This document shows positions 1-50,857 of a stretch of DNA of 50,857 nucleotides, one piece after another. The notes under the pieces are model-generated. The model searched no databases. It was not told the DNA's origin and saw only the letters and a program-made list of their open reading frames with translations. Source of the DNA: an uncultured Bacteroidia bacterium (GTDB taxonomy: Bacteria > Bacteroidota > Bacteroidia > JANWVE01); assembly GCA_938028625.1 (NCBI GenBank), contig CALIZB010000074.1, forward strand, positions 1-50,857. The letters run 5' to 3'. Position numbers and translations under genes: made by a program. How positions within the stretch are numbered: the first letter of the stretch is position 1; the number at the start of each line of letters is the position of its first letter.

Positions 1-207
1 TTGTCTATTCAAAATATCGCTGTAATTAGTATCTTTTATTGAAACTTGTTTTTCATATAGTTCTAAAGCTTTATCTCCCCACTCAAGAGCTTTTTTATAC
101 TGTTGTAATTCTTGGTATTTTACACAGCTATCATAGGCGCTTTGCCAAGTTTGCGCCGTGCAAAGTAAGGTAAAGTAAAGTAAAAAAATAGCAAAAAATG
201 TTTTCAC
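1..207 (-). CDS. N-terminal part of an exported TPR-like protein, truncated by the window edge
   Basis: Reverse strand is open from GTG at 207 to position 1 (69 codons): VKTFFAIFLLYFTLLCTAQTWQSAYDSCVKYQELQQYKKALEWGDKALELYEKQ... Signal peptide followed by a TPR-like helix pair; TACATTTG (-7 type) 5 nt upstream of the GTG. Not in the supplied ORF track. Confidence 0.7.
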   Translation of the reverse strand, partial: MKTFFAIFLLYFTLLCTAQTWQSAYDSCVKYQELQQYKKALEWGDKALELYEKQVSIKDTNYSDILNRQ

Positions 208-441
208 GAGTACAAATGTAAGAAATTTTTGAAATAAAAAACGGTCATTTTGGTATGATGGGAATGCAGTTACTTCGGTACGCTATGCAAGATAATCAAT
301 TAACTTTATATCTGAATATCTCAAAAACAGAAATATTTTAGTTTTTTGCAAGATATTGAAGTTATGTTTTATCTTATGGTAAAAATACTAATACAACGTC
401 TATATGCATATTTTTGCTATTTTTACTAAAAAATTAACTGT

Positions 442-2484
442 ATGTCCAAAGAATTTGAATTAGTATCAAATTTTGAACCCACTGGCGACCAGCCCGAAGC
501 TATAGAACAACTTATACAAAGTATTAAAAGTGGTGAACCGCATACCGTATTACTTGGAGTAACAGGTTCAGGCAAAACCTTTACCATTGCTAATATGCTT
601 GCAAAATTAAATAGACCTGCGCTCGTATTAAGCCATAATAAAACTCTTGCGGCACAGCTTTATGGGGAATTTAAACAATTCTTTCCCAACAATGCTGTGG
701 AATACTTTATTTCATATTATGATTATTATCAACCTGAATCTTTTATCCCGAGTACTAATACGTACATTGAAAAAGAACTTTCTATCAATGAACAAATAGA
801 AAAATTTAGGCTTAAAACCGTAAATTCGCTTATCTCAGGGAGAAAAGATGTTATTGTGGTCAGTTCTATCAGTTGTATTTATGGTATGGGTAATCCCAAA
901 GATTATCATGACAGTATTCTGCATTTCAAAAAAGGACAGATGATCTCTAAAACAACCTTTCTCTACAAACTAACAGAGATTTTATACAGCCGTGATGATA
1001 TAAATTTTAAGCCGTCTAACTTTCGTATACGCGGTGAGAATGTAGATGTTTTTCCTTTGTATGAAGACAATGCTTATCGTTTTGTGTTTTTTGGTGATGA
1101 AATAGAACAAATTATAGAAATTAACCCCTTAGCAGGTACAAAAATTAAAGAAGTTGATGAAATTATCATTTATCCTTCTAATATATTTGTTACGCCTAAA
1201 CATGTATTAGATGAAGCTATCCGCAAAATTCAAGATGAATTACATCAGCAAATAAATTATTTTAAGAAAATGGGCATGAATCAAGAAGCCAAACGTATAG
1301 AAGATAGAACCGTAAATGATATCGAAATGATGCGAGAAGTAGGATATTGCTCAGGGGTGGAAAACTATTCTGTATATTTATCTCAAAGGGAGCGCCATAG
1401 CCGTCCTTACTGTTTGTTAGATTATTTTCCCGAAGATTACCTTGTCATTATAGATGAAAGCCATGTTACTGTACCACAAATCCGAGCTATGTATAACGGC
1501 GATAGGCAACGTAAATTAGTTTTGATAGAACATGGTTTTAGATTACCCTCCGCCTTAGATAATAGACCTCTAAAATTTGAAGAATTTGAAAACATGCCTA
1601 ATCAGAAAGTATATGTTTCTGCTACCCCAGGCGATTATGAACTTAAACAAAGTGAAGGGGTATTAGTAGAGCAGATTATTCGTCCCACAGGCCTGCTTGA
1701 CCCTCCCGTAGAAGTACGTTCTTGTATTCGTCAGGTAGATGATTTGCTGGCAGAAATCCGCGACAGAGTACAAAAAAAAGAAAGGGTGCTCGTGCTAACC
1801 CTTACCAAGCGCATGAGTGAAGAATTAACTCAGTTTATGGCAAATTTGAATATCAAAGTAAAGTATATACACTCTTCTGTAACGGCATTAGACAGAGTAG
1901 AAATTCTGCGAGAACTCCGTTTAGGCATTATTGATGTATTAGTAGGCGTAAATTTATTACGTGAAGGTCTAGATTTACCCGAAGTAAGTTTAGTGGCTAT
2001 TTTAGATGCAGATAAAGAAGGTTTTTTACGTTCTGAACGAGCTTTGATACAATCCGCAGGGCGTGCCGCAAGAAATGAGAACGGCAAAGTTATTCTTTAT
2101 GCCGACAAAATTACCGAAGCTATGCAACGCTTAATAGATGAAACTAATCGCAGGCGAGAAAAACAAATTTTATACAATCAGGTACATGGTATTACTCCAA
2201 AAAGTATTAAAAAAGATACTCAAAGCATTTTAGAACAGACCTCTGCCGCAGACGGAGTAGACAACAGCAAAATAAAAAGCTATTATGTGGAACAAGAGAA
2301 TTTTTCCATAGCTTCAGACCCCGTAGTACCATTTTTATCTCTTAAAGAACTACAAAAACTGGTTAAAGAAACCCGTGAAAAAATGATAGAAGCCTCAGAA
2401 AATATGAATTTTCTTTTAGCCGCTAAATACCGTGATGAAATTTCAGAATTAGAAAAACTCATCGCCGAAAAACAAAAAAAATAA
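442..2484 (+). CDS. uvrB: Excinuclease ABC subunit UvrB
   Basis: 680 aa with LLGVTGSGKTFTIAN Walker A, YYDYYQPE beta-hairpin, IDESHV, SAGRAARN helicase motif and a C-terminal UVR motif. Confidence 0.98.
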   Translation: MSKEFELVSNFEPTGDQPEAIEQLIQSIKSGEPHTVLLGVTGSGKTFTIANMLAKLNRPALVLSHNKTLAAQLYGEFKQFFPNNAVEYFISYYDYYQPESFIPSTNTYIEKELSINEQIEKFRLKTVNSLISGRKDVIVVSSISCIYGMGNPKDYHDSILHFKKGQMISKTTFLYKLTEILYSRDDINFKPSNFRIRGENVDVFPLYEDNAYRFVFFGDEIEQIIEINPLAGTKIKEVDEIIIYPSNIFVTPKHVLDEAIRKIQDELHQQINYFKKMGMNQEAKRIEDRTVNDIEMMREVGYCSGVENYSVYLSQRERHSRPYCLLDYFPEDYLVIIDESHVTVPQIRAMYNGDRQRKLVLIEHGFRLPSALDNRPLKFEEFENMPNQKVYVSATPGDYELKQSEGVLVEQIIRPTGLLDPPVEVRSCIRQVDDLLAEIRDRVQKKERVLVLTLTKRMSEELTQFMANLNIKVKYIHSSVTALDRVEILRELRLGIIDVLVGVNLLREGLDLPEVSLVAILDADKEGFLRSERALIQSAGRAARNENGKVILYADKITEAMQRLIDETNRRREKQILYNQVHGITPKSIKKDTQSILEQTSAADGVDNSKIKSYYVEQENFSIASDPVVPFLSLKELQKLVKETREKMIEASENMNFLLAAKYRDEISELEKLIAEKQKK

Positions 2485-2487
2485 CTT

Positions 2488-2886
2488 ATGCAGAATATTC
2501 TCTTACTCACTAAATCGGAGGAAAACCTGAAAAGTGCAGATATACTCATTGAGCATGCACACTATAACAGCAGTGTACATTGTGCGTATTATGCTTGCTT
2601 TCAAATAGTAATACTGATAACTTACAATTTACAAAATACGTATAATAACGGTAGAGGAGGTAGTCATGAGAGAATGATTAACTGCTTGATAACTTTATTA
2701 CAAGATGCTAATTACGACTCCGATAAAATTAAAGTTATTCATCAAAACTTAACTTTTCTTAAAAAGAACAGAACCAAAGCGGATTACAAAAATGTTCTTT
2801 TTAATGAAGAGAAAATCAAAGAAATTTATATTTGCGCACAGAACACACAAGTTTTGCTCAAAGAAATTCTTGATAATAAGATTTAA
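2488..2886 (+). CDS. HEPN-domain protein, UPF0332-like
   Basis: 132 aa helical protein: LLTKSEENLKSADILIEHAHYNSSVHCAYYACFQ ... HERMINCLITLL ... FLKKNRTKADYKNVLF. AYYAxFQ and R-x-x-ADY match the HEPN/UPF0332 pattern. Confidence 0.75.
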   Translation: MQNILLLTKSEENLKSADILIEHAHYNSSVHCAYYACFQIVILITYNLQNTYNNGRGGSHERMINCLITLLQDANYDSDKIKVIHQNLTFLKKNRTKADYKNVLFNEEKIKEIYICAQNTQVLLKEILDNKI

Positions 2887-2897
2887 TACATGTAAGT

Positions 2898-3341
2898 ATG
2901 AATGCTATTGACAAAATAAAAAAATGGTTAAGGGAAATAAAAAATGTATTTCCTGAATTAAAACTTAAATATGTCTATGAAAAAGAAGAGAACAGCCATT
3001 ACATATACATTAAACCCAATGATGCTTATCTTAATGGTGATTTTGGTAAGCATGCTCTGGAATTTTCTGTTGAATTTATTCGTGATTTTCCTGATGAGTA
3101 CATAGGATTCCTGCCTATGGAAGAGATGGAAGAATACGAACATAAGAAAGTATTGTTTGATAGTGAAAAACCAAGCGTTCAGCAAATAATAGTTATCAAT
3201 AGTTCCTTATATCCTGTCAGGATAATTAAAATGGCTCATCAGCAGAACGAAAATGATAGCAAAACTATACTCTCCATGCAATTATATCAGAAAACAGAAA
3301 GCAAAAATACACTAAACGAAAAATCTTATGCCGCATCCTGA
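2898..3341 (+). CDS. Hypothetical 147-aa protein between the HEPN and SecB-like genes; candidate antitoxin
   Basis: Intact ORF, 11 nt after the HEPN gene, overlapping the next ORF by 14 nt; no family recognised; polar C-terminal tail. Confidence 0.65.
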   Translation: MNAIDKIKKWLREIKNVFPELKLKYVYEKEENSHYIYIKPNDAYLNGDFGKHALEFSVEFIRDFPDEYIGFLPMEEMEEYEHKKVLFDSEKPSVQQIIVINSSLYPVRIIKMAHQQNENDSKTILSMQLYQKTESKNTLNEKSYAAS

Positions 3342-3792
3342 CAAAGAATTTACTACAAATATTAACATAAACGCTCATTTTACCGTACTGACAGTAAGAG
3401 CAACAGCCATTCATTTTGAATACAACAAAAATCTTACTTTGGAAGAGCAGGAAACTCTTAAAAATGCACCGCAGAAACAAATTACATACAGTGATGTAAG
3501 CATAGGTACAAATTATGTGTATCAGGAGGAGAGTTTACATGTTACAGTAGGAATAAAAGTAGAGGTTTTGCTTAATGGCATATTGCTCGCTGTGCTTAAA
3601 GCAGAATATGCAGGTGACTTTATCTGTAAGAATATTGAGCTGTCAGAGTTAAGTTTAACAGATTTTGCTACGCAGAATGCTCCTGCTATGGTCTACCCTT
3701 ACTTACGACAGGGTGTTAATTTTATTACGACACAAGCAGGCTTTCCTGCTTTGGTGTTACCTGTGATTATGATGAAAAAGGTAAAAATATAG
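3328..3792 (+). CDS. SecB-like chaperone
   Basis: 154 aa; C-terminal NAPAMVYPYLRQGVNFITTQAGFPALVLPVIM matches the SecB signature (fPYxRe.i......GfPxLxLxP). Confidence 0.75.
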   Translation: MPHPDKEFTTNININAHFTVLTVRATAIHFEYNKNLTLEEQETLKNAPQKQITYSDVSIGTNYVYQEESLHVTVGIKVEVLLNGILLAVLKAEYAGDFICKNIELSELSLTDFATQNAPAMVYPYLRQGVNFITTQAGFPALVLPVIMMKKVKI

Positions 3793-3839
3793 TAAAAGAA
3801 AACATGTATCTGTACAGTATTTATCTGTAATTTTGTGCT

Positions 3840-6149
3840 ATGAACTGGATAAAAAGAAATCTGTCCCTTTTAATAAAGTGTCTCTGGATTGGATTTGGTG
3901 TATTTTGGTTGAGTTTTTTTGCATTGTTTATAGTAGGCAAAAGTTTGTTGCCTTCCTTTCGCGCGTTAGATGACAAAAAACCTATGGAAGCCTCTATCGT
4001 TTACAGCGAGGACGGTGTAGTGCTGGGTAAATACTTTGACCAAAATCGTGTACCTGTTACATACGAGGAAATATCGCCTTATGTAATTACAGCTTTATTA
4101 GCCACAGAAGATGTTACCTTTTATAGCCATTCAGGAATTAGTTTAAGAGGTTTATTCAGAGCATTTGTTAACAACCTCAGAGGGGGAAGCAAACAAGGTG
4201 CAAGCACTCTAACTATGCAATTAGCAAGAAATTTATATGACGAAGAAGTAGGTCAGGAACGCAATATCAAAAGAAAAATCAAGGAAATTGTATGCGCCAT
4301 GTATATAGAACGCAACTTTACGAAAAAAGAAATTATCACTTTATACCTTAATACTGTACCCTGGGGAGGTACAACATATGGCATTCACTCAGCATCTAAA
4401 ATGTATTTTAGTAAGCATCCAAGATACTTACAGTTAGACGAAGCCGCTTTACTCGTAGGTATTCTCAAAGGTGCTTCTTACTATAATCCATTTCGTTATG
4501 GAAATAGAGCATTAGAACGCAGAAATGTAGTGCTAAATCAGTTGGTAAAATATGACCTGATTGAACCTAGTATTGCAGAGAAAGCAAAAAAGAAGCCTAC
4601 TTATCTACGTTTCTCTATAGAAGACCATAATGAAGGTTTAGCGGCATATTTCAGAGAACACTTGCGAGATAAACTACTCAAAAAATGGGCAAAAGAAAAT
4701 GGCTACAACCTCTATCATGACGGGCTTAAAATTTATACAACCATTAACAGCAAAATGCAGCAATATGCCGAAGAAGCTGTATACGAACATCTTTCTAAAA
4801 TGCAGGCAGAGTTTGATAAATATATGCCTGAAAACAGTGCTACTGAACCTTGGAATAAAAAACTTAGACCAGACTGGGCAGTAGATACCATGCCTCTATA
4901 TGAAGGATATATCCATTCAGAAAGATACAGGGTAATGAAAACTGCTGGTGCAACAGACGCAGAGATTCGCAAAGCATTCTCACAGCGTTTGGATTCTATT
5001 GAAGTATTTACTTGGGTTAAAGACAAAAAAGGTAAAATTGTACCAGGTACAAAATATATTTACAACAAAACCCCATGGGATTCTGTAAAATATACTGCTA
5101 AAATTCTCCGTTCTGCTATGGTTGCCATTGAACCTAATACCCGTTATGTACGCGCATGGGTAGGCAGTATAGGACATCACTATTTTAAGTACGACCAAGT
5201 AGCTAATGGAAAACGTCAGGTAGGTTCTGCTTTCAAGCCGTTTGTGTATACAGCCGCAATCATTAATGGAGTAGACCCTTGCGAAGAATTTTTAGACGCA
5301 CCTTACCAAGCTTTTGATAACCAAAGAATCAATAACAAAGATACTATGGTCATGATTTGGGCACCTAAAAATGCTGACGGTAAATTCAGAGGTATGACAC
5401 CACTCTGGGTAGGACTGAAAAACTCTATCAATACGGTTACTGCAAGAATTATGTATGAACGCCTTGGGGGAATTAACTCTCCAAATAACGTTGCCACCCT
5501 TGCCGAAAATATGGGAATAACTACCAAACTGGAACGTGTACTTTCCCTTGCTCTTGGTACTACAGATTTGACTATCCTTGAACTCACCAATGCCTATGCT
5601 ACTTTTGCCAATAAAGGTATTCGTTTAGAGCCTATTCTTATCACTAAAATAACAGATAGATATGGTAACGAAATCCCTAATCCTTTTAACAAACAAGACC
5701 CAAAAAACAGAATTGAAGCCATCAGTGCAAGTGTTGCCTACAAAATGTGCAGATTGTTGCAAAAAGTAGTGGTTGCAGGAACAGCCAGCGGTGCATATTA
5801 CAAATATCAGCTCAAAGGGGACATTGGCGGAAAAACAGGTACAACTCAAAAAAATTCTGATGCTTGGTTTATTGGTTTTACGCCAAAACTCTCCATAGGC
5901 GTATGGTTTGGTTGTGAAAGCAGGGGCGTACACTTTAATGATGGTAGAGGACAGGGCGGACAGGCTTCTGCACCTACTTTTGCTATATTCTATAAAAAAT
6001 GTTCAGATGACCCACAACTCAAAAATCGTATTATTGGAAACTTTCTTGACCTAAAACCCCCCGGCGACCCTGAATTCAAATTAGACTGTGATGAAAAATC
6101 TTCTGAAAAAAATATAGAAGAATTTAACCTTGAAGATGTAGTCAATTAG
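3840..6149 (+). CDS. Class A penicillin-binding protein (GT51 transglycosylase / transpeptidase, PBP1A type)
   Basis: N-terminal TM; GT51 motifs ATEDVTFYSHSGI and GASTLTMQLARNLY; transpeptidase SAFKPF and KTGTTQ. Confidence 0.96.
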   Translation: MNWIKRNLSLLIKCLWIGFGVFWLSFFALFIVGKSLLPSFRALDDKKPMEASIVYSEDGVVLGKYFDQNRVPVTYEEISPYVITALLATEDVTFYSHSGISLRGLFRAFVNNLRGGSKQGASTLTMQLARNLYDEEVGQERNIKRKIKEIVCAMYIERNFTKKEIITLYLNTVPWGGTTYGIHSASKMYFSKHPRYLQLDEAALLVGILKGASYYNPFRYGNRALERRNVVLNQLVKYDLIEPSIAEKAKKKPTYLRFSIEDHNEGLAAYFREHLRDKLLKKWAKENGYNLYHDGLKIYTTINSKMQQYAEEAVYEHLSKMQAEFDKYMPENSATEPWNKKLRPDWAVDTMPLYEGYIHSERYRVMKTAGATDAEIRKAFSQRLDSIEVFTWVKDKKGKIVPGTKYIYNKTPWDSVKYTAKILRSAMVAIEPNTRYVRAWVGSIGHHYFKYDQVANGKRQVGSAFKPFVYTAAIINGVDPCEEFLDAPYQAFDNQRINNKDTMVMIWAPKNADGKFRGMTPLWVGLKNSINTVTARIMYERLGGINSPNNVATLAENMGITTKLERVLSLALGTTDLTILELTNAYATFANKGIRLEPILITKITDRYGNEIPNPFNKQDPKNRIEAISASVAYKMCRLLQKVVVAGTASGAYYKYQLKGDIGGKTGTTQKNSDAWFIGFTPKLSIGVWFGCESRGVHFNDGRGQGGQASAPTFAIFYKKCSDDPQLKNRIIGNFLDLKPPGDPEFKLDCDEKSSEKNIEEFNLEDVVN

Positions 6150-6219
6150 AATCAATATCTTTTAACAAGTAAAAAATTCACTTTTCAGAATTCAAAATAA
6201 TATTGTAACTTTGTGCATT

Positions 6220-7491
6220 ATGGGCTTTGGAAAAAAAATTATTGACTTTATTGCGCCTCCTATCAAACAGAAAGTCCCTAAACAAGAAACTAATAACTCA
6301 GAGCAAGAAACACAGAAAAAGAAACAAAAAATAGGGGTGCAGGAAATAGAAGAACCAGAATATGAAATAATGGAAAGCACCGTTCCTGATTCCACAGAAA
6401 ACAGTACAGAAATTCCTGAACTGGAAACAGAAGAGTATGTAGTTCAGAATGACTCACATATACACGCTGAAACAGAGGAAACACAGGAAAATATCCTTGA
6501 AAATACAACGACACCAGAACCCCTTTCTTATCAGGAATATGAAGAAATAACCAAAGTCCTTGAAACTACTGCACAGAAAACTAAAAATGCCCTTGATGCC
6601 GAAGTTGAAAATATCACTTCCCACTATACGGTTGCCGAAATACCTATAATAGAACAAGAAACCACATTTGTAGAACCCAATCTTAACAACCCCGACGTGC
6701 ATTCCTTTCATCTAACTGACACAAATTTTATACATGATGAACCTGACTACATTACACCATTTTATCCTGAAAATAGTCTTTTTGAAAACGCAAACCTTAC
6801 TTATCTTGAAAATACTACATTAACAGAACATTCAGAACAGGGTAGGTTCACTTTTACACCGCTTGAAGAACTTGCTCAAAGCAAAAAAGAAACATCACAA
6901 CAAATTGATATTGAAGATTTTAACCATACACAAAACCTCCCTACTGAAAAATTTATATTTTCTGATAATAAAAAATCTATAACTTTGCCTATCCATACAA
7001 GTATGCAGACAGAATTATCCAACCCCATAGATTATCAACCTACGGATATACAAAAAATCACCGAGAGTATTTCCTTAGAAGCACCTGCTATGAATGCGTT
7101 GCTTAAAAATGCCGTAAGAACCATCATGCAGCGCAAAGGAATACAGGAAATTACCCCTGAAACTCTACCCCTCATAAAAGATGATTTGAGTTTGGTACTG
7201 GAAGCCTCCGGAAGCAACCTGAGTACTATGGTAGGTGATGTCCTGCAAATTAAGAAAATTGTAAATGACAAAGTAAATGAACGCAGAGATAAAATCAATG
7301 AATACAAAAATGAACTTACTCAAAAAATTAGTCAATTACTAACCCAAGTGCGTCATTTAGAAAGTGAAGTGAGTAAATTAGACAATATCATCTACACAGA
7401 TATAGAAGAACTTACCAAAATCAACAAAACGCTGGATACTTACCAGATGCTTCTTGCAAGTATATCTGAACAAAAATTTAACTTTGAATAA
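6220..7491 (+). CDS. Acidic, low-complexity protein with C-terminal coiled coil, unknown function
   Basis: ORF track starts at TTG 6211, but ATG 6220 fits better because that TTG is the end of a TAACTTTG promoter. Long E/T/N/Q-rich middle, then NEYKNELTQKISQLLTQVRHLESEVSKLDNI coiled coil. Confidence 0.75.
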   Translation: MGFGKKIIDFIAPPIKQKVPKQETNNSEQETQKKKQKIGVQEIEEPEYEIMESTVPDSTENSTEIPELETEEYVVQNDSHIHAETEETQENILENTTTPEPLSYQEYEEITKVLETTAQKTKNALDAEVENITSHYTVAEIPIIEQETTFVEPNLNNPDVHSFHLTDTNFIHDEPDYITPFYPENSLFENANLTYLENTTLTEHSEQGRFTFTPLEELAQSKKETSQQIDIEDFNHTQNLPTEKFIFSDNKKSITLPIHTSMQTELSNPIDYQPTDIQKITESISLEAPAMNALLKNAVRTIMQRKGIQEITPETLPLIKDDLSLVLEASGSNLSTMVGDVLQIKKIVNDKVNERRDKINEYKNELTQKISQLLTQVRHLESEVSKLDNIIYTDIEELTKINKTLDTYQMLLASISEQKFNFE

Positions 7492-7509
7492 GGCAATGTA
7501 AAAATTGCA

Positions 7510-8034
7510 ATGAATGAACAGACAGAATATGAAGAGATTATTGTTGGCAGGGATTACAGCCGTATCGCGTATTTTCTGCTTGCCACAGGTTTGATTACGG
7601 GCAGCATCTATTTGTACAAAAATTTTAAGCCTTTCAGAACCGAAAAAAGAATTATTACAGAAACCATAAAAAAAGAAGTTTCTGTTCCTCATAAAGATAC
7701 TACACAGAAACATTTTATTCCAAAACAAGAAATTGTCGTTTATTTTGGATACAACCAATATGTTCTGTCAGAAACTGAAAAACAAAAACTGCAAAACTTA
7801 CCTAATTCCATACAAAATATCGCTGTACACGGTTATACAGACAGTGACGGAAATCCTGAATACAATAAAAAACTCTCTCTTAAACGTATAGAACATGCTG
7901 TCCAAAGCATAATACAAAAATATCCTAATATGCAGAATATACGCATTACCCCCGCAGGAGAAGAAAACCTCGTAATAGAAAATAACCAAGAAAACAAAGC
8001 AAAATCCCGTAGAGTAGAAATAAAAATACAATAA
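7510..8034 (+). CDS. Single-TM protein with periplasmic OmpA-like domain
   Basis: One TM (IAYFLLATGLITGSIYLY), then VVYFGYNQYVLSETEK ... VHGYTDSDGNPEYNKKLSLKR ... KSRRVEIKI OmpA-family pattern. Confidence 0.85.
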   Translation: MNEQTEYEEIIVGRDYSRIAYFLLATGLITGSIYLYKNFKPFRTEKRIITETIKKEVSVPHKDTTQKHFIPKQEIVVYFGYNQYVLSETEKQKLQNLPNSIQNIAVHGYTDSDGNPEYNKKLSLKRIEHAVQSIIQKYPNMQNIRITPAGEENLVIENNQENKAKSRRVEIKIQ

Positions 8035-8095
8035 AGGTAAATAAAATCTGTGCTAAACAATGAGTTAAAAATCCTTATCTTTGTTTTGTAAAAGC

Positions 8096-9907
8096 ATGAA
8101 ATATTTTTTATCCATAATCAGAACCATTTTGTTGTTTTTTATTTGTTTTTACATAACTCTGATGTTTTCACAAAATAATACAGTAAATCAAGTATATAAA
8201 CTGTATCTACAAGGTAACTTTGAACAAGCAAAAAAAGGATTAGACGAACTCCTTGCACAACAACCCAATAACCCCGAATGGCTATGGAAGCGTGCTATGT
8301 GCAGTTTAGAAAATAATCCATCAGAAAGTATCCCTTTCTTTGAAAAATGTGCTTCCATTCGGCCAGATTATCACCCTTTGCTATTCTGGTATCTTGGACA
8401 GTGTTATACAGGCACACAGAATTACGAAAAAGCCATAAATGCTTACGAAAAGTACAAGCCCAACAACCCGCTCAAAGCAGAACAAGCTATAAAACAAGTT
8501 CAGATAATACAAACCTACATACAAAATCCCGTTCAGGTTGAGATAAAACTCTTGGATACTGCAAAAATAAACACGATTTATGATGAATACGCACCTTTTT
8601 TCTTTGAAAATAAACTTGCCTTTACCCGAAATGTAGAACAGCAAGAAGATATTTATTATATTGATAATGACACTCTCAAAAAATTGTTTTCAAATACTAC
8701 AAATAACATAAAAATACAACGCAGTATGCCCCACTATGTACAAAATACGCTTTACTTTTATTATTGTGCTGATGCTAATACAAATGGCGATATTTATACT
8801 CAAACTTATCAAAATAATTCATGGAATACACCACAAAAATTACCTGACGGTATAAATTCTCCTTATTGGGAAACAGCACCTGCCCTTAACTTTACTCAAA
8901 CTTTACTCATTTTTGCATCAGATAGACCTAACGGCTATGGAAAGAGTGATTTGTATTTTTCTGTAAAAGACAGTACAGGTAAATGGACACCCGCACAAAA
9001 TATGGGCAGTACTCTAAATACAAAAGATGATGAAACTAATCCATATCTTACTCCTGATGGTAAAACTTTATATTTTATTTCAAATGGACATCAAACCCTA
9101 GGCGGCTTTGATATTTTTGTTAGTCATTATGAAAATGGAAACTGGTCTAAACCCCAAAATCTCGGCTATCCTATCAACACTATCTATAACGAATTGAACT
9201 ACTACATTATAGATTCTCTACATGCTTATATTGCTTCTGACCGCATATGTAACGAGTTTTCTAAAAACAACGTTAATATTTACTCTGTGCAATATCCTGT
9301 AAGAAAAAAAGCTGAAAGAAATTTTGCAGATGTATTTATACAAGCTAAAAACCCAAAAGGAGATGTTATACCTTTTTCTATTGATAATCAAGAAAATGTA
9401 AAAAAAGACACTCTTCCTAACCACATACAGCATCTTGTCTTACCGAAGAATAGTAGTCTTTATATTACTTTGTCTGCCAAAGGACACTTGTCTCAAAATA
9501 TAACTATTTTGACCACACAACAAGATACTTTATTTCTATATCCTGTTTTAGAACCACTTCAAACACAAAAAAACTATGTACTAAATAACATCTATTTCAA
9601 ACTCAATTCCAGCGAACTTGAACCCGAATCTTATCCTGCTATAGATGCTATTTTTTCAATGTTACAAGCAAATCCCCAGACACGCATACAAATTAATGGA
9701 CATACCGACAACACAGGTAATGCAAATAAAAACCTTGCGCTCTCCGAAGCTCGTGCAAACAGTGTAGCACAGTACTTAATCAACAAAAAAATAGATAAAA
9801 ATCGCATTATTATCAAAGGATTTGGAAGCCAAAAACCCATAGCAGACAATTCTACCGACGAAGGAAGGTACAAAAATAGACGCGTAGAATTTCAAATTAT
9901 TGAATGA
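8096..9907 (+). CDS. TPR / PD40 beta-propeller / OmpA-family protein, PorE-like architecture
   Basis: Signal peptide, TPR (YLQGNFEQAKKGLDELL), PD40 repeats (IFASDRPNGYGKSDLYFSV; LYFISNGHQTLGGFDIFVS), C-terminal OmpA (INGHTDNTGNANKNLALSEARANSVAQYL). Start moved from TTG 8081 to ATG 8096. Confidence 0.88.
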   Translation: MKYFLSIIRTILLFFICFYITLMFSQNNTVNQVYKLYLQGNFEQAKKGLDELLAQQPNNPEWLWKRAMCSLENNPSESIPFFEKCASIRPDYHPLLFWYLGQCYTGTQNYEKAINAYEKYKPNNPLKAEQAIKQVQIIQTYIQNPVQVEIKLLDTAKINTIYDEYAPFFFENKLAFTRNVEQQEDIYYIDNDTLKKLFSNTTNNIKIQRSMPHYVQNTLYFYYCADANTNGDIYTQTYQNNSWNTPQKLPDGINSPYWETAPALNFTQTLLIFASDRPNGYGKSDLYFSVKDSTGKWTPAQNMGSTLNTKDDETNPYLTPDGKTLYFISNGHQTLGGFDIFVSHYENGNWSKPQNLGYPINTIYNELNYYIIDSLHAYIASDRICNEFSKNNVNIYSVQYPVRKKAERNFADVFIQAKNPKGDVIPFSIDNQENVKKDTLPNHIQHLVLPKNSSLYITLSAKGHLSQNITILTTQQDTLFLYPVLEPLQTQKNYVLNNIYFKLNSSELEPESYPAIDAIFSMLQANPQTRIQINGHTDNTGNANKNLALSEARANSVAQYLINKKIDKNRIIIKGFGSQKPIADNSTDEGRYKNRRVEFQIIE

Positions 9908-9935
9908 TATTCTAAAAATTCGCATTTTTGCAATA

Positions 9936-10379
9936 ATGATAGAAATCAGAAAAGTAGCTCGTCATGAATTATCACAAGTATTAGATTTGGTAAAACAGCT
10001 AGCTTTGTTTGAAAAAGCCCCGCAGGAAGTTACAGTAACCCTTGAAGAATACGAAAGAGATTTTGAAGACAACATATTTGATGCACTTGTAGCTTTGGAT
10101 AATCAAAAAGTGATAGGTATAGCGTTATATTACATTGGTTATTCTACTTGGAAAGGTAAAATGCTCTATTTAGATGATTTTTTTGTACTCCCTGAATACA
10201 GAAATCAAAAAATAGGAGAAAAACTTTTTAACGTTATCATAGAAGAAGCCAAAGAACAACAATGTAACCTTATCAAATGGCAAGTATTAGACTGGAATAC
10301 CGAAGCGCAACGTTTTTATCAGAAATATAACGCCATTATAGAAAAAGAATGGTGGAACGGTAAAATTATTCTGCTATAA
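9936..10379 (+). CDS. GNAT family N-acetyltransferase
   Basis: MIEIRKVARHELSQVLDLVKQLA ... LYLDDFFVLPEYRNQKIGEKLF ... WNTEAQRFYQKYNA is typical of diamine-type GNATs. ATG 9936 preferred over TTG 9900. Confidence 0.9.
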   Translation: MIEIRKVARHELSQVLDLVKQLALFEKAPQEVTVTLEEYERDFEDNIFDALVALDNQKVIGIALYYIGYSTWKGKMLYLDDFFVLPEYRNQKIGEKLFNVIIEEAKEQQCNLIKWQVLDWNTEAQRFYQKYNAIIEKEWWNGKIILL

Positions 10380-10432
10380 CCTCGCTCATTTTTTCTAACT
10401 GTTTTTTATAGAATAAATTCTTATTTTTGTGT

Positions 10433-12544
10433 ATGCAAAAGTTTGTTTTTTTATGTTTGTGGGTATTTTTATCTTGTGTAATACTCTTTGCACAAAATGA
10501 TGTAAATGAAAAAAGTACTCTCAATGATATTCTAGAACAATCTACTAATGACGGTGATGATAACAGCGCCGTAGACTATGAACAACTTACACTTTTGCTG
10601 TTAGATTTACGCAAAAATCCTACTAATCTTAATGATATCAAAGAAGATATTTTGCTTCAACTACCAGGTATGAATAGCATACTTGTCAATAACCTTCGTA
10701 GATACATTCAACAAAATGGCAAATTAACCTCTGTGTTTGAATTACAAGCTGTACCTGGTTTTGATTTAGATATTATCAGCCGCATAGAACCTTATATCAC
10801 TGTAAAAGAAAGCTCTGTATATGACATAAATCCAAATGAAAAAGCCTTTCCAAGACCGAATATTCGCAACATTCCCAAAGATTTACATTATGAACTCATA
10901 GCAAGAAGCATTCGTATTTTAGAAAAACAAGAAGGTTATATTAGAACATCAGGGAATCGTTATCTTGGTGACCCATGGCGGCAGTACTTTCGTTTCAGAG
11001 GAATGTATAGGAATAATGTTTCTTTTGGAATAGTAGCAGAGAAAGATGCAGGAGAACAATTTTTATGGCAACCTAATCAAAAAATGTATGGTGCAGATTT
11101 TATCTCTGCACACTTTCATATACGTGATTTTGGTAGAATAAAAGCACTTTCTATCGGAGATTATACCCTTAATATCGGTCAGGGTTTAGTTTTTTGGAAC
11201 GGATTAGCATTTGGTAAAGGTGTAGAAACCATTAACGTTGTTAAGCGAAATGGCAGAGGAATATTACCGTATCGTTCTGTAAATGAATATATGTTTGCTC
11301 GCGGAGTAGCTACTACTATGGCTATTACAAAGCGTATTGAAGTTACTGCATTTTATTCCAATCGCAATCTTGATGCATCGGTAGCGCTTACAGATGCTTT
11401 ATCAGAAGAAATTTTAGCTTTTTCAACAATTAACCTTGCAGGCTTACATAGAACAGAAACCGAGTTAAGTAAAAAAAATAATGTTAATGAACAAATAGCA
11501 GGGAGTCGTGTGGCTTATCAGAAGCATAATTTTAAGGCAGGCTGTACAGGATATTATCAGCAGTTTAACAGACCTTTTGTTGTATCTACTAACGGATACA
11601 AGAGATATGAATTTTCTGATAAAACAAATGCTGTTCTTGGGGCAGATTATGATTATACCTTTGAGAACATGAATTTTTTTGGTGAGGTAGCTATGAGTAA
11701 AAATCAAAAATTTGCTACGATACAAGGCGCACTGATAAGTTTAGACCCAAAAGTAGATGCAGCCGTGCTATTTCGCTATTTAGATAAAAGTTTTCATAAT
11801 ACGAATGGAAATGTATTTGCAGAACGCCGTTTTGACCTTAATAATGAAACAGGAATTTATACAGGAATTAAAATAAAACCTACTTCAAAGTGGTTATTAA
11901 GTAGTTATTATGACAAATTTTGGTTTTCTCAATGGCGTTATGATGTATCTATGCCATCAGAAGGTAGCCGTTTTTTAGCACAGATAGATTATTCTTTTTC
12001 TAGGCAAAATCTTGTTTCTTTACGGTACAGGCATAACTTTAAGCAAAAAAATGCAGATAATCCTATTTCTACTCAAAACTTGAAGTATATTGATAATTTT
12101 TATACAGATTATTTTCGTTTAGATAACCGCATTCAACTTACACAAACATTAGAAAGTCATACGCGTATAGAATTTTCATGGTATAAAGACGATATAAAGA
12201 AAATTTACCCAGGATTGTTGATTTTACAAGATTTGAACTTCAAAGTATGGAAAAATAAATTAGAATTTACAGGTAGGTATGCTATTTTTGATGCTAAAAA
12301 TTACGAGTCTCGCATTTATGCATACGAAAACGATATTTTAGGACTGTATACCATTCCTGCATACAGTGGTGTAGGTACGCGTACATATGTTATGGTACGT
12401 TGGGTGCTTACAGATAAGATAGATTTCTGGGCAAGATATTCTAATACACTCTATACAGATAGAGATAGTGTAGGGTCATATTTAGATGAAAGCAAAGGGA
12501 ATATACGCTCTGATATTAAACTACAACTGAGAATTACGTTTTAA
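10433..12544 (+). CDS. Helix-hairpin-helix domain plus probable outer-membrane beta-barrel protein
   Basis: Signal peptide; LLQLPGMNSILVNNLRRYIQQNGKLTSVFELQAVPGFDLDIISRIEPYI is a tandem HhH; the rest is alternating aromatic beta-strand-like and ends in KLQLRITF. Confidence 0.82.
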   Translation: MQKFVFLCLWVFLSCVILFAQNDVNEKSTLNDILEQSTNDGDDNSAVDYEQLTLLLLDLRKNPTNLNDIKEDILLQLPGMNSILVNNLRRYIQQNGKLTSVFELQAVPGFDLDIISRIEPYITVKESSVYDINPNEKAFPRPNIRNIPKDLHYELIARSIRILEKQEGYIRTSGNRYLGDPWRQYFRFRGMYRNNVSFGIVAEKDAGEQFLWQPNQKMYGADFISAHFHIRDFGRIKALSIGDYTLNIGQGLVFWNGLAFGKGVETINVVKRNGRGILPYRSVNEYMFARGVATTMAITKRIEVTAFYSNRNLDASVALTDALSEEILAFSTINLAGLHRTETELSKKNNVNEQIAGSRVAYQKHNFKAGCTGYYQQFNRPFVVSTNGYKRYEFSDKTNAVLGADYDYTFENMNFFGEVAMSKNQKFATIQGALISLDPKVDAAVLFRYLDKSFHNTNGNVFAERRFDLNNETGIYTGIKIKPTSKWLLSSYYDKFWFSQWRYDVSMPSEGSRFLAQIDYSFSRQNLVSLRYRHNFKQKNADNPISTQNLKYIDNFYTDYFRLDNRIQLTQTLESHTRIEFSWYKDDIKKIYPGLLILQDLNFKVWKNKLEFTGRYAIFDAKNYESRIYAYENDILGLYTIPAYSGVGTRTYVMVRWVLTDKIDFWARYSNTLYTDRDSVGSYLDESKGNIRSDIKLQLRITF

Positions 12545-12639
12545 GAGAAAATAGTTTGCAAAAAATTAGTTTGAACAGGCGAGCTTTCAGCTTGCTCATT
12601 GAGCAGGATTCAACATCTACACATCTAAAACTGATATTA

Positions 12640-12676
12640 AAATTAAAAAATGCAATGATGAACTACACCATTGCAT
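12640..12676 (-). terminator. Rho-independent terminator downstream of fumC
   Basis: Reverse strand TGCAATGGTGTAGTTCATCATTGCATTTTTTAATTTT: 7-bp stem TGCAATG/CATTGCA (plus partial extension) followed by a T-run. Confidence 0.75.
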
Positions 12677-12698
12677 TAAAGAGAAAGAAGCGGTAAAA

Positions 12699-14096
12699 TC
12701 AGTTACCAAGCATTTTTTTGGCATCTACCCATTGGTCAAACTGCTCATTAGTAAGTAAATTAAGTTCAAGAGCGGCTTCGCGCAGCGTTTTATTTTCTTT
12801 ATGGGCTTTTTTGGCAATTTTTGCGGCATTTTCGTACCCTATATGTGGATTAAGTGCGGTTACCAGCATAAGTGAGTTTTCAAGATGTTTTTGTATCATA
12901 GGATAATTAGGTTCTATACCTACGGCACAATGTTCATTAAAGCTACTGCAAGCATCACCTAAAAGACGTGCAGAAGTAAGGATATTGTAAATAATCATAG
13001 GTTTGAACACGTTTAGTTCAAAATGTCCGTTCATGCCGCCTACGGTCACAGCCATATCATTACCAATGACTTGCGCGCATACCATAGTCATGGCTTCGGC
13101 TTGGGTAGGATTTACTTTACCGGGCATAATAGAAGAACCAGGTTCATTTTCAGGGATAAGAATCTCTGCAAAACCGCTACGAGGTCCGGAAGCTAATAAA
13201 CGAATATCATTAGCGATTTTCATGAGTGCTACGGCAGTAGTTTTGAAAGCACCTGAAAGTTCTACCATAGCATCATGGCTGGCTAAGGCTTCAAATTTAT
13301 TTTCTGCGGTACGGAAAGGTAAACCTGTAAACTCTGCTATTTTTTGCGCTACTTTTTCTGCGTATCCTTTGGGTGCATTTAAACCTGTACCTACGGCAGT
13401 ACCACCGAGTGCTAATTCTGCAACATGTTCTAATGCTTTTTCAATAGCTTTTACCGCATGGTCAAGTTGGGATACATATCCTGAAAATTCTTGTCCAAGC
13501 GTAAGGGGAGTAGCGTCCATGAGGTGTGTTCTACCAATTTTTACTATATCCTTAAAAGATTCAGATTTTTGGGCAAGGGTATCTCTGAGGGCTTTTATCA
13601 TAGGAATAGTGTGTTTTACAACTATCTGATAAGCGGCAATGTGCATAGCGGTAGGAAAAGTATCATTAGAACTTTGCGATTTATTAACATCATCATTAGG
13701 GTGTAAAATCTTTTTTTCATCAGTAAGTTTGCCACCTGAGAGCACATGTGCGCGATAAGCTATAACTTCATTTACGTTCATGTTACTTTGTGTGCCTGAA
13801 CCTGTTTGCCATATTACAAGTGGAAATTCATCATCTAATTTACCTTGTAAAATTTCATCACAAACTTTGCTTATCCATTCCATTTTTTCTTTGGATAATA
13901 CACCAAGTTCATAATTCGTTATAGCGGCGGCTTTTTTGAGAATAGCAAACGCATAAATCACTTCTTTGGGCATACGATGTCCGAGTGATAAGCCAATGCT
14001 GAAATTCTGAGTAGAACGTTGCGTTTGTGCACCCCAGTAGCGATGAGCAGGGACTTCAACAGGCCCCATGGTATCTTTTTCTATACGATATTCCAT
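12699..14096 (-). CDS. fumC: Class II fumarate hydratase
   Basis: [28 protein letters not shown] ... [14 protein letters not shown] ... [13 protein letters not shown] signature. Start probably ATG 14096; TATATTTG is 18 nt upstream. Confidence 0.97.
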
Positions 14097-14189
14097 ATAC
14101 ACTTGATTTGTGTTCAAATATACTTTATTTTTTTCAATGTAAAAGTATGTTGCTTTACTATTTAGTTTTGAGTGTTTGTTATTTTACTT

Positions 14190-14909
14190 TTATGAAGTTC
14201 TTATTCTTTCTAAAAAAACCGCAGTAGCTACTGCAACGTTCAAAGATTCTGCTTTGCCTATACGAGGAATAGTAACAGAAACCGCATGAGGTAATTTATT
14301 TTGAATACCTTTACTTTCATTGCCCATTTGTAAAATAAAAGGTTCTTGAAAAGTAATCTGTTCAATAGGTATTCCTTGTAAATCGGCTATATATACGTTT
14401 GAAGCATTTTGAGGTATCTCCTCAACAGTAATACAATTTACTCGCAAAAACGACCCCATGCTTGCTTGTAAGGTTTTTGGATTGTAAATATCTACGCAAT
14501 CGGGGGTAAGTAGAATCTGCGGTATGCCGTACCAATCGCAAGTACGAATAATAGTGCCTAAATTACCTGGGTCACGTATGCTTTCTAAAAATAACGCATT
14601 TTGTAAAGGATTATATTCTGATACAGTAGGTATACGCATGAGTGCCATAATTTTTGGAAAAACTTGCATTTGAGTAAGTTGTTTGCTTTGTGCAGAAGTA
14701 AGCACATAAATAGGAACAGAATGCGGTAAAGTATATTGAGGAACATAATTTTCTGTAACATAGATAGCTTTTATCCAAGAAAGTCCATCTTGTATAATCT
14801 CTTGAATAATTTTATCTCCTTCTATGAGGAATTCCTGTCGGGCATAGCGATATTTGCTCAAATGCAGTTTTTTTAGTTCTTTACATTGATTTTGACTAAT
14901 TCTGTTCAT
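14190..14909 (-). CDS. SpoU/TrmH family RNA methyltransferase
   Basis: LHLSKYRYARQEFLIEGDKIIQEI N-terminus; ALFLESIRDPGNLGTIIRTCDWYGI; FILQMGNESKGI; VTIPRIGKAESLNVAVATAVFLE. Confidence 0.95.
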   Translation of the reverse strand: MNRISQNQCKELKKLHLSKYRYARQEFLIEGDKIIQEIIQDGLSWIKAIYVTENYVPQYTLPHSVPIYVLTSAQSKQLTQMQVFPKIMALMRIPTVSEYNPLQNALFLESIRDPGNLGTIIRTCDWYGIPQILLTPDCVDIYNPKTLQASMGSFLRVNCITVEEIPQNASNVYIADLQGIPIEQITFQEPFILQMGNESKGIQNKLPHAVSVTIPRIGKAESLNVAVATAVFLERIRTS

Positions 14910-16317
14910 GATTGAGTGTGTTTATCTCAAATATCTCACCTTTGGCAGGAATCTGTACATTTGGAAAATTATGTTTTTTTAATAGTTCCTTAAAGGTAAG
15001 TTGTTCTTGATATTCACCATGTACTAAAAACACACCTTTAAGAAGGTTTTTATCTTGTGTATCTATAAATTTTAGAAGTTCGGATTGGTCTGCATGAGCA
15101 GAGAAAGCATCAATTTGTTCTGTATGGGCAAGAATAGGAATAGTATCTCCGAATATTTCTAACTGTGGTGGGTCTTTTTTCAAAATTTTTGAACCGAGAG
15201 TATTCTCTGCACAAAAACCTACAATGAGAATTGTGTTTTCAGGTTTAGCAAGGTTGTTTTTGAGATGGTGCATTACTCTACCCCCATCGCCCATACCTGA
15301 AGCGCTAATAATTACACAAGGTCCTTCTAATTTATTAAGTTGTTTACTTTCTTCTTTGGTTGCTACATAAGTAAGCCTGTCAAATTCAAATGGATTATGA
15401 TTTTGGTTAAAATATGCTATTACCTCGTCATCAAAACAATCAGAGTATTTAATAAACACGTTTTGAGTTAAATCTGTAGCTAATGGACTGTCTACATAGA
15501 CAGGCACATGTTGTAATTTACCTATACGACTGAGTTTTTCAAATGCAAATACCACAGCTTGGGTTCTATCTAAACTAAAAGCAGGAATGATAAGTTTAGC
15601 TTTGCGTTGTATGCAGGTTTCATTAAATATACGAAGTAAAGCCTCTTCGGCAGTTTCTTTACGGGAGTGCATTCTTGCGCCATAGGTAGACTCTATTATA
15701 AGATAATCTACCTGTGGCATAGGTACAGGGTCACGCAATACTAAACGGTTTTCTGTGCCAATATCTCCTGTAAAACCAATACGAGTAGTTTTTTCATTTT
15801 CTCTAATCTCTAGAGTAACACTGGCTGAACCCAGGATATGCCCTGCATCTGTGAACATAAACTTTACCTGTGGGTGCAAGGTATACCATTTATTGTAATG
15901 GGCGGTGTGAAAAAGTTCTAAGGTATTACGTACATCTTCTTGGGAATACAAAGGTTGCAAAGGAGTTTTATTGTTTTTTGCTTTTCTTTTTTTTGCATCA
16001 TTTTCGTTGATATTGGCACTATCTGTAAGAATGTAAGCGCATAAATCAAAAGTGGCGGGAGTAGAGATAATTTTACCTCTGAAGCCTTGTTTTACAAGAT
16101 TAGGGATATTCCCTGCATGGTCTGCATGGGCGTGGCTAAGTATAACCACGTCAATTTGGCTAGCATCAAAAGGAAAAGATTTATTTTTTACATAAAGCTC
16201 TTCTTTTACACCTTGATAAAGACCACATTCTAATAATATCTTAAAACCGTCGGCGAGTTCAATTAAGTGCATGCTCCCCGTAATTTCACGGGCAGCACCC
16301 CAAAAGGTTATCTTCAT
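14896..16317 (-). CDS. MBL-fold beta-CASP exonuclease-like protein (RNA-specificity domain)
   Basis: LSHAHADHAGNIP metal site; ESTYGARMH; beta-CASP region IPAFSLDRTQAVVF; ISASGMGDGGRVMHHL; SAHADQSEL; LVHGE. Confidence 0.95.
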   Translation of the reverse strand: MKITFWGAAREITGSMHLIELADGFKILLECGLYQGVKEELYVKNKSFPFDASQIDVVILSHAHADHAGNIPNLVKQGFRGKIISTPATFDLCAYILTDSANINENDAKKRKAKNNKTPLQPLYSQEDVRNTLELFHTAHYNKWYTLHPQVKFMFTDAGHILGSASVTLEIRENEKTTRIGFTGDIGTENRLVLRDPVPMPQVDYLIIESTYGARMHSRKETAEEALLRIFNETCIQRKAKLIIPAFSLDRTQAVVFAFEKLSRIGKLQHVPVYVDSPLATDLTQNVFIKYSDCFDDEVIAYFNQNHNPFEFDRLTYVATKEESKQLNKLEGPCVIISASGMGDGGRVMHHLKNNLAKPENTILIVGFCAENTLGSKILKKDPPQLEIFGDTIPILAHTEQIDAFSAHADQSELLKFIDTQDKNLLKGVFLVHGEYQEQLTFKELLKKHNFPNVQIPAKGEIFEINTLNHEQN

Positions 16318-16451
16318 ATTGTTTTCTAAAATAAAAGTAAAAACTGTTTCTATAGGGTTTTAATAATGTTTTTTGCAAAGATAAACAAACAAAGACTTTA
16401 TGCAAAAAATTTTGTTTATAGTAATCAGCAGGATACTGAATATATACTGAA

Positions 16452-16476
16452 AAACCGCAACAAATTGTTGCGGTTT
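16452..16476. terminator. Strong intergenic hairpin, probable terminator of the enoyl-CoA hydratase gene
   Basis: AAACCGCAACAA-A-TTGTTGCGGTTT: perfect 12-bp inverted repeat between two minus-strand genes; short T tract on the minus side. Confidence 0.6.
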
Positions 16477-16535
16477 AATAAAAACTTCGTTTTTTATTTT
16501 GTTAAATATTCGGTACTGTGAGGGTTAATTCAGAA

Positions 16536-17303
16536 TTAAAAATTAGGTTTTCTTTTTTCAAGGAATGCGCTTACCCCTTCTTTGAAGTCATTGTGTGTAA
16601 AACACTGTCCAAAGTTTTTAACTTCTTCTTCAAAACCATTTTTATTCCTGTCAAAATAAGCATTTACGCTTTTTATAGAAAGATACACTGCATTCGGACT
16701 TTGAGCATGTATTTTAGCTAAAATTTCTTTACATTTATTGAGTAATTCGTTCTGAGGCACAACATAGTTTACCAATCCAAGTGTGTAAGCATCGTTAGCG
16801 CTTATCATATCAGTAGTTAAGATAAGTTCTAAGGCTTTTGTTTTTCCTATGTACTGTACTAATCTTTGTGTACCACCGTATCCGGGGATAAGTCCTAATT
16901 TTACTTCGGGCTGTCCGAATTTGGCATTTTCAGAAGCTACACGAAGATGGCATGCCATAGCTAATTCACACCCTCCACCCAAAGCGAAACCGTTTACAGC
17001 GGCAATTACGGGTTTAGGAGAATTTTCTATCATGCCAAAAATAACATGACCATTATTGGCTAAATTAGACGCCTGCTGTGCGTCAAGCCCTACAAATTCC
17101 TGAATATCTGCGCCTGCGGCAAAGGCTTTTTCGCCTGAACCTGTAATGATTACAGATTTTACCTCTGTATTTGCCAAAGCCTGAGTAAAAGCATTTCTTA
17201 AATCTGTAAGCAAAGCCTGATTTAAGGCATTGAGCTTGTCAGGACGATTTAAGGTAATAATACAAATGTTGTTTTCTACGGATACTAATAATGTCTGATA
17301 CAT
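16536..17303 (-). CDS. Enoyl-CoA hydratase/isomerase family protein
   Basis: IITLNRPDKLNALNQALL; AFAAGADIQEF; AAVNGFALGGGCELAMACHLRVAS; KLGLIPGYGGTQRL. Start likely MYQTLL at 17303. Confidence 0.95.
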   Translation of the reverse strand: MYQTLLVSVENNICIITLNRPDKLNALNQALLTDLRNAFTQALANTEVKSVIITGSGEKAFAAGADIQEFVGLDAQQASNLANNGHVIFGMIENSPKPVIAAVNGFALGGGCELAMACHLRVASENAKFGQPEVKLGLIPGYGGTQRLVQYIGKTKALELILTTDMISANDAYTLGLVNYVVPQNELLNKCKEILAKIHAQSPNAVYLSIKSVNAYFDRNKNGFEEEVKNFGQCFTHNDFKEGVSAFLEKRKPNF

Positions 17304-17394
17304 ACTGCAAATCAAGTAATTTTTTGTCAACAAGACAAAAAACTGTGTAAATATTAGAATTTCAGAATTCGGATTATCAACTTCGGATTTGTAG

Positions 17395-17435
17395 ATTCGG
17401 TCATTGAGTAGAACGCAGTTCGTACTGAAATGACC
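17395..17435. repeat. Hairpin repeat copy A
   Basis: ATTCGGTCATTGAGTAGAACGCAGTTCGTACTGAAATGACC; arms GGTCATT/AATGACC, inner AGTA-GAAC...GTTC-G-TACT. Confidence 0.6.
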
Positions 17436-17465
17436 TTGTTTTAGAATTTCGGATTTTGAAAGGAT

Positions 17466-18491
17466 TTAAATAACCTTAACTAACTTAACAAGCTCATCTT
17501 TGTAGTTTTTACCTATTGGAATATTGTGATTCTGGATATATACGTGTCCGTCTTCAATCTTTGTAATTTTATTGATAGCTACAATATAAGAACGGTGTAC
17601 TCTACAAAATTGTGGATAAGGCAATAAGTCTGCAAAACGTTTGAGTAAAGCACTTGCTAGTACGCGTTTTTCTTCTAATACTATGGTAGTATAGTTATCA
17701 AAGGCTTCCAAATAGAGAATATCTTGAACTTTTATGCTCATCATGCGTCCCCTGTCGCGTACAAAAAATACACCTTCAATATCAAAGCGATTTTCCTGTG
17801 GTGTAGAGGTTTCCTGCTCTGTGTCATTGTTCTGTTCTTGTTCTAAAAAGAGAATGTATTTGTTGTTTTGTGTAGGCATTTCAGAAACAAAAATTTTAAT
17901 TTTTTCTTCCAGATTGTACCATGCGGGTTCAGGTCTGTTAAGAAAAGAAAGAATATTCGGAATAAAGGCTGTGATTTTCTTATCTGTCAGATTTTCCTGT
18001 TTAAGCAGTTTAAGGGCATGGGTATTAAAAAACACAATATTGAGTTCATAATCAAAAATGACTATTCCTTTATCAAAATAAAGATTAAGGATAGATTTGT
18101 AATCGTCCTGGTGGTGAAGGTTTTTATGTTTTTGCAGGGCAATTTCAATGGCAAACTGTAAATCTGTATCTTTGAAAGGCTTGGTCAGGTAGCCAAAAGG
18201 CTGGGTTTTTATAGCTTCCTGAAAGGTTTTGCTGTCCGCAAAAGCAGTAACAAAAATAATAGGAATATCATACTGCTGATGCAGTTCTTTTGCAGTTTCA
18301 ATACCATTTTTATCTCCTTTGATATGAATATCCATAAGAAGCAGGTCAGGCTGTGTATGAGAAAGAAAACCGAGTAAATCCTGATAGTTATCTGCTGTAC
18401 CGAGTACCTGATAGCCCATCTGGGAAAGCCTGAGTTCCATATCCATAGCGATAGCAAACTCATCTTCTACAATAAAAACTTTAATTGCCAT
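17466..18491 (-). CDS. Response regulator with REC and LytTR DNA-binding domains
   Basis: MAIKVFIVEDEFAIAMDMELRL ... LLMDIHIKGDKNG ... FVTAFAD ... GYLTKPF; C-terminal ILYLEAFDNYTTIVLEEKRVLASALLKRFADLLPYPQFCRVHRSYIVAINKI. Confidence 0.92.
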   Translation of the reverse strand: MAIKVFIVEDEFAIAMDMELRLSQMGYQVLGTADNYQDLLGFLSHTQPDLLLMDIHIKGDKNGIETAKELHQQYDIPIIFVTAFADSKTFQEAIKTQPFGYLTKPFKDTDLQFAIEIALQKHKNLHHQDDYKSILNLYFDKGIVIFDYELNIVFFNTHALKLLKQENLTDKKITAFIPNILSFLNRPEPAWYNLEEKIKIFVSEMPTQNNKYILFLEQEQNNDTEQETSTPQENRFDIEGVFFVRDRGRMMSIKVQDILYLEAFDNYTTIVLEEKRVLASALLKRFADLLPYPQFCRVHRSYIVAINKITKIEDGHVYIQNHNIPIGKNYKDELVKLVKVI

Positions 18492-18593
18492 AGCAAAAGC
18501 AGGTAAATTGAATTGAATATACAAATATAAGTTTTATTTTTTTGAAGCAAACATGAACATTTAAATCTGCTTGCTATGAGCACAAAGTGATAC

Positions 18594-19364
18594 TCATTTT
18601 ATTATCAATTTAAGCAAGCCAAAAACAATAAGAATATCATAAATGGCATGTGTCCAGGCGGCAATACCAAATCCTCTTAACAAAAATATAATCCCCAGCA
18701 CTATACCTGCCCCCATTCTAAATAAAAAAGAATTCCATGTAAATATATCTCCTCCTGTACCTATGTAATGTATGTATGAAAAAGTTGCGGCAGATATGAT
18801 AAAAATAATAAATTTAGTCCCGTACATTTTCTTTTCAGGATACATATTGTCTAACAAAACAAAAGGAAATCCTAAAAAAAGAAACCTAAAAAAGAACTCT
18901 TCGTAAAATCCTGCCCCAAGACATAAAGCAAATTGTGTGACAGCGTCTGGTTCAGAGTCAAATATAATAAGTTTATGTCCAAAAAACGCAAAATTAACAA
19001 GAGGTGCTAGCATGAAAGCATATAGCAAAGATTCTATGGTCATACCAAGAATATATCGTTTTTTTATGGTTATTCCCTGTTTTCTATCTCGCTGAACTGT
19101 AAAAATACATAACGCAAGGATAAGTACTCCCACTATAATAGTACCCCAGAAACCTAATAGACTTGCAAATTCTTGCACCCAGTTCGCAACTCCGTTAATA
19201 ACAGAAGATTGTTGTACGCGTATTAGCACTTCGTAACCTATCAGCAAAGGAAGTGCAGATAATAAAGAATAAGAAGCCTTTTTAGTAGCTTTAAAGTAAC
19301 CTAATTTTATTTCTTTTGGTGTTTCTGGTTTAGGTTTAAAGAAGAAATTTTCATTACTGTACAT
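18594..19364 (-). CDS. CPBP-family intramembrane glutamic endopeptidase
   Basis: Multiple TM segments and GAGFYEEFFFRFLFLG (EExxxR motif), later SYIHY. Confidence 0.82.
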   Translation of the reverse strand: MYSNENFFFKPKPETPKEIKLGYFKATKKASYSLLSALPLLIGYEVLIRVQQSSVINGVANWVQEFASLLGFWGTIIVGVLILALCIFTVQRDRKQGITIKKRYILGMTIESLLYAFMLAPLVNFAFFGHKLIIFDSEPDAVTQFALCLGAGFYEEFFFRFLFLGFPFVLLDNMYPEKKMYGTKFIIFIISAATFSYIHYIGTGGDIFTWNSFLFRMGAGIVLGIIFLLRGFGIAAWTHAIYDILIVFGLLKLIIK

Positions 19365-20211
19365 ATTTTATTTCTACATTAAATTCTTTTTCAGTGGATT
19401 TTAACATCTCTGCCACAGCAGGAGTAATTTTAAGCAAATAATCCGTGAGTTTGGGGTCATTGGCTTCTATACGGGCATATACACTTTTTTTATTGGTGGG
19501 ATTGATAATAGTAATAATGGTGCCTATTTTAATCTCTTTATGGATAGCTCCAAAACTATCTGCTTTTAATAAGCTGTCTGTTACTAATGCTTTACCTGTT
19601 TCTATTTTTTTCTGATAGGGTTTGACAAATACTTCATTTACAACATCTTTTTTTCCTGTTTCATCTTGGGCTACTACCTTAATCTGCGGATTAGGATTGT
19701 CAAAAGCAGGATTAACGGGTGTAACGGTGGTATTGTTATTATTATTTGTACTCTTTTGTCCGTCTGAATATCCTACAATAAGTTTTTGTCCTATTTGTAA
19801 AACAGGGGTTTGGGTAAAACCATTCCATGCGTACATTTTTTGCAAGGAAACACCATGCCTCTGAGCAATACCCCCAGGAGTATCCCCGGATTTAACTGTA
19901 TAGTAAACAGGCTGTAAAGGAGTTTTTACCACATTGTTTCCTGTGTTCTGATTAGCATTTCCGCGGGGAATGTTCAGAATTTGTCCTATGTTGAGTTTGT
20001 CCAAGTCTGTATCGGGATTTACTTCTTTTATAGCCGCAAGCGAAGTACCATATTTTTGTGCTAAACCTGAAACCGTATTACCTTGTTCTATTTTATACAA
20101 AATACAGCGCTTACCTGCAATTATTTTCTGACCCACAGAGTCTCTGGGCGTGTACGCATAACTGAATAAGGCTGTAATCATACAAAAATATACTATACAC
20201 AAACGAATCAT
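19354..20211 (-). CDS. LysM-domain secreted protein with septal ring lytic transglycosylase (RlpA)-like C-terminal region
   Basis: Two LysM modules (YKIEQGNTVSGLAQKYGTSLAAIKEVNP; YTVKSGDTPGGIAQRHGVSLQKMYAWNG). C-terminal similarity to an RlpA-like fold is only suspected. Start ATG 20211, 4 nt after TATCTTTG. Confidence 0.88.
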   Translation of the reverse strand: MIRLCIVYFCMITALFSYAYTPRDSVGQKIIAGKRCILYKIEQGNTVSGLAQKYGTSLAAIKEVNPDTDLDKLNIGQILNIPRGNANQNTGNNVVKTPLQPVYYTVKSGDTPGGIAQRHGVSLQKMYAWNGFTQTPVLQIGQKLIVGYSDGQKSTNNNNNTTVTPVNPAFDNPNPQIKVVAQDETGKKDVVNEVFVKPYQKKIETGKALVTDSLLKADSFGAIHKEIKIGTIITIINPTNKKSVYARIEANDPKLTDYLLKITPAVAEMLKSTEKEFNVEIKYVQ

Positions 20212-20372
20212 AATACAAAGATACATTATTTTCAACTTTAAAGACAGAAGTCTGCAATTATTTCATCACTCTTTTATGAGGTTTGTGTATAAGAAATACC
20301 TTATTCTTCGTAAAAAACAATAAAAAATCCCGTGCATCTAACCGTGTTTTTTCGTATTTTTGCTTTATATTT

Positions 20373-21011
20373 ATGCGGAAAATTAGCATAATTGTTTTCT
20401 TTTGGTGCAGTATAACCTGTTTTTTATATTCTCAAACCGAAGCCGAGGGGTTAAAAATAGGCGATAAAGCCCCTCAATTTGTGGCAGTGGACAATCATGC
20501 TATGCCTGTATATCTTAATCGTTTGCTTAAACAAGGTCCTGTTGTACTAATGTTTTATCATGGAAGCTGGTCAAATTCTGCTCTGATACAGTTAAGAAAT
20601 TTGCAGGATTCTTTACGTATGATTTATGAAATGGGAGGTGAAGTGATTGCTATTACCACAGAAAGCATGGAAAACGTGATTAAAATAAGTAGAAAAATGG
20701 AGATGCGATTTCCGATTATATCAGATAAAAACCGTATGATTAGCCTGCGGTACAAAGTAGGTAAAAATATGGAAACCAACAAAGTAGATGAGTACAAAAA
20801 GAGAGGCTATGATATTAAAAAAATGACCGCAGACAGTACAACTTTTGTGTCCATGCCTGCAACGTACATTATAGGACAAGACGGTATCATTAAAGCGGCT
20901 TTTGTCAGTAAAGAATACGAGATTACCCCAAGTATCAATTATATTATTGCTAAACTGATGGAAGAAGGATTTAAACCTCGTAAAAGAGAACTTGAAGATA
21001 ATGACGGATAA
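20373..21011 (+). CDS. Secreted peroxiredoxin-like (AhpC/TSA, redoxin) protein
   Basis: GLKIGDKAPQFVAVDNHAMPVYLNRLLKQGPVVLMFYHGSWSNSALIQLRNLQ: thioredoxin-fold layout. ATG 20373 follows TATTTTTG by 10 nt. Confidence 0.85.
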   Translation: MRKISIIVFFWCSITCFLYSQTEAEGLKIGDKAPQFVAVDNHAMPVYLNRLLKQGPVVLMFYHGSWSNSALIQLRNLQDSLRMIYEMGGEVIAITTESMENVIKISRKMEMRFPIISDKNRMISLRYKVGKNMETNKVDEYKKRGYDIKKMTADSTTFVSMPATYIIGQDGIIKAAFVSKEYEITPSINYIIAKLMEEGFKPRKRELEDNDG

Positions 21012-21023
21012 GAGTATTCAAAT

Positions 21024-21845
21024 CTAATCCGCGTATTCATACTCAAATTCGTTGTAACCTATTACTCTGTCTGTTTTATCTTTTTTGGTAGCTTCGATTT
21101 CATCACCAAATTCGTTATACTTATAATTCCACTTGAAATAAAGCGTTTTTTCATCGCTGAAATAATCATATTCTAATTCATTGCCTTTGGCATCATACTT
21201 TATTACTATTTTGAAACGGATATTGCCATCTCCTCTGTAACTTACTTCTTCTGTGTTTCTTCCTTTGGCATCATACTTAAACGTAGATTTCCATTCTAAT
21301 GAACCGTCAGCGGCGTAGTCTTCTTTGGCTATTTCATGTCCTTGTTCATCATATTTGAATTTCCATGTAAAACTGACTTTTCCGTCTGCCTTTACTTCAG
21401 AAGTTTCAGTTAACTGACCTTTTTCATTATAGATATAAATTGTTTTATACCAAGGTTTACCATTGGCACGGGTATAGGCTTCTTCAATAATCTGGTTTTT
21501 ATCATTATATTTGGATTTCATACGATATTCCAAAATGTCCTCATCATTATATTTCATAGTTTCCTGTAATAGTCCCTTGCTATCATAGCTATAAACAGTG
21601 CGAGAAAACTGCATACCATCACGTTTATAGATAATTTGTTCTACTAAACGGGAAAGACTGTCATATTTGCTGTTCATAAACAAAACTTTACTTTCTTTTT
21701 CTACATATCCATCACTATTTATTCTGAAATCATACTGATATACATTACGAACTTTTTTGTTACTGTGTGTGTGCGAAATCTGTGCATAAGAAACAATGTA
21801 AAAACACTCAATAAATACAAAGAAAACCAAGACTATATATTTCAT
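21024..21845 (-). CDS. Secreted YD/RHS-like repeat protein
   Basis: Signal peptide then ~27-aa repeats: FKYDEQGHEIAKEDYAADGSLEWKST, FKYDAKGRNTEEVSYRGDGNIRFKIV, IKYDAKGNELEYDYFSDEKT. Confidence 0.75.
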   Translation of the reverse strand: MKYIVLVFFVFIECFYIVSYAQISHTHSNKKVRNVYQYDFRINSDGYVEKESKVLFMNSKYDSLSRLVEQIIYKRDGMQFSRTVYSYDSKGLLQETMKYNDEDILEYRMKSKYNDKNQIIEEAYTRANGKPWYKTIYIYNEKGQLTETSEVKADGKVSFTWKFKYDEQGHEIAKEDYAADGSLEWKSTFKYDAKGRNTEEVSYRGDGNIRFKIVIKYDAKGNELEYDYFSDEKTLYFKWNYKYNEFGDEIEATKKDKTDRVIGYNEFEYEYAD

Positions 21846-22022
21846 ATCAAATAAAATTTTGTTCTAAGCAAAACAAAAATAATATGTTTGTTACAAATAT
21901 GCAATATTTTGTATGTATATTCATACCAATAAGACATAAATCTTGCATTTAAAGCAGTGAAGGTAAAATTTTCTTGGATAGACTGATACATTTTTATTTA
22001 ATTTGCATCATTATTTTAAGTT

Positions 22023-22355
22023 ATGAAACACCTATTTGTTGTATTATTATCAGTTCTTTGTTTTGTTATTTTACCTTTTAATCAGGTTATAGCACATGCT
22101 TCCGCAAAATATACTTCTACACCCAAAAGGGCAGAAGTAGAAAAAAAGGTTCATTCAAAAGCCTTCAAAATCTGGAAAGTTCAAAAGAAAAGACACAGCA
22201 ATCCTGCTCCAATATTTCTGATTATTGCTTTGGTAGCCGCGGCGGGTGCTGTAGCGGTTTATTTTCTTACTCCAATGGTAGTTGTAGCCGCTGTGCTCGG
22301 TGCAATTGCATTTATTGCATTTATTCTATATTTTGTTTATTCAGGTGCAAACTAG
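22023..22355 (+). CDS. Small membrane protein with signal peptide and two TM segments, unknown function
   Basis: 110 aa; MKHLFVVLLSVLCFVILPFNQVIAHA, then a KR-rich segment, IFLIIALVAAAGAVAVYFL and VVAAVLGAIAFIAFILYFVY. Confidence 0.65.
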   Translation: MKHLFVVLLSVLCFVILPFNQVIAHASAKYTSTPKRAEVEKKVHSKAFKIWKVQKKRHSNPAPIFLIIALVAAAGAVAVYFLTPMVVVAAVLGAIAFIAFILYFVYSGAN

Positions 22356-23556
22356 TGCAAAAACGTTTTTTATTTTAATTTTAGGCATTGTTTTGATTAT
22401 ACGATGCCTATTTGTTTTTTACATTATACAGCACCAGCTGTACGCGTGGGACGACAGTTATCAGTATTTGCAAATAGCCAAAAATTTACCTAATTTCTCA
22501 CAAATGAGCATTCCCCCTTACGTACCTGACTTACAAAGAATGCCTTTGTACCCTGTTTTTTTATGGCTTTGTAGACTTAATCCTATTCTTATTCTTTTTG
22601 TTCAGATGCTTGTCCAAAGTGCAACAGCATGGTATATCTATAAAATACTGGGTAATTACACAAAATATGCCCTCTACATTGCTTTTGCTTATTGGCTTAT
22701 GCCCATTAGCATTTTATTTTCTAATCTTGTACTTACAGAATGTCTATTTGTTTTTTTTATGGTAGCAAGTTTTTATCACATCAAGCAAGAAAAATGGATA
22801 ATCGCAAATATTTTACTTACGGCAAGTATCTTCACCCGACCTAACAGCATTTTAATACTATTTTTCTTATTAGTTTTAGGCTTTGTTTATACATGGAAAA
22901 AAAAGACTTCAAAAAAACTTGTTATTCAATTTTTTACAGGATTAACCATAAGTTTTATTTGTATACTCGGTTGGGTGTATAGAAATTATACTATTTGTCA
23001 GGAGTGGAAACTTTCTCTATTAAGAGATAATACCTTAATTCATGGAAGATTAGGAGGGCTTTTATGCTATCAAAAAAAATTACCTTATACAGATGATAAT
23101 CTAGTTTGTCAATCAGAAGCGTATCTCATTCAACATAAAGTTAATCCACTAAAAAAGTATTACACTGACATACACAGGCAAGAAACAGAAATATACACTC
23201 AAAAAGCACACAATATTGCATATAACTATATTCTACAAAACTTTTTTAGCTATACTTTATTTCAGTTCGATTGTGCTTTTGAACTGTACAAAGGAATGGG
23301 ATATAAGTCATGGCTAAGTATTACTGAAAACAAGTTTTTAAGTGCTTTTTTAGCTTTTTTACAGGTGATATACACCTTAATTTGTGTATTTGTTCTTTTT
23401 CGTACTATTGTAAAAATAAGAAAATTAGATTGTATGCAACTCATTGTTTTGTGTAGTGTATTAGTCATGATAATTTTAGCTTTATTACCTTATGCGGATA
23501 CGCGTTATCGCTTTCCAATAGATAGCCTAATTTTTTTACTCTATGTACGCCCGTAA
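22345..23556 (+). CDS. Multi-spanning membrane protein, glycosyltransferase family 39-like
   Basis: YAWDDSYQYLQIAKNLPNF ... RMPLYPVFLWLCRLNP ... LTECLFVFFMVASFYH ... IFTRPNSIL ... PYADTRYRFPIDSLIF. Start uncertain: ORF track opens at GTG 22300; GTG 22345 is also possible. Confidence 0.75.
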   Translation: MQTSAKTFFILILGIVLIIRCLFVFYIIQHQLYAWDDSYQYLQIAKNLPNFSQMSIPPYVPDLQRMPLYPVFLWLCRLNPILILFVQMLVQSATAWYIYKILGNYTKYALYIAFAYWLMPISILFSNLVLTECLFVFFMVASFYHIKQEKWIIANILLTASIFTRPNSILILFFLLVLGFVYTWKKKTSKKLVIQFFTGLTISFICILGWVYRNYTICQEWKLSLLRDNTLIHGRLGGLLCYQKKLPYTDDNLVCQSEAYLIQHKVNPLKKYYTDIHRQETEIYTQKAHNIAYNYILQNFFSYTLFQFDCAFELYKGMGYKSWLSITENKFLSAFLAFLQVIYTLICVFVLFRTIVKIRKLDCMQLIVLCSVLVMIILALLPYADTRYRFPIDSLIFLLYVRP

Positions 23557-23610
23557 AAATAAACCGATATTGTTTGTATCTTTGCCAAGTATTCTATTTC
23601 AAGTTAAAAT

Positions 23611-24942
23611 ATGCTTACTCACACGCGTAAAGTCTTTTTTATTCTTTCAAATATCGTAGCACTGAGTTTTTTTATAGTTTCTTGTAGTAAATGCAATAAA
23701 AGTAACGAAGAAAAACGCCAAGAAAAAATCAAAAAAGACCTTGTTTCTCAAAAAGATAGTGTAAAAGTAACGGTTAATAATTTTCATTTAGCAATGGACA
23801 GTGTATATTTTTTATGGAAAAAAGATACTACTCAATCACCCCTCGCACTCATAAAAAAGCATCTTGTTCCTAAATATGAACGTTTTATTGTAAAATACAT
23901 CAATCTTGGCAAGCCCATAGACAGCACAGATGCTCGTTGGTTAATGACGTTCCAAAGCTATAAACACCCTAATCCAAGTTGTGATATTAGTCCGTTGAAT
24001 ATTGTTTTGAGAAGGTTACTTCGTACCAAAGACAAATACGCGTTTGAAAATATCGGTTTGAAGAAATTGGACAGTGCCTTAAAAAAACTTCCGCTCAACT
24101 GTGCAGAAGTACAAAAAACAAGGTTTTACCTTGCGCAATTCTTTAAGACAAAAGACAGCCAATCATTAGAAAAACTTATTTTCTCTCTTCAAGAATTAAG
24201 TGGTATTTTTGATTGGCAATATCTGTATGCAAGCATAGATAAAACATGGAAAAACCATGATATTAAACAAACTATGCTTCCTATTGCTAAAAGGTATCAT
24301 TATTTTTATCCAAATAAGCAACTACCGCCAATTATTTTGTTTGTATCCAGTTTAGAAAAAGATGCAGAGGTAGTAGTAGATACAAGTTTTATAGCTATTT
24401 CTATGGATTTTTGTCTTGGGGATACCTTCAAATTCTATCATAATGATAAGTTACCTGTATATTTACATCAAAGATTTAACCTTAAAGCCTATCCTTATAC
24501 CGCAATGCGCCGTTTTGCAGGAACACATTTTTCTAAACCTGTTGATAAACAACCTGTATTTGCGGAGATTATGCTTAAAATGGGCGCAGCGGCTTATTTT
24601 ACTAAAAATATGATAGAAAATGCAGAAGACACACTCATTTTTAGTTGTTCAAAAGCAAAATTGCAGTGGGCATATCAAAATGAGCCTTTTATATGGAAAG
24701 ACATGTTAGGCAAACTCTATTCTAAAAATGCCACTGATTTTCGTAAATACGTAGAAACTGCACCTTTCACCAAAGGATATAGTGATAAATCACCTGGACA
24801 GTTAGCTATGTTTATTGGATACAGGATTGTGAGCAGTTATATGGAAAAACACCCCGAAGTAAATTTACCTACTCTAATGAAAACCCAAGACTGGCTGACT
24901 ATTCTTAAAGAATCAGGATATGAACCGCAAAAACCTGCATAA
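23611..24942 (+). CDS. gldB: GldB-like gliding-motility lipoprotein
   Basis: Lipobox FFIVSCSK; EVVVDTSFIAISMDFCLGDTFKFY ... YPYTAMRRFAGTHFSKPVDKQPVFAEIML ... SPGQLAMFIGYRIVSSYMEKHPEVNLPTLMKTQDWLTILKESGYEP, a GldB-like layout. Confidence 0.8.
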   Translation: MLTHTRKVFFILSNIVALSFFIVSCSKCNKSNEEKRQEKIKKDLVSQKDSVKVTVNNFHLAMDSVYFLWKKDTTQSPLALIKKHLVPKYERFIVKYINLGKPIDSTDARWLMTFQSYKHPNPSCDISPLNIVLRRLLRTKDKYAFENIGLKKLDSALKKLPLNCAEVQKTRFYLAQFFKTKDSQSLEKLIFSLQELSGIFDWQYLYASIDKTWKNHDIKQTMLPIAKRYHYFYPNKQLPPIILFVSSLEKDAEVVVDTSFIAISMDFCLGDTFKFYHNDKLPVYLHQRFNLKAYPYTAMRRFAGTHFSKPVDKQPVFAEIMLKMGAAAYFTKNMIENAEDTLIFSCSKAKLQWAYQNEPFIWKDMLGKLYSKNATDFRKYVETAPFTKGYSDKSPGQLAMFIGYRIVSSYMEKHPEVNLPTLMKTQDWLTILKESGYEPQKPA

Positions 24943-25000
24943 AAACAGTTTTTTACATACAAATTTATGTTCTATCATAAAACAATTGTACCTTTAAGCT

Positions 25001-26317
25001 ATGTTTGCATTTGAAGTATCAGGAAATACCAAGTTAAAAGGAGAGATATATCCACAGGGAGCAAAAAACGAAGCTCTGCAAATATTATGTGCGGTACTAC
25101 TTACCCAAGAACCTGTAACTATACATAACGTTCCACAAATCAGAGATGTATTAAAGCTAATAGATTTGCTTGCTTTAATGGGAGTAGAAGTTAAAAAAAT
25201 AGGTTCAAATAGTTATACATTTTGTGCAAAAGAAGTAGATTTAGAATATCTTGGCACAAAAGATTATGCAAAAAAAACGCAGGAATTACGCGGTTCTATT
25301 ATGCTTATTGGACCGCTTTTAGCTCGTTTTGGTAAAGGATTTATTCCTAAACCCGGCGGTGATAAAATTGGACGTAGGCGTTTAGATACGCATTTTATTG
25401 GTTTTCAAAAACTTGGTGCAAAATTTAACTATGATTACAGTCAAGATGTGTATACTATTGAAGCTCAAAAATTACAAGGTGCATACATGCTTTTAGATGA
25501 AGCATCGGTTACGGGTACAGCTAATATCATTATGGCATCAGTATTAGCACAAGGTAAAACCACTATCTACAACGCCGCTTGCGAACCTTATATTCAACAA
25601 TTATGCAACATGCTTAATCGTATGGGGGCTAAAATTTCAGGTATCGGTAGTAATCTATTAACCATTGAAGGAATAGATAGTTTAGGAGGAACTACCCACA
25701 CATTGTTATCCGATATGATTGAAGTAGGTAGTTTTATCGGCATGGCAGCCATGACACAAAGCGAATTGACTATTAAAAATGCGAATATCTCACAACTTGG
25801 ACAAATTCCTGATGTATTTCAACGTTTGGGAGTACAAATGGAGTTCAGAAATGACGATATTTACATTCCTGCACAAGAACTCTGTGAAATAGATACGTTT
25901 ATTGATGGTTCTATTCTAACCATTTCTGACGCACCTTGGCCAGGATTCACACCTGATTTGTTAAGTATTGTATTAGTATTAGCTACACAATGCAAAGGAA
26001 CAGTATTGATACACCAAAAAATGTTTGAAAGTCGTTTATTTTTTGTAGATAAACTGATAGATATGGGCGCACAGATTATTTTATGCGACCCCCACAGAGC
26101 TACCGTGATAGGACTAGCAAGACAGGCACAGTTACGAGGTATTTCTATGACCAGCCCTGATATACGCGCAGGAGTAGCTTTACTTATTGCGGCTATGTCT
26201 GCCAAGAGTAAAAGCACAATCTTTAACATTGACCAAATAGACCGAGGCTATGAACGTATAGATGAAAGATTAAATGCCCTTGGCGCTCAGATTAAACGTT
26301 TTGAGGTTCTCAATTAA
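25001..26317 (+). CDS. murA: UDP-N-acetylglucosamine 1-carboxyvinyltransferase
   Basis: GNTKLKGEIYPQGAKNEALQILCAVLL; LRGSIMLIGPLLARFG; KPGGDKIGRRRLDTH; DAPWPGFTPDLLS. Confidence 0.95.
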   Translation: MFAFEVSGNTKLKGEIYPQGAKNEALQILCAVLLTQEPVTIHNVPQIRDVLKLIDLLALMGVEVKKIGSNSYTFCAKEVDLEYLGTKDYAKKTQELRGSIMLIGPLLARFGKGFIPKPGGDKIGRRRLDTHFIGFQKLGAKFNYDYSQDVYTIEAQKLQGAYMLLDEASVTGTANIIMASVLAQGKTTIYNAACEPYIQQLCNMLNRMGAKISGIGSNLLTIEGIDSLGGTTHTLLSDMIEVGSFIGMAAMTQSELTIKNANISQLGQIPDVFQRLGVQMEFRNDDIYIPAQELCEIDTFIDGSILTISDAPWPGFTPDLLSIVLVLATQCKGTVLIHQKMFESRLFFVDKLIDMGAQIILCDPHRATVIGLARQAQLRGISMTSPDIRAGVALLIAAMSAKSKSTIFNIDQIDRGYERIDERLNALGAQIKRFEVLN

Positions 26318-26386
26318 AAAAAAATAGTGTTCATTAAACTTTGCACGATGTTTGCAGTCATAATTACAAATGTTTCTCACATAATT

Positions 26387-27277
26387 ATGAAAAAAATATC
26401 ATTTGCACTATTTCTTGCTTTTCTTGTTTCAGGAGTAATACTTACTTCCTGCCGTAAAAAAGAAAATGTCAAACAAACATTAGAAAGTATTCAAGCCGCC
26501 GAAGACAACGGCATGGTAGAATCCGAGTTTGACAATGCCAAAGATGCTGCTGACGCAGAAGCAGGAGCTACCCCAGGCGTAAAACGTACTACGGGAGTTC
26601 GTAGAATACTCATGGTTTTACCCCAAGACTCTGCTAAAACCTCAGTTACTGTAAGTGATTCTGGTTCTTACAAAAAAATAGAACTTAATTACGGTAATGA
26701 CCCTGTTGCCTGCAATGACGGAAAATATCGTAAAGGTATGATTATCTATCGTGTGGATAGTGCTTTCTATAAAACAACCAATGCCAAAGCCTCTATGACC
26801 TTAGTAAATTATTTTGCAGGCTTTGACAAAAATAATCTTACTCAATTTACAGGCAGAAGAGAATTAACCAATAATGGAGCAAATTCATCAGGAGAGCCAC
26901 AATTTACTTTATCCGTAACAGGAGCGAGTGCTATTACTACTAGTGGCACAATCTCATGGACATCCACCCGTATGATTACAAAAACTAAAGGTTATACCAC
27001 ACCACTCAATATATGGGATGATGAATATTCTGTAACAGGCACAGCATCTGGAGTAAATAGAAATGGTGAGGCTTTTACCGTGAATATCACTACACCTTTG
27101 TACAAAAAAATAAAACTCGGTTGTGCAAGTACTTTTGTTACAGGTATTTGGGAACTAACTATGACCAGCTCGGGTAAAAAAATGATACTCAATTATGATG
27201 CTTACGGAGATGGCGCCTGTGATAAAGTTGCCAAAGTAACTATCAATGGTAATGATAGAATTGTTGTAGTAAATTAA
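26387..27277 (+). CDS. Hypothetical lipoprotein
   Basis: MKKISFALFLAFLVSGVILTSCRKKENV lipobox; Thr/Asn-rich beta-type body. ATG 26387 preferred to GTG 26327. Confidence 0.75.
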   Translation: MKKISFALFLAFLVSGVILTSCRKKENVKQTLESIQAAEDNGMVESEFDNAKDAADAEAGATPGVKRTTGVRRILMVLPQDSAKTSVTVSDSGSYKKIELNYGNDPVACNDGKYRKGMIIYRVDSAFYKTTNAKASMTLVNYFAGFDKNNLTQFTGRRELTNNGANSSGEPQFTLSVTGASAITTSGTISWTSTRMITKTKGYTTPLNIWDDEYSVTGTASGVNRNGEAFTVNITTPLYKKIKLGCASTFVTGIWELTMTSSGKKMILNYDAYGDGACDKVAKVTINGNDRIVVVN

Positions 27278-27303
27278 GTCATTGTATCTAAAAATATAGT
27301 CAA

Positions 27304-27340
27304 AGCAGCACAGAGAAAAAGATTTTCTGTGCTGTTTTTG
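27304..27340 (+). terminator. Rho-independent terminator
   Basis: CAGCACAGA-gaaaaagattt-TCTGTGCTG followed by TTTTTG: 9-bp perfect stem. Confidence 0.85.
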
Positions 27341-27379
27341 TTATTTTTGTAGCTTAAATTTCTTAATTTTCTGAAAAAT

Positions 27380-29155
27380 ATGCATAAAAAACCCATTATT
27401 CTCTGTGTTGATGATGAAAAAATAGTATTGGATAGCTTATTAGAACAATTGGAAAATCACTTTTCACATATATTCAGTTTTGAGATGGCAGAAAGTGCAA
27501 AAGAAGCCATTGAAATTGTAGAAGATTGTGTAAGTCAAAATCAAGATATAGCTATTATCATCTCTGACCAACTTATGCCTGGCATGAAAGGTGATGAATT
27601 TATTATTTATGCACATAGAGTTATTCCTGATGCACTTAAAATACTGCTCACGGGTGAAGCCAATGTAGAAGCTATCAGTAACGTCATCAATCATGCACAA
27701 CTGTACCGATATATTCCTAAACCTTGGGAAAAAACAGACTTTCTGCTTACTATTGAAGAAGCCTCTAAAAGTTATCTACAAAAAGCAGAACTTAAAGAAT
27801 ACAACAAACTACTCAAAAATCTCAATATAGCCTCACAAGAAATGTCCAGAGAAGTAAGCCTAGATGGTTTGCTGAAAAAATTTCTCTCTCTTGTAGTAGA
27901 AAACTCCTATTCCCAGAAAGGAATTGTTTTTACTAAAAAACAAGAAAAATTATGGTACAGAGCAGATTACTCAAAAAAACAAAAAGAAGTAAACGTATAT
28001 GACTTTACAGACGAGTATATCATTACAAATGATGAAAAAGCCCCTTTTTCTATCATAGAATCCTGTTTTGAAAAAAAAGAAACTATACTCTACGCAAGTG
28101 ATAAGGAAACTCTTGCTAATCATCCTTATATTCAAAAAAATAAAGTAAAATCATTTGTTGCTATTCCACTCATTAAACAGGGTAGAGTAGTTTCTGTATT
28201 GTATTTAGAACATACACAAAATAAAAATAACTTCACTCCAAAAATTCTTGAAGCCTTAGATGTGCTTGTATCTCAAGTCAGTATTTCATTAGATAATGTC
28301 CAACTGTATAATAATCTTGAAAAACGTGTAAAAGAACGTACCAAAGAAGTAGTAGCACAAAAAGAAATTATTGAAAGTCAAAATCAAGATATTATTGCTA
28401 GCATACGTTATGCACGCAGAATACAACAAAACATATTACCAAGCAACGAAGAAATTGAAAAAATTTTTACTGATTATTGTATTTTATATGAACCCAAAGA
28501 CATTTTAAGCGGTGATTTTTATTGGTTCTCAGCACGCTATCATTATGCTTTTATAGCTGTGGTTGACTGTACAGGACATGGTGTACCAGGGGCTTTTATG
28601 TCCGTAATAGGACACACATTGCTTAATCAAATTATCAATGAAGAAGATATCTATGAACCTTCGGTTATTCTTCAAACTTTACATAAAAAGTTAGGTAAAT
28701 TTCTCTCTCATTCAGAAAATTATTCTGAAAATACTCTTCGTGATGGTATGGATATAGCACTTGTTCGCTATGACCTTATAGATAAAAAAATTCACTTTGC
28801 AGGTGCAAAAAGACCACTTCTTTTTATTTCTAAAAATAGTGAATTGCATGAAATAAAAGGTTCGCACTGTACTATCGGAGGTGAAATAACCGCAGAAAAT
28901 CCTGTATACGAACAGCATACGCTCTCTACACAAACAGGTGATAGATTTTTTATTTTCTCTGATGGGTACACAGACCAGTTTGACCACGAAGATAAAAAAC
29001 GTTATTCCTATAAACAATTTAAAGAATTTTTGCTCACAAATAATACTTTACCCATAAAAGAACTTAAAAAGCTTTTAGAGAATGAGTGGCTAAAATGGCG
29101 CGGTTCAAATGAACAAACTGATGATATTTTAGTGATAGGCGTTCAAATTCCATAA
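27380..29155 (+). CDS. Response regulator with GAF-like region and SpoIIE/PP2C serine phosphatase domain
   Basis: REC: IILCVDDEKIVLDSLLEQL ... IISDQLMPGMKGDEF ... YRYIPKPWEKTDF; GAF-like FVAIPLIKQGRVVSVLYLEHT; SpoIIE: IRYARRIQQNILPS ... DILSGDFYWF ... VVDCTGHGVPGAFMSVIGHTLLNQI. Confidence 0.93.
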   Translation: MHKKPIILCVDDEKIVLDSLLEQLENHFSHIFSFEMAESAKEAIEIVEDCVSQNQDIAIIISDQLMPGMKGDEFIIYAHRVIPDALKILLTGEANVEAISNVINHAQLYRYIPKPWEKTDFLLTIEEASKSYLQKAELKEYNKLLKNLNIASQEMSREVSLDGLLKKFLSLVVENSYSQKGIVFTKKQEKLWYRADYSKKQKEVNVYDFTDEYIITNDEKAPFSIIESCFEKKETILYASDKETLANHPYIQKNKVKSFVAIPLIKQGRVVSVLYLEHTQNKNNFTPKILEALDVLVSQVSISLDNVQLYNNLEKRVKERTKEVVAQKEIIESQNQDIIASIRYARRIQQNILPSNEEIEKIFTDYCILYEPKDILSGDFYWFSARYHYAFIAVVDCTGHGVPGAFMSVIGHTLLNQIINEEDIYEPSVILQTLHKKLGKFLSHSENYSENTLRDGMDIALVRYDLIDKKIHFAGAKRPLLFISKNSELHEIKGSHCTIGGEITAENPVYEQHTLSTQTGDRFFIFSDGYTDQFDHEDKKRYSYKQFKEFLLTNNTLPIKELKKLLENEWLKWRGSNEQTDDILVIGVQIP

Positions 29156-30001
29156 CCATAAAATAAAAAAGAAAAAATTCATACTCAAAGATGAGAGCAT
29201 ATTTAATCGCATAGTTTTCTTAAAATCTGCGTGTCTTGCATCTTTTCTTACAAGGTTAAACCAATACAAAAAATATATCAATACAGGTATCATAAATCCC
29301 TGAAAAAGAATGAATTTTGTTGTATCAAACAAGATAAAAAAACCAATATTTCCCAATAAAAACCAAATTGCAGTAAAATAAAATGTCCCGTTAACACCTA
29401 ATTTGATGCTTAATGTTATATCTCCCCTCCTTTTATCCTCTTCATGCTGATAGATTTGCGTCATAGGGTAAGCCCCGCCCAGTAAAATAGAACTTAATAC
29501 AGCAGGTAACCATATATTCCAAGAATATATTTCCTTTAATACATTTCCTTTTAGCCCTGAAACTACCATCAAATACGTTACAAAACCTTGAAATATAAAT
29601 ACTGTCAGCCAACCTAAAACGGCATATTTTTTTAGGCGTATTTTTGGGTGGCTGTATGCTTTGGACGCTAATCCGTATAAAAAAAGTAAACATACAAATT
29701 CTATCCCGAGCATAAAACCTAATTCTATTGCTAAAATATCCATAGAAAGAGCAATATACCATAGTTCTTTACTTACAGGTAAAGGTTTTTTTACTCCCCC
29801 AATGCTTCCTTCATCTTTATCATAATAACTATTATATCCATTACTTGCAGGATAGACCAAAAAATGTAAGATAAAAAATGTCAAAATAGCTCTACATAAA
29901 GGTGCGTCTGCTGTTTGGCTTAATGCAAACAGATACACGGGTAATAAAAATACAGAAAACGGAAAACGTAAATGTTGTACAGTACTTTTTTTCAAAAACA
30001 T
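29129..30001 (-). CDS. UbiA-family prenyltransferase-like membrane protein
   Basis: Polytopic; YPASNGYNSYYDKDEGSIGGVKKP resembles the NxxxDxxxD region; GGAYPMTQIYQHEEDKRRGDITLSIKLG second motif. Confidence 0.85.
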   Translation of the reverse strand: MFLKKSTVQHLRFPFSVFLLPVYLFALSQTADAPLCRAILTFFILHFLVYPASNGYNSYYDKDEGSIGGVKKPLPVSKELWYIALSMDILAIELGFMLGIEFVCLLFLYGLASKAYSHPKIRLKKYAVLGWLTVFIFQGFVTYLMVVSGLKGNVLKEIYSWNIWLPAVLSSILLGGAYPMTQIYQHEEDKRRGDITLSIKLGVNGTFYFTAIWFLLGNIGFFILFDTTKFILFQGFMIPVLIYFLYWFNLVRKDARHADFKKTMRLNMLSSLSMNFFFFILWLWNLNAYH

Positions 30002-30041
30002 TCAGCAAATATAAGCATATTCACATGCAGATTATTATTTT

Positions 30042-30156
30042 GGGCGTGCCCTTCACCCTTCGGCAAGCTCAGGGTTCAGGTCGGCGTGCTACGGGCTGCG
30101 CTTTCGCTTCGGTGCTGCGCACTGTGCTAACGCACCCCCTTCGCATGCCTCACGCA
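30042..30156. repeat. GC-rich composite palindromic repeat element
   Basis: GGGCGTGCCCTTCACCCTTCGGCAAGCTCAGGGTTCAGGTCGGCGTGCTACGGGCTGCGC...GTGCTAACGCACCCCCTTCGCATGCCTCACGC; terminal GCGTG/CACGC, internal ACCCT...AGGGT and GTGC...GCAC; sharply GC-rich in AT-rich surroundings. Confidence 0.65.
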
Positions 30157-30195
30157 TATTCACCATAATTGTAACGTCCCCTTACAGACATAAAA

Positions 30196-30225
30196 TTGAC
30201 AATTCCATAAAAAAATGTAAATTTG
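30196..30225 (+). promoter_or_regulatory. Promoter of tRNA-Arg
   Basis: TTGACA at 30196-30201 and TAAATTTG at 30218-30225, 10 nt before the tRNA. Confidence 0.6.
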
Positions 30226-30235
30226 CAGTCGTAAT

Positions 30236-30307
30236 GGCACCATAGTTCAATGGATAGAATAAGGGTTTCCGGAGCCTTTGATGCAAGTTCGAATCTTGCT
30301 GGTGCTA
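30236..30307 (+). tRNA. tRNA-Arg (anticodon CCG)
   Basis: Cloverleaf read by eye: acceptor GGCACCA/TGGTGCT (one G-T), D arm GTTC/GAAT, anticodon stem AGGGT/GCCTT with loop TTCCGGA, T arm GCAAG-TTCGAAT-CTTGC; CCA not encoded. Confidence 0.92.
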
Positions 30308-30320
30308 CTAAAATTACTCT

Positions 30321-30743
30321 ATGAAAAAAGCATTTTATTCCTTGTTTATCTTTATTTTTTTATGTTTTGTGGCATGCAAAGAAAAAAAAGAACCTAAAAA
30401 TGAAATAAAACTAACCCACAAAGATAGCGTAGAAAAAGGACTTAATCGTATACCTTTAATTCAACAATCTCAACAATCTTTACAGCATTATATGCCCCGC
30501 GCTACCTATGATGGTAATTGGCGCTTACTTATTCAAGATTTAGCAGAAGCTAAACGAAAAAATAAAGAAGTAATGATAGAAGCCTCTCAAAATAATGACC
30601 CACAAGCTCATTTACTCGGTGTAGATATGACACAGGTTATGTCTGCCTACAACAAAAAAATAGCCGAAGAAATAAAAAAATTAGATGCTACCAACCGAGC
30701 TTCACTCATAAAATCATTAGATAGTCTAAATCGCCTGCCATAA
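30321..30743 (+). CDS. Small hypothetical lipoprotein
   Basis: MKKAFYSLFIFIFLCFVACKEKKEPKNE lipobox; 140 aa; starts 14 nt after tRNA-Arg. Confidence 0.75.
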   Translation: MKKAFYSLFIFIFLCFVACKEKKEPKNEIKLTHKDSVEKGLNRIPLIQQSQQSLQHYMPRATYDGNWRLLIQDLAEAKRKNKEVMIEASQNNDPQAHLLGVDMTQVMSAYNKKIAEEIKKLDATNRASLIKSLDSLNRLP

Positions 30744-30863
30744 AAATTATGCTTATATTTTCAAGTTCATAATCATTTTACGGATTAAAAAATCTGTTTT
30801 ATCTGTATAATATGCGTTTTCAGTATTCCAAATATGCAAAATTTTAACATAAAGAAATAAGCA

Positions 30864-33800
30864 CTAGCGTATCAGGGTTACCGTTCCTGCTTTTTCTATG
30901 GTTTTACCTGTACAACTTTTTACTTTAATAATGTAAGCAAATACCGTTACAGGAGAGAGTTCATCGTTTACTTTACCATTCCATTTATTATCTAAACTGT
31001 TACTTTCAAAGACCACTCTACCCCATCTGTCAAAAACTTGCAGGTTAAACTGGCAAATATGTACGCCTTTTATATCAAAAAAGTCGTTTTCGCCATCACC
31101 ATTTGGAGTAAATGCCGTAGGAACATATAAAGTAGGTTCTTGAATTAAAGTAATTTCATTACTCTCACTGATTTGGTTTAATCCCCCTGAACCTTCATAA
31201 GCCACAATTTTATAGATATAAAATGCACCATCGCTATCTATAAGTTGGTCATCTAAATATGCAAAATCTGAACTTGTGCCTGTAAATAAAGGTGTACTTG
31301 AATAAGTTCCGTTCGGTACTCTGCGGTACACTTCATATTTAGATACATTTCCTTGCCATTCTTTGTATGCTGTCCAATTCAGTTGATTTTGAAAAGGTTT
31401 AGGGATAAAACCCGTAAGTAAAATCGTATGCGCTTCATTACTGTGCAAACTCTCATTACCACATTCGTCTAATACGGCTACTTTATACGCATAACTATAC
31501 TTATCTACCTCTACATCTTTATCTACGTAGCTTGTATCATTTACAGTGCTTGTAGTATGTATTAACTGCCATGTGTTTATTCCATCTTTACGCTTTTTAT
31601 AGATACGATAACCTACTGTACCTTTTTCTTTGGTTTTTAACCATTCTAAAAGCACTTCTTTATCCTGTACTACGGTAGCGCGAGCAAGATATTTATTTTC
31701 AGGCAAACGAAGCTTATAAGGTATAGCTGAAGAAGTATCCGAATAAGAAATTTCATTTAATCCATTTAACTCTACTGCCTTAATCTGATAATCATACTTA
31801 CGATTACATACTACATTAGTATCTGTGTAAGAAAATTCATTGTTGTTGAGGGTTTTAATCAAAGCGCCATTACGAAAGAGTTGATATTTATCTACTTCCC
31901 AACCTACGTAGGGCGTCCATGAAATCAGATTTTTTTCTTCACTCCCCACAGCCGTAACATTGATGGTAGTATGCTCAGTGGTAAAATCCACAGATACATT
32001 ATCACAACTGTCTAATACTTGCATTTTGTAGTCGTAGGTTAAATCTCTTGTATTGAGACCAAAATCTGTGAAGGTTTTTGTTGTTCCATTTGTAAAACCA
32101 ATTAAACTGTACGTGCTACTACTTGTTTCTTTTCGGTAAATAAGATATTGTTTTACATCTCTTGCCACACTTAAATTCCAGTCTAATTGTACACTGCCAT
32201 TGGTACTGCTGGTAGTAAGTACAGTTACTCTACGTAAATAATTAATTTGCGGTGGAATAGGGTCTACTGCTCTTGCCCCTGATGTATCTGAATAAGAAAA
32301 TTCAGCATTTCCCCCCAATTCTGTTGCCCTCACACGATAGTAGTATGGTACACAACTTACAGTATCTGTGGTATAGGTAACTCCCGCAGGAAGCGTATCT
32401 ACTTCAAAATAATTGATACCATCACGAGAGCGTTCTACAACATATTTATCTAATACAGGAAAACCAATATAGGGCGTCCAATTGAGAATAATAGCCCCCA
32501 GCGAACCTGTTGCGGTCAAGTTCATAGTAGTATGCGAAACCGTAGGCACACTCTCAGGATTATTACAACTATCTGTAACAGTAATGTAATACGTATAAGT
32601 ATTATTTTTGGTATTTAAACCTGTATCCGCAAAGGTAAGCACTCCTGTTGCGGGGTTAATATAATCTCCTATGTAAACAGGCGTGCTTGCATTTTCTCCC
32701 CTGTATATTCGGTAAGATTTTCTGCGATAATCTGTACTTGCATTGATGCGTATAGTAACTTCTCCATTTATTTCATCAGTTTTAGAAACCGAAACAGACC
32801 GTAAATATGCAGGTAAAACAGGCGTATTATCGTACGGATTAGCAGATTCTTCATCAGAATAGCTGTTTTGATAATTTCCTGCATTCTCTCTTGCTAAAAT
32901 TTTGTATATGTAAGTCTGCGAACAGGATACATTTATATCATTATAGGTTAAAATGTTACCTGCTACGGAATCAATAGCAGTAAAAGTACTTGCAGATGCA
33001 GTTTTGCGCAATATTACGTATCGTAAAACGCCATTTTTCCAACCTTGATAGGCTGTCCAATCTAATTTAACCGTTTTTACCGCAGGCGTAGAAGTAGTTA
33101 AGTTTATGGTTTCATGTAAAGGACTGTCATCACTAGTTTTGGCACAATTATCATAGGTGCGTACAAGATAAGCATTAGTTTGGGTTTGAGTGTTTATGCT
33201 GGTATGAGTATAGGTCATTAAGCCTGCAAGCGAAGCAGAAAATGTAGCAATTAAATTCCAGGGACCAAGGTTATTAGGTCTATGATAGAGTTCATATTGA
33301 GTAATAGAACCATTAAAATTAGGTTGTATCCATTGAATTTCATTTACTCCTGTGGTAGTTCCTGTTGTGATAACAGTAGCTACTCGTACCTCGGGGGTGG
33401 GTGGGCGGGTACACACATCAAAACTATACGGCGAAGCCGTTACTTCACATGTGTTCAGGATTTTTATTCTATAACAATAAGAATTACTCGCCGCATTGAT
33501 AGCAGTATTATCTATGTAAGACGCAGCCGTGTTAGGCAAAGTAGTTAAAAAAGTATAAGGACCACCATTAAAACTCCGTTCTATCACAAATTGCCATGTC
33601 GCTGTGTTTGATACAGGATTATTCCAATTGATTTGAATTTGATTAGTACCTAATATAGTTAAGTTACAAAGTAAATTAGGGCTTAACTGTGGAAGAGAAC
33701 ATACTTCATTACTAAAACTCCCTTCTGCAAGGCACTTGTTTTTGGTACTGATTTTATAGCAATAAGTGTTGTCTGTGGGCGTAACTGCTACATCAGTAAA

Positions 33801-35174
33801 GGTAGTGGCTGAAGTGGTGGCGTAATAGCTGTAAGGTCCTCCGTTTACGCTTCGGTAAATGACATATTCCTGTACAAATACAGGGTTGTTGGAAGCATTG
33901 GGTATCCAGTTCAGTACAATATGATTAGAAGCTGTACCTGCACAGGATAAAGTAGGTGGTAGCAAAATCGGCATCGGGTCTACGTACACATTTATGGTTT
34001 TTGAAGTTACTTTGGGTAGAGGACAACCGTTATCTGACGCAGTAATAACAAAAATATAAGGAGTCGTTTTTACATCATTACAGGAGGGCGTCCAACATAA
34101 ATTACTTGTAATACTACTATTTCCGGTAACCGTAGGGAATGTAGCCGTATAAGGACTGCTTAAAATAGCACTGCTTCCGCTCATAGTAATAATGTCCGAA
34201 GTATTGGCATCTGTTAAGGTAATGGGGTGGCATGCGGTAAGCCCTGCGGTAAAATGCAAATCGCCCCCTACTACACTTGGCGGCAGGTTTATATTAGGAG
34301 GTGCATTAGGCGGACAGTTCCCAACAATAATTTGAAAATCCCTCCGTATTACTCCGATAAGCTGACTGCCCCTGAATTCTTTTACCTGTACGCCTACTAC
34401 ATATACCCCTGGATTTTTAGGGTGCATTTTTAGCTCTCCATTTACAGCATTGATATTGATAAACGCACCCCCTATTGTGCCAAAAGCCGTAGTAGGTCCA
34501 TATCCTGTTGCCCAAGAAACATTAGTATAAGGGCCCGGATTAGGTGGAGTAGGCATAGGAAAAGCGCTACTTCCACCAGTATATGGAGTAACAAAAGAGA
34601 ATTCCAACACATCGCCGTCAGGGTCAATGGCATTAAAGTTCATATTTACCGTATCATTCATACAGATATAGGGAATAGGGTCAAGATAAAAACGCGGCGA
34701 ACTGTTACACAAAGCAGGATTTCTTATTTCTGTATAATACGTAATGCCTGCTGTAAGAGGACTGTTAAGATTTACAATAGCTCCATTTCGGCAACAGCGT
34801 TGCCATACCGCATAATATCCACCTGGATTGTCATCTAAATACTGCTCAAAAATATACACACCTTTCTTCAAACATTGCAGACTGGGGGTGCTACAATTAG
34901 CCCCGCTGACCAAAGAAACGTCTGTTTCAGAAAATAAAGAACTCGTAACCGAAGCATAAAAAGAATTTGAAGAAAGCGTATAAATAGCAATGGTAACATT
35001 AGCATCAAATGGAACAGTACTGTTACTGCAATCTCTAAAAACTTCTAATCTAAACCTATACACGCCTCCACCAAGACATACATACGTCAAGTCTCCGCCT
35101 ACAATATGCGTGGCAAAACTTTGTAAACCAGAGCAGAAGAACAATATCAGTATAAAAAAGATGCGATTTTTCAT
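30864..35174 (-). CDS. Giant secreted multi-Fn3-like protein with T9SS type-B C-terminal (gliding-motility-associated) domain
   Basis: 1436 aa; signal peptide; repeated WTxYxGWxxxxxYxxxR / SYSDTS modules; C-terminus VPTAFTPNGDGENDFFDIKGVHICQFNLQVFDRWGRVVFESNSLDNKWNGKVN...TVTLIR is the CHU_C type. Confidence 0.93.
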   Translation of the reverse strand: MKNRIFFILILFFCSGLQSFATHIVGGDLTYVCLGGGVYRFRLEVFRDCSNSTVPFDANVTIAIYTLSSNSFYASVTSSLFSETDVSLVSGANCSTPSLQCLKKGVYIFEQYLDDNPGGYYAVWQRCCRNGAIVNLNSPLTAGITYYTEIRNPALCNSSPRFYLDPIPYICMNDTVNMNFNAIDPDGDVLEFSFVTPYTGGSSAFPMPTPPNPGPYTNVSWATGYGPTTAFGTIGGAFININAVNGELKMHPKNPGVYVVGVQVKEFRGSQLIGVIRRDFQIIVGNCPPNAPPNINLPPSVVGGDLHFTAGLTACHPITLTDANTSDIITMSGSSAILSSPYTATFPTVTGNSSITSNLCWTPSCNDVKTTPYIFVITASDNGCPLPKVTSKTINVYVDPMPILLPPTLSCAGTASNHIVLNWIPNASNNPVFVQEYVIYRSVNGGPYSYYATTSATTFTDVAVTPTDNTYCYKISTKNKCLAEGSFSNEVCSLPQLSPNLLCNLTILGTNQIQINWNNPVSNTATWQFVIERSFNGGPYTFLTTLPNTAASYIDNTAINAASNSYCYRIKILNTCEVTASPYSFDVCTRPPTPEVRVATVITTGTTTGVNEIQWIQPNFNGSITQYELYHRPNNLGPWNLIATFSASLAGLMTYTHTSINTQTQTNAYLVRTYDNCAKTSDDSPLHETINLTTSTPAVKTVKLDWTAYQGWKNGVLRYVILRKTASASTFTAIDSVAGNILTYNDINVSCSQTYIYKILARENAGNYQNSYSDEESANPYDNTPVLPAYLRSVSVSKTDEINGEVTIRINASTDYRRKSYRIYRGENASTPVYIGDYINPATGVLTFADTGLNTKNNTYTYYITVTDSCNNPESVPTVSHTTMNLTATGSLGAIILNWTPYIGFPVLDKYVVERSRDGINYFEVDTLPAGVTYTTDTVSCVPYYYRVRATELGGNAEFSYSDTSGARAVDPIPPQINYLRRVTVLTTSSTNGSVQLDWNLSVARDVKQYLIYRKETSSSTYSLIGFTNGTTKTFTDFGLNTRDLTYDYKMQVLDSCDNVSVDFTTEHTTINVTAVGSEEKNLISWTPYVGWEVDKYQLFRNGALIKTLNNNEFSYTDTNVVCNRKYDYQIKAVELNGLNEISYSDTSSAIPYKLRLPENKYLARATVVQDKEVLLEWLKTKEKGTVGYRIYKKRKDGINTWQLIHTTSTVNDTSYVDKDVEVDKYSYAYKVAVLDECGNESLHSNEAHTILLTGFIPKPFQNQLNWTAYKEWQGNVSKYEVYRRVPNGTYSSTPLFTGTSSDFAYLDDQLIDSDGAFYIYKIVAYEGSGGLNQISESNEITLIQEPTLYVPTAFTPNGDGENDFFDIKGVHICQFNLQVFDRWGRVVFESNSLDNKWNGKVNDELSPVTVFAYIIKVKSCTGKTIEKAGTVTLIR

Positions 35175-35366
35175 TCAAACAGTAAAAATAGTAAATTTTT
35201 GATAATATCCCATCAATAAGTATTCATTTCTGACAGTTGTAAAAGTTCTGTACAGATAAAATCAAAAAAACATGCCTTCTATTCCATAAAAAAGAGATTT
35301 TATACACTCATAAAAAATACCTGACAACACAATACAAAAAAACAAACATAAAATTGCGTGGCATGC

Positions 35367-35414
35367 GTATAGAATTTACAAAATTGTTTGATAATTTTGC
35401 GGCAAATTCTATAC
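35367..35414. promoter_or_regulatory. Large imperfect palindrome spanning the GAPDH -7 element
   Basis: GTATAGAATTT (35367-35377) / AAATTCTATAC (35404-35414) with nested CAAAATT (35379-35385) / AATTTTG (35393-35399); TAATTTTG -7 at 35392-35399. Confidence 0.6.
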
Positions 35415-35422
35415 AAAAATAA

Positions 35423-36421
<999 letters not shown>

Positions 36422-36445
36422 TTTTAACTGATTTTATACATAAAG

Positions 36446-36471
36446 GCAGGGCAGTTCTGTCCTGCTTTTTT
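36446..36471 (+). terminator. Rho-independent terminator after gap
   Basis: GCAGGGCAGTTCTGTCCTGC followed by TTTTTT. Confidence 0.85.
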
Positions 36472-36579
36472 ACAACTCTTCCTGAACGAAGAGATTAACA
36501 AATTTGTTCAGAAAAAAAAAGACAAGAATGTTAGTAGTTTTGCGTAAAATGAATTATCTACATAACTTTGCACTTGTTT

Positions 36580-37899
36580 ATGGAAAAAGTAAGTGTTTTT
36601 TGGTTTCGCAGAGACTTGCGACTATATGACAACACAGGTCTTTATTATGCACTTAGTAAAGATACACCTGTTTTACCTATTTTCATTTTTGATAAAAATA
36701 TTTTAGATAAACTAACTAACAAACAAGATAAACGCGTTCAGTTTATTTATGAAACCTTAAAAGAAATCAGAAGTCAAGTTCCTGCACTCAGAGTATTACA
36801 TGGTACTCCACTACAAGTATGGCAGGATTTAACTGAAAAGTTTAATATAGAAGCGGTTTATGCTAATCATGACTATGAACCCTATGCTCGTGAAAGAGAT
36901 ATTTTAGTACAGGATTTTTTGCAGTCCAAAAGCATACCGTTTTATACCTACAAAGACCAGGTAATCTTTGAAAAAGATGAACTCCTTAAAGCAGATAAAA
37001 CTCCTTATACGGTATACACTCCTTACATGAAAAAATGGCGGGCTACGTTAGATATGCAACAACTTAATTCGTTTCCGTCAGAAAAATTAGTGTATAATTT
37101 TTACAAACAACCTTATCCCTTCCCAAAATTGCAAGACATTGGCTTCATATCTGACCCTGACTTTGAATTTCCCCAAAAAGAAATTTCTCCGAAAATCATT
37201 CAGGAATACCAAAAAAAACGCGACATTCCTGCTGTTCAAGGCACGTCAAGGTTAAGTATGCATCTCCGTTTTGGGACACGCAGTGTGAGAGAACTTATCC
37301 GAAAAGCCTTTACACTAAGCGAAACTTGGGTCAATGAAATGATATGGCGGGAATTTTATATGATGATTTTATGGCATTTTCCTCATGTAACCGAAAAAGC
37401 CTTTAAGCCTGAATACGACAATATCGTGTGGGAAAATAATCCTGAACATTTTGAACTTTGGTGTCAAGGTAAAACAGGGTATCCTCTCGTAGACGCAGGC
37501 ATGCGCGAACTTAATGCCACTGGTTACATGCACAACCGCGCACGCATGGTAACTGCAAGTTTTTTAATCAAAGACCTTTTGATAGACTGGCGTTGGGGCG
37601 AAAAATACTTTGCTGAAAAACTTCTAGATTTTGAGCTAGCCTCTAATAACGGTGGTTGGCAATGGGTAGCAGGTTCAGGCTGTGACGGTTCTCCGTATTT
37701 TAGAGTGTTTAATCCCATCTTACAACAACAAAAATTTGACCCCAAAATGGAATATATCAAAAAATGGATACCTGAATATGGTACTCCTGATTATCCCGCG
37801 CCTATCATAGAACACGAATTTGCAAAAAATAGAGCTTTGGAACGATACAGTGAAGTATTACCCCAAAAAGAGAAAAAAGCCAAAAAAATGGAGGAGTAG
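36580..37899 (+). CDS. phr: Deoxyribodipyrimidine photolyase / cryptochrome family
   Basis: MEKVSVFWFRRDLRLYDNTGLYYAL; GTSRLSMHLRFGTRSVRE; WREFYMMI; TGYPLVDAGMRELNATGYMHNRARM. ATG 36580 preferred over TTG 36568. Confidence 0.96.
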   Translation: MEKVSVFWFRRDLRLYDNTGLYYALSKDTPVLPIFIFDKNILDKLTNKQDKRVQFIYETLKEIRSQVPALRVLHGTPLQVWQDLTEKFNIEAVYANHDYEPYARERDILVQDFLQSKSIPFYTYKDQVIFEKDELLKADKTPYTVYTPYMKKWRATLDMQQLNSFPSEKLVYNFYKQPYPFPKLQDIGFISDPDFEFPQKEISPKIIQEYQKKRDIPAVQGTSRLSMHLRFGTRSVRELIRKAFTLSETWVNEMIWREFYMMILWHFPHVTEKAFKPEYDNIVWENNPEHFELWCQGKTGYPLVDAGMRELNATGYMHNRARMVTASFLIKDLLIDWRWGEKYFAEKLLDFELASNNGGWQWVAGSGCDGSPYFRVFNPILQQQKFDPKMEYIKKWIPEYGTPDYPAPIIEHEFAKNRALERYSEVLPQKEKKAKKMEE

Positions 37900-37948
37900 T
37901 GCACAATCAGCATCTTTACTTAATATTTTTTTGAGCAAAAATATTGTT

Positions 37949-37980
37949 AATGTACGCAACATGTAAAACGTACATTTTTT
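37949..37980 (+). terminator. Rho-independent terminator after photolyase
   Basis: AATGTACG-caacatgtaaaa-CGTACATT followed by a T-run. Confidence 0.75.
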
Positions 37981-38026
37981 ATCAATAATTTTCTCCACTT
38001 TACCTTGAAAAACTCTATTTTTGGCT

Positions 38027-40579
38027 ATGTTTTGGAGAATTTCTTTATGTTTGTGCCTGTTATGCCTTGCTGTTTCGCCTGCTGGCGCACAAAACTATAC
38101 TGTTTATGGCATAATTAAAGACAGTCTTACTCAAGAACCTGTACCTTATACAGCTGTTCAGATAAAAGGTACAAATATCGGTACGGCGAGCAACGTAAAA
38201 GGAGAATATATAATAGTTACTGCTCAAAATCCTGTAACCTTGCAGTTTGTATTTATGGGTTACCGTACCAAAGAAGTTACCCTTAATCTCAACAGTTCCA
38301 AAACACAACACAACGTATTTCTTAATCCTAACGTCATAGAAACCAAAGAGGTAGTGATTAACGCAAGAGATAACCCTGCTATTCGTATTATCAAAAAAGC
38401 TATTAAGCAAAAAGAAGAAAACAATGCCAAAGTTGACCGCTGGCAGGCAAGCTCGTATTCTAAACTATTCATTGAATTAGACAGCCTGTCTATGAAAATA
38501 ATAGGTGCAATGAATAAAACAGAAACCAACTCCGATAAAAAAAATAAAAAAGATAACACGGTTACTTTGGATAAAGAAAAAGACCTGAATGCCTTTGTGT
38601 TAGAAAATATCTCTACGACTTATTTTGAAAAACCGAATAAATACAAAGAAATTGTACATGCTACGCGGGTAAGCGGAAGCAAAGAATCTTTCAGCATGTT
38701 ACCCTCCTTTGATTTACTGCAAACGAATTTCTACCATAATAACGTGGAAGTAATAGGATTAAACCTTGTTAGCCCTATTGCTGATGGGGCTTTGCTATAT
38801 TACAACTATGAATTAGAAGGTTCTTTTTATCAAAATGGACGAAAAACTTACAAAATTAATTTTGAACCTATTACCAATACGGGCCCTACCTTTAAAGGAA
38901 CAGTATTTATAGACGCAGATACGTATGCCTTGCAGTATGTAGATGTAGTCAATCCAGGAATAGTAAATGTAAATTTTGTTACGGGATTTCATATCCGTCA
39001 GCAGTACAGCTTGGTGGATACTTTATGGTTAGTTTCTGAAAGTGTTTCCGATTTTGATTTTAGTATAGGACTTGGATTGTTTGCTGTAAAAGGACGCGCA
39101 AATAGTTTGGCAAGGTTCAAAGATTATCAGTTTCCTAATCAAAAGCAAAAACGTTTTTTTAATAATGAACTTATGCGCTTTGATAAAGAGTCTATGAATA
39201 AAGATAGCGCGTATTGGGAGAATAAAAGACAAGTAAAACTCTCTGATATAGAACGTAAAGCCTATAAAAAAGCAGATTCCATAGAAAAAATACAGGATTC
39301 GTTAGCAAAATCTCCTGACAGTCTAAAGTATAAGAATAAACGGGTTTTTATGGGAATCTCAGAAGAGAAGATGCAGGCAAGATTAAACCCATTAACCTTA
39401 CGGTTTAAGTACGGAAAAATTGGTTTAGATTTAGAAAATAGCGACTTTAACACCGTAGAAGGATACACTATGGGCTTAGCGTTTAGTACAAATGAAGTTT
39501 TTTCTAAAAAATTTACTTTGCAGGCCACTTCCCGATGGGGCTTTTCAGACAAAAAAGCAAAATGGAATATAAAAGGAGAATACACTTTTTCTAAAAAATA
39601 CCGCTTAAAAATGTATGCTCAGCAACGTTTTGACTGCGTGATGATTGGTGATGAAGACATGATGGATAAATCTATCAATGCCATATATTGTCTAGTAGCA
39701 AAATTAAACTATGCCAAATATAACTATATTTTTGATTATCAGTGGGGAATGTCGGTACGTTTTCCAAACAACATAAAAGGAAAATGGGGAGTATATTATC
39801 AGTCTTTACACAATGCAATAAATAAAAGTGATTATAGTTTGGTGAAAAGCAGGGATTATACTCCTAATCTGGCTATACCTGAATTTGAACAGTGTGTATT
39901 GCATACAGAATGGCAATTTGTATTTGCACAGCCTTACATTACTTCTCCCAACGGACGTATCAATATAGGAGATTCTAAATATCCAAAACTGAATGTAAAA
40001 ATACAGTATGCTTTACCTAATATTATTCGCAGTAATGTAGAATATATACGCGGAGAAATTCAACTTTTTGATGAGATTAACCTTAAAAGATGGGGTAAAA
40101 GCACTTGGAAAGCCACAGCAGGTAAAATACTTGGTAATTATTTACCGTATCCTATTTTGAATATATTTAGAGGTAATCAAACTGTGGCATATAACGAGCA
40201 TTTTAACGTGATGCGCTATTATGAATTTATGGCTGATGAATACCTTACTTTTTACTACGACCATGATTTTGGTGGACTTTTCATGAACCGAATTCCTTGG
40301 ATAAAAAAATACAAACTCCGTAATGTGGCAGGTTTTCGTTTGGCCTCGGGGAGCATTCAGCATCAACATACAGAAAAAGCTATTGGCAGAAACATTTACC
40401 CTGACCAGACGCAGTTTTTACCTATGCAAAGTCCGTTCCGTGAACCTTACATGGAAGCAGGAGTAGGTATTGCAAATATTTTCAAAATCCTTCGCGTAGA
40501 TATGTGGTGGCGTTTGAATTATCATCAGCCGAATGTAAGAAACTGGAATATCTGTGGCACGTTAAACTTTAAACTTTGA
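38027..40579 (+). CDS. Outer-membrane DUF5686-type protein with carboxypeptidase regulatory-like domain
   Basis: Signal peptide; YTVYGIIKDSLTQEPVPYTAVQIKGTNIGTASNVKGEYII...VFMGYRTKEV (CarbopepD_reg-2); ARDNPAIRIIKKAIKQKEENN; C-terminal beta-barrel-like. ATG 38027 preferred over TTG 38021. Confidence 0.88.
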   Translation: MFWRISLCLCLLCLAVSPAGAQNYTVYGIIKDSLTQEPVPYTAVQIKGTNIGTASNVKGEYIIVTAQNPVTLQFVFMGYRTKEVTLNLNSSKTQHNVFLNPNVIETKEVVINARDNPAIRIIKKAIKQKEENNAKVDRWQASSYSKLFIELDSLSMKIIGAMNKTETNSDKKNKKDNTVTLDKEKDLNAFVLENISTTYFEKPNKYKEIVHATRVSGSKESFSMLPSFDLLQTNFYHNNVEVIGLNLVSPIADGALLYYNYELEGSFYQNGRKTYKINFEPITNTGPTFKGTVFIDADTYALQYVDVVNPGIVNVNFVTGFHIRQQYSLVDTLWLVSESVSDFDFSIGLGLFAVKGRANSLARFKDYQFPNQKQKRFFNNELMRFDKESMNKDSAYWENKRQVKLSDIERKAYKKADSIEKIQDSLAKSPDSLKYKNKRVFMGISEEKMQARLNPLTLRFKYGKIGLDLENSDFNTVEGYTMGLAFSTNEVFSKKFTLQATSRWGFSDKKAKWNIKGEYTFSKKYRLKMYAQQRFDCVMIGDEDMMDKSINAIYCLVAKLNYAKYNYIFDYQWGMSVRFPNNIKGKWGVYYQSLHNAINKSDYSLVKSRDYTPNLAIPEFEQCVLHTEWQFVFAQPYITSPNGRINIGDSKYPKLNVKIQYALPNIIRSNVEYIRGEIQLFDEINLKRWGKSTWKATAGKILGNYLPYPILNIFRGNQTVAYNEHFNVMRYYEFMADEYLTFYYDHDFGGLFMNRIPWIKKYKLRNVAGFRLASGSIQHQHTEKAIGRNIYPDQTQFLPMQSPFREPYMEAGVGIANIFKILRVDMWWRLNYHQPNVRNWNICGTLNFKL

Positions 40580-40667
40580 GTTATTAGTTTTTGGCTTTTT
40601 GCAAAATAAAGAAAAAATACGTATTATTACTTATTTTTATCTTGTTTTTCCATCATAACTTTGCAGT

Positions 40668-43364
40668 ATGACTAAAAATATTATTGTACTGGCAGTTTAT
40701 TTATGTTATTGCATGCAGTTGTATGCACAGCAAAACAATCTTAAAGACAGTCTTTACATATATCATAATCAGTTTAATTTCAGAAAATCAAATGAAGCAG
40801 GAGAAAAACTAATAAAACTTCTTTCAGAAAAAGATAAAAAAGATACTGCGTACAGTAATATACTTAATATACAGTTCAGAAATAACCTTTTTTTAAAGAA
40901 CTATAAGAAATGCCTTAATTATGCCAAAGAAGACAGCGTTTTACAAGAAAACTTTAAAGAGAAGAAAGATAGTATTTATTATATCATAAATGCGAGAGCT
41001 ATCAATAATTTAGGAATAGCATATAAAAATTTAGAGGAGTATAAAAAAGCAGAAAGATGTTATTTATATGTTTTAGAATACTCAAAAAGTAAGTTTGGAG
41101 AATATCATATAAGCTATTCTAATGCATGCAATGATATAGCCATACTATATCTAAACATAAGTGAGTGGTCAAAATCGGAGATTTTTTTCAGAAAAGGCTT
41201 GCAAATAGATAAAAAAATTATTGGTGATACGCATTTAGACTATGCTTTATCCTGTAATAATCTGGGCTTACTGTATCAAATTATTGGCAATACAGAAAAG
41301 GCTATGGAGTATTACAGGTATGCACTTAATGTTTTTAATACAAATAAAGCATACAAAAATCCAAGATATCCTCAGATGATAAATAACCTTGCTACTTTGT
41401 ATGCAAAAATTGGTTTGCGGGATTCTGCATTGTCTTTATACCGCAGAAATCTGTCTGTTATAGAAAGTATTGACAATAAAAACCACCCTGATTATTTTAT
41501 GACCTTATTCAATATTGCAAAAATATATTATGTGGATAGAAAAATAGATAGTTCTGAACACTACTTACATCAGATAGAAGCTAATTACGAATTTAGTCAT
41601 AATCCGCAGAATATGTACAATATCAATCTATTGAAAGCAAAATTATTTTATGCTAAAAAAGAATATCAGAAATCAGATAGTATTTTAGACAGTTTCATAG
41701 AAAAAACTGAACGCAGAGATAAAACAAGCCATATCAATAGCTTAATTATTAAAATTTTAGCTAATCCAAAATATAATCCTGAAATACTAAAAAAAGTGGA
41801 AAAAATATATCAAAGAGTTTTATATGACATTGAAAATACTATATATGCTATGTCAGAACTTGAAAAAGAGAAGTTTCTGGAAGAGTATATTTATTTTGCA
41901 AGAGATGTAATACTTTTAGCAGCATATACTTACAACACTCCTGAACTGAATAAGTACGCATATAATATTATTTTGGCAACCAAAGGTATAGTTGTTACAG
42001 ACAAAGAAAAAATAAAAACACGAATACTAAACAGTAATGATACTATACTAAAGCATCAGTTTATAACATGGAAACAACTTAAAAACATGTATGTCAAAAT
42101 ACAAAATCTGTCAAGCGAAGAACTGCAAAAAAAGAAAATTAACCCAGATAGGGTAAAAAAAGAATTAGACAGTCTAGAAAAAGAAATTTCCATAAAAAGT
42201 GAGGTATTTAATAAAACGTTCAAATTTAAATTTCATACTTGGGATACAATTCAAAATGCACTTAAAGAAAAGCAGGCAGCTATGGAAATTTTCAGGATAA
42301 ATTTTGCTGATATTATGTATCATGCAAAAGATAGTATAATTTATGGTGCAGTTATTATTAAAAAACAAGATGATAGTCCGAGTATCGTTGTATTGCCTAA
42401 TTTTAATGAAAATAGCGTACTTACTAACTATCGCAGAAGTATTTCAAGTAAAATAAAAGATAAGGAAACATACCAATATTTATGGTTACCATTAAAACAA
42501 AGACTTAAAGGAGTTAAAGAAATATATTTTTCCGCTGAAGGTATTTATTATCAGGTTAATTTGAATACTTTACTTAATCCTGCTACACAAAAATATGTCA
42601 TAGATGAAACAAAAATAATTCATTTAACCTGTACAAGAGATATCCTGAATAAAAAGAATTTTATCACAAAAAACAACTATATGATAGGAAACCCTAAATT
42701 TGACACAGGAATAGAACAAGAAAATGAAAAACCCAAACAAGAACGTACATTTGAGAGCTTTTTTGAAAATATAAGCCAATTAGAAGGGGCAGAAAAAGAA
42801 GTAAAGCAAATTTCTGATATGCTACCGAATACAAAAATTGTAACTGGCATAAATGCCACAGAAGAATATGTTAAATCCATTAAAAATCCACGCATTTTGC
42901 ATATTGCTACACATGGATACTTCATAAAAGGAAGGTATCAAAGTTCTACTCAAGCCATGTTAAATGCAGGATTACTTTTTGCAGGAGTAGTAGACTATGA
43001 CCGTATGGACACTCACCCTTTAGACAAAGAAGACGGCAAACTCACCGCTTTTGAAGTGATGAACATGGAATTAGATAGTACAGAACTGGTTGTACTAAGC
43101 GCCTGCGAAACAGGTCTTGGACAAGTAAGCAAAGAAGGGGTATACGGCTTACAACGTGCCTTTAAGGTTGCAGGAGCTCAAACAATTATCATGAGTTTAT
43201 GGAAAGTAAATGATGAAGCTACGCAGTCACTTATGACAAAATTCTACGAAAACTGGCAGAAAAAAAAGATGGATAAACGTGTAGCCTTTGAAACCGCCCA
43301 GAAAGAAATTAGAAAAGAATATAAAGAACCGTATTACTGGGGTGCTTTTGTGATCATTGAATAA
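40668..43364 (+). CDS. Exported TPR-CHAT domain protein (caspase-like)
   Basis: Signal peptide MTKNIIVLAVYLCYCMQLYAQQ; several TPRs; CHAT domain with ILHIATHGYF (His) and LVVLSACETGLG (Cys), then GLQRAFKVAGAQTIIMSLWKVND. Confidence 0.92.
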   Translation: MTKNIIVLAVYLCYCMQLYAQQNNLKDSLYIYHNQFNFRKSNEAGEKLIKLLSEKDKKDTAYSNILNIQFRNNLFLKNYKKCLNYAKEDSVLQENFKEKKDSIYYIINARAINNLGIAYKNLEEYKKAERCYLYVLEYSKSKFGEYHISYSNACNDIAILYLNISEWSKSEIFFRKGLQIDKKIIGDTHLDYALSCNNLGLLYQIIGNTEKAMEYYRYALNVFNTNKAYKNPRYPQMINNLATLYAKIGLRDSALSLYRRNLSVIESIDNKNHPDYFMTLFNIAKIYYVDRKIDSSEHYLHQIEANYEFSHNPQNMYNINLLKAKLFYAKKEYQKSDSILDSFIEKTERRDKTSHINSLIIKILANPKYNPEILKKVEKIYQRVLYDIENTIYAMSELEKEKFLEEYIYFARDVILLAAYTYNTPELNKYAYNIILATKGIVVTDKEKIKTRILNSNDTILKHQFITWKQLKNMYVKIQNLSSEELQKKKINPDRVKKELDSLEKEISIKSEVFNKTFKFKFHTWDTIQNALKEKQAAMEIFRINFADIMYHAKDSIIYGAVIIKKQDDSPSIVVLPNFNENSVLTNYRRSISSKIKDKETYQYLWLPLKQRLKGVKEIYFSAEGIYYQVNLNTLLNPATQKYVIDETKIIHLTCTRDILNKKNFITKNNYMIGNPKFDTGIEQENEKPKQERTFESFFENISQLEGAEKEVKQISDMLPNTKIVTGINATEEYVKSIKNPRILHIATHGYFIKGRYQSSTQAMLNAGLLFAGVVDYDRMDTHPLDKEDGKLTAFEVMNMELDSTELVVLSACETGLGQVSKEGVYGLQRAFKVAGAQTIIMSLWKVNDEATQSLMTKFYENWQKKKMDKRVAFETAQKEIRKEYKEPYYWGAFVIIE

Positions 43365-43382
43365 AAAATCTGTCTTATTCTG

Positions 43383-46300
43383 CTATTTGAGATACAGGTT
43401 CTTTTTTTTACTGTAAGAAAGCACCTTGTAAATGACAGGGAAGACCAGCAAGGTAAATAAAGTAGCGGTAACCAATCCTCCTATAATCACAATTGCCAAA
43501 GGTCTCTGACTTTCTGAACCTATACCTGTACTCAGTGCGGCAGGTAACAGCCCTAAGGCCGCCATAAGTGCCGTCATTACCACAGGTCTTGTACGGATTT
43601 TTACAGCATGAATGATAGCCTGGTTAATATCTGTAAACTCCTCGACTTGCCTGTGTATCTCTGAAATAAGAATAACCCCGTTCTGCACACAGATACCAAA
43701 CAAAGCAATAAAACCTACCCCTGCGGATATGCCAAAATTCGTTCCTGTAATATGTAACGCAAGTATACCTCCAATCAAGGCAAAAGGAACGTTAATCAGT
43801 ACATAAACGGCATCTCTGATGCTATTGAACATAATAAAAAGCAGAATAAAAATCATAATCAGACTTATCGGAACTACCTGTGCCAGTCTTTTGCTTGCCC
43901 GTACCTGATTTTCAAACTCGCCTGTCCAGTCTATTCTGTATCCTGATGGAATTTTTATGTTTGCTTTTACATTTTTCTGTGCTTCAGCAATGGTACTACC
44001 AAGATCCCTTTCCCGTACAGAAAACTTAACCCCGATAAAGCGTTTGTTATTATCCCTGTAAATAAATGCAGGACCTGTGATTTTTCTTAACACAGCTACT
44101 TCTTTAAGCGGAATTTTATTGCCTGTAATGGTAGGTATCATCAAAGCCAGAATATCTTCTTCATTCTTGCGGTAATCCTTGTCATAACGGATACGAATAT
44201 CAAATTTTCTTTCTCCTTCGTATTTTTGGGTAGCCGTTTTGCCGCCAATAGCCATTTCTATTACTGCCTGCGCTTCCGACTTGGTTACACCATATACAGC
44301 CATTTTCTCCTCGTCCAGCAAAATACTCATTTCAGGCTGACCTACATTGCGCAGAATACCAACATCTTTAATACCTTGTACATTTTTAATCTGTTCCAAT
44401 ACCTGATTGGCTAATTCATCTAACTTATTCAAATCATCTCCATAGATTTTTACCGCATTGTTAGCATTCATACCTGCTACGGCTTCGGCTACATTATCAA
44501 TAATAGGCTGTGAATAGTTATAGTTAATTCCCTGATACTTTTTGAGCCGCTTATCCATTTCTTCTATCAGTTCATCTAAGGTAATCTTGCGTTTCCACTC
44601 TTCTTTGGGTTTAAGGTTTACCTGCATCTGTACATAATAAAATCCGCTAGGGTCTGTGCCGTCATTGCTCCGCCCTGACTGTGATAAAACCCCATTGACT
44701 TCGGGAAACTGCATAATCTCTTTGCGAAGTGTGCTGACCATATTTACTGTTTGCTGAAGTGTATAGCTCATGGGCATTTTGGCTTCTACCCATAACGCTC
44801 CTTCATTGAGTTGTGGCAAAAACTCTGTACCAAGCCATTTTATTGAGAACAAAGTAATTCCAAAACAACTGAATGCCACAATGATGGTGGCGGTTTTACG
44901 ACGGTATGTCCATGTAAAAAGTTTTTCTACAGTTTTATTGATGATACGAGTAAAAAGGTTGTTTTTTTCTTTGATATTTTTTTGTAGCAGTACAGAACAC
45001 AGTAAAGGTACTAACGTCAGGGTAAAAATAAGTGCGCCAAGCAAAGCAAAGCCCAGTGTCCATGCTAAGGGAGAAAACATTTTGCCTTCTACTTTTTCAA
45101 AAGAAAAAATGGGTAGCAAAGCAGAAATGATAATCAGTTTGGAAAAAAAAATAGCTTTTCCCATTTGGGTTGCTGTATTTTTAATAAGCCCCATTTTGGA
45201 GAGTACATTAAATTTTTGCATACCTAGTTTATGTGCTTTCTGGTCTAGGGCCATAAAAATGCCCTCTACCATAACCACTGCACCATCTATAATAATTCCA
45301 AAATCTACCGCACCCAAAGAAAGCAAATTGGCACTCATGCCTTTTAAGCGAAGCATAAAAAACGAGAACAGCAAAGACAGCGGAATAACCAATGCCACAA
45401 TAAGCGTAGTCCGCCAGTCTGCCATAAAGACCATAACTATTACTGTAACGAGTATAATCCCTTCAATAAGGTTATGAGTTACCGTTTTGGTACAATAATT
45501 AATGAGTATATCCCTGTCATAAAACGTTTTCATTTTTACATCAGCAGGAAGTATGGAAGTATTGAGTTCCTCAATTTTTTCCTTTACGCGGGCAAGTACT
45601 TGCGCAGGGTTTTCGCCTTTGCGCATAACGACAATGCCTTCTACAACATCATCATTGTCATTCAGACCTACTTGACCTACACGGGGTTTGCTGGCTTCAT
45701 ACACACTAGCTACGTCTTTTACCAATAGCGGACTACCGTTAAATATATCCACAATAGTATTTTCTATGTCTTTTTTGCTGTCTAATAAACCGATTCCACG
45801 CACTACATAAGCCTGTCCGTTTTTTTCTATTACATCACCGCCGACGTTAAGATTAGACTTACTGATAGCCTCAAAAAGCTCTAACGGTGTAAGTTTGTAT
45901 TGATGTAATTTGGCAGGTTCTACGGATATTTCATAAATTTTTTCCTGTCCGCCAAAAGCTACAATATCCGCCACACCGGGTACTCTTCGCAATTCTCTGT
46001 CTATGACCCAATTCTGAATAGTAAGGAGTTCTCTCGTATCTCTTTCTTTGCTTTCTAACACATATCTAAAAATCTCTCCCGTAGGACCGTAAGGGGGCTG
46101 TACGTCAGGTTCTACGCCCTCGGGCAGAGATATATTGCGCAATTGGTTATTGACTTGCTGGCGGGCAAAAAAATCCTCCACGTCGTCTTCAAATATGATT
46201 TTTATCACAGATAGCCCAAACATAGATATACTGCGCACATTCGTTTTGCGCTGTACACTGTTCATAGCTACTTCAATGGGCATAGTAACAAAACGTTCTA

Positions 46301-46490
46301 CCTCTTCTGCACTTCTGCCCTGCCATTGGGTTACAATAATAATTTGTGTATTAGTAACATCAGGAAAGGCTTCAATGGGTATTTTGATATAGCTGACAAT
46401 ACCTGACACTATCAGTATCAGGACCCAGAAAAAAGTAAAAAATTTGTTCTTTATAGAAAAACCGATAATTCCTTTGATAAAATTGTTCAT
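43383..46490 (-). CDS. CusA/CzcA family heavy-metal efflux RND transporter
   Basis: ~1036 aa RND: IPIEAFPDVTNTQIIIVTQWQGRSAEEVERFVTMPIE; GAVDFGIIIDGAVVMVEGIF; GVGFIALFGICVQNGVILISEI. Start ATG 46490, 2 nt after TATCTTTG. Confidence 0.95.
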   Translation of the reverse strand: MNNFIKGIIGFSIKNKFFTFFWVLILIVSGIVSYIKIPIEAFPDVTNTQIIIVTQWQGRSAEEVERFVTMPIEVAMNSVQRKTNVRSISMFGLSVIKIIFEDDVEDFFARQQVNNQLRNISLPEGVEPDVQPPYGPTGEIFRYVLESKERDTRELLTIQNWVIDRELRRVPGVADIVAFGGQEKIYEISVEPAKLHQYKLTPLELFEAISKSNLNVGGDVIEKNGQAYVVRGIGLLDSKKDIENTIVDIFNGSPLLVKDVASVYEASKPRVGQVGLNDNDDVVEGIVVMRKGENPAQVLARVKEKIEELNTSILPADVKMKTFYDRDILINYCTKTVTHNLIEGIILVTVIVMVFMADWRTTLIVALVIPLSLLFSFFMLRLKGMSANLLSLGAVDFGIIIDGAVVMVEGIFMALDQKAHKLGMQKFNVLSKMGLIKNTATQMGKAIFFSKLIIISALLPIFSFEKVEGKMFSPLAWTLGFALLGALIFTLTLVPLLCSVLLQKNIKEKNNLFTRIINKTVEKLFTWTYRRKTATIIVAFSCFGITLFSIKWLGTEFLPQLNEGALWVEAKMPMSYTLQQTVNMVSTLRKEIMQFPEVNGVLSQSGRSNDGTDPSGFYYVQMQVNLKPKEEWKRKITLDELIEEMDKRLKKYQGINYNYSQPIIDNVAEAVAGMNANNAVKIYGDDLNKLDELANQVLEQIKNVQGIKDVGILRNVGQPEMSILLDEEKMAVYGVTKSEAQAVIEMAIGGKTATQKYEGERKFDIRIRYDKDYRKNEEDILALMIPTITGNKIPLKEVAVLRKITGPAFIYRDNNKRFIGVKFSVRERDLGSTIAEAQKNVKANIKIPSGYRIDWTGEFENQVRASKRLAQVVPISLIMIFILLFIMFNSIRDAVYVLINVPFALIGGILALHITGTNFGISAGVGFIALFGICVQNGVILISEIHRQVEEFTDINQAIIHAVKIRTRPVVMTALMAALGLLPAALSTGIGSESQRPLAIVIIGGLVTATLFTLLVFPVIYKVLSYSKKKNLYLK

Positions 46491-46523
46491 AGCAAAGATA
46501 TTTCTAAACAAATGGATACAAGG

Positions 46524-47606
46524 TCAATCGTTGATAGCATCATAAATGAGAATACCATTTTTGGAAATAATTTTTTCGCCTTCATTCAGTCCGCTTTTGA
46601 TATAAGTAATGTCATCTGCTTCACGATAGATTTCTACTTTGCGGGTTTCTATGTTTTTTCTGTCATGAAAAACCATTACCCAGTATTTGTTTTTGTCAAA
46701 AATGATAGCAGAAGAAGGTACTACTATTTTTTCATGGTCTTCCAAAAGCTGAACAGATACCATAGAACTCATTTCAGGTTTGAGTTTAAGGTCTTTGTTC
46801 GGAATTTTTACACGAGCTTTCATAGATTTTGTTTCAGGGTCAATGGCATTAAAAATTTTGTCTATTCTGCCCTTATAAACAGTATCGGGAAATGCAAGAG
46901 TTTTAATGCTTACTTCCTGCCCTACATGAATTTTGGCAATATCGCTTTCATGGATATTGATCAATACCCATACCTCATTGATTTCTGCAATAGAAAACAC
47001 AGGTTCTGCAATATCAGAACGGATAAGTTCATTCTGATTGATTTTTTTACTGATAACAAAACCACTTATAGGTGCAGTGATATTAAATACAGACCCATTT
47101 TTAAGACTATAAATGTTGTATATTTCGTTAATACGGTTCAGTTCTGCTTTTGCTTTTTCTAATTCTTTTTGGGCAGCAATGACATCTTTCTCGGAGTTAA
47201 GTTTGCCTGCAAACAGTTCTTTGGCAACCTGTAAATTTTTTTCTGCCACAGCTACATCACTTACAGCATCTAACCTTTCTTTTTCAAATAAAGCTACTTC
47301 GCCGCTTTGCACAGAAGCTAGTACCTGACCTTGTTTTACATAATCGCCGAGTTCTGCATAAATATTTTTTACTACACCATTAACCACAGAAAATATTTGT
47401 GCAGTCTTGTTATTGTCAGCAGTAATTCTTCCAAAAAAACGGATTTTATTTTTCACCTGCTGTTTTTGTACTGTATAAAACTCACACTTTTGCATCATAG
47501 TTTCGCTCATAGAGAAGGCAGTAGCCGTTTCTGGGATTTTCTTTTTGCAGGCGTACATAAACAGTACCGCCGAGAGTATAACATACATCAGATTATATTT
47601 TTGCAT
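46524..47606 (-). CDS. Efflux RND periplasmic adaptor (CusB/CzcB-like)
   Basis: Lipobox-like MYACKKK; membrane-fusion pattern VVKNIYAELGDYVKQGQVLASVQSGEV ... ITAPISGFV. Confidence 0.92.
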   Translation of the reverse strand: MQKYNLMYVILSAVLFMYACKKKIPETATAFSMSETMMQKCEFYTVQKQQVKNKIRFFGRITADNNKTAQIFSVVNGVVKNIYAELGDYVKQGQVLASVQSGEVALFEKERLDAVSDVAVAEKNLQVAKELFAGKLNSEKDVIAAQKELEKAKAELNRINEIYNIYSLKNGSVFNITAPISGFVISKKINQNELIRSDIAEPVFSIAEINEVWVLINIHESDIAKIHVGQEVSIKTLAFPDTVYKGRIDKIFNAIDPETKSMKARVKIPNKDLKLKPEMSSMVSVQLLEDHEKIVVPSSAIIFDKNKYWVMVFHDRKNIETRKVEIYREADDITYIKSGLNEGEKIISKNGILIYDAIND

Positions 47607-47607
47607 A

Positions 47608-48861
47608 TCAGTATATCTCCTTTCCGATTAAAAAATTCAGTTGTTCGCCTGAAATAACTAATTGAGTACGAATACGCGTAAGTTCTATGAGAACCTCATT
47701 GTATGCCTCAAAAAAGTCTAGAAATTCAAGAATATTGATGTTTCGTTTTTGAAAGTTTATGGTCATGGCATTAAAGGTGGTTTCAAAATCAGGGTTGTAC
47801 AAGGTCATAGCTTTTTGGTATTCGGTAACAGTCTGGTTATAGAAGGCATAAGTGTTCTGGATACTTGTGATAATTTCATTTTTAAGGGCTTGGTATTCGT
47901 ATTCGGTTTGCTTTACCTTATACTGCGACGTTTTGATATTGCCCTGGTTTCTGTGAAAAAAAGGCAGAGGAACAGCTATTCCTGTATTGATTTGGTTTTG
48001 AAATGCGCCTCCGCGCTGGTCATAATATGTAAAAATATTTACGTCAGGTATAGCCAATTTTTTCTGATAGATAAAGCTTTGCTGTGCTAATTGCATATTC
48101 TGTTCTTTGGCAAGTAGCTCTGCCCGCTGAGTAAGAGCAGTACTGGTAAGTTCCTGCAAAGATATATTTTTGATATATTTGGTAATGCCTGACTCTTCAA
48201 AGCGTAATACTACCGTGTTTTGCGTTTGTAATAAAGTTTGTAGGCGTTGCTGGGCTTCATAATACTGTTTGAGAAACTCTGCACGGTCATTATTCAGTTT
48301 GAGATATGCTCCTTTGAGACGTACAATGTCTTTTTGTGGAATACTGTTCTTGCTTGCCTGCACCTGATAAATACCGAGTAAAGTATCTATGAGTGCGAGC
48401 TGGTTCTGATATTTTTCCAGCAGAACATGAAGCTGTCCTGTAATAAACAAGTCTGTTCTTAACTGGTATTTAAGCTGGGAAAGCAGATGCTGAAATTCTA
48501 ATTCTGCTATTTTTGTATTAGTGCGGGCTATTTCTATCTCGGCTTTACGCTTGCCTCCCAATACAATAAGTTGTTCAAACTGAAAAACTTTCTGTCCTGT
48601 CTGCCCGATATGTAGAAATTTTTTATTTTCATGGTCTATGGCGTTTATATCGGCTGTAAAAACGGGATTGGGATACAGTTTTGCTTGAATAATCTGAGCT
48701 TTCTGGGCTTCTATGTTCATACTTGAAGCCAAGAGAGAAAGGTTTTGTGTGATAAATATGCTATCTGCCTGTTTTATGCTTACGTATAAAGTGTCTGCTT
48801 TGCTTTGAGTGGGCAAAATTAAGGTTAAAGCATAAAATATCGTTAGCAAGTATAGTCGCAT
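47608..48861 (-). CDS. TolC family outer-membrane efflux protein (CusC/CzcC-like)
   Basis: Signal peptide; long helices; ALTQRAELLAKEQNMQLAQQSFIYQKKLAIPDVNIFTYYDQRGG ... GIAVPLPFFHRNQGNI. Confidence 0.92.
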   Translation of the reverse strand: MRLYLLTIFYALTLILPTQSKADTLYVSIKQADSIFITQNLSLLASSMNIEAQKAQIIQAKLYPNPVFTADINAIDHENKKFLHIGQTGQKVFQFEQLIVLGGKRKAEIEIARTNTKIAELEFQHLLSQLKYQLRTDLFITGQLHVLLEKYQNQLALIDTLLGIYQVQASKNSIPQKDIVRLKGAYLKLNNDRAEFLKQYYEAQQRLQTLLQTQNTVVLRFEESGITKYIKNISLQELTSTALTQRAELLAKEQNMQLAQQSFIYQKKLAIPDVNIFTYYDQRGGAFQNQINTGIAVPLPFFHRNQGNIKTSQYKVKQTEYEYQALKNEIITSIQNTYAFYNQTVTEYQKAMTLYNPDFETTFNAMTINFQKRNINILEFLDFFEAYNEVLIELTRIRTQLVISGEQLNFLIGKEIY

Positions 48862-48991
48862 AATTCCTTAAAAGCGTATGCAAAAGAACAGCAAACAACC
48901 TTAAAAACACCTTAAAATAAATAAAATTTACCTTAAAATGATGGAGAATGAATAATGGGGAATAAAAATCCTAAGTCAGAAATCAAAAGAA

Positions 48992-49030
48992 GGTTATTTT
49001 GATACCGTTTGGCAAACTCACTGACCGAAT
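48992..49030. repeat. Hairpin repeat copy B
   Basis: GGTTATTTTGATACCGTTTGGCAAACTCACTGACCGAAT aligns with the reverse complement of copy A; outer GGT/ACC and inner GTTTG/CAAAC pair. Confidence 0.5.
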
Positions 49031-49044
49031 TCCTAAATACGAAA

Positions 49045-50109
49045 TTACTTCCCTCCCATTTCGTTAGCTTCCTGAATTTTTTTTCTTATCTTTTCATCTG
49101 CCGTAGCATTGATTTCTATGGCTTTTTTTATGGTGCTTAAAGCATTTTCAAAATTGTTGCTCTGTTTTTCTGCAATAGATTTGATTACAAGTGGACTAGA
49201 GTCTTCATTATCAAAAGCAAAAGCAGTTTCTGCATCTATAATAGCGTTTTGATATTTTTTGAGAATAATATAATTTTCTGCCCTATTGATGTAATACAAC
49301 TGTTTATCAGGAAAAAGTTGTATTGCCATAGTAAAATCATCTGCGGCTTTGTCATACTCGCCCATATCATAGTAGCAGATACCTCTGTAGTAGTACGCAT
49401 TATGATTATTTTTATTCATACTCAATACACGGTTTAAGTCTAATAGTGCCGCCTTGTAATTTTCTAACTGCACATAAGCCATTGCCCTGTAATTGTAAGG
49501 AAAAGTCATGTTTGGGGAGAGTTGAATGGCTTTTTCATAATCTTTGAAGGCTAATTTTGTCTGTCCCAATCTCATATAGGCATCGCCTCTATCGCAGTAA
49601 GCTCCTGTAAATTTAGGGTTAATTTTAATAGCTTGTGTGAGGTCCTCTACGGCTTTATCATAAGCCTCCAAGCGCGTGTAGGCAATACCTCTGCGCCAAT
49701 ACGCAAAATAAAAATTAGGTTTTAGTTGAACTGCTTTATCCAAATCTGCGAGTGCTTTTTGGTATTCTTTAACTTCAATGTACAAATCTGCACGATAAGC
49801 ATAAGCAAGACTTAATCCTATTTCTGGTTTTTTGTTAATAAAAGCAGAATACTCATTGATTTGGTCACGGATTTTTTTGGACTCTTTCAGCCACGCTTTG
49901 GAAAAAATGGCATATTCACTTTCAGGGTATTTTGTTTTTATCTGTTTGTATATTTCGCTTAATTTTGTGCGGGGAAGTTTGACCGTAGCAGTATCTATTA
50001 TTTTTATACTCTCTTCAAACAAGGCTTTGGCTTTATCCTGCGCGTATACCGTATTTATCACAAGTAATGCTGTCCAAATCAGACTTTTTCCCATTAAACA
50101 AAATTTCAT
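49045..50109 (-). CDS. Secreted tetratricopeptide repeat protein
   Basis: Signal peptide and many canonical TPRs (YRADLYIEVKEYQKALADLDKAVQLKPN; YWRRGIAYTRLEAYDKAVEDLTQAIKINPK). TAAATTTG 4 nt upstream. Confidence 0.93.
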   Translation of the reverse strand: MKFCLMGKSLIWTALLVINTVYAQDKAKALFEESIKIIDTATVKLPRTKLSEIYKQIKTKYPESEYAIFSKAWLKESKKIRDQINEYSAFINKKPEIGLSLAYAYRADLYIEVKEYQKALADLDKAVQLKPNFYFAYWRRGIAYTRLEAYDKAVEDLTQAIKINPKFTGAYCDRGDAYMRLGQTKLAFKDYEKAIQLSPNMTFPYNYRAMAYVQLENYKAALLDLNRVLSMNKNNHNAYYYRGICYYDMGEYDKAADDFTMAIQLFPDKQLYYINRAENYIILKKYQNAIIDAETAFAFDNEDSSPLVIKSIAEKQSNNFENALSTIKKAIEINATADEKIRKKIQEANEMGGK

Positions 50110-50128
50110 ATAGCAAATTTATAAAAAA

Positions 50129-50815
50129 ATGAACATCAGAGAACGATATAAAAAAGTTTTAAGTATTTTATCAGAACAATATCCCGAAGCACAAACAGAA
50201 CTGCACTATCAGAATCCATTTCAGTTGCTTGTAGCGGTTATTCTCTCTGCACAGTGCACAGACAAAAGAGTAAATATGGTTACGCCTGCATTTTTTCAAG
50301 ATTTTCCTGATGCCTATGCTTTGGCAAAACAATCTCCTGAAACAGTTTTTGAATATATCAAAAGTGTTTCTTATCCGAATAATAAGGCAAAAAACCTTAT
50401 CAATATGGCAAAAATGCTGGTGGAAAAACACAACGGCAATGTTCCTGATACTTTTGAGGAAATAGTAGCTCTGCCTGGTGCAGGTCGTAAAACCGCTAAT
50501 GTAGTACTTTCTGTTTTGTATAATCAACCTACTATGGCTGTGGATACGCATGTATTCAGGGTTTCTAACAGGATTGGATTAGTAAAAGCAAAAAATGTGC
50601 TTAAAGCAGAAGAGCAATTAGTAAAAAATATTCCCAAAGAAGATATTCCCAAAGCACACCATTGGTTAATTTTACATGGCAGGTACGTATGTGTGGCACG
50701 CAAGCCCAAGTGCGAAAAATGTCCTATAACTGCATACTGCAAGTATTATGCAGATTTAGCCAAGACACAAGCATCTGAATCTGATAAAAAAACAACAGTA
50801 AAGCCCAAAAAATAA
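50129..50815 (+). CDS. nth: Endonuclease III
   Basis: NPFQLLVAVILSAQCTDKRVN; LPGAGRKTANVVLSV; VDTHVFRVSNRIGLV; Cys cluster CVARKPKCEKCPITAYC. Confidence 0.97.
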   Translation: MNIRERYKKVLSILSEQYPEAQTELHYQNPFQLLVAVILSAQCTDKRVNMVTPAFFQDFPDAYALAKQSPETVFEYIKSVSYPNNKAKNLINMAKMLVEKHNGNVPDTFEEIVALPGAGRKTANVVLSVLYNQPTMAVDTHVFRVSNRIGLVKAKNVLKAEEQLVKNIPKEDIPKAHHWLILHGRYVCVARKPKCEKCPITAYCKYYADLAKTQASESDKKTTVKPKK

Positions 50816-50818
50816 CTC

Positions 50819-50857
50819 ATGGACATTTACGATTTTATTCTTGACCATGAACACGAG
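50819..50857 (+). CDS. Start of a further ORF truncated by the window edge
   Basis: ATG at 50819, 3 nt after the nth stop: MDIYDFILDHEHE...; too short to assign. Confidence 0.4.
   Translation, partial: MDIYDFILDHEHE

What the first reader, a model, noticed from the sequence alone, without database searches (positions are those of the whole stretch)
2488..3792. Candidate toxin-antitoxin-chaperone cassette: HEPN protein, unknown 147-aa protein, SecB-like chaperone
Three compact co-directional ORFs: a UPF0332-like HEPN protein (2488-2886), an unrecognised protein 11 nt later (2898-3341), and a SecB-like protein overlapping it by 14 nt (3328-3792). Known TAC systems (HigBA-SecB of M. tuberculosis; CmdTAC phage defence) pair a toxin and a chaperone-dependent antitoxin with a SecB-like chaperone. 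A dedicated SecB copy beside a HEPN protein, with an orphan polar-tailed protein between them, fits that logic with an unusual toxin class. The middle protein would be the chaperone-addicted antitoxin. Families are read from motifs; the system assignment is inference.
Basis: partly seen in the sequence, partly recalled or inferred. Interest (0 to 1): 0.8.

Follow-up and report, generated by a model that had tools for sequence, protein, structure and literature searches.

The report
HEPN toxin–antitoxin–chaperone operon, Bacteroidota
Three small genes in this bacterium form a self-poisoning switch of a known kind (toxin, antitoxin, helper chaperone) but with a toxin family not previously described in it, and in several relatives the antitoxin ends in an exact copy of the host cell's own 'destroy me' protein tag.

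Summary
The HEPN / 147-aa / SecB-like trio lies exactly where stated. It is the window's copy of a conserved cassette found in the same order at 37 contiguous loci (34 Bacteroidota genomes, 3 viral contigs). The middle family has no Pfam or NCBIfam match and in a 395-genome sample occurs only inside the trio. AlphaFold gives a HEPN bundle closest to AF0298 and a middle protein with an 82-residue folded domain plus a ~60-residue disordered tail, the layout of chaperone-addicted TAC antitoxins. All 11 SecB-like genes in 395 phylum genomes lie in TAC-type loci. I found no HEPN-TAC in the literature held. New observation: 31 of 32 middle proteins end in AA, like the tmRNA (SsrA) degradation tag. 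Three end in an exact copy of their own host's 9-residue tag (GENNYALAA, GENNYAMAA, GEYSYAMAA), in different codons; a pattern for such endings hits only tmRNA and antitoxin in those genomes. Matching to the host tag exceeds permutation (p=2e-5) and survives control for TAC relatedness (p=0.004). The window's own antitoxin is an outlier (…KSYAAS). Toxicity, RNase activity and phage defence are inferred.

The parts
2488..2886 (+). HEPN toxin (predicted), 132 aa; HEPN-T/UPF0332 type with alternative His H60 and R95-x3-D99-Y100
   Evidence: PF05168 E=8e-7; AF2 pLDDT 92; Foldseek best hit 2hsb AF0298, E=3.6e-4, TM 0.77; conserved Q39, H60, R95, D99, Y100 in the family
2898..3341 (+). Antitoxin (predicted), 147 aa: folded domain 1-82, disordered putative ChAD 85-147
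   Evidence: No Pfam/NCBIfam family for the family as a whole; AF2 pLDDT ~95 for the first 80 residues, <50 for most of 85-136; family ends ..AA in 31/32
3149..3338 (+). Codons of the disordered C-terminal tail (chaperone-binding plus degron region, inferred); in this copy it ends KSYAAS rather than xAA
3328..3792 (+). SecB-like TAC chaperone, 154 aa
   Evidence: PF02556 E=1.7e-11; PADLOC PD-T4-9_C (CmdC) E=1e-10; the only SecB in the genome

Best explanation
A tripartite toxin-antitoxin-chaperone (TAC) operon of a previously undescribed toxin class, 'HEPN-TAC'. Shown: conserved order HEPN-antitoxin-SecB, HEPN fold (by prediction), bipartite antitoxin with a disordered tail (by prediction), SsrA-like antitoxin C-terminus across the family, ClpX and tmRNA present in the host. 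Inferred: the antitoxin's N-domain binds and silences the HEPN protein (a presumed RNase acting through H60/R95/Y100); its tail is held by the SecB-like tetramer, which hides the C-terminal degron from ClpXP. When the chaperone is drawn away (by phage structural proteins, as in CmdTAC, or by stress), ClpXP destroys the antitoxin, HEPN is freed and cuts RNA, and growth or the infection stops. The tail is under selection to be read by the host's own SsrA-degradation pathway, in some genomes to the point of an exact copy of the host tmRNA tag.
For: Trio at 37 loci in one order with gaps mostly -4 to +15 nt. Antitoxin family found only in the trio. SecB-like genes in the phylum sample all in TAC-type loci: 3 HEPN, 3 CmdTAC, 5 HigBA-type of 11. 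Antitoxin tail disordered. 31/32 antitoxins end AA versus 0/32 HEPN, 0/32 SecB and 0/65 neighbours; Y/F at -5 in 27/32; L/M at -3 in 21/32. Exact copies of the host tag in 3 genomes with three different tags, in synonymous codons (23-25 of 30 nt identical); a degenerate pattern for the ending hits only tmRNA and antitoxin genome-wide. Permutation p=2e-5; partial Mantel p=0.004. ClpX present in the own genome. Precedent: CmdA ends LAA, is protected by CmdC and degraded through ClpP (PMC11618068); HigA1 ChAD carries a ClpX degron (PMC8165232).
Against: No experiment. The canonical HEPN RNase motif Rx4-6H is absent (Y100 stands at R95+5), so RNase activity rests on the alternative-His argument of PMC3710099. 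The window's own antitoxin ends AAS, not xAA, and does not match its host tag DNYSYSVAA, so the degron of this particular copy is uncertain. Neighbours are mostly housekeeping genes; defence genes (AbiD, type I R-M) were seen at only 2 of the loci checked. The HEPN-antitoxin contact was not modelled.
Confidence: 0.85

Rival explanations
1. HEPN-MNT-like (type VII) toxin-antitoxin in which the middle protein is an enzyme that modifies the HEPN tyrosine (AMPylation), with SecB only aiding its folding.
For: HEPN-MNT toxins share the fold (Foldseek hits 5yep, 7bxo, 6m6w), and Y100 is invariant and could be a modification site; a weak MntA hit to the antitoxin model (6m6w_A, E=0.36).
Against: No nucleotidyltransferase family in any of the 34 antitoxins; the N-domain topology H-E-E-H-H-E-H has only weak hits, best to KH-type RNA-binding proteins (3gku E=0.015); no catalytic residues conserved (only M1, P40 and the last AA reach 90%).
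Confidence: 0.06
2. The HEPN protein is not a nuclease toxin but a binding partner; the trio is a chaperone-linked regulatory or RNA-binding module without toxicity.
For: Canonical Rx4-6H is missing; the antitoxin N-domain has weak KH-like structural hits; most neighbours are housekeeping genes.
Against: H60, R95, D99 and Y100 are conserved in at least 32 of 35-36 highly divergent copies, as in the AF0298/AbiV type predicted to be active (PMC3710099); sporadic accessory distribution and a degron-ended partner fit an addiction module.
Confidence: 0.09
3. The tail/tag similarity only reflects the general ClpX preference for xAA ends and shared ancestry, not matching to the host tag. (This bears on the tag-copying claim, not on the TAC assignment.)
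For: Most tails match only the aromatic, L/M and AA positions; related hosts have related tags; SecB and HEPN distances also correlate with tag distance.
Against: Three exact 9/9 copies of three different tags, one of them unique among the 37 host tags compared; a CmdA tail in Saprospiraceae matches its unusual host tag at 8/9; permutation p=2e-5; partial Mantel p=0.004.
Confidence: 0.2

Closest known systems
CmdTAC (PD-T4-9), E. coli phage-defence TAC (PMC11618068, PMC9519451)
   Same: Gene order toxin-antitoxin-SecB-like chaperone; antitoxin with structured N-part and disordered C-part ending in a ClpXP signal (LAA); chaperone detected by the PADLOC PD-T4-9_C model. CmdTAC-type loci are also present in Bacteroidota here (L004, L005, L010, L012, L013, L042 and others, read by eye).
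   Different: Toxin is HEPN, not an ADP-ribosyltransferase; antitoxin N-domain is a different family; trigger and defence untested.
HigBA1-SecB(TA) TAC of M. tuberculosis, and MqsRA/HicAB TACs (PMC5105189)
   Same: Chaperone-addicted antitoxin with C-terminal ChAD and ClpX degron, dedicated SecB-like chaperone.
   Different: Those antitoxins belong to two-component antitoxin families plus a ChAD extension; here the antitoxin has no family match, the toxin is HEPN, and no SecB-less version was found in 395 genomes.
HEPN-MNT (HepT-MntA) toxin-antitoxin
   Same: HEPN toxin of similar size and fold.
   Different: No MNT partner; the canonical Rx4-6H is absent and an alternative His is conserved instead; has a chaperone.
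HEPN-T proteins of the AF0298 (UPF0332)/AbiV type (PMC3710099); PDB 2hsb, 9xbd, 9xbc
   Same: Best structural match 2hsb and best sequence-profile matches 9xbd/9xbc; alternative upstream His plus Arg. 9xbc differs from 9xbd by Y to F at the position equivalent to Y100.
   Different: I found no report of these being coupled to a SecB-like chaperone.

Membership tests
Toxin-antitoxin-chaperone (TAC) systems | SecB-like chaperone in the same operon as a toxin and antitoxin | tested here: met
   conserved at 37 loci
Toxin-antitoxin-chaperone (TAC) systems | Antitoxin with disordered C-terminal extension (ChAD) | tested here: met
   AF2: residues 85-136 pLDDT<50 after a confident 1-82 domain. Chaperone binding itself not tested.
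Toxin-antitoxin-chaperone (TAC) systems | C-terminal ClpX-type degron on the antitoxin (family level) | tested here: met
   31/32 end AA, L/M at -3 in 21/32. Sequence signal only.
Toxin-antitoxin-chaperone (TAC) systems | C-terminal ClpX-type degron on the antitoxin (this window's copy) | tested here: inconclusive
   Ends KSYAAS; host tag DNYSYSVAA
Toxin-antitoxin-chaperone (TAC) systems | Toxicity neutralised by the antitoxin only with the chaperone | not testable with these tools
   needs expression assays
Known TAC toxin classes (HigB, MqsR, HicA, CmdT) | Toxin belongs to one of these families | tested here: not met
   Only PF05168 HEPN is matched
HEPN superfamily | HEPN four-helix bundle fold | tested here: met
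HEPN RNases (canonical) | Rx4-6H motif | tested here: not met
   R95-TKA-D99-Y100; no His at R+5 to R+7
HEPN-T AF0298/AbiV-type alternative active site | Upstream conserved His plus the Arg of the motif | tested here: met
   H60 in 35/36, R95 in 35/35; best fold match 2hsb
HEPN-MNT type VII TA | Adjacent minimal nucleotidyltransferase | tested here: not met
   no NTase family in the partner
CmdTAC | ADP-ribosyltransferase CmdT as toxin | tested here: not met

The most novel reading that the evidence does not exclude
TAC antitoxins of Bacteroidota (HEPN-TAC and CmdTAC) carry protein-level mimics of their own host's tmRNA tag and track changes in that tag. Antitoxin level is thereby coupled to the SsrA/ClpXP pathway: the antitoxin competes with trans-translation products for ClpXP and its adaptors. 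If HEPN cuts mRNA, the resulting flood of tagged peptides could spare newly made antitoxin and reset the switch.
Probability: 0.45. Interest if true: 0.85.

Novelty: new variant of a known kind. Interest (0 to 1): 0.74.

Why it matters
It adds a HEPN class to TAC systems, which are emerging as phage-defence devices, in a phylum (Bacteroidota, including gut Bacteroides) where in the genomes sampled SecB-like chaperones occur only in such modules. The host-tag copying gives a concrete, cheap test of how TAC toxins are released: swap the last nine residues between host tags and measure antitoxin half-life and toxicity in each host. It would also show that an antitoxin can be tuned to a host's protein-disposal code, which could limit the host range of such modules.

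Tried and rejected
Middle protein as a housekeeping or known family: no family-wide hit in Pfam or NCBIfam. MNT antitoxin: rejected (same calls). Housekeeping SecB: rejected; SecB is absent from most Bacteroidota genomes sampled and TAC-linked where present. Search for HEPN-TAC in papers: none found in the library held; PDB 9xbd/9xbc have no paper in the library. DNA capture of the tmRNA tag: disfavoured, because codons differ at synonymous positions. Plasmid and phage record searches with the SecB: only distant plasmid SecB hits, no phage records. The viral structure library gave no informative match for the antitoxin.

Full report
OBSERVATION. The three ORFs are at the stated coordinates, with an 11-nt gap and a 14-nt overlap. 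Protein 1 matches Pfam HEPN (E=8e-7), protein 3 SecB (E=1.7e-11) and the PADLOC model of CmdC (PD-T4-9_C, E=1e-10), protein 2 nothing. The cassette starts 3 nt after the uvrB stop and is followed by a PBP1A-type gene; the longer ORFs in the rest of the window read, by eye and without a family scan, as housekeeping genes. It is the only SecB in the genome. The two same-genus genomes searched have uvrB and the PBP gene at about 79% DNA identity but lack the trio and the adjacency, so it is an accessory element.

CONSERVATION. SecB-family searches of Bacteroidota genomes, and a scan of genome contigs with the SecB alignment, gave loci whose upstream genes were scored with HEPN and middle-protein profiles. 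The order HEPN-middle-SecB is present at 37 contiguous loci: 34 genomes (Bacteroides ihuae, Flavobacterium, Mucilaginibacter, Pedobacter, Chitinophaga, Ferruginibacter, Tenacibaculum, Flammeovirga, Dyadobacter, Raineya, Ignavibacteria and others) and 3 viral contigs (L067, L068, L071). Gaps are mostly -4 to +15 nt. In a phylum sample of 395 genomes the middle-protein profile hit only the three genomes that carry the trio. The 11 SecB-like genes of the same sample are 3 HEPN-type, 3 CmdTAC-type and 5 HigBA-type TAC loci; the CmdTAC and HigBA labels come from reading the upstream ORFs, not from family scans. Distances of the three proteins co-vary (Mantel r 0.53-0.66), i.e. the cassette is inherited as a unit. 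Flanking genes differ from locus to locus, mostly housekeeping, with AbiD next to L024 and a type I restriction gene next to L031.

TOXIN. AlphaFold gives a confident helical bundle (pLDDT 92); the best PDB fold match is AF0298 (2hsb, E=3.6e-4, TM 0.77). Across 36 copies Q39, H60 (35/36), R95 (35/35), D99 (32/35) and Y100 (35/35) are conserved. The canonical Rx4-6H is absent. An upstream His plus the Arg is the alternative active site proposed for AF0298-like HEPN-T and AbiV (PMC3710099). The closest solved sequences are 9xbd/9xbc, which differ by Y to F at the Y100 position; their publication was not found. RNase activity is inferred.

ANTITOXIN. The model has a confident 82-residue domain and a disordered tail. 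The domain has only weak matches, the best to KH-type RNA-binding proteins (E=0.015). The most conserved columns of the alignment are M1, P40 and the last two alanines. 31 of 32 copies counted (two with apparent frameshifts, L028 and L059, and the split L069 were left out) end in AA, with Y/F at -5 in 27 and L/M at -3 in 21; none of the HEPN, SecB or neighbouring proteins end in AA. This is the layout of chaperone-addicted antitoxins: CmdA ends LAA and is degraded through ClpP unless CmdC is present (PMC11618068), and the HigA1 ChAD holds a ClpX degron (PMC8165232).

HOST TAG COPYING. I located tmRNA in the host genomes and read the tags; six were read by translating the tmRNA by script where ARAGORN gave none or a misplaced tag. 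Bacteroides ihuae: tag GENNYALAA, antitoxin end A-GENNYALAA. G724: tag GENNYAMAA, end A-GENNYAMAA. A Chitinophagaceae genome: rare tag GEYSYAMAA, end GEYSYAMAA. In the first two, even the alanine that the charged tmRNA supplies is matched. Mucilaginibacter differs at one residue, and a Saprospiraceae CmdTAC-type antitoxin at one residue from its unusual host tag (GNYLYAMAA vs GNYQYAMAA; toxin read as CmdT-like by eye). Over 31 HEPN-TAC/host pairs (two of them, L025 and L028, with an incomplete or frameshifted gene), identities at the seven positions before AA sum to 78 against 58.6 +/- 4.6 when hosts are permuted (p=2e-5); a partial Mantel test controlling for SecB and HEPN distance gives r=0.21, p=0.004. 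The copies use different synonymous codons (23-25 of 30 nt identical), which argues for protein-level selection rather than recent DNA capture. A degenerate pattern for this ending occurs exactly twice in each of four genomes: in tmRNA and in the antitoxin. Caveats: the sample is small, host phylogeny was controlled only through the TAC proteins, most copies are partial matches, the test was run twice with the later set enlarged, and the idea came from the same data. The window's own copy ends KSYAAS against host tag DNYSYSVAA and is not an example.

MECHANISM. Inferred by analogy with CmdTAC: the antitoxin N-domain holds HEPN inactive; the tail sits on the SecB-like tetramer; loss of the chaperone exposes the degron to ClpXP (ClpX present in the own genome); HEPN acts and growth or phage production stops. 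None of these steps was shown here.

NOVELTY. The TAC classes named in the papers held are HigBA, MqsRA, HicAB and CmdTAC (PMC5105189; PMC9519451); no paper in the library described a HEPN TAC and no PADLOC model covers the trio. Subscription papers and preprints were not searchable. It works like a TAC and meets the testable defining features at family level; function is untested.

Noticed in passing
L042 (Saprospiraceae), antitoxin ending near 3902: A CmdTAC-type antitoxin ends GNYLYAMAA; its host tmRNA tag is GNYQYAMAA (8/9), so tag copying is not confined to HEPN-TAC.
   Followed up: partly
window 2485-2488; L034 3191-3192: The cassette begins 3 nt after the uvrB stop here and directly after an ATP synthase a-chain gene in Raineya: insertion right behind conserved housekeeping genes, possibly using their transcription.
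   Followed up: no
L028/L003 about 3494-4000, and L059 3433-3966: Antitoxin genes appear frameshifted; in L028 the tail with ..ASYPLAA lies in another frame (assembly error, decay or recoding).
   Followed up: partly
L069 (IMGVR_UViG_2576861546_000002): Prophage-like contig (terminase-like ORF) with a truncated antitoxin plus SecB on + and a HEPN of the same family on - about 3.3 kb away: split or rearranged cassette.
   Followed up: no
phylum sample: Bacteroidota appear to have no housekeeping SecB; every SecB-like gene in the sample sits in a TAC-type locus.
   Followed up: partly
G655 (L146, L159): Genome bin with two tmRNAs with different tags (ANNFALAA, DNNNYSIAA), probably a mixed bin.
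   Followed up: no
L043 4415-4963: A SocA/Panacea-domain antitoxin-like gene lies 16 nt downstream of a HEPN-TAC.
   Followed up: no
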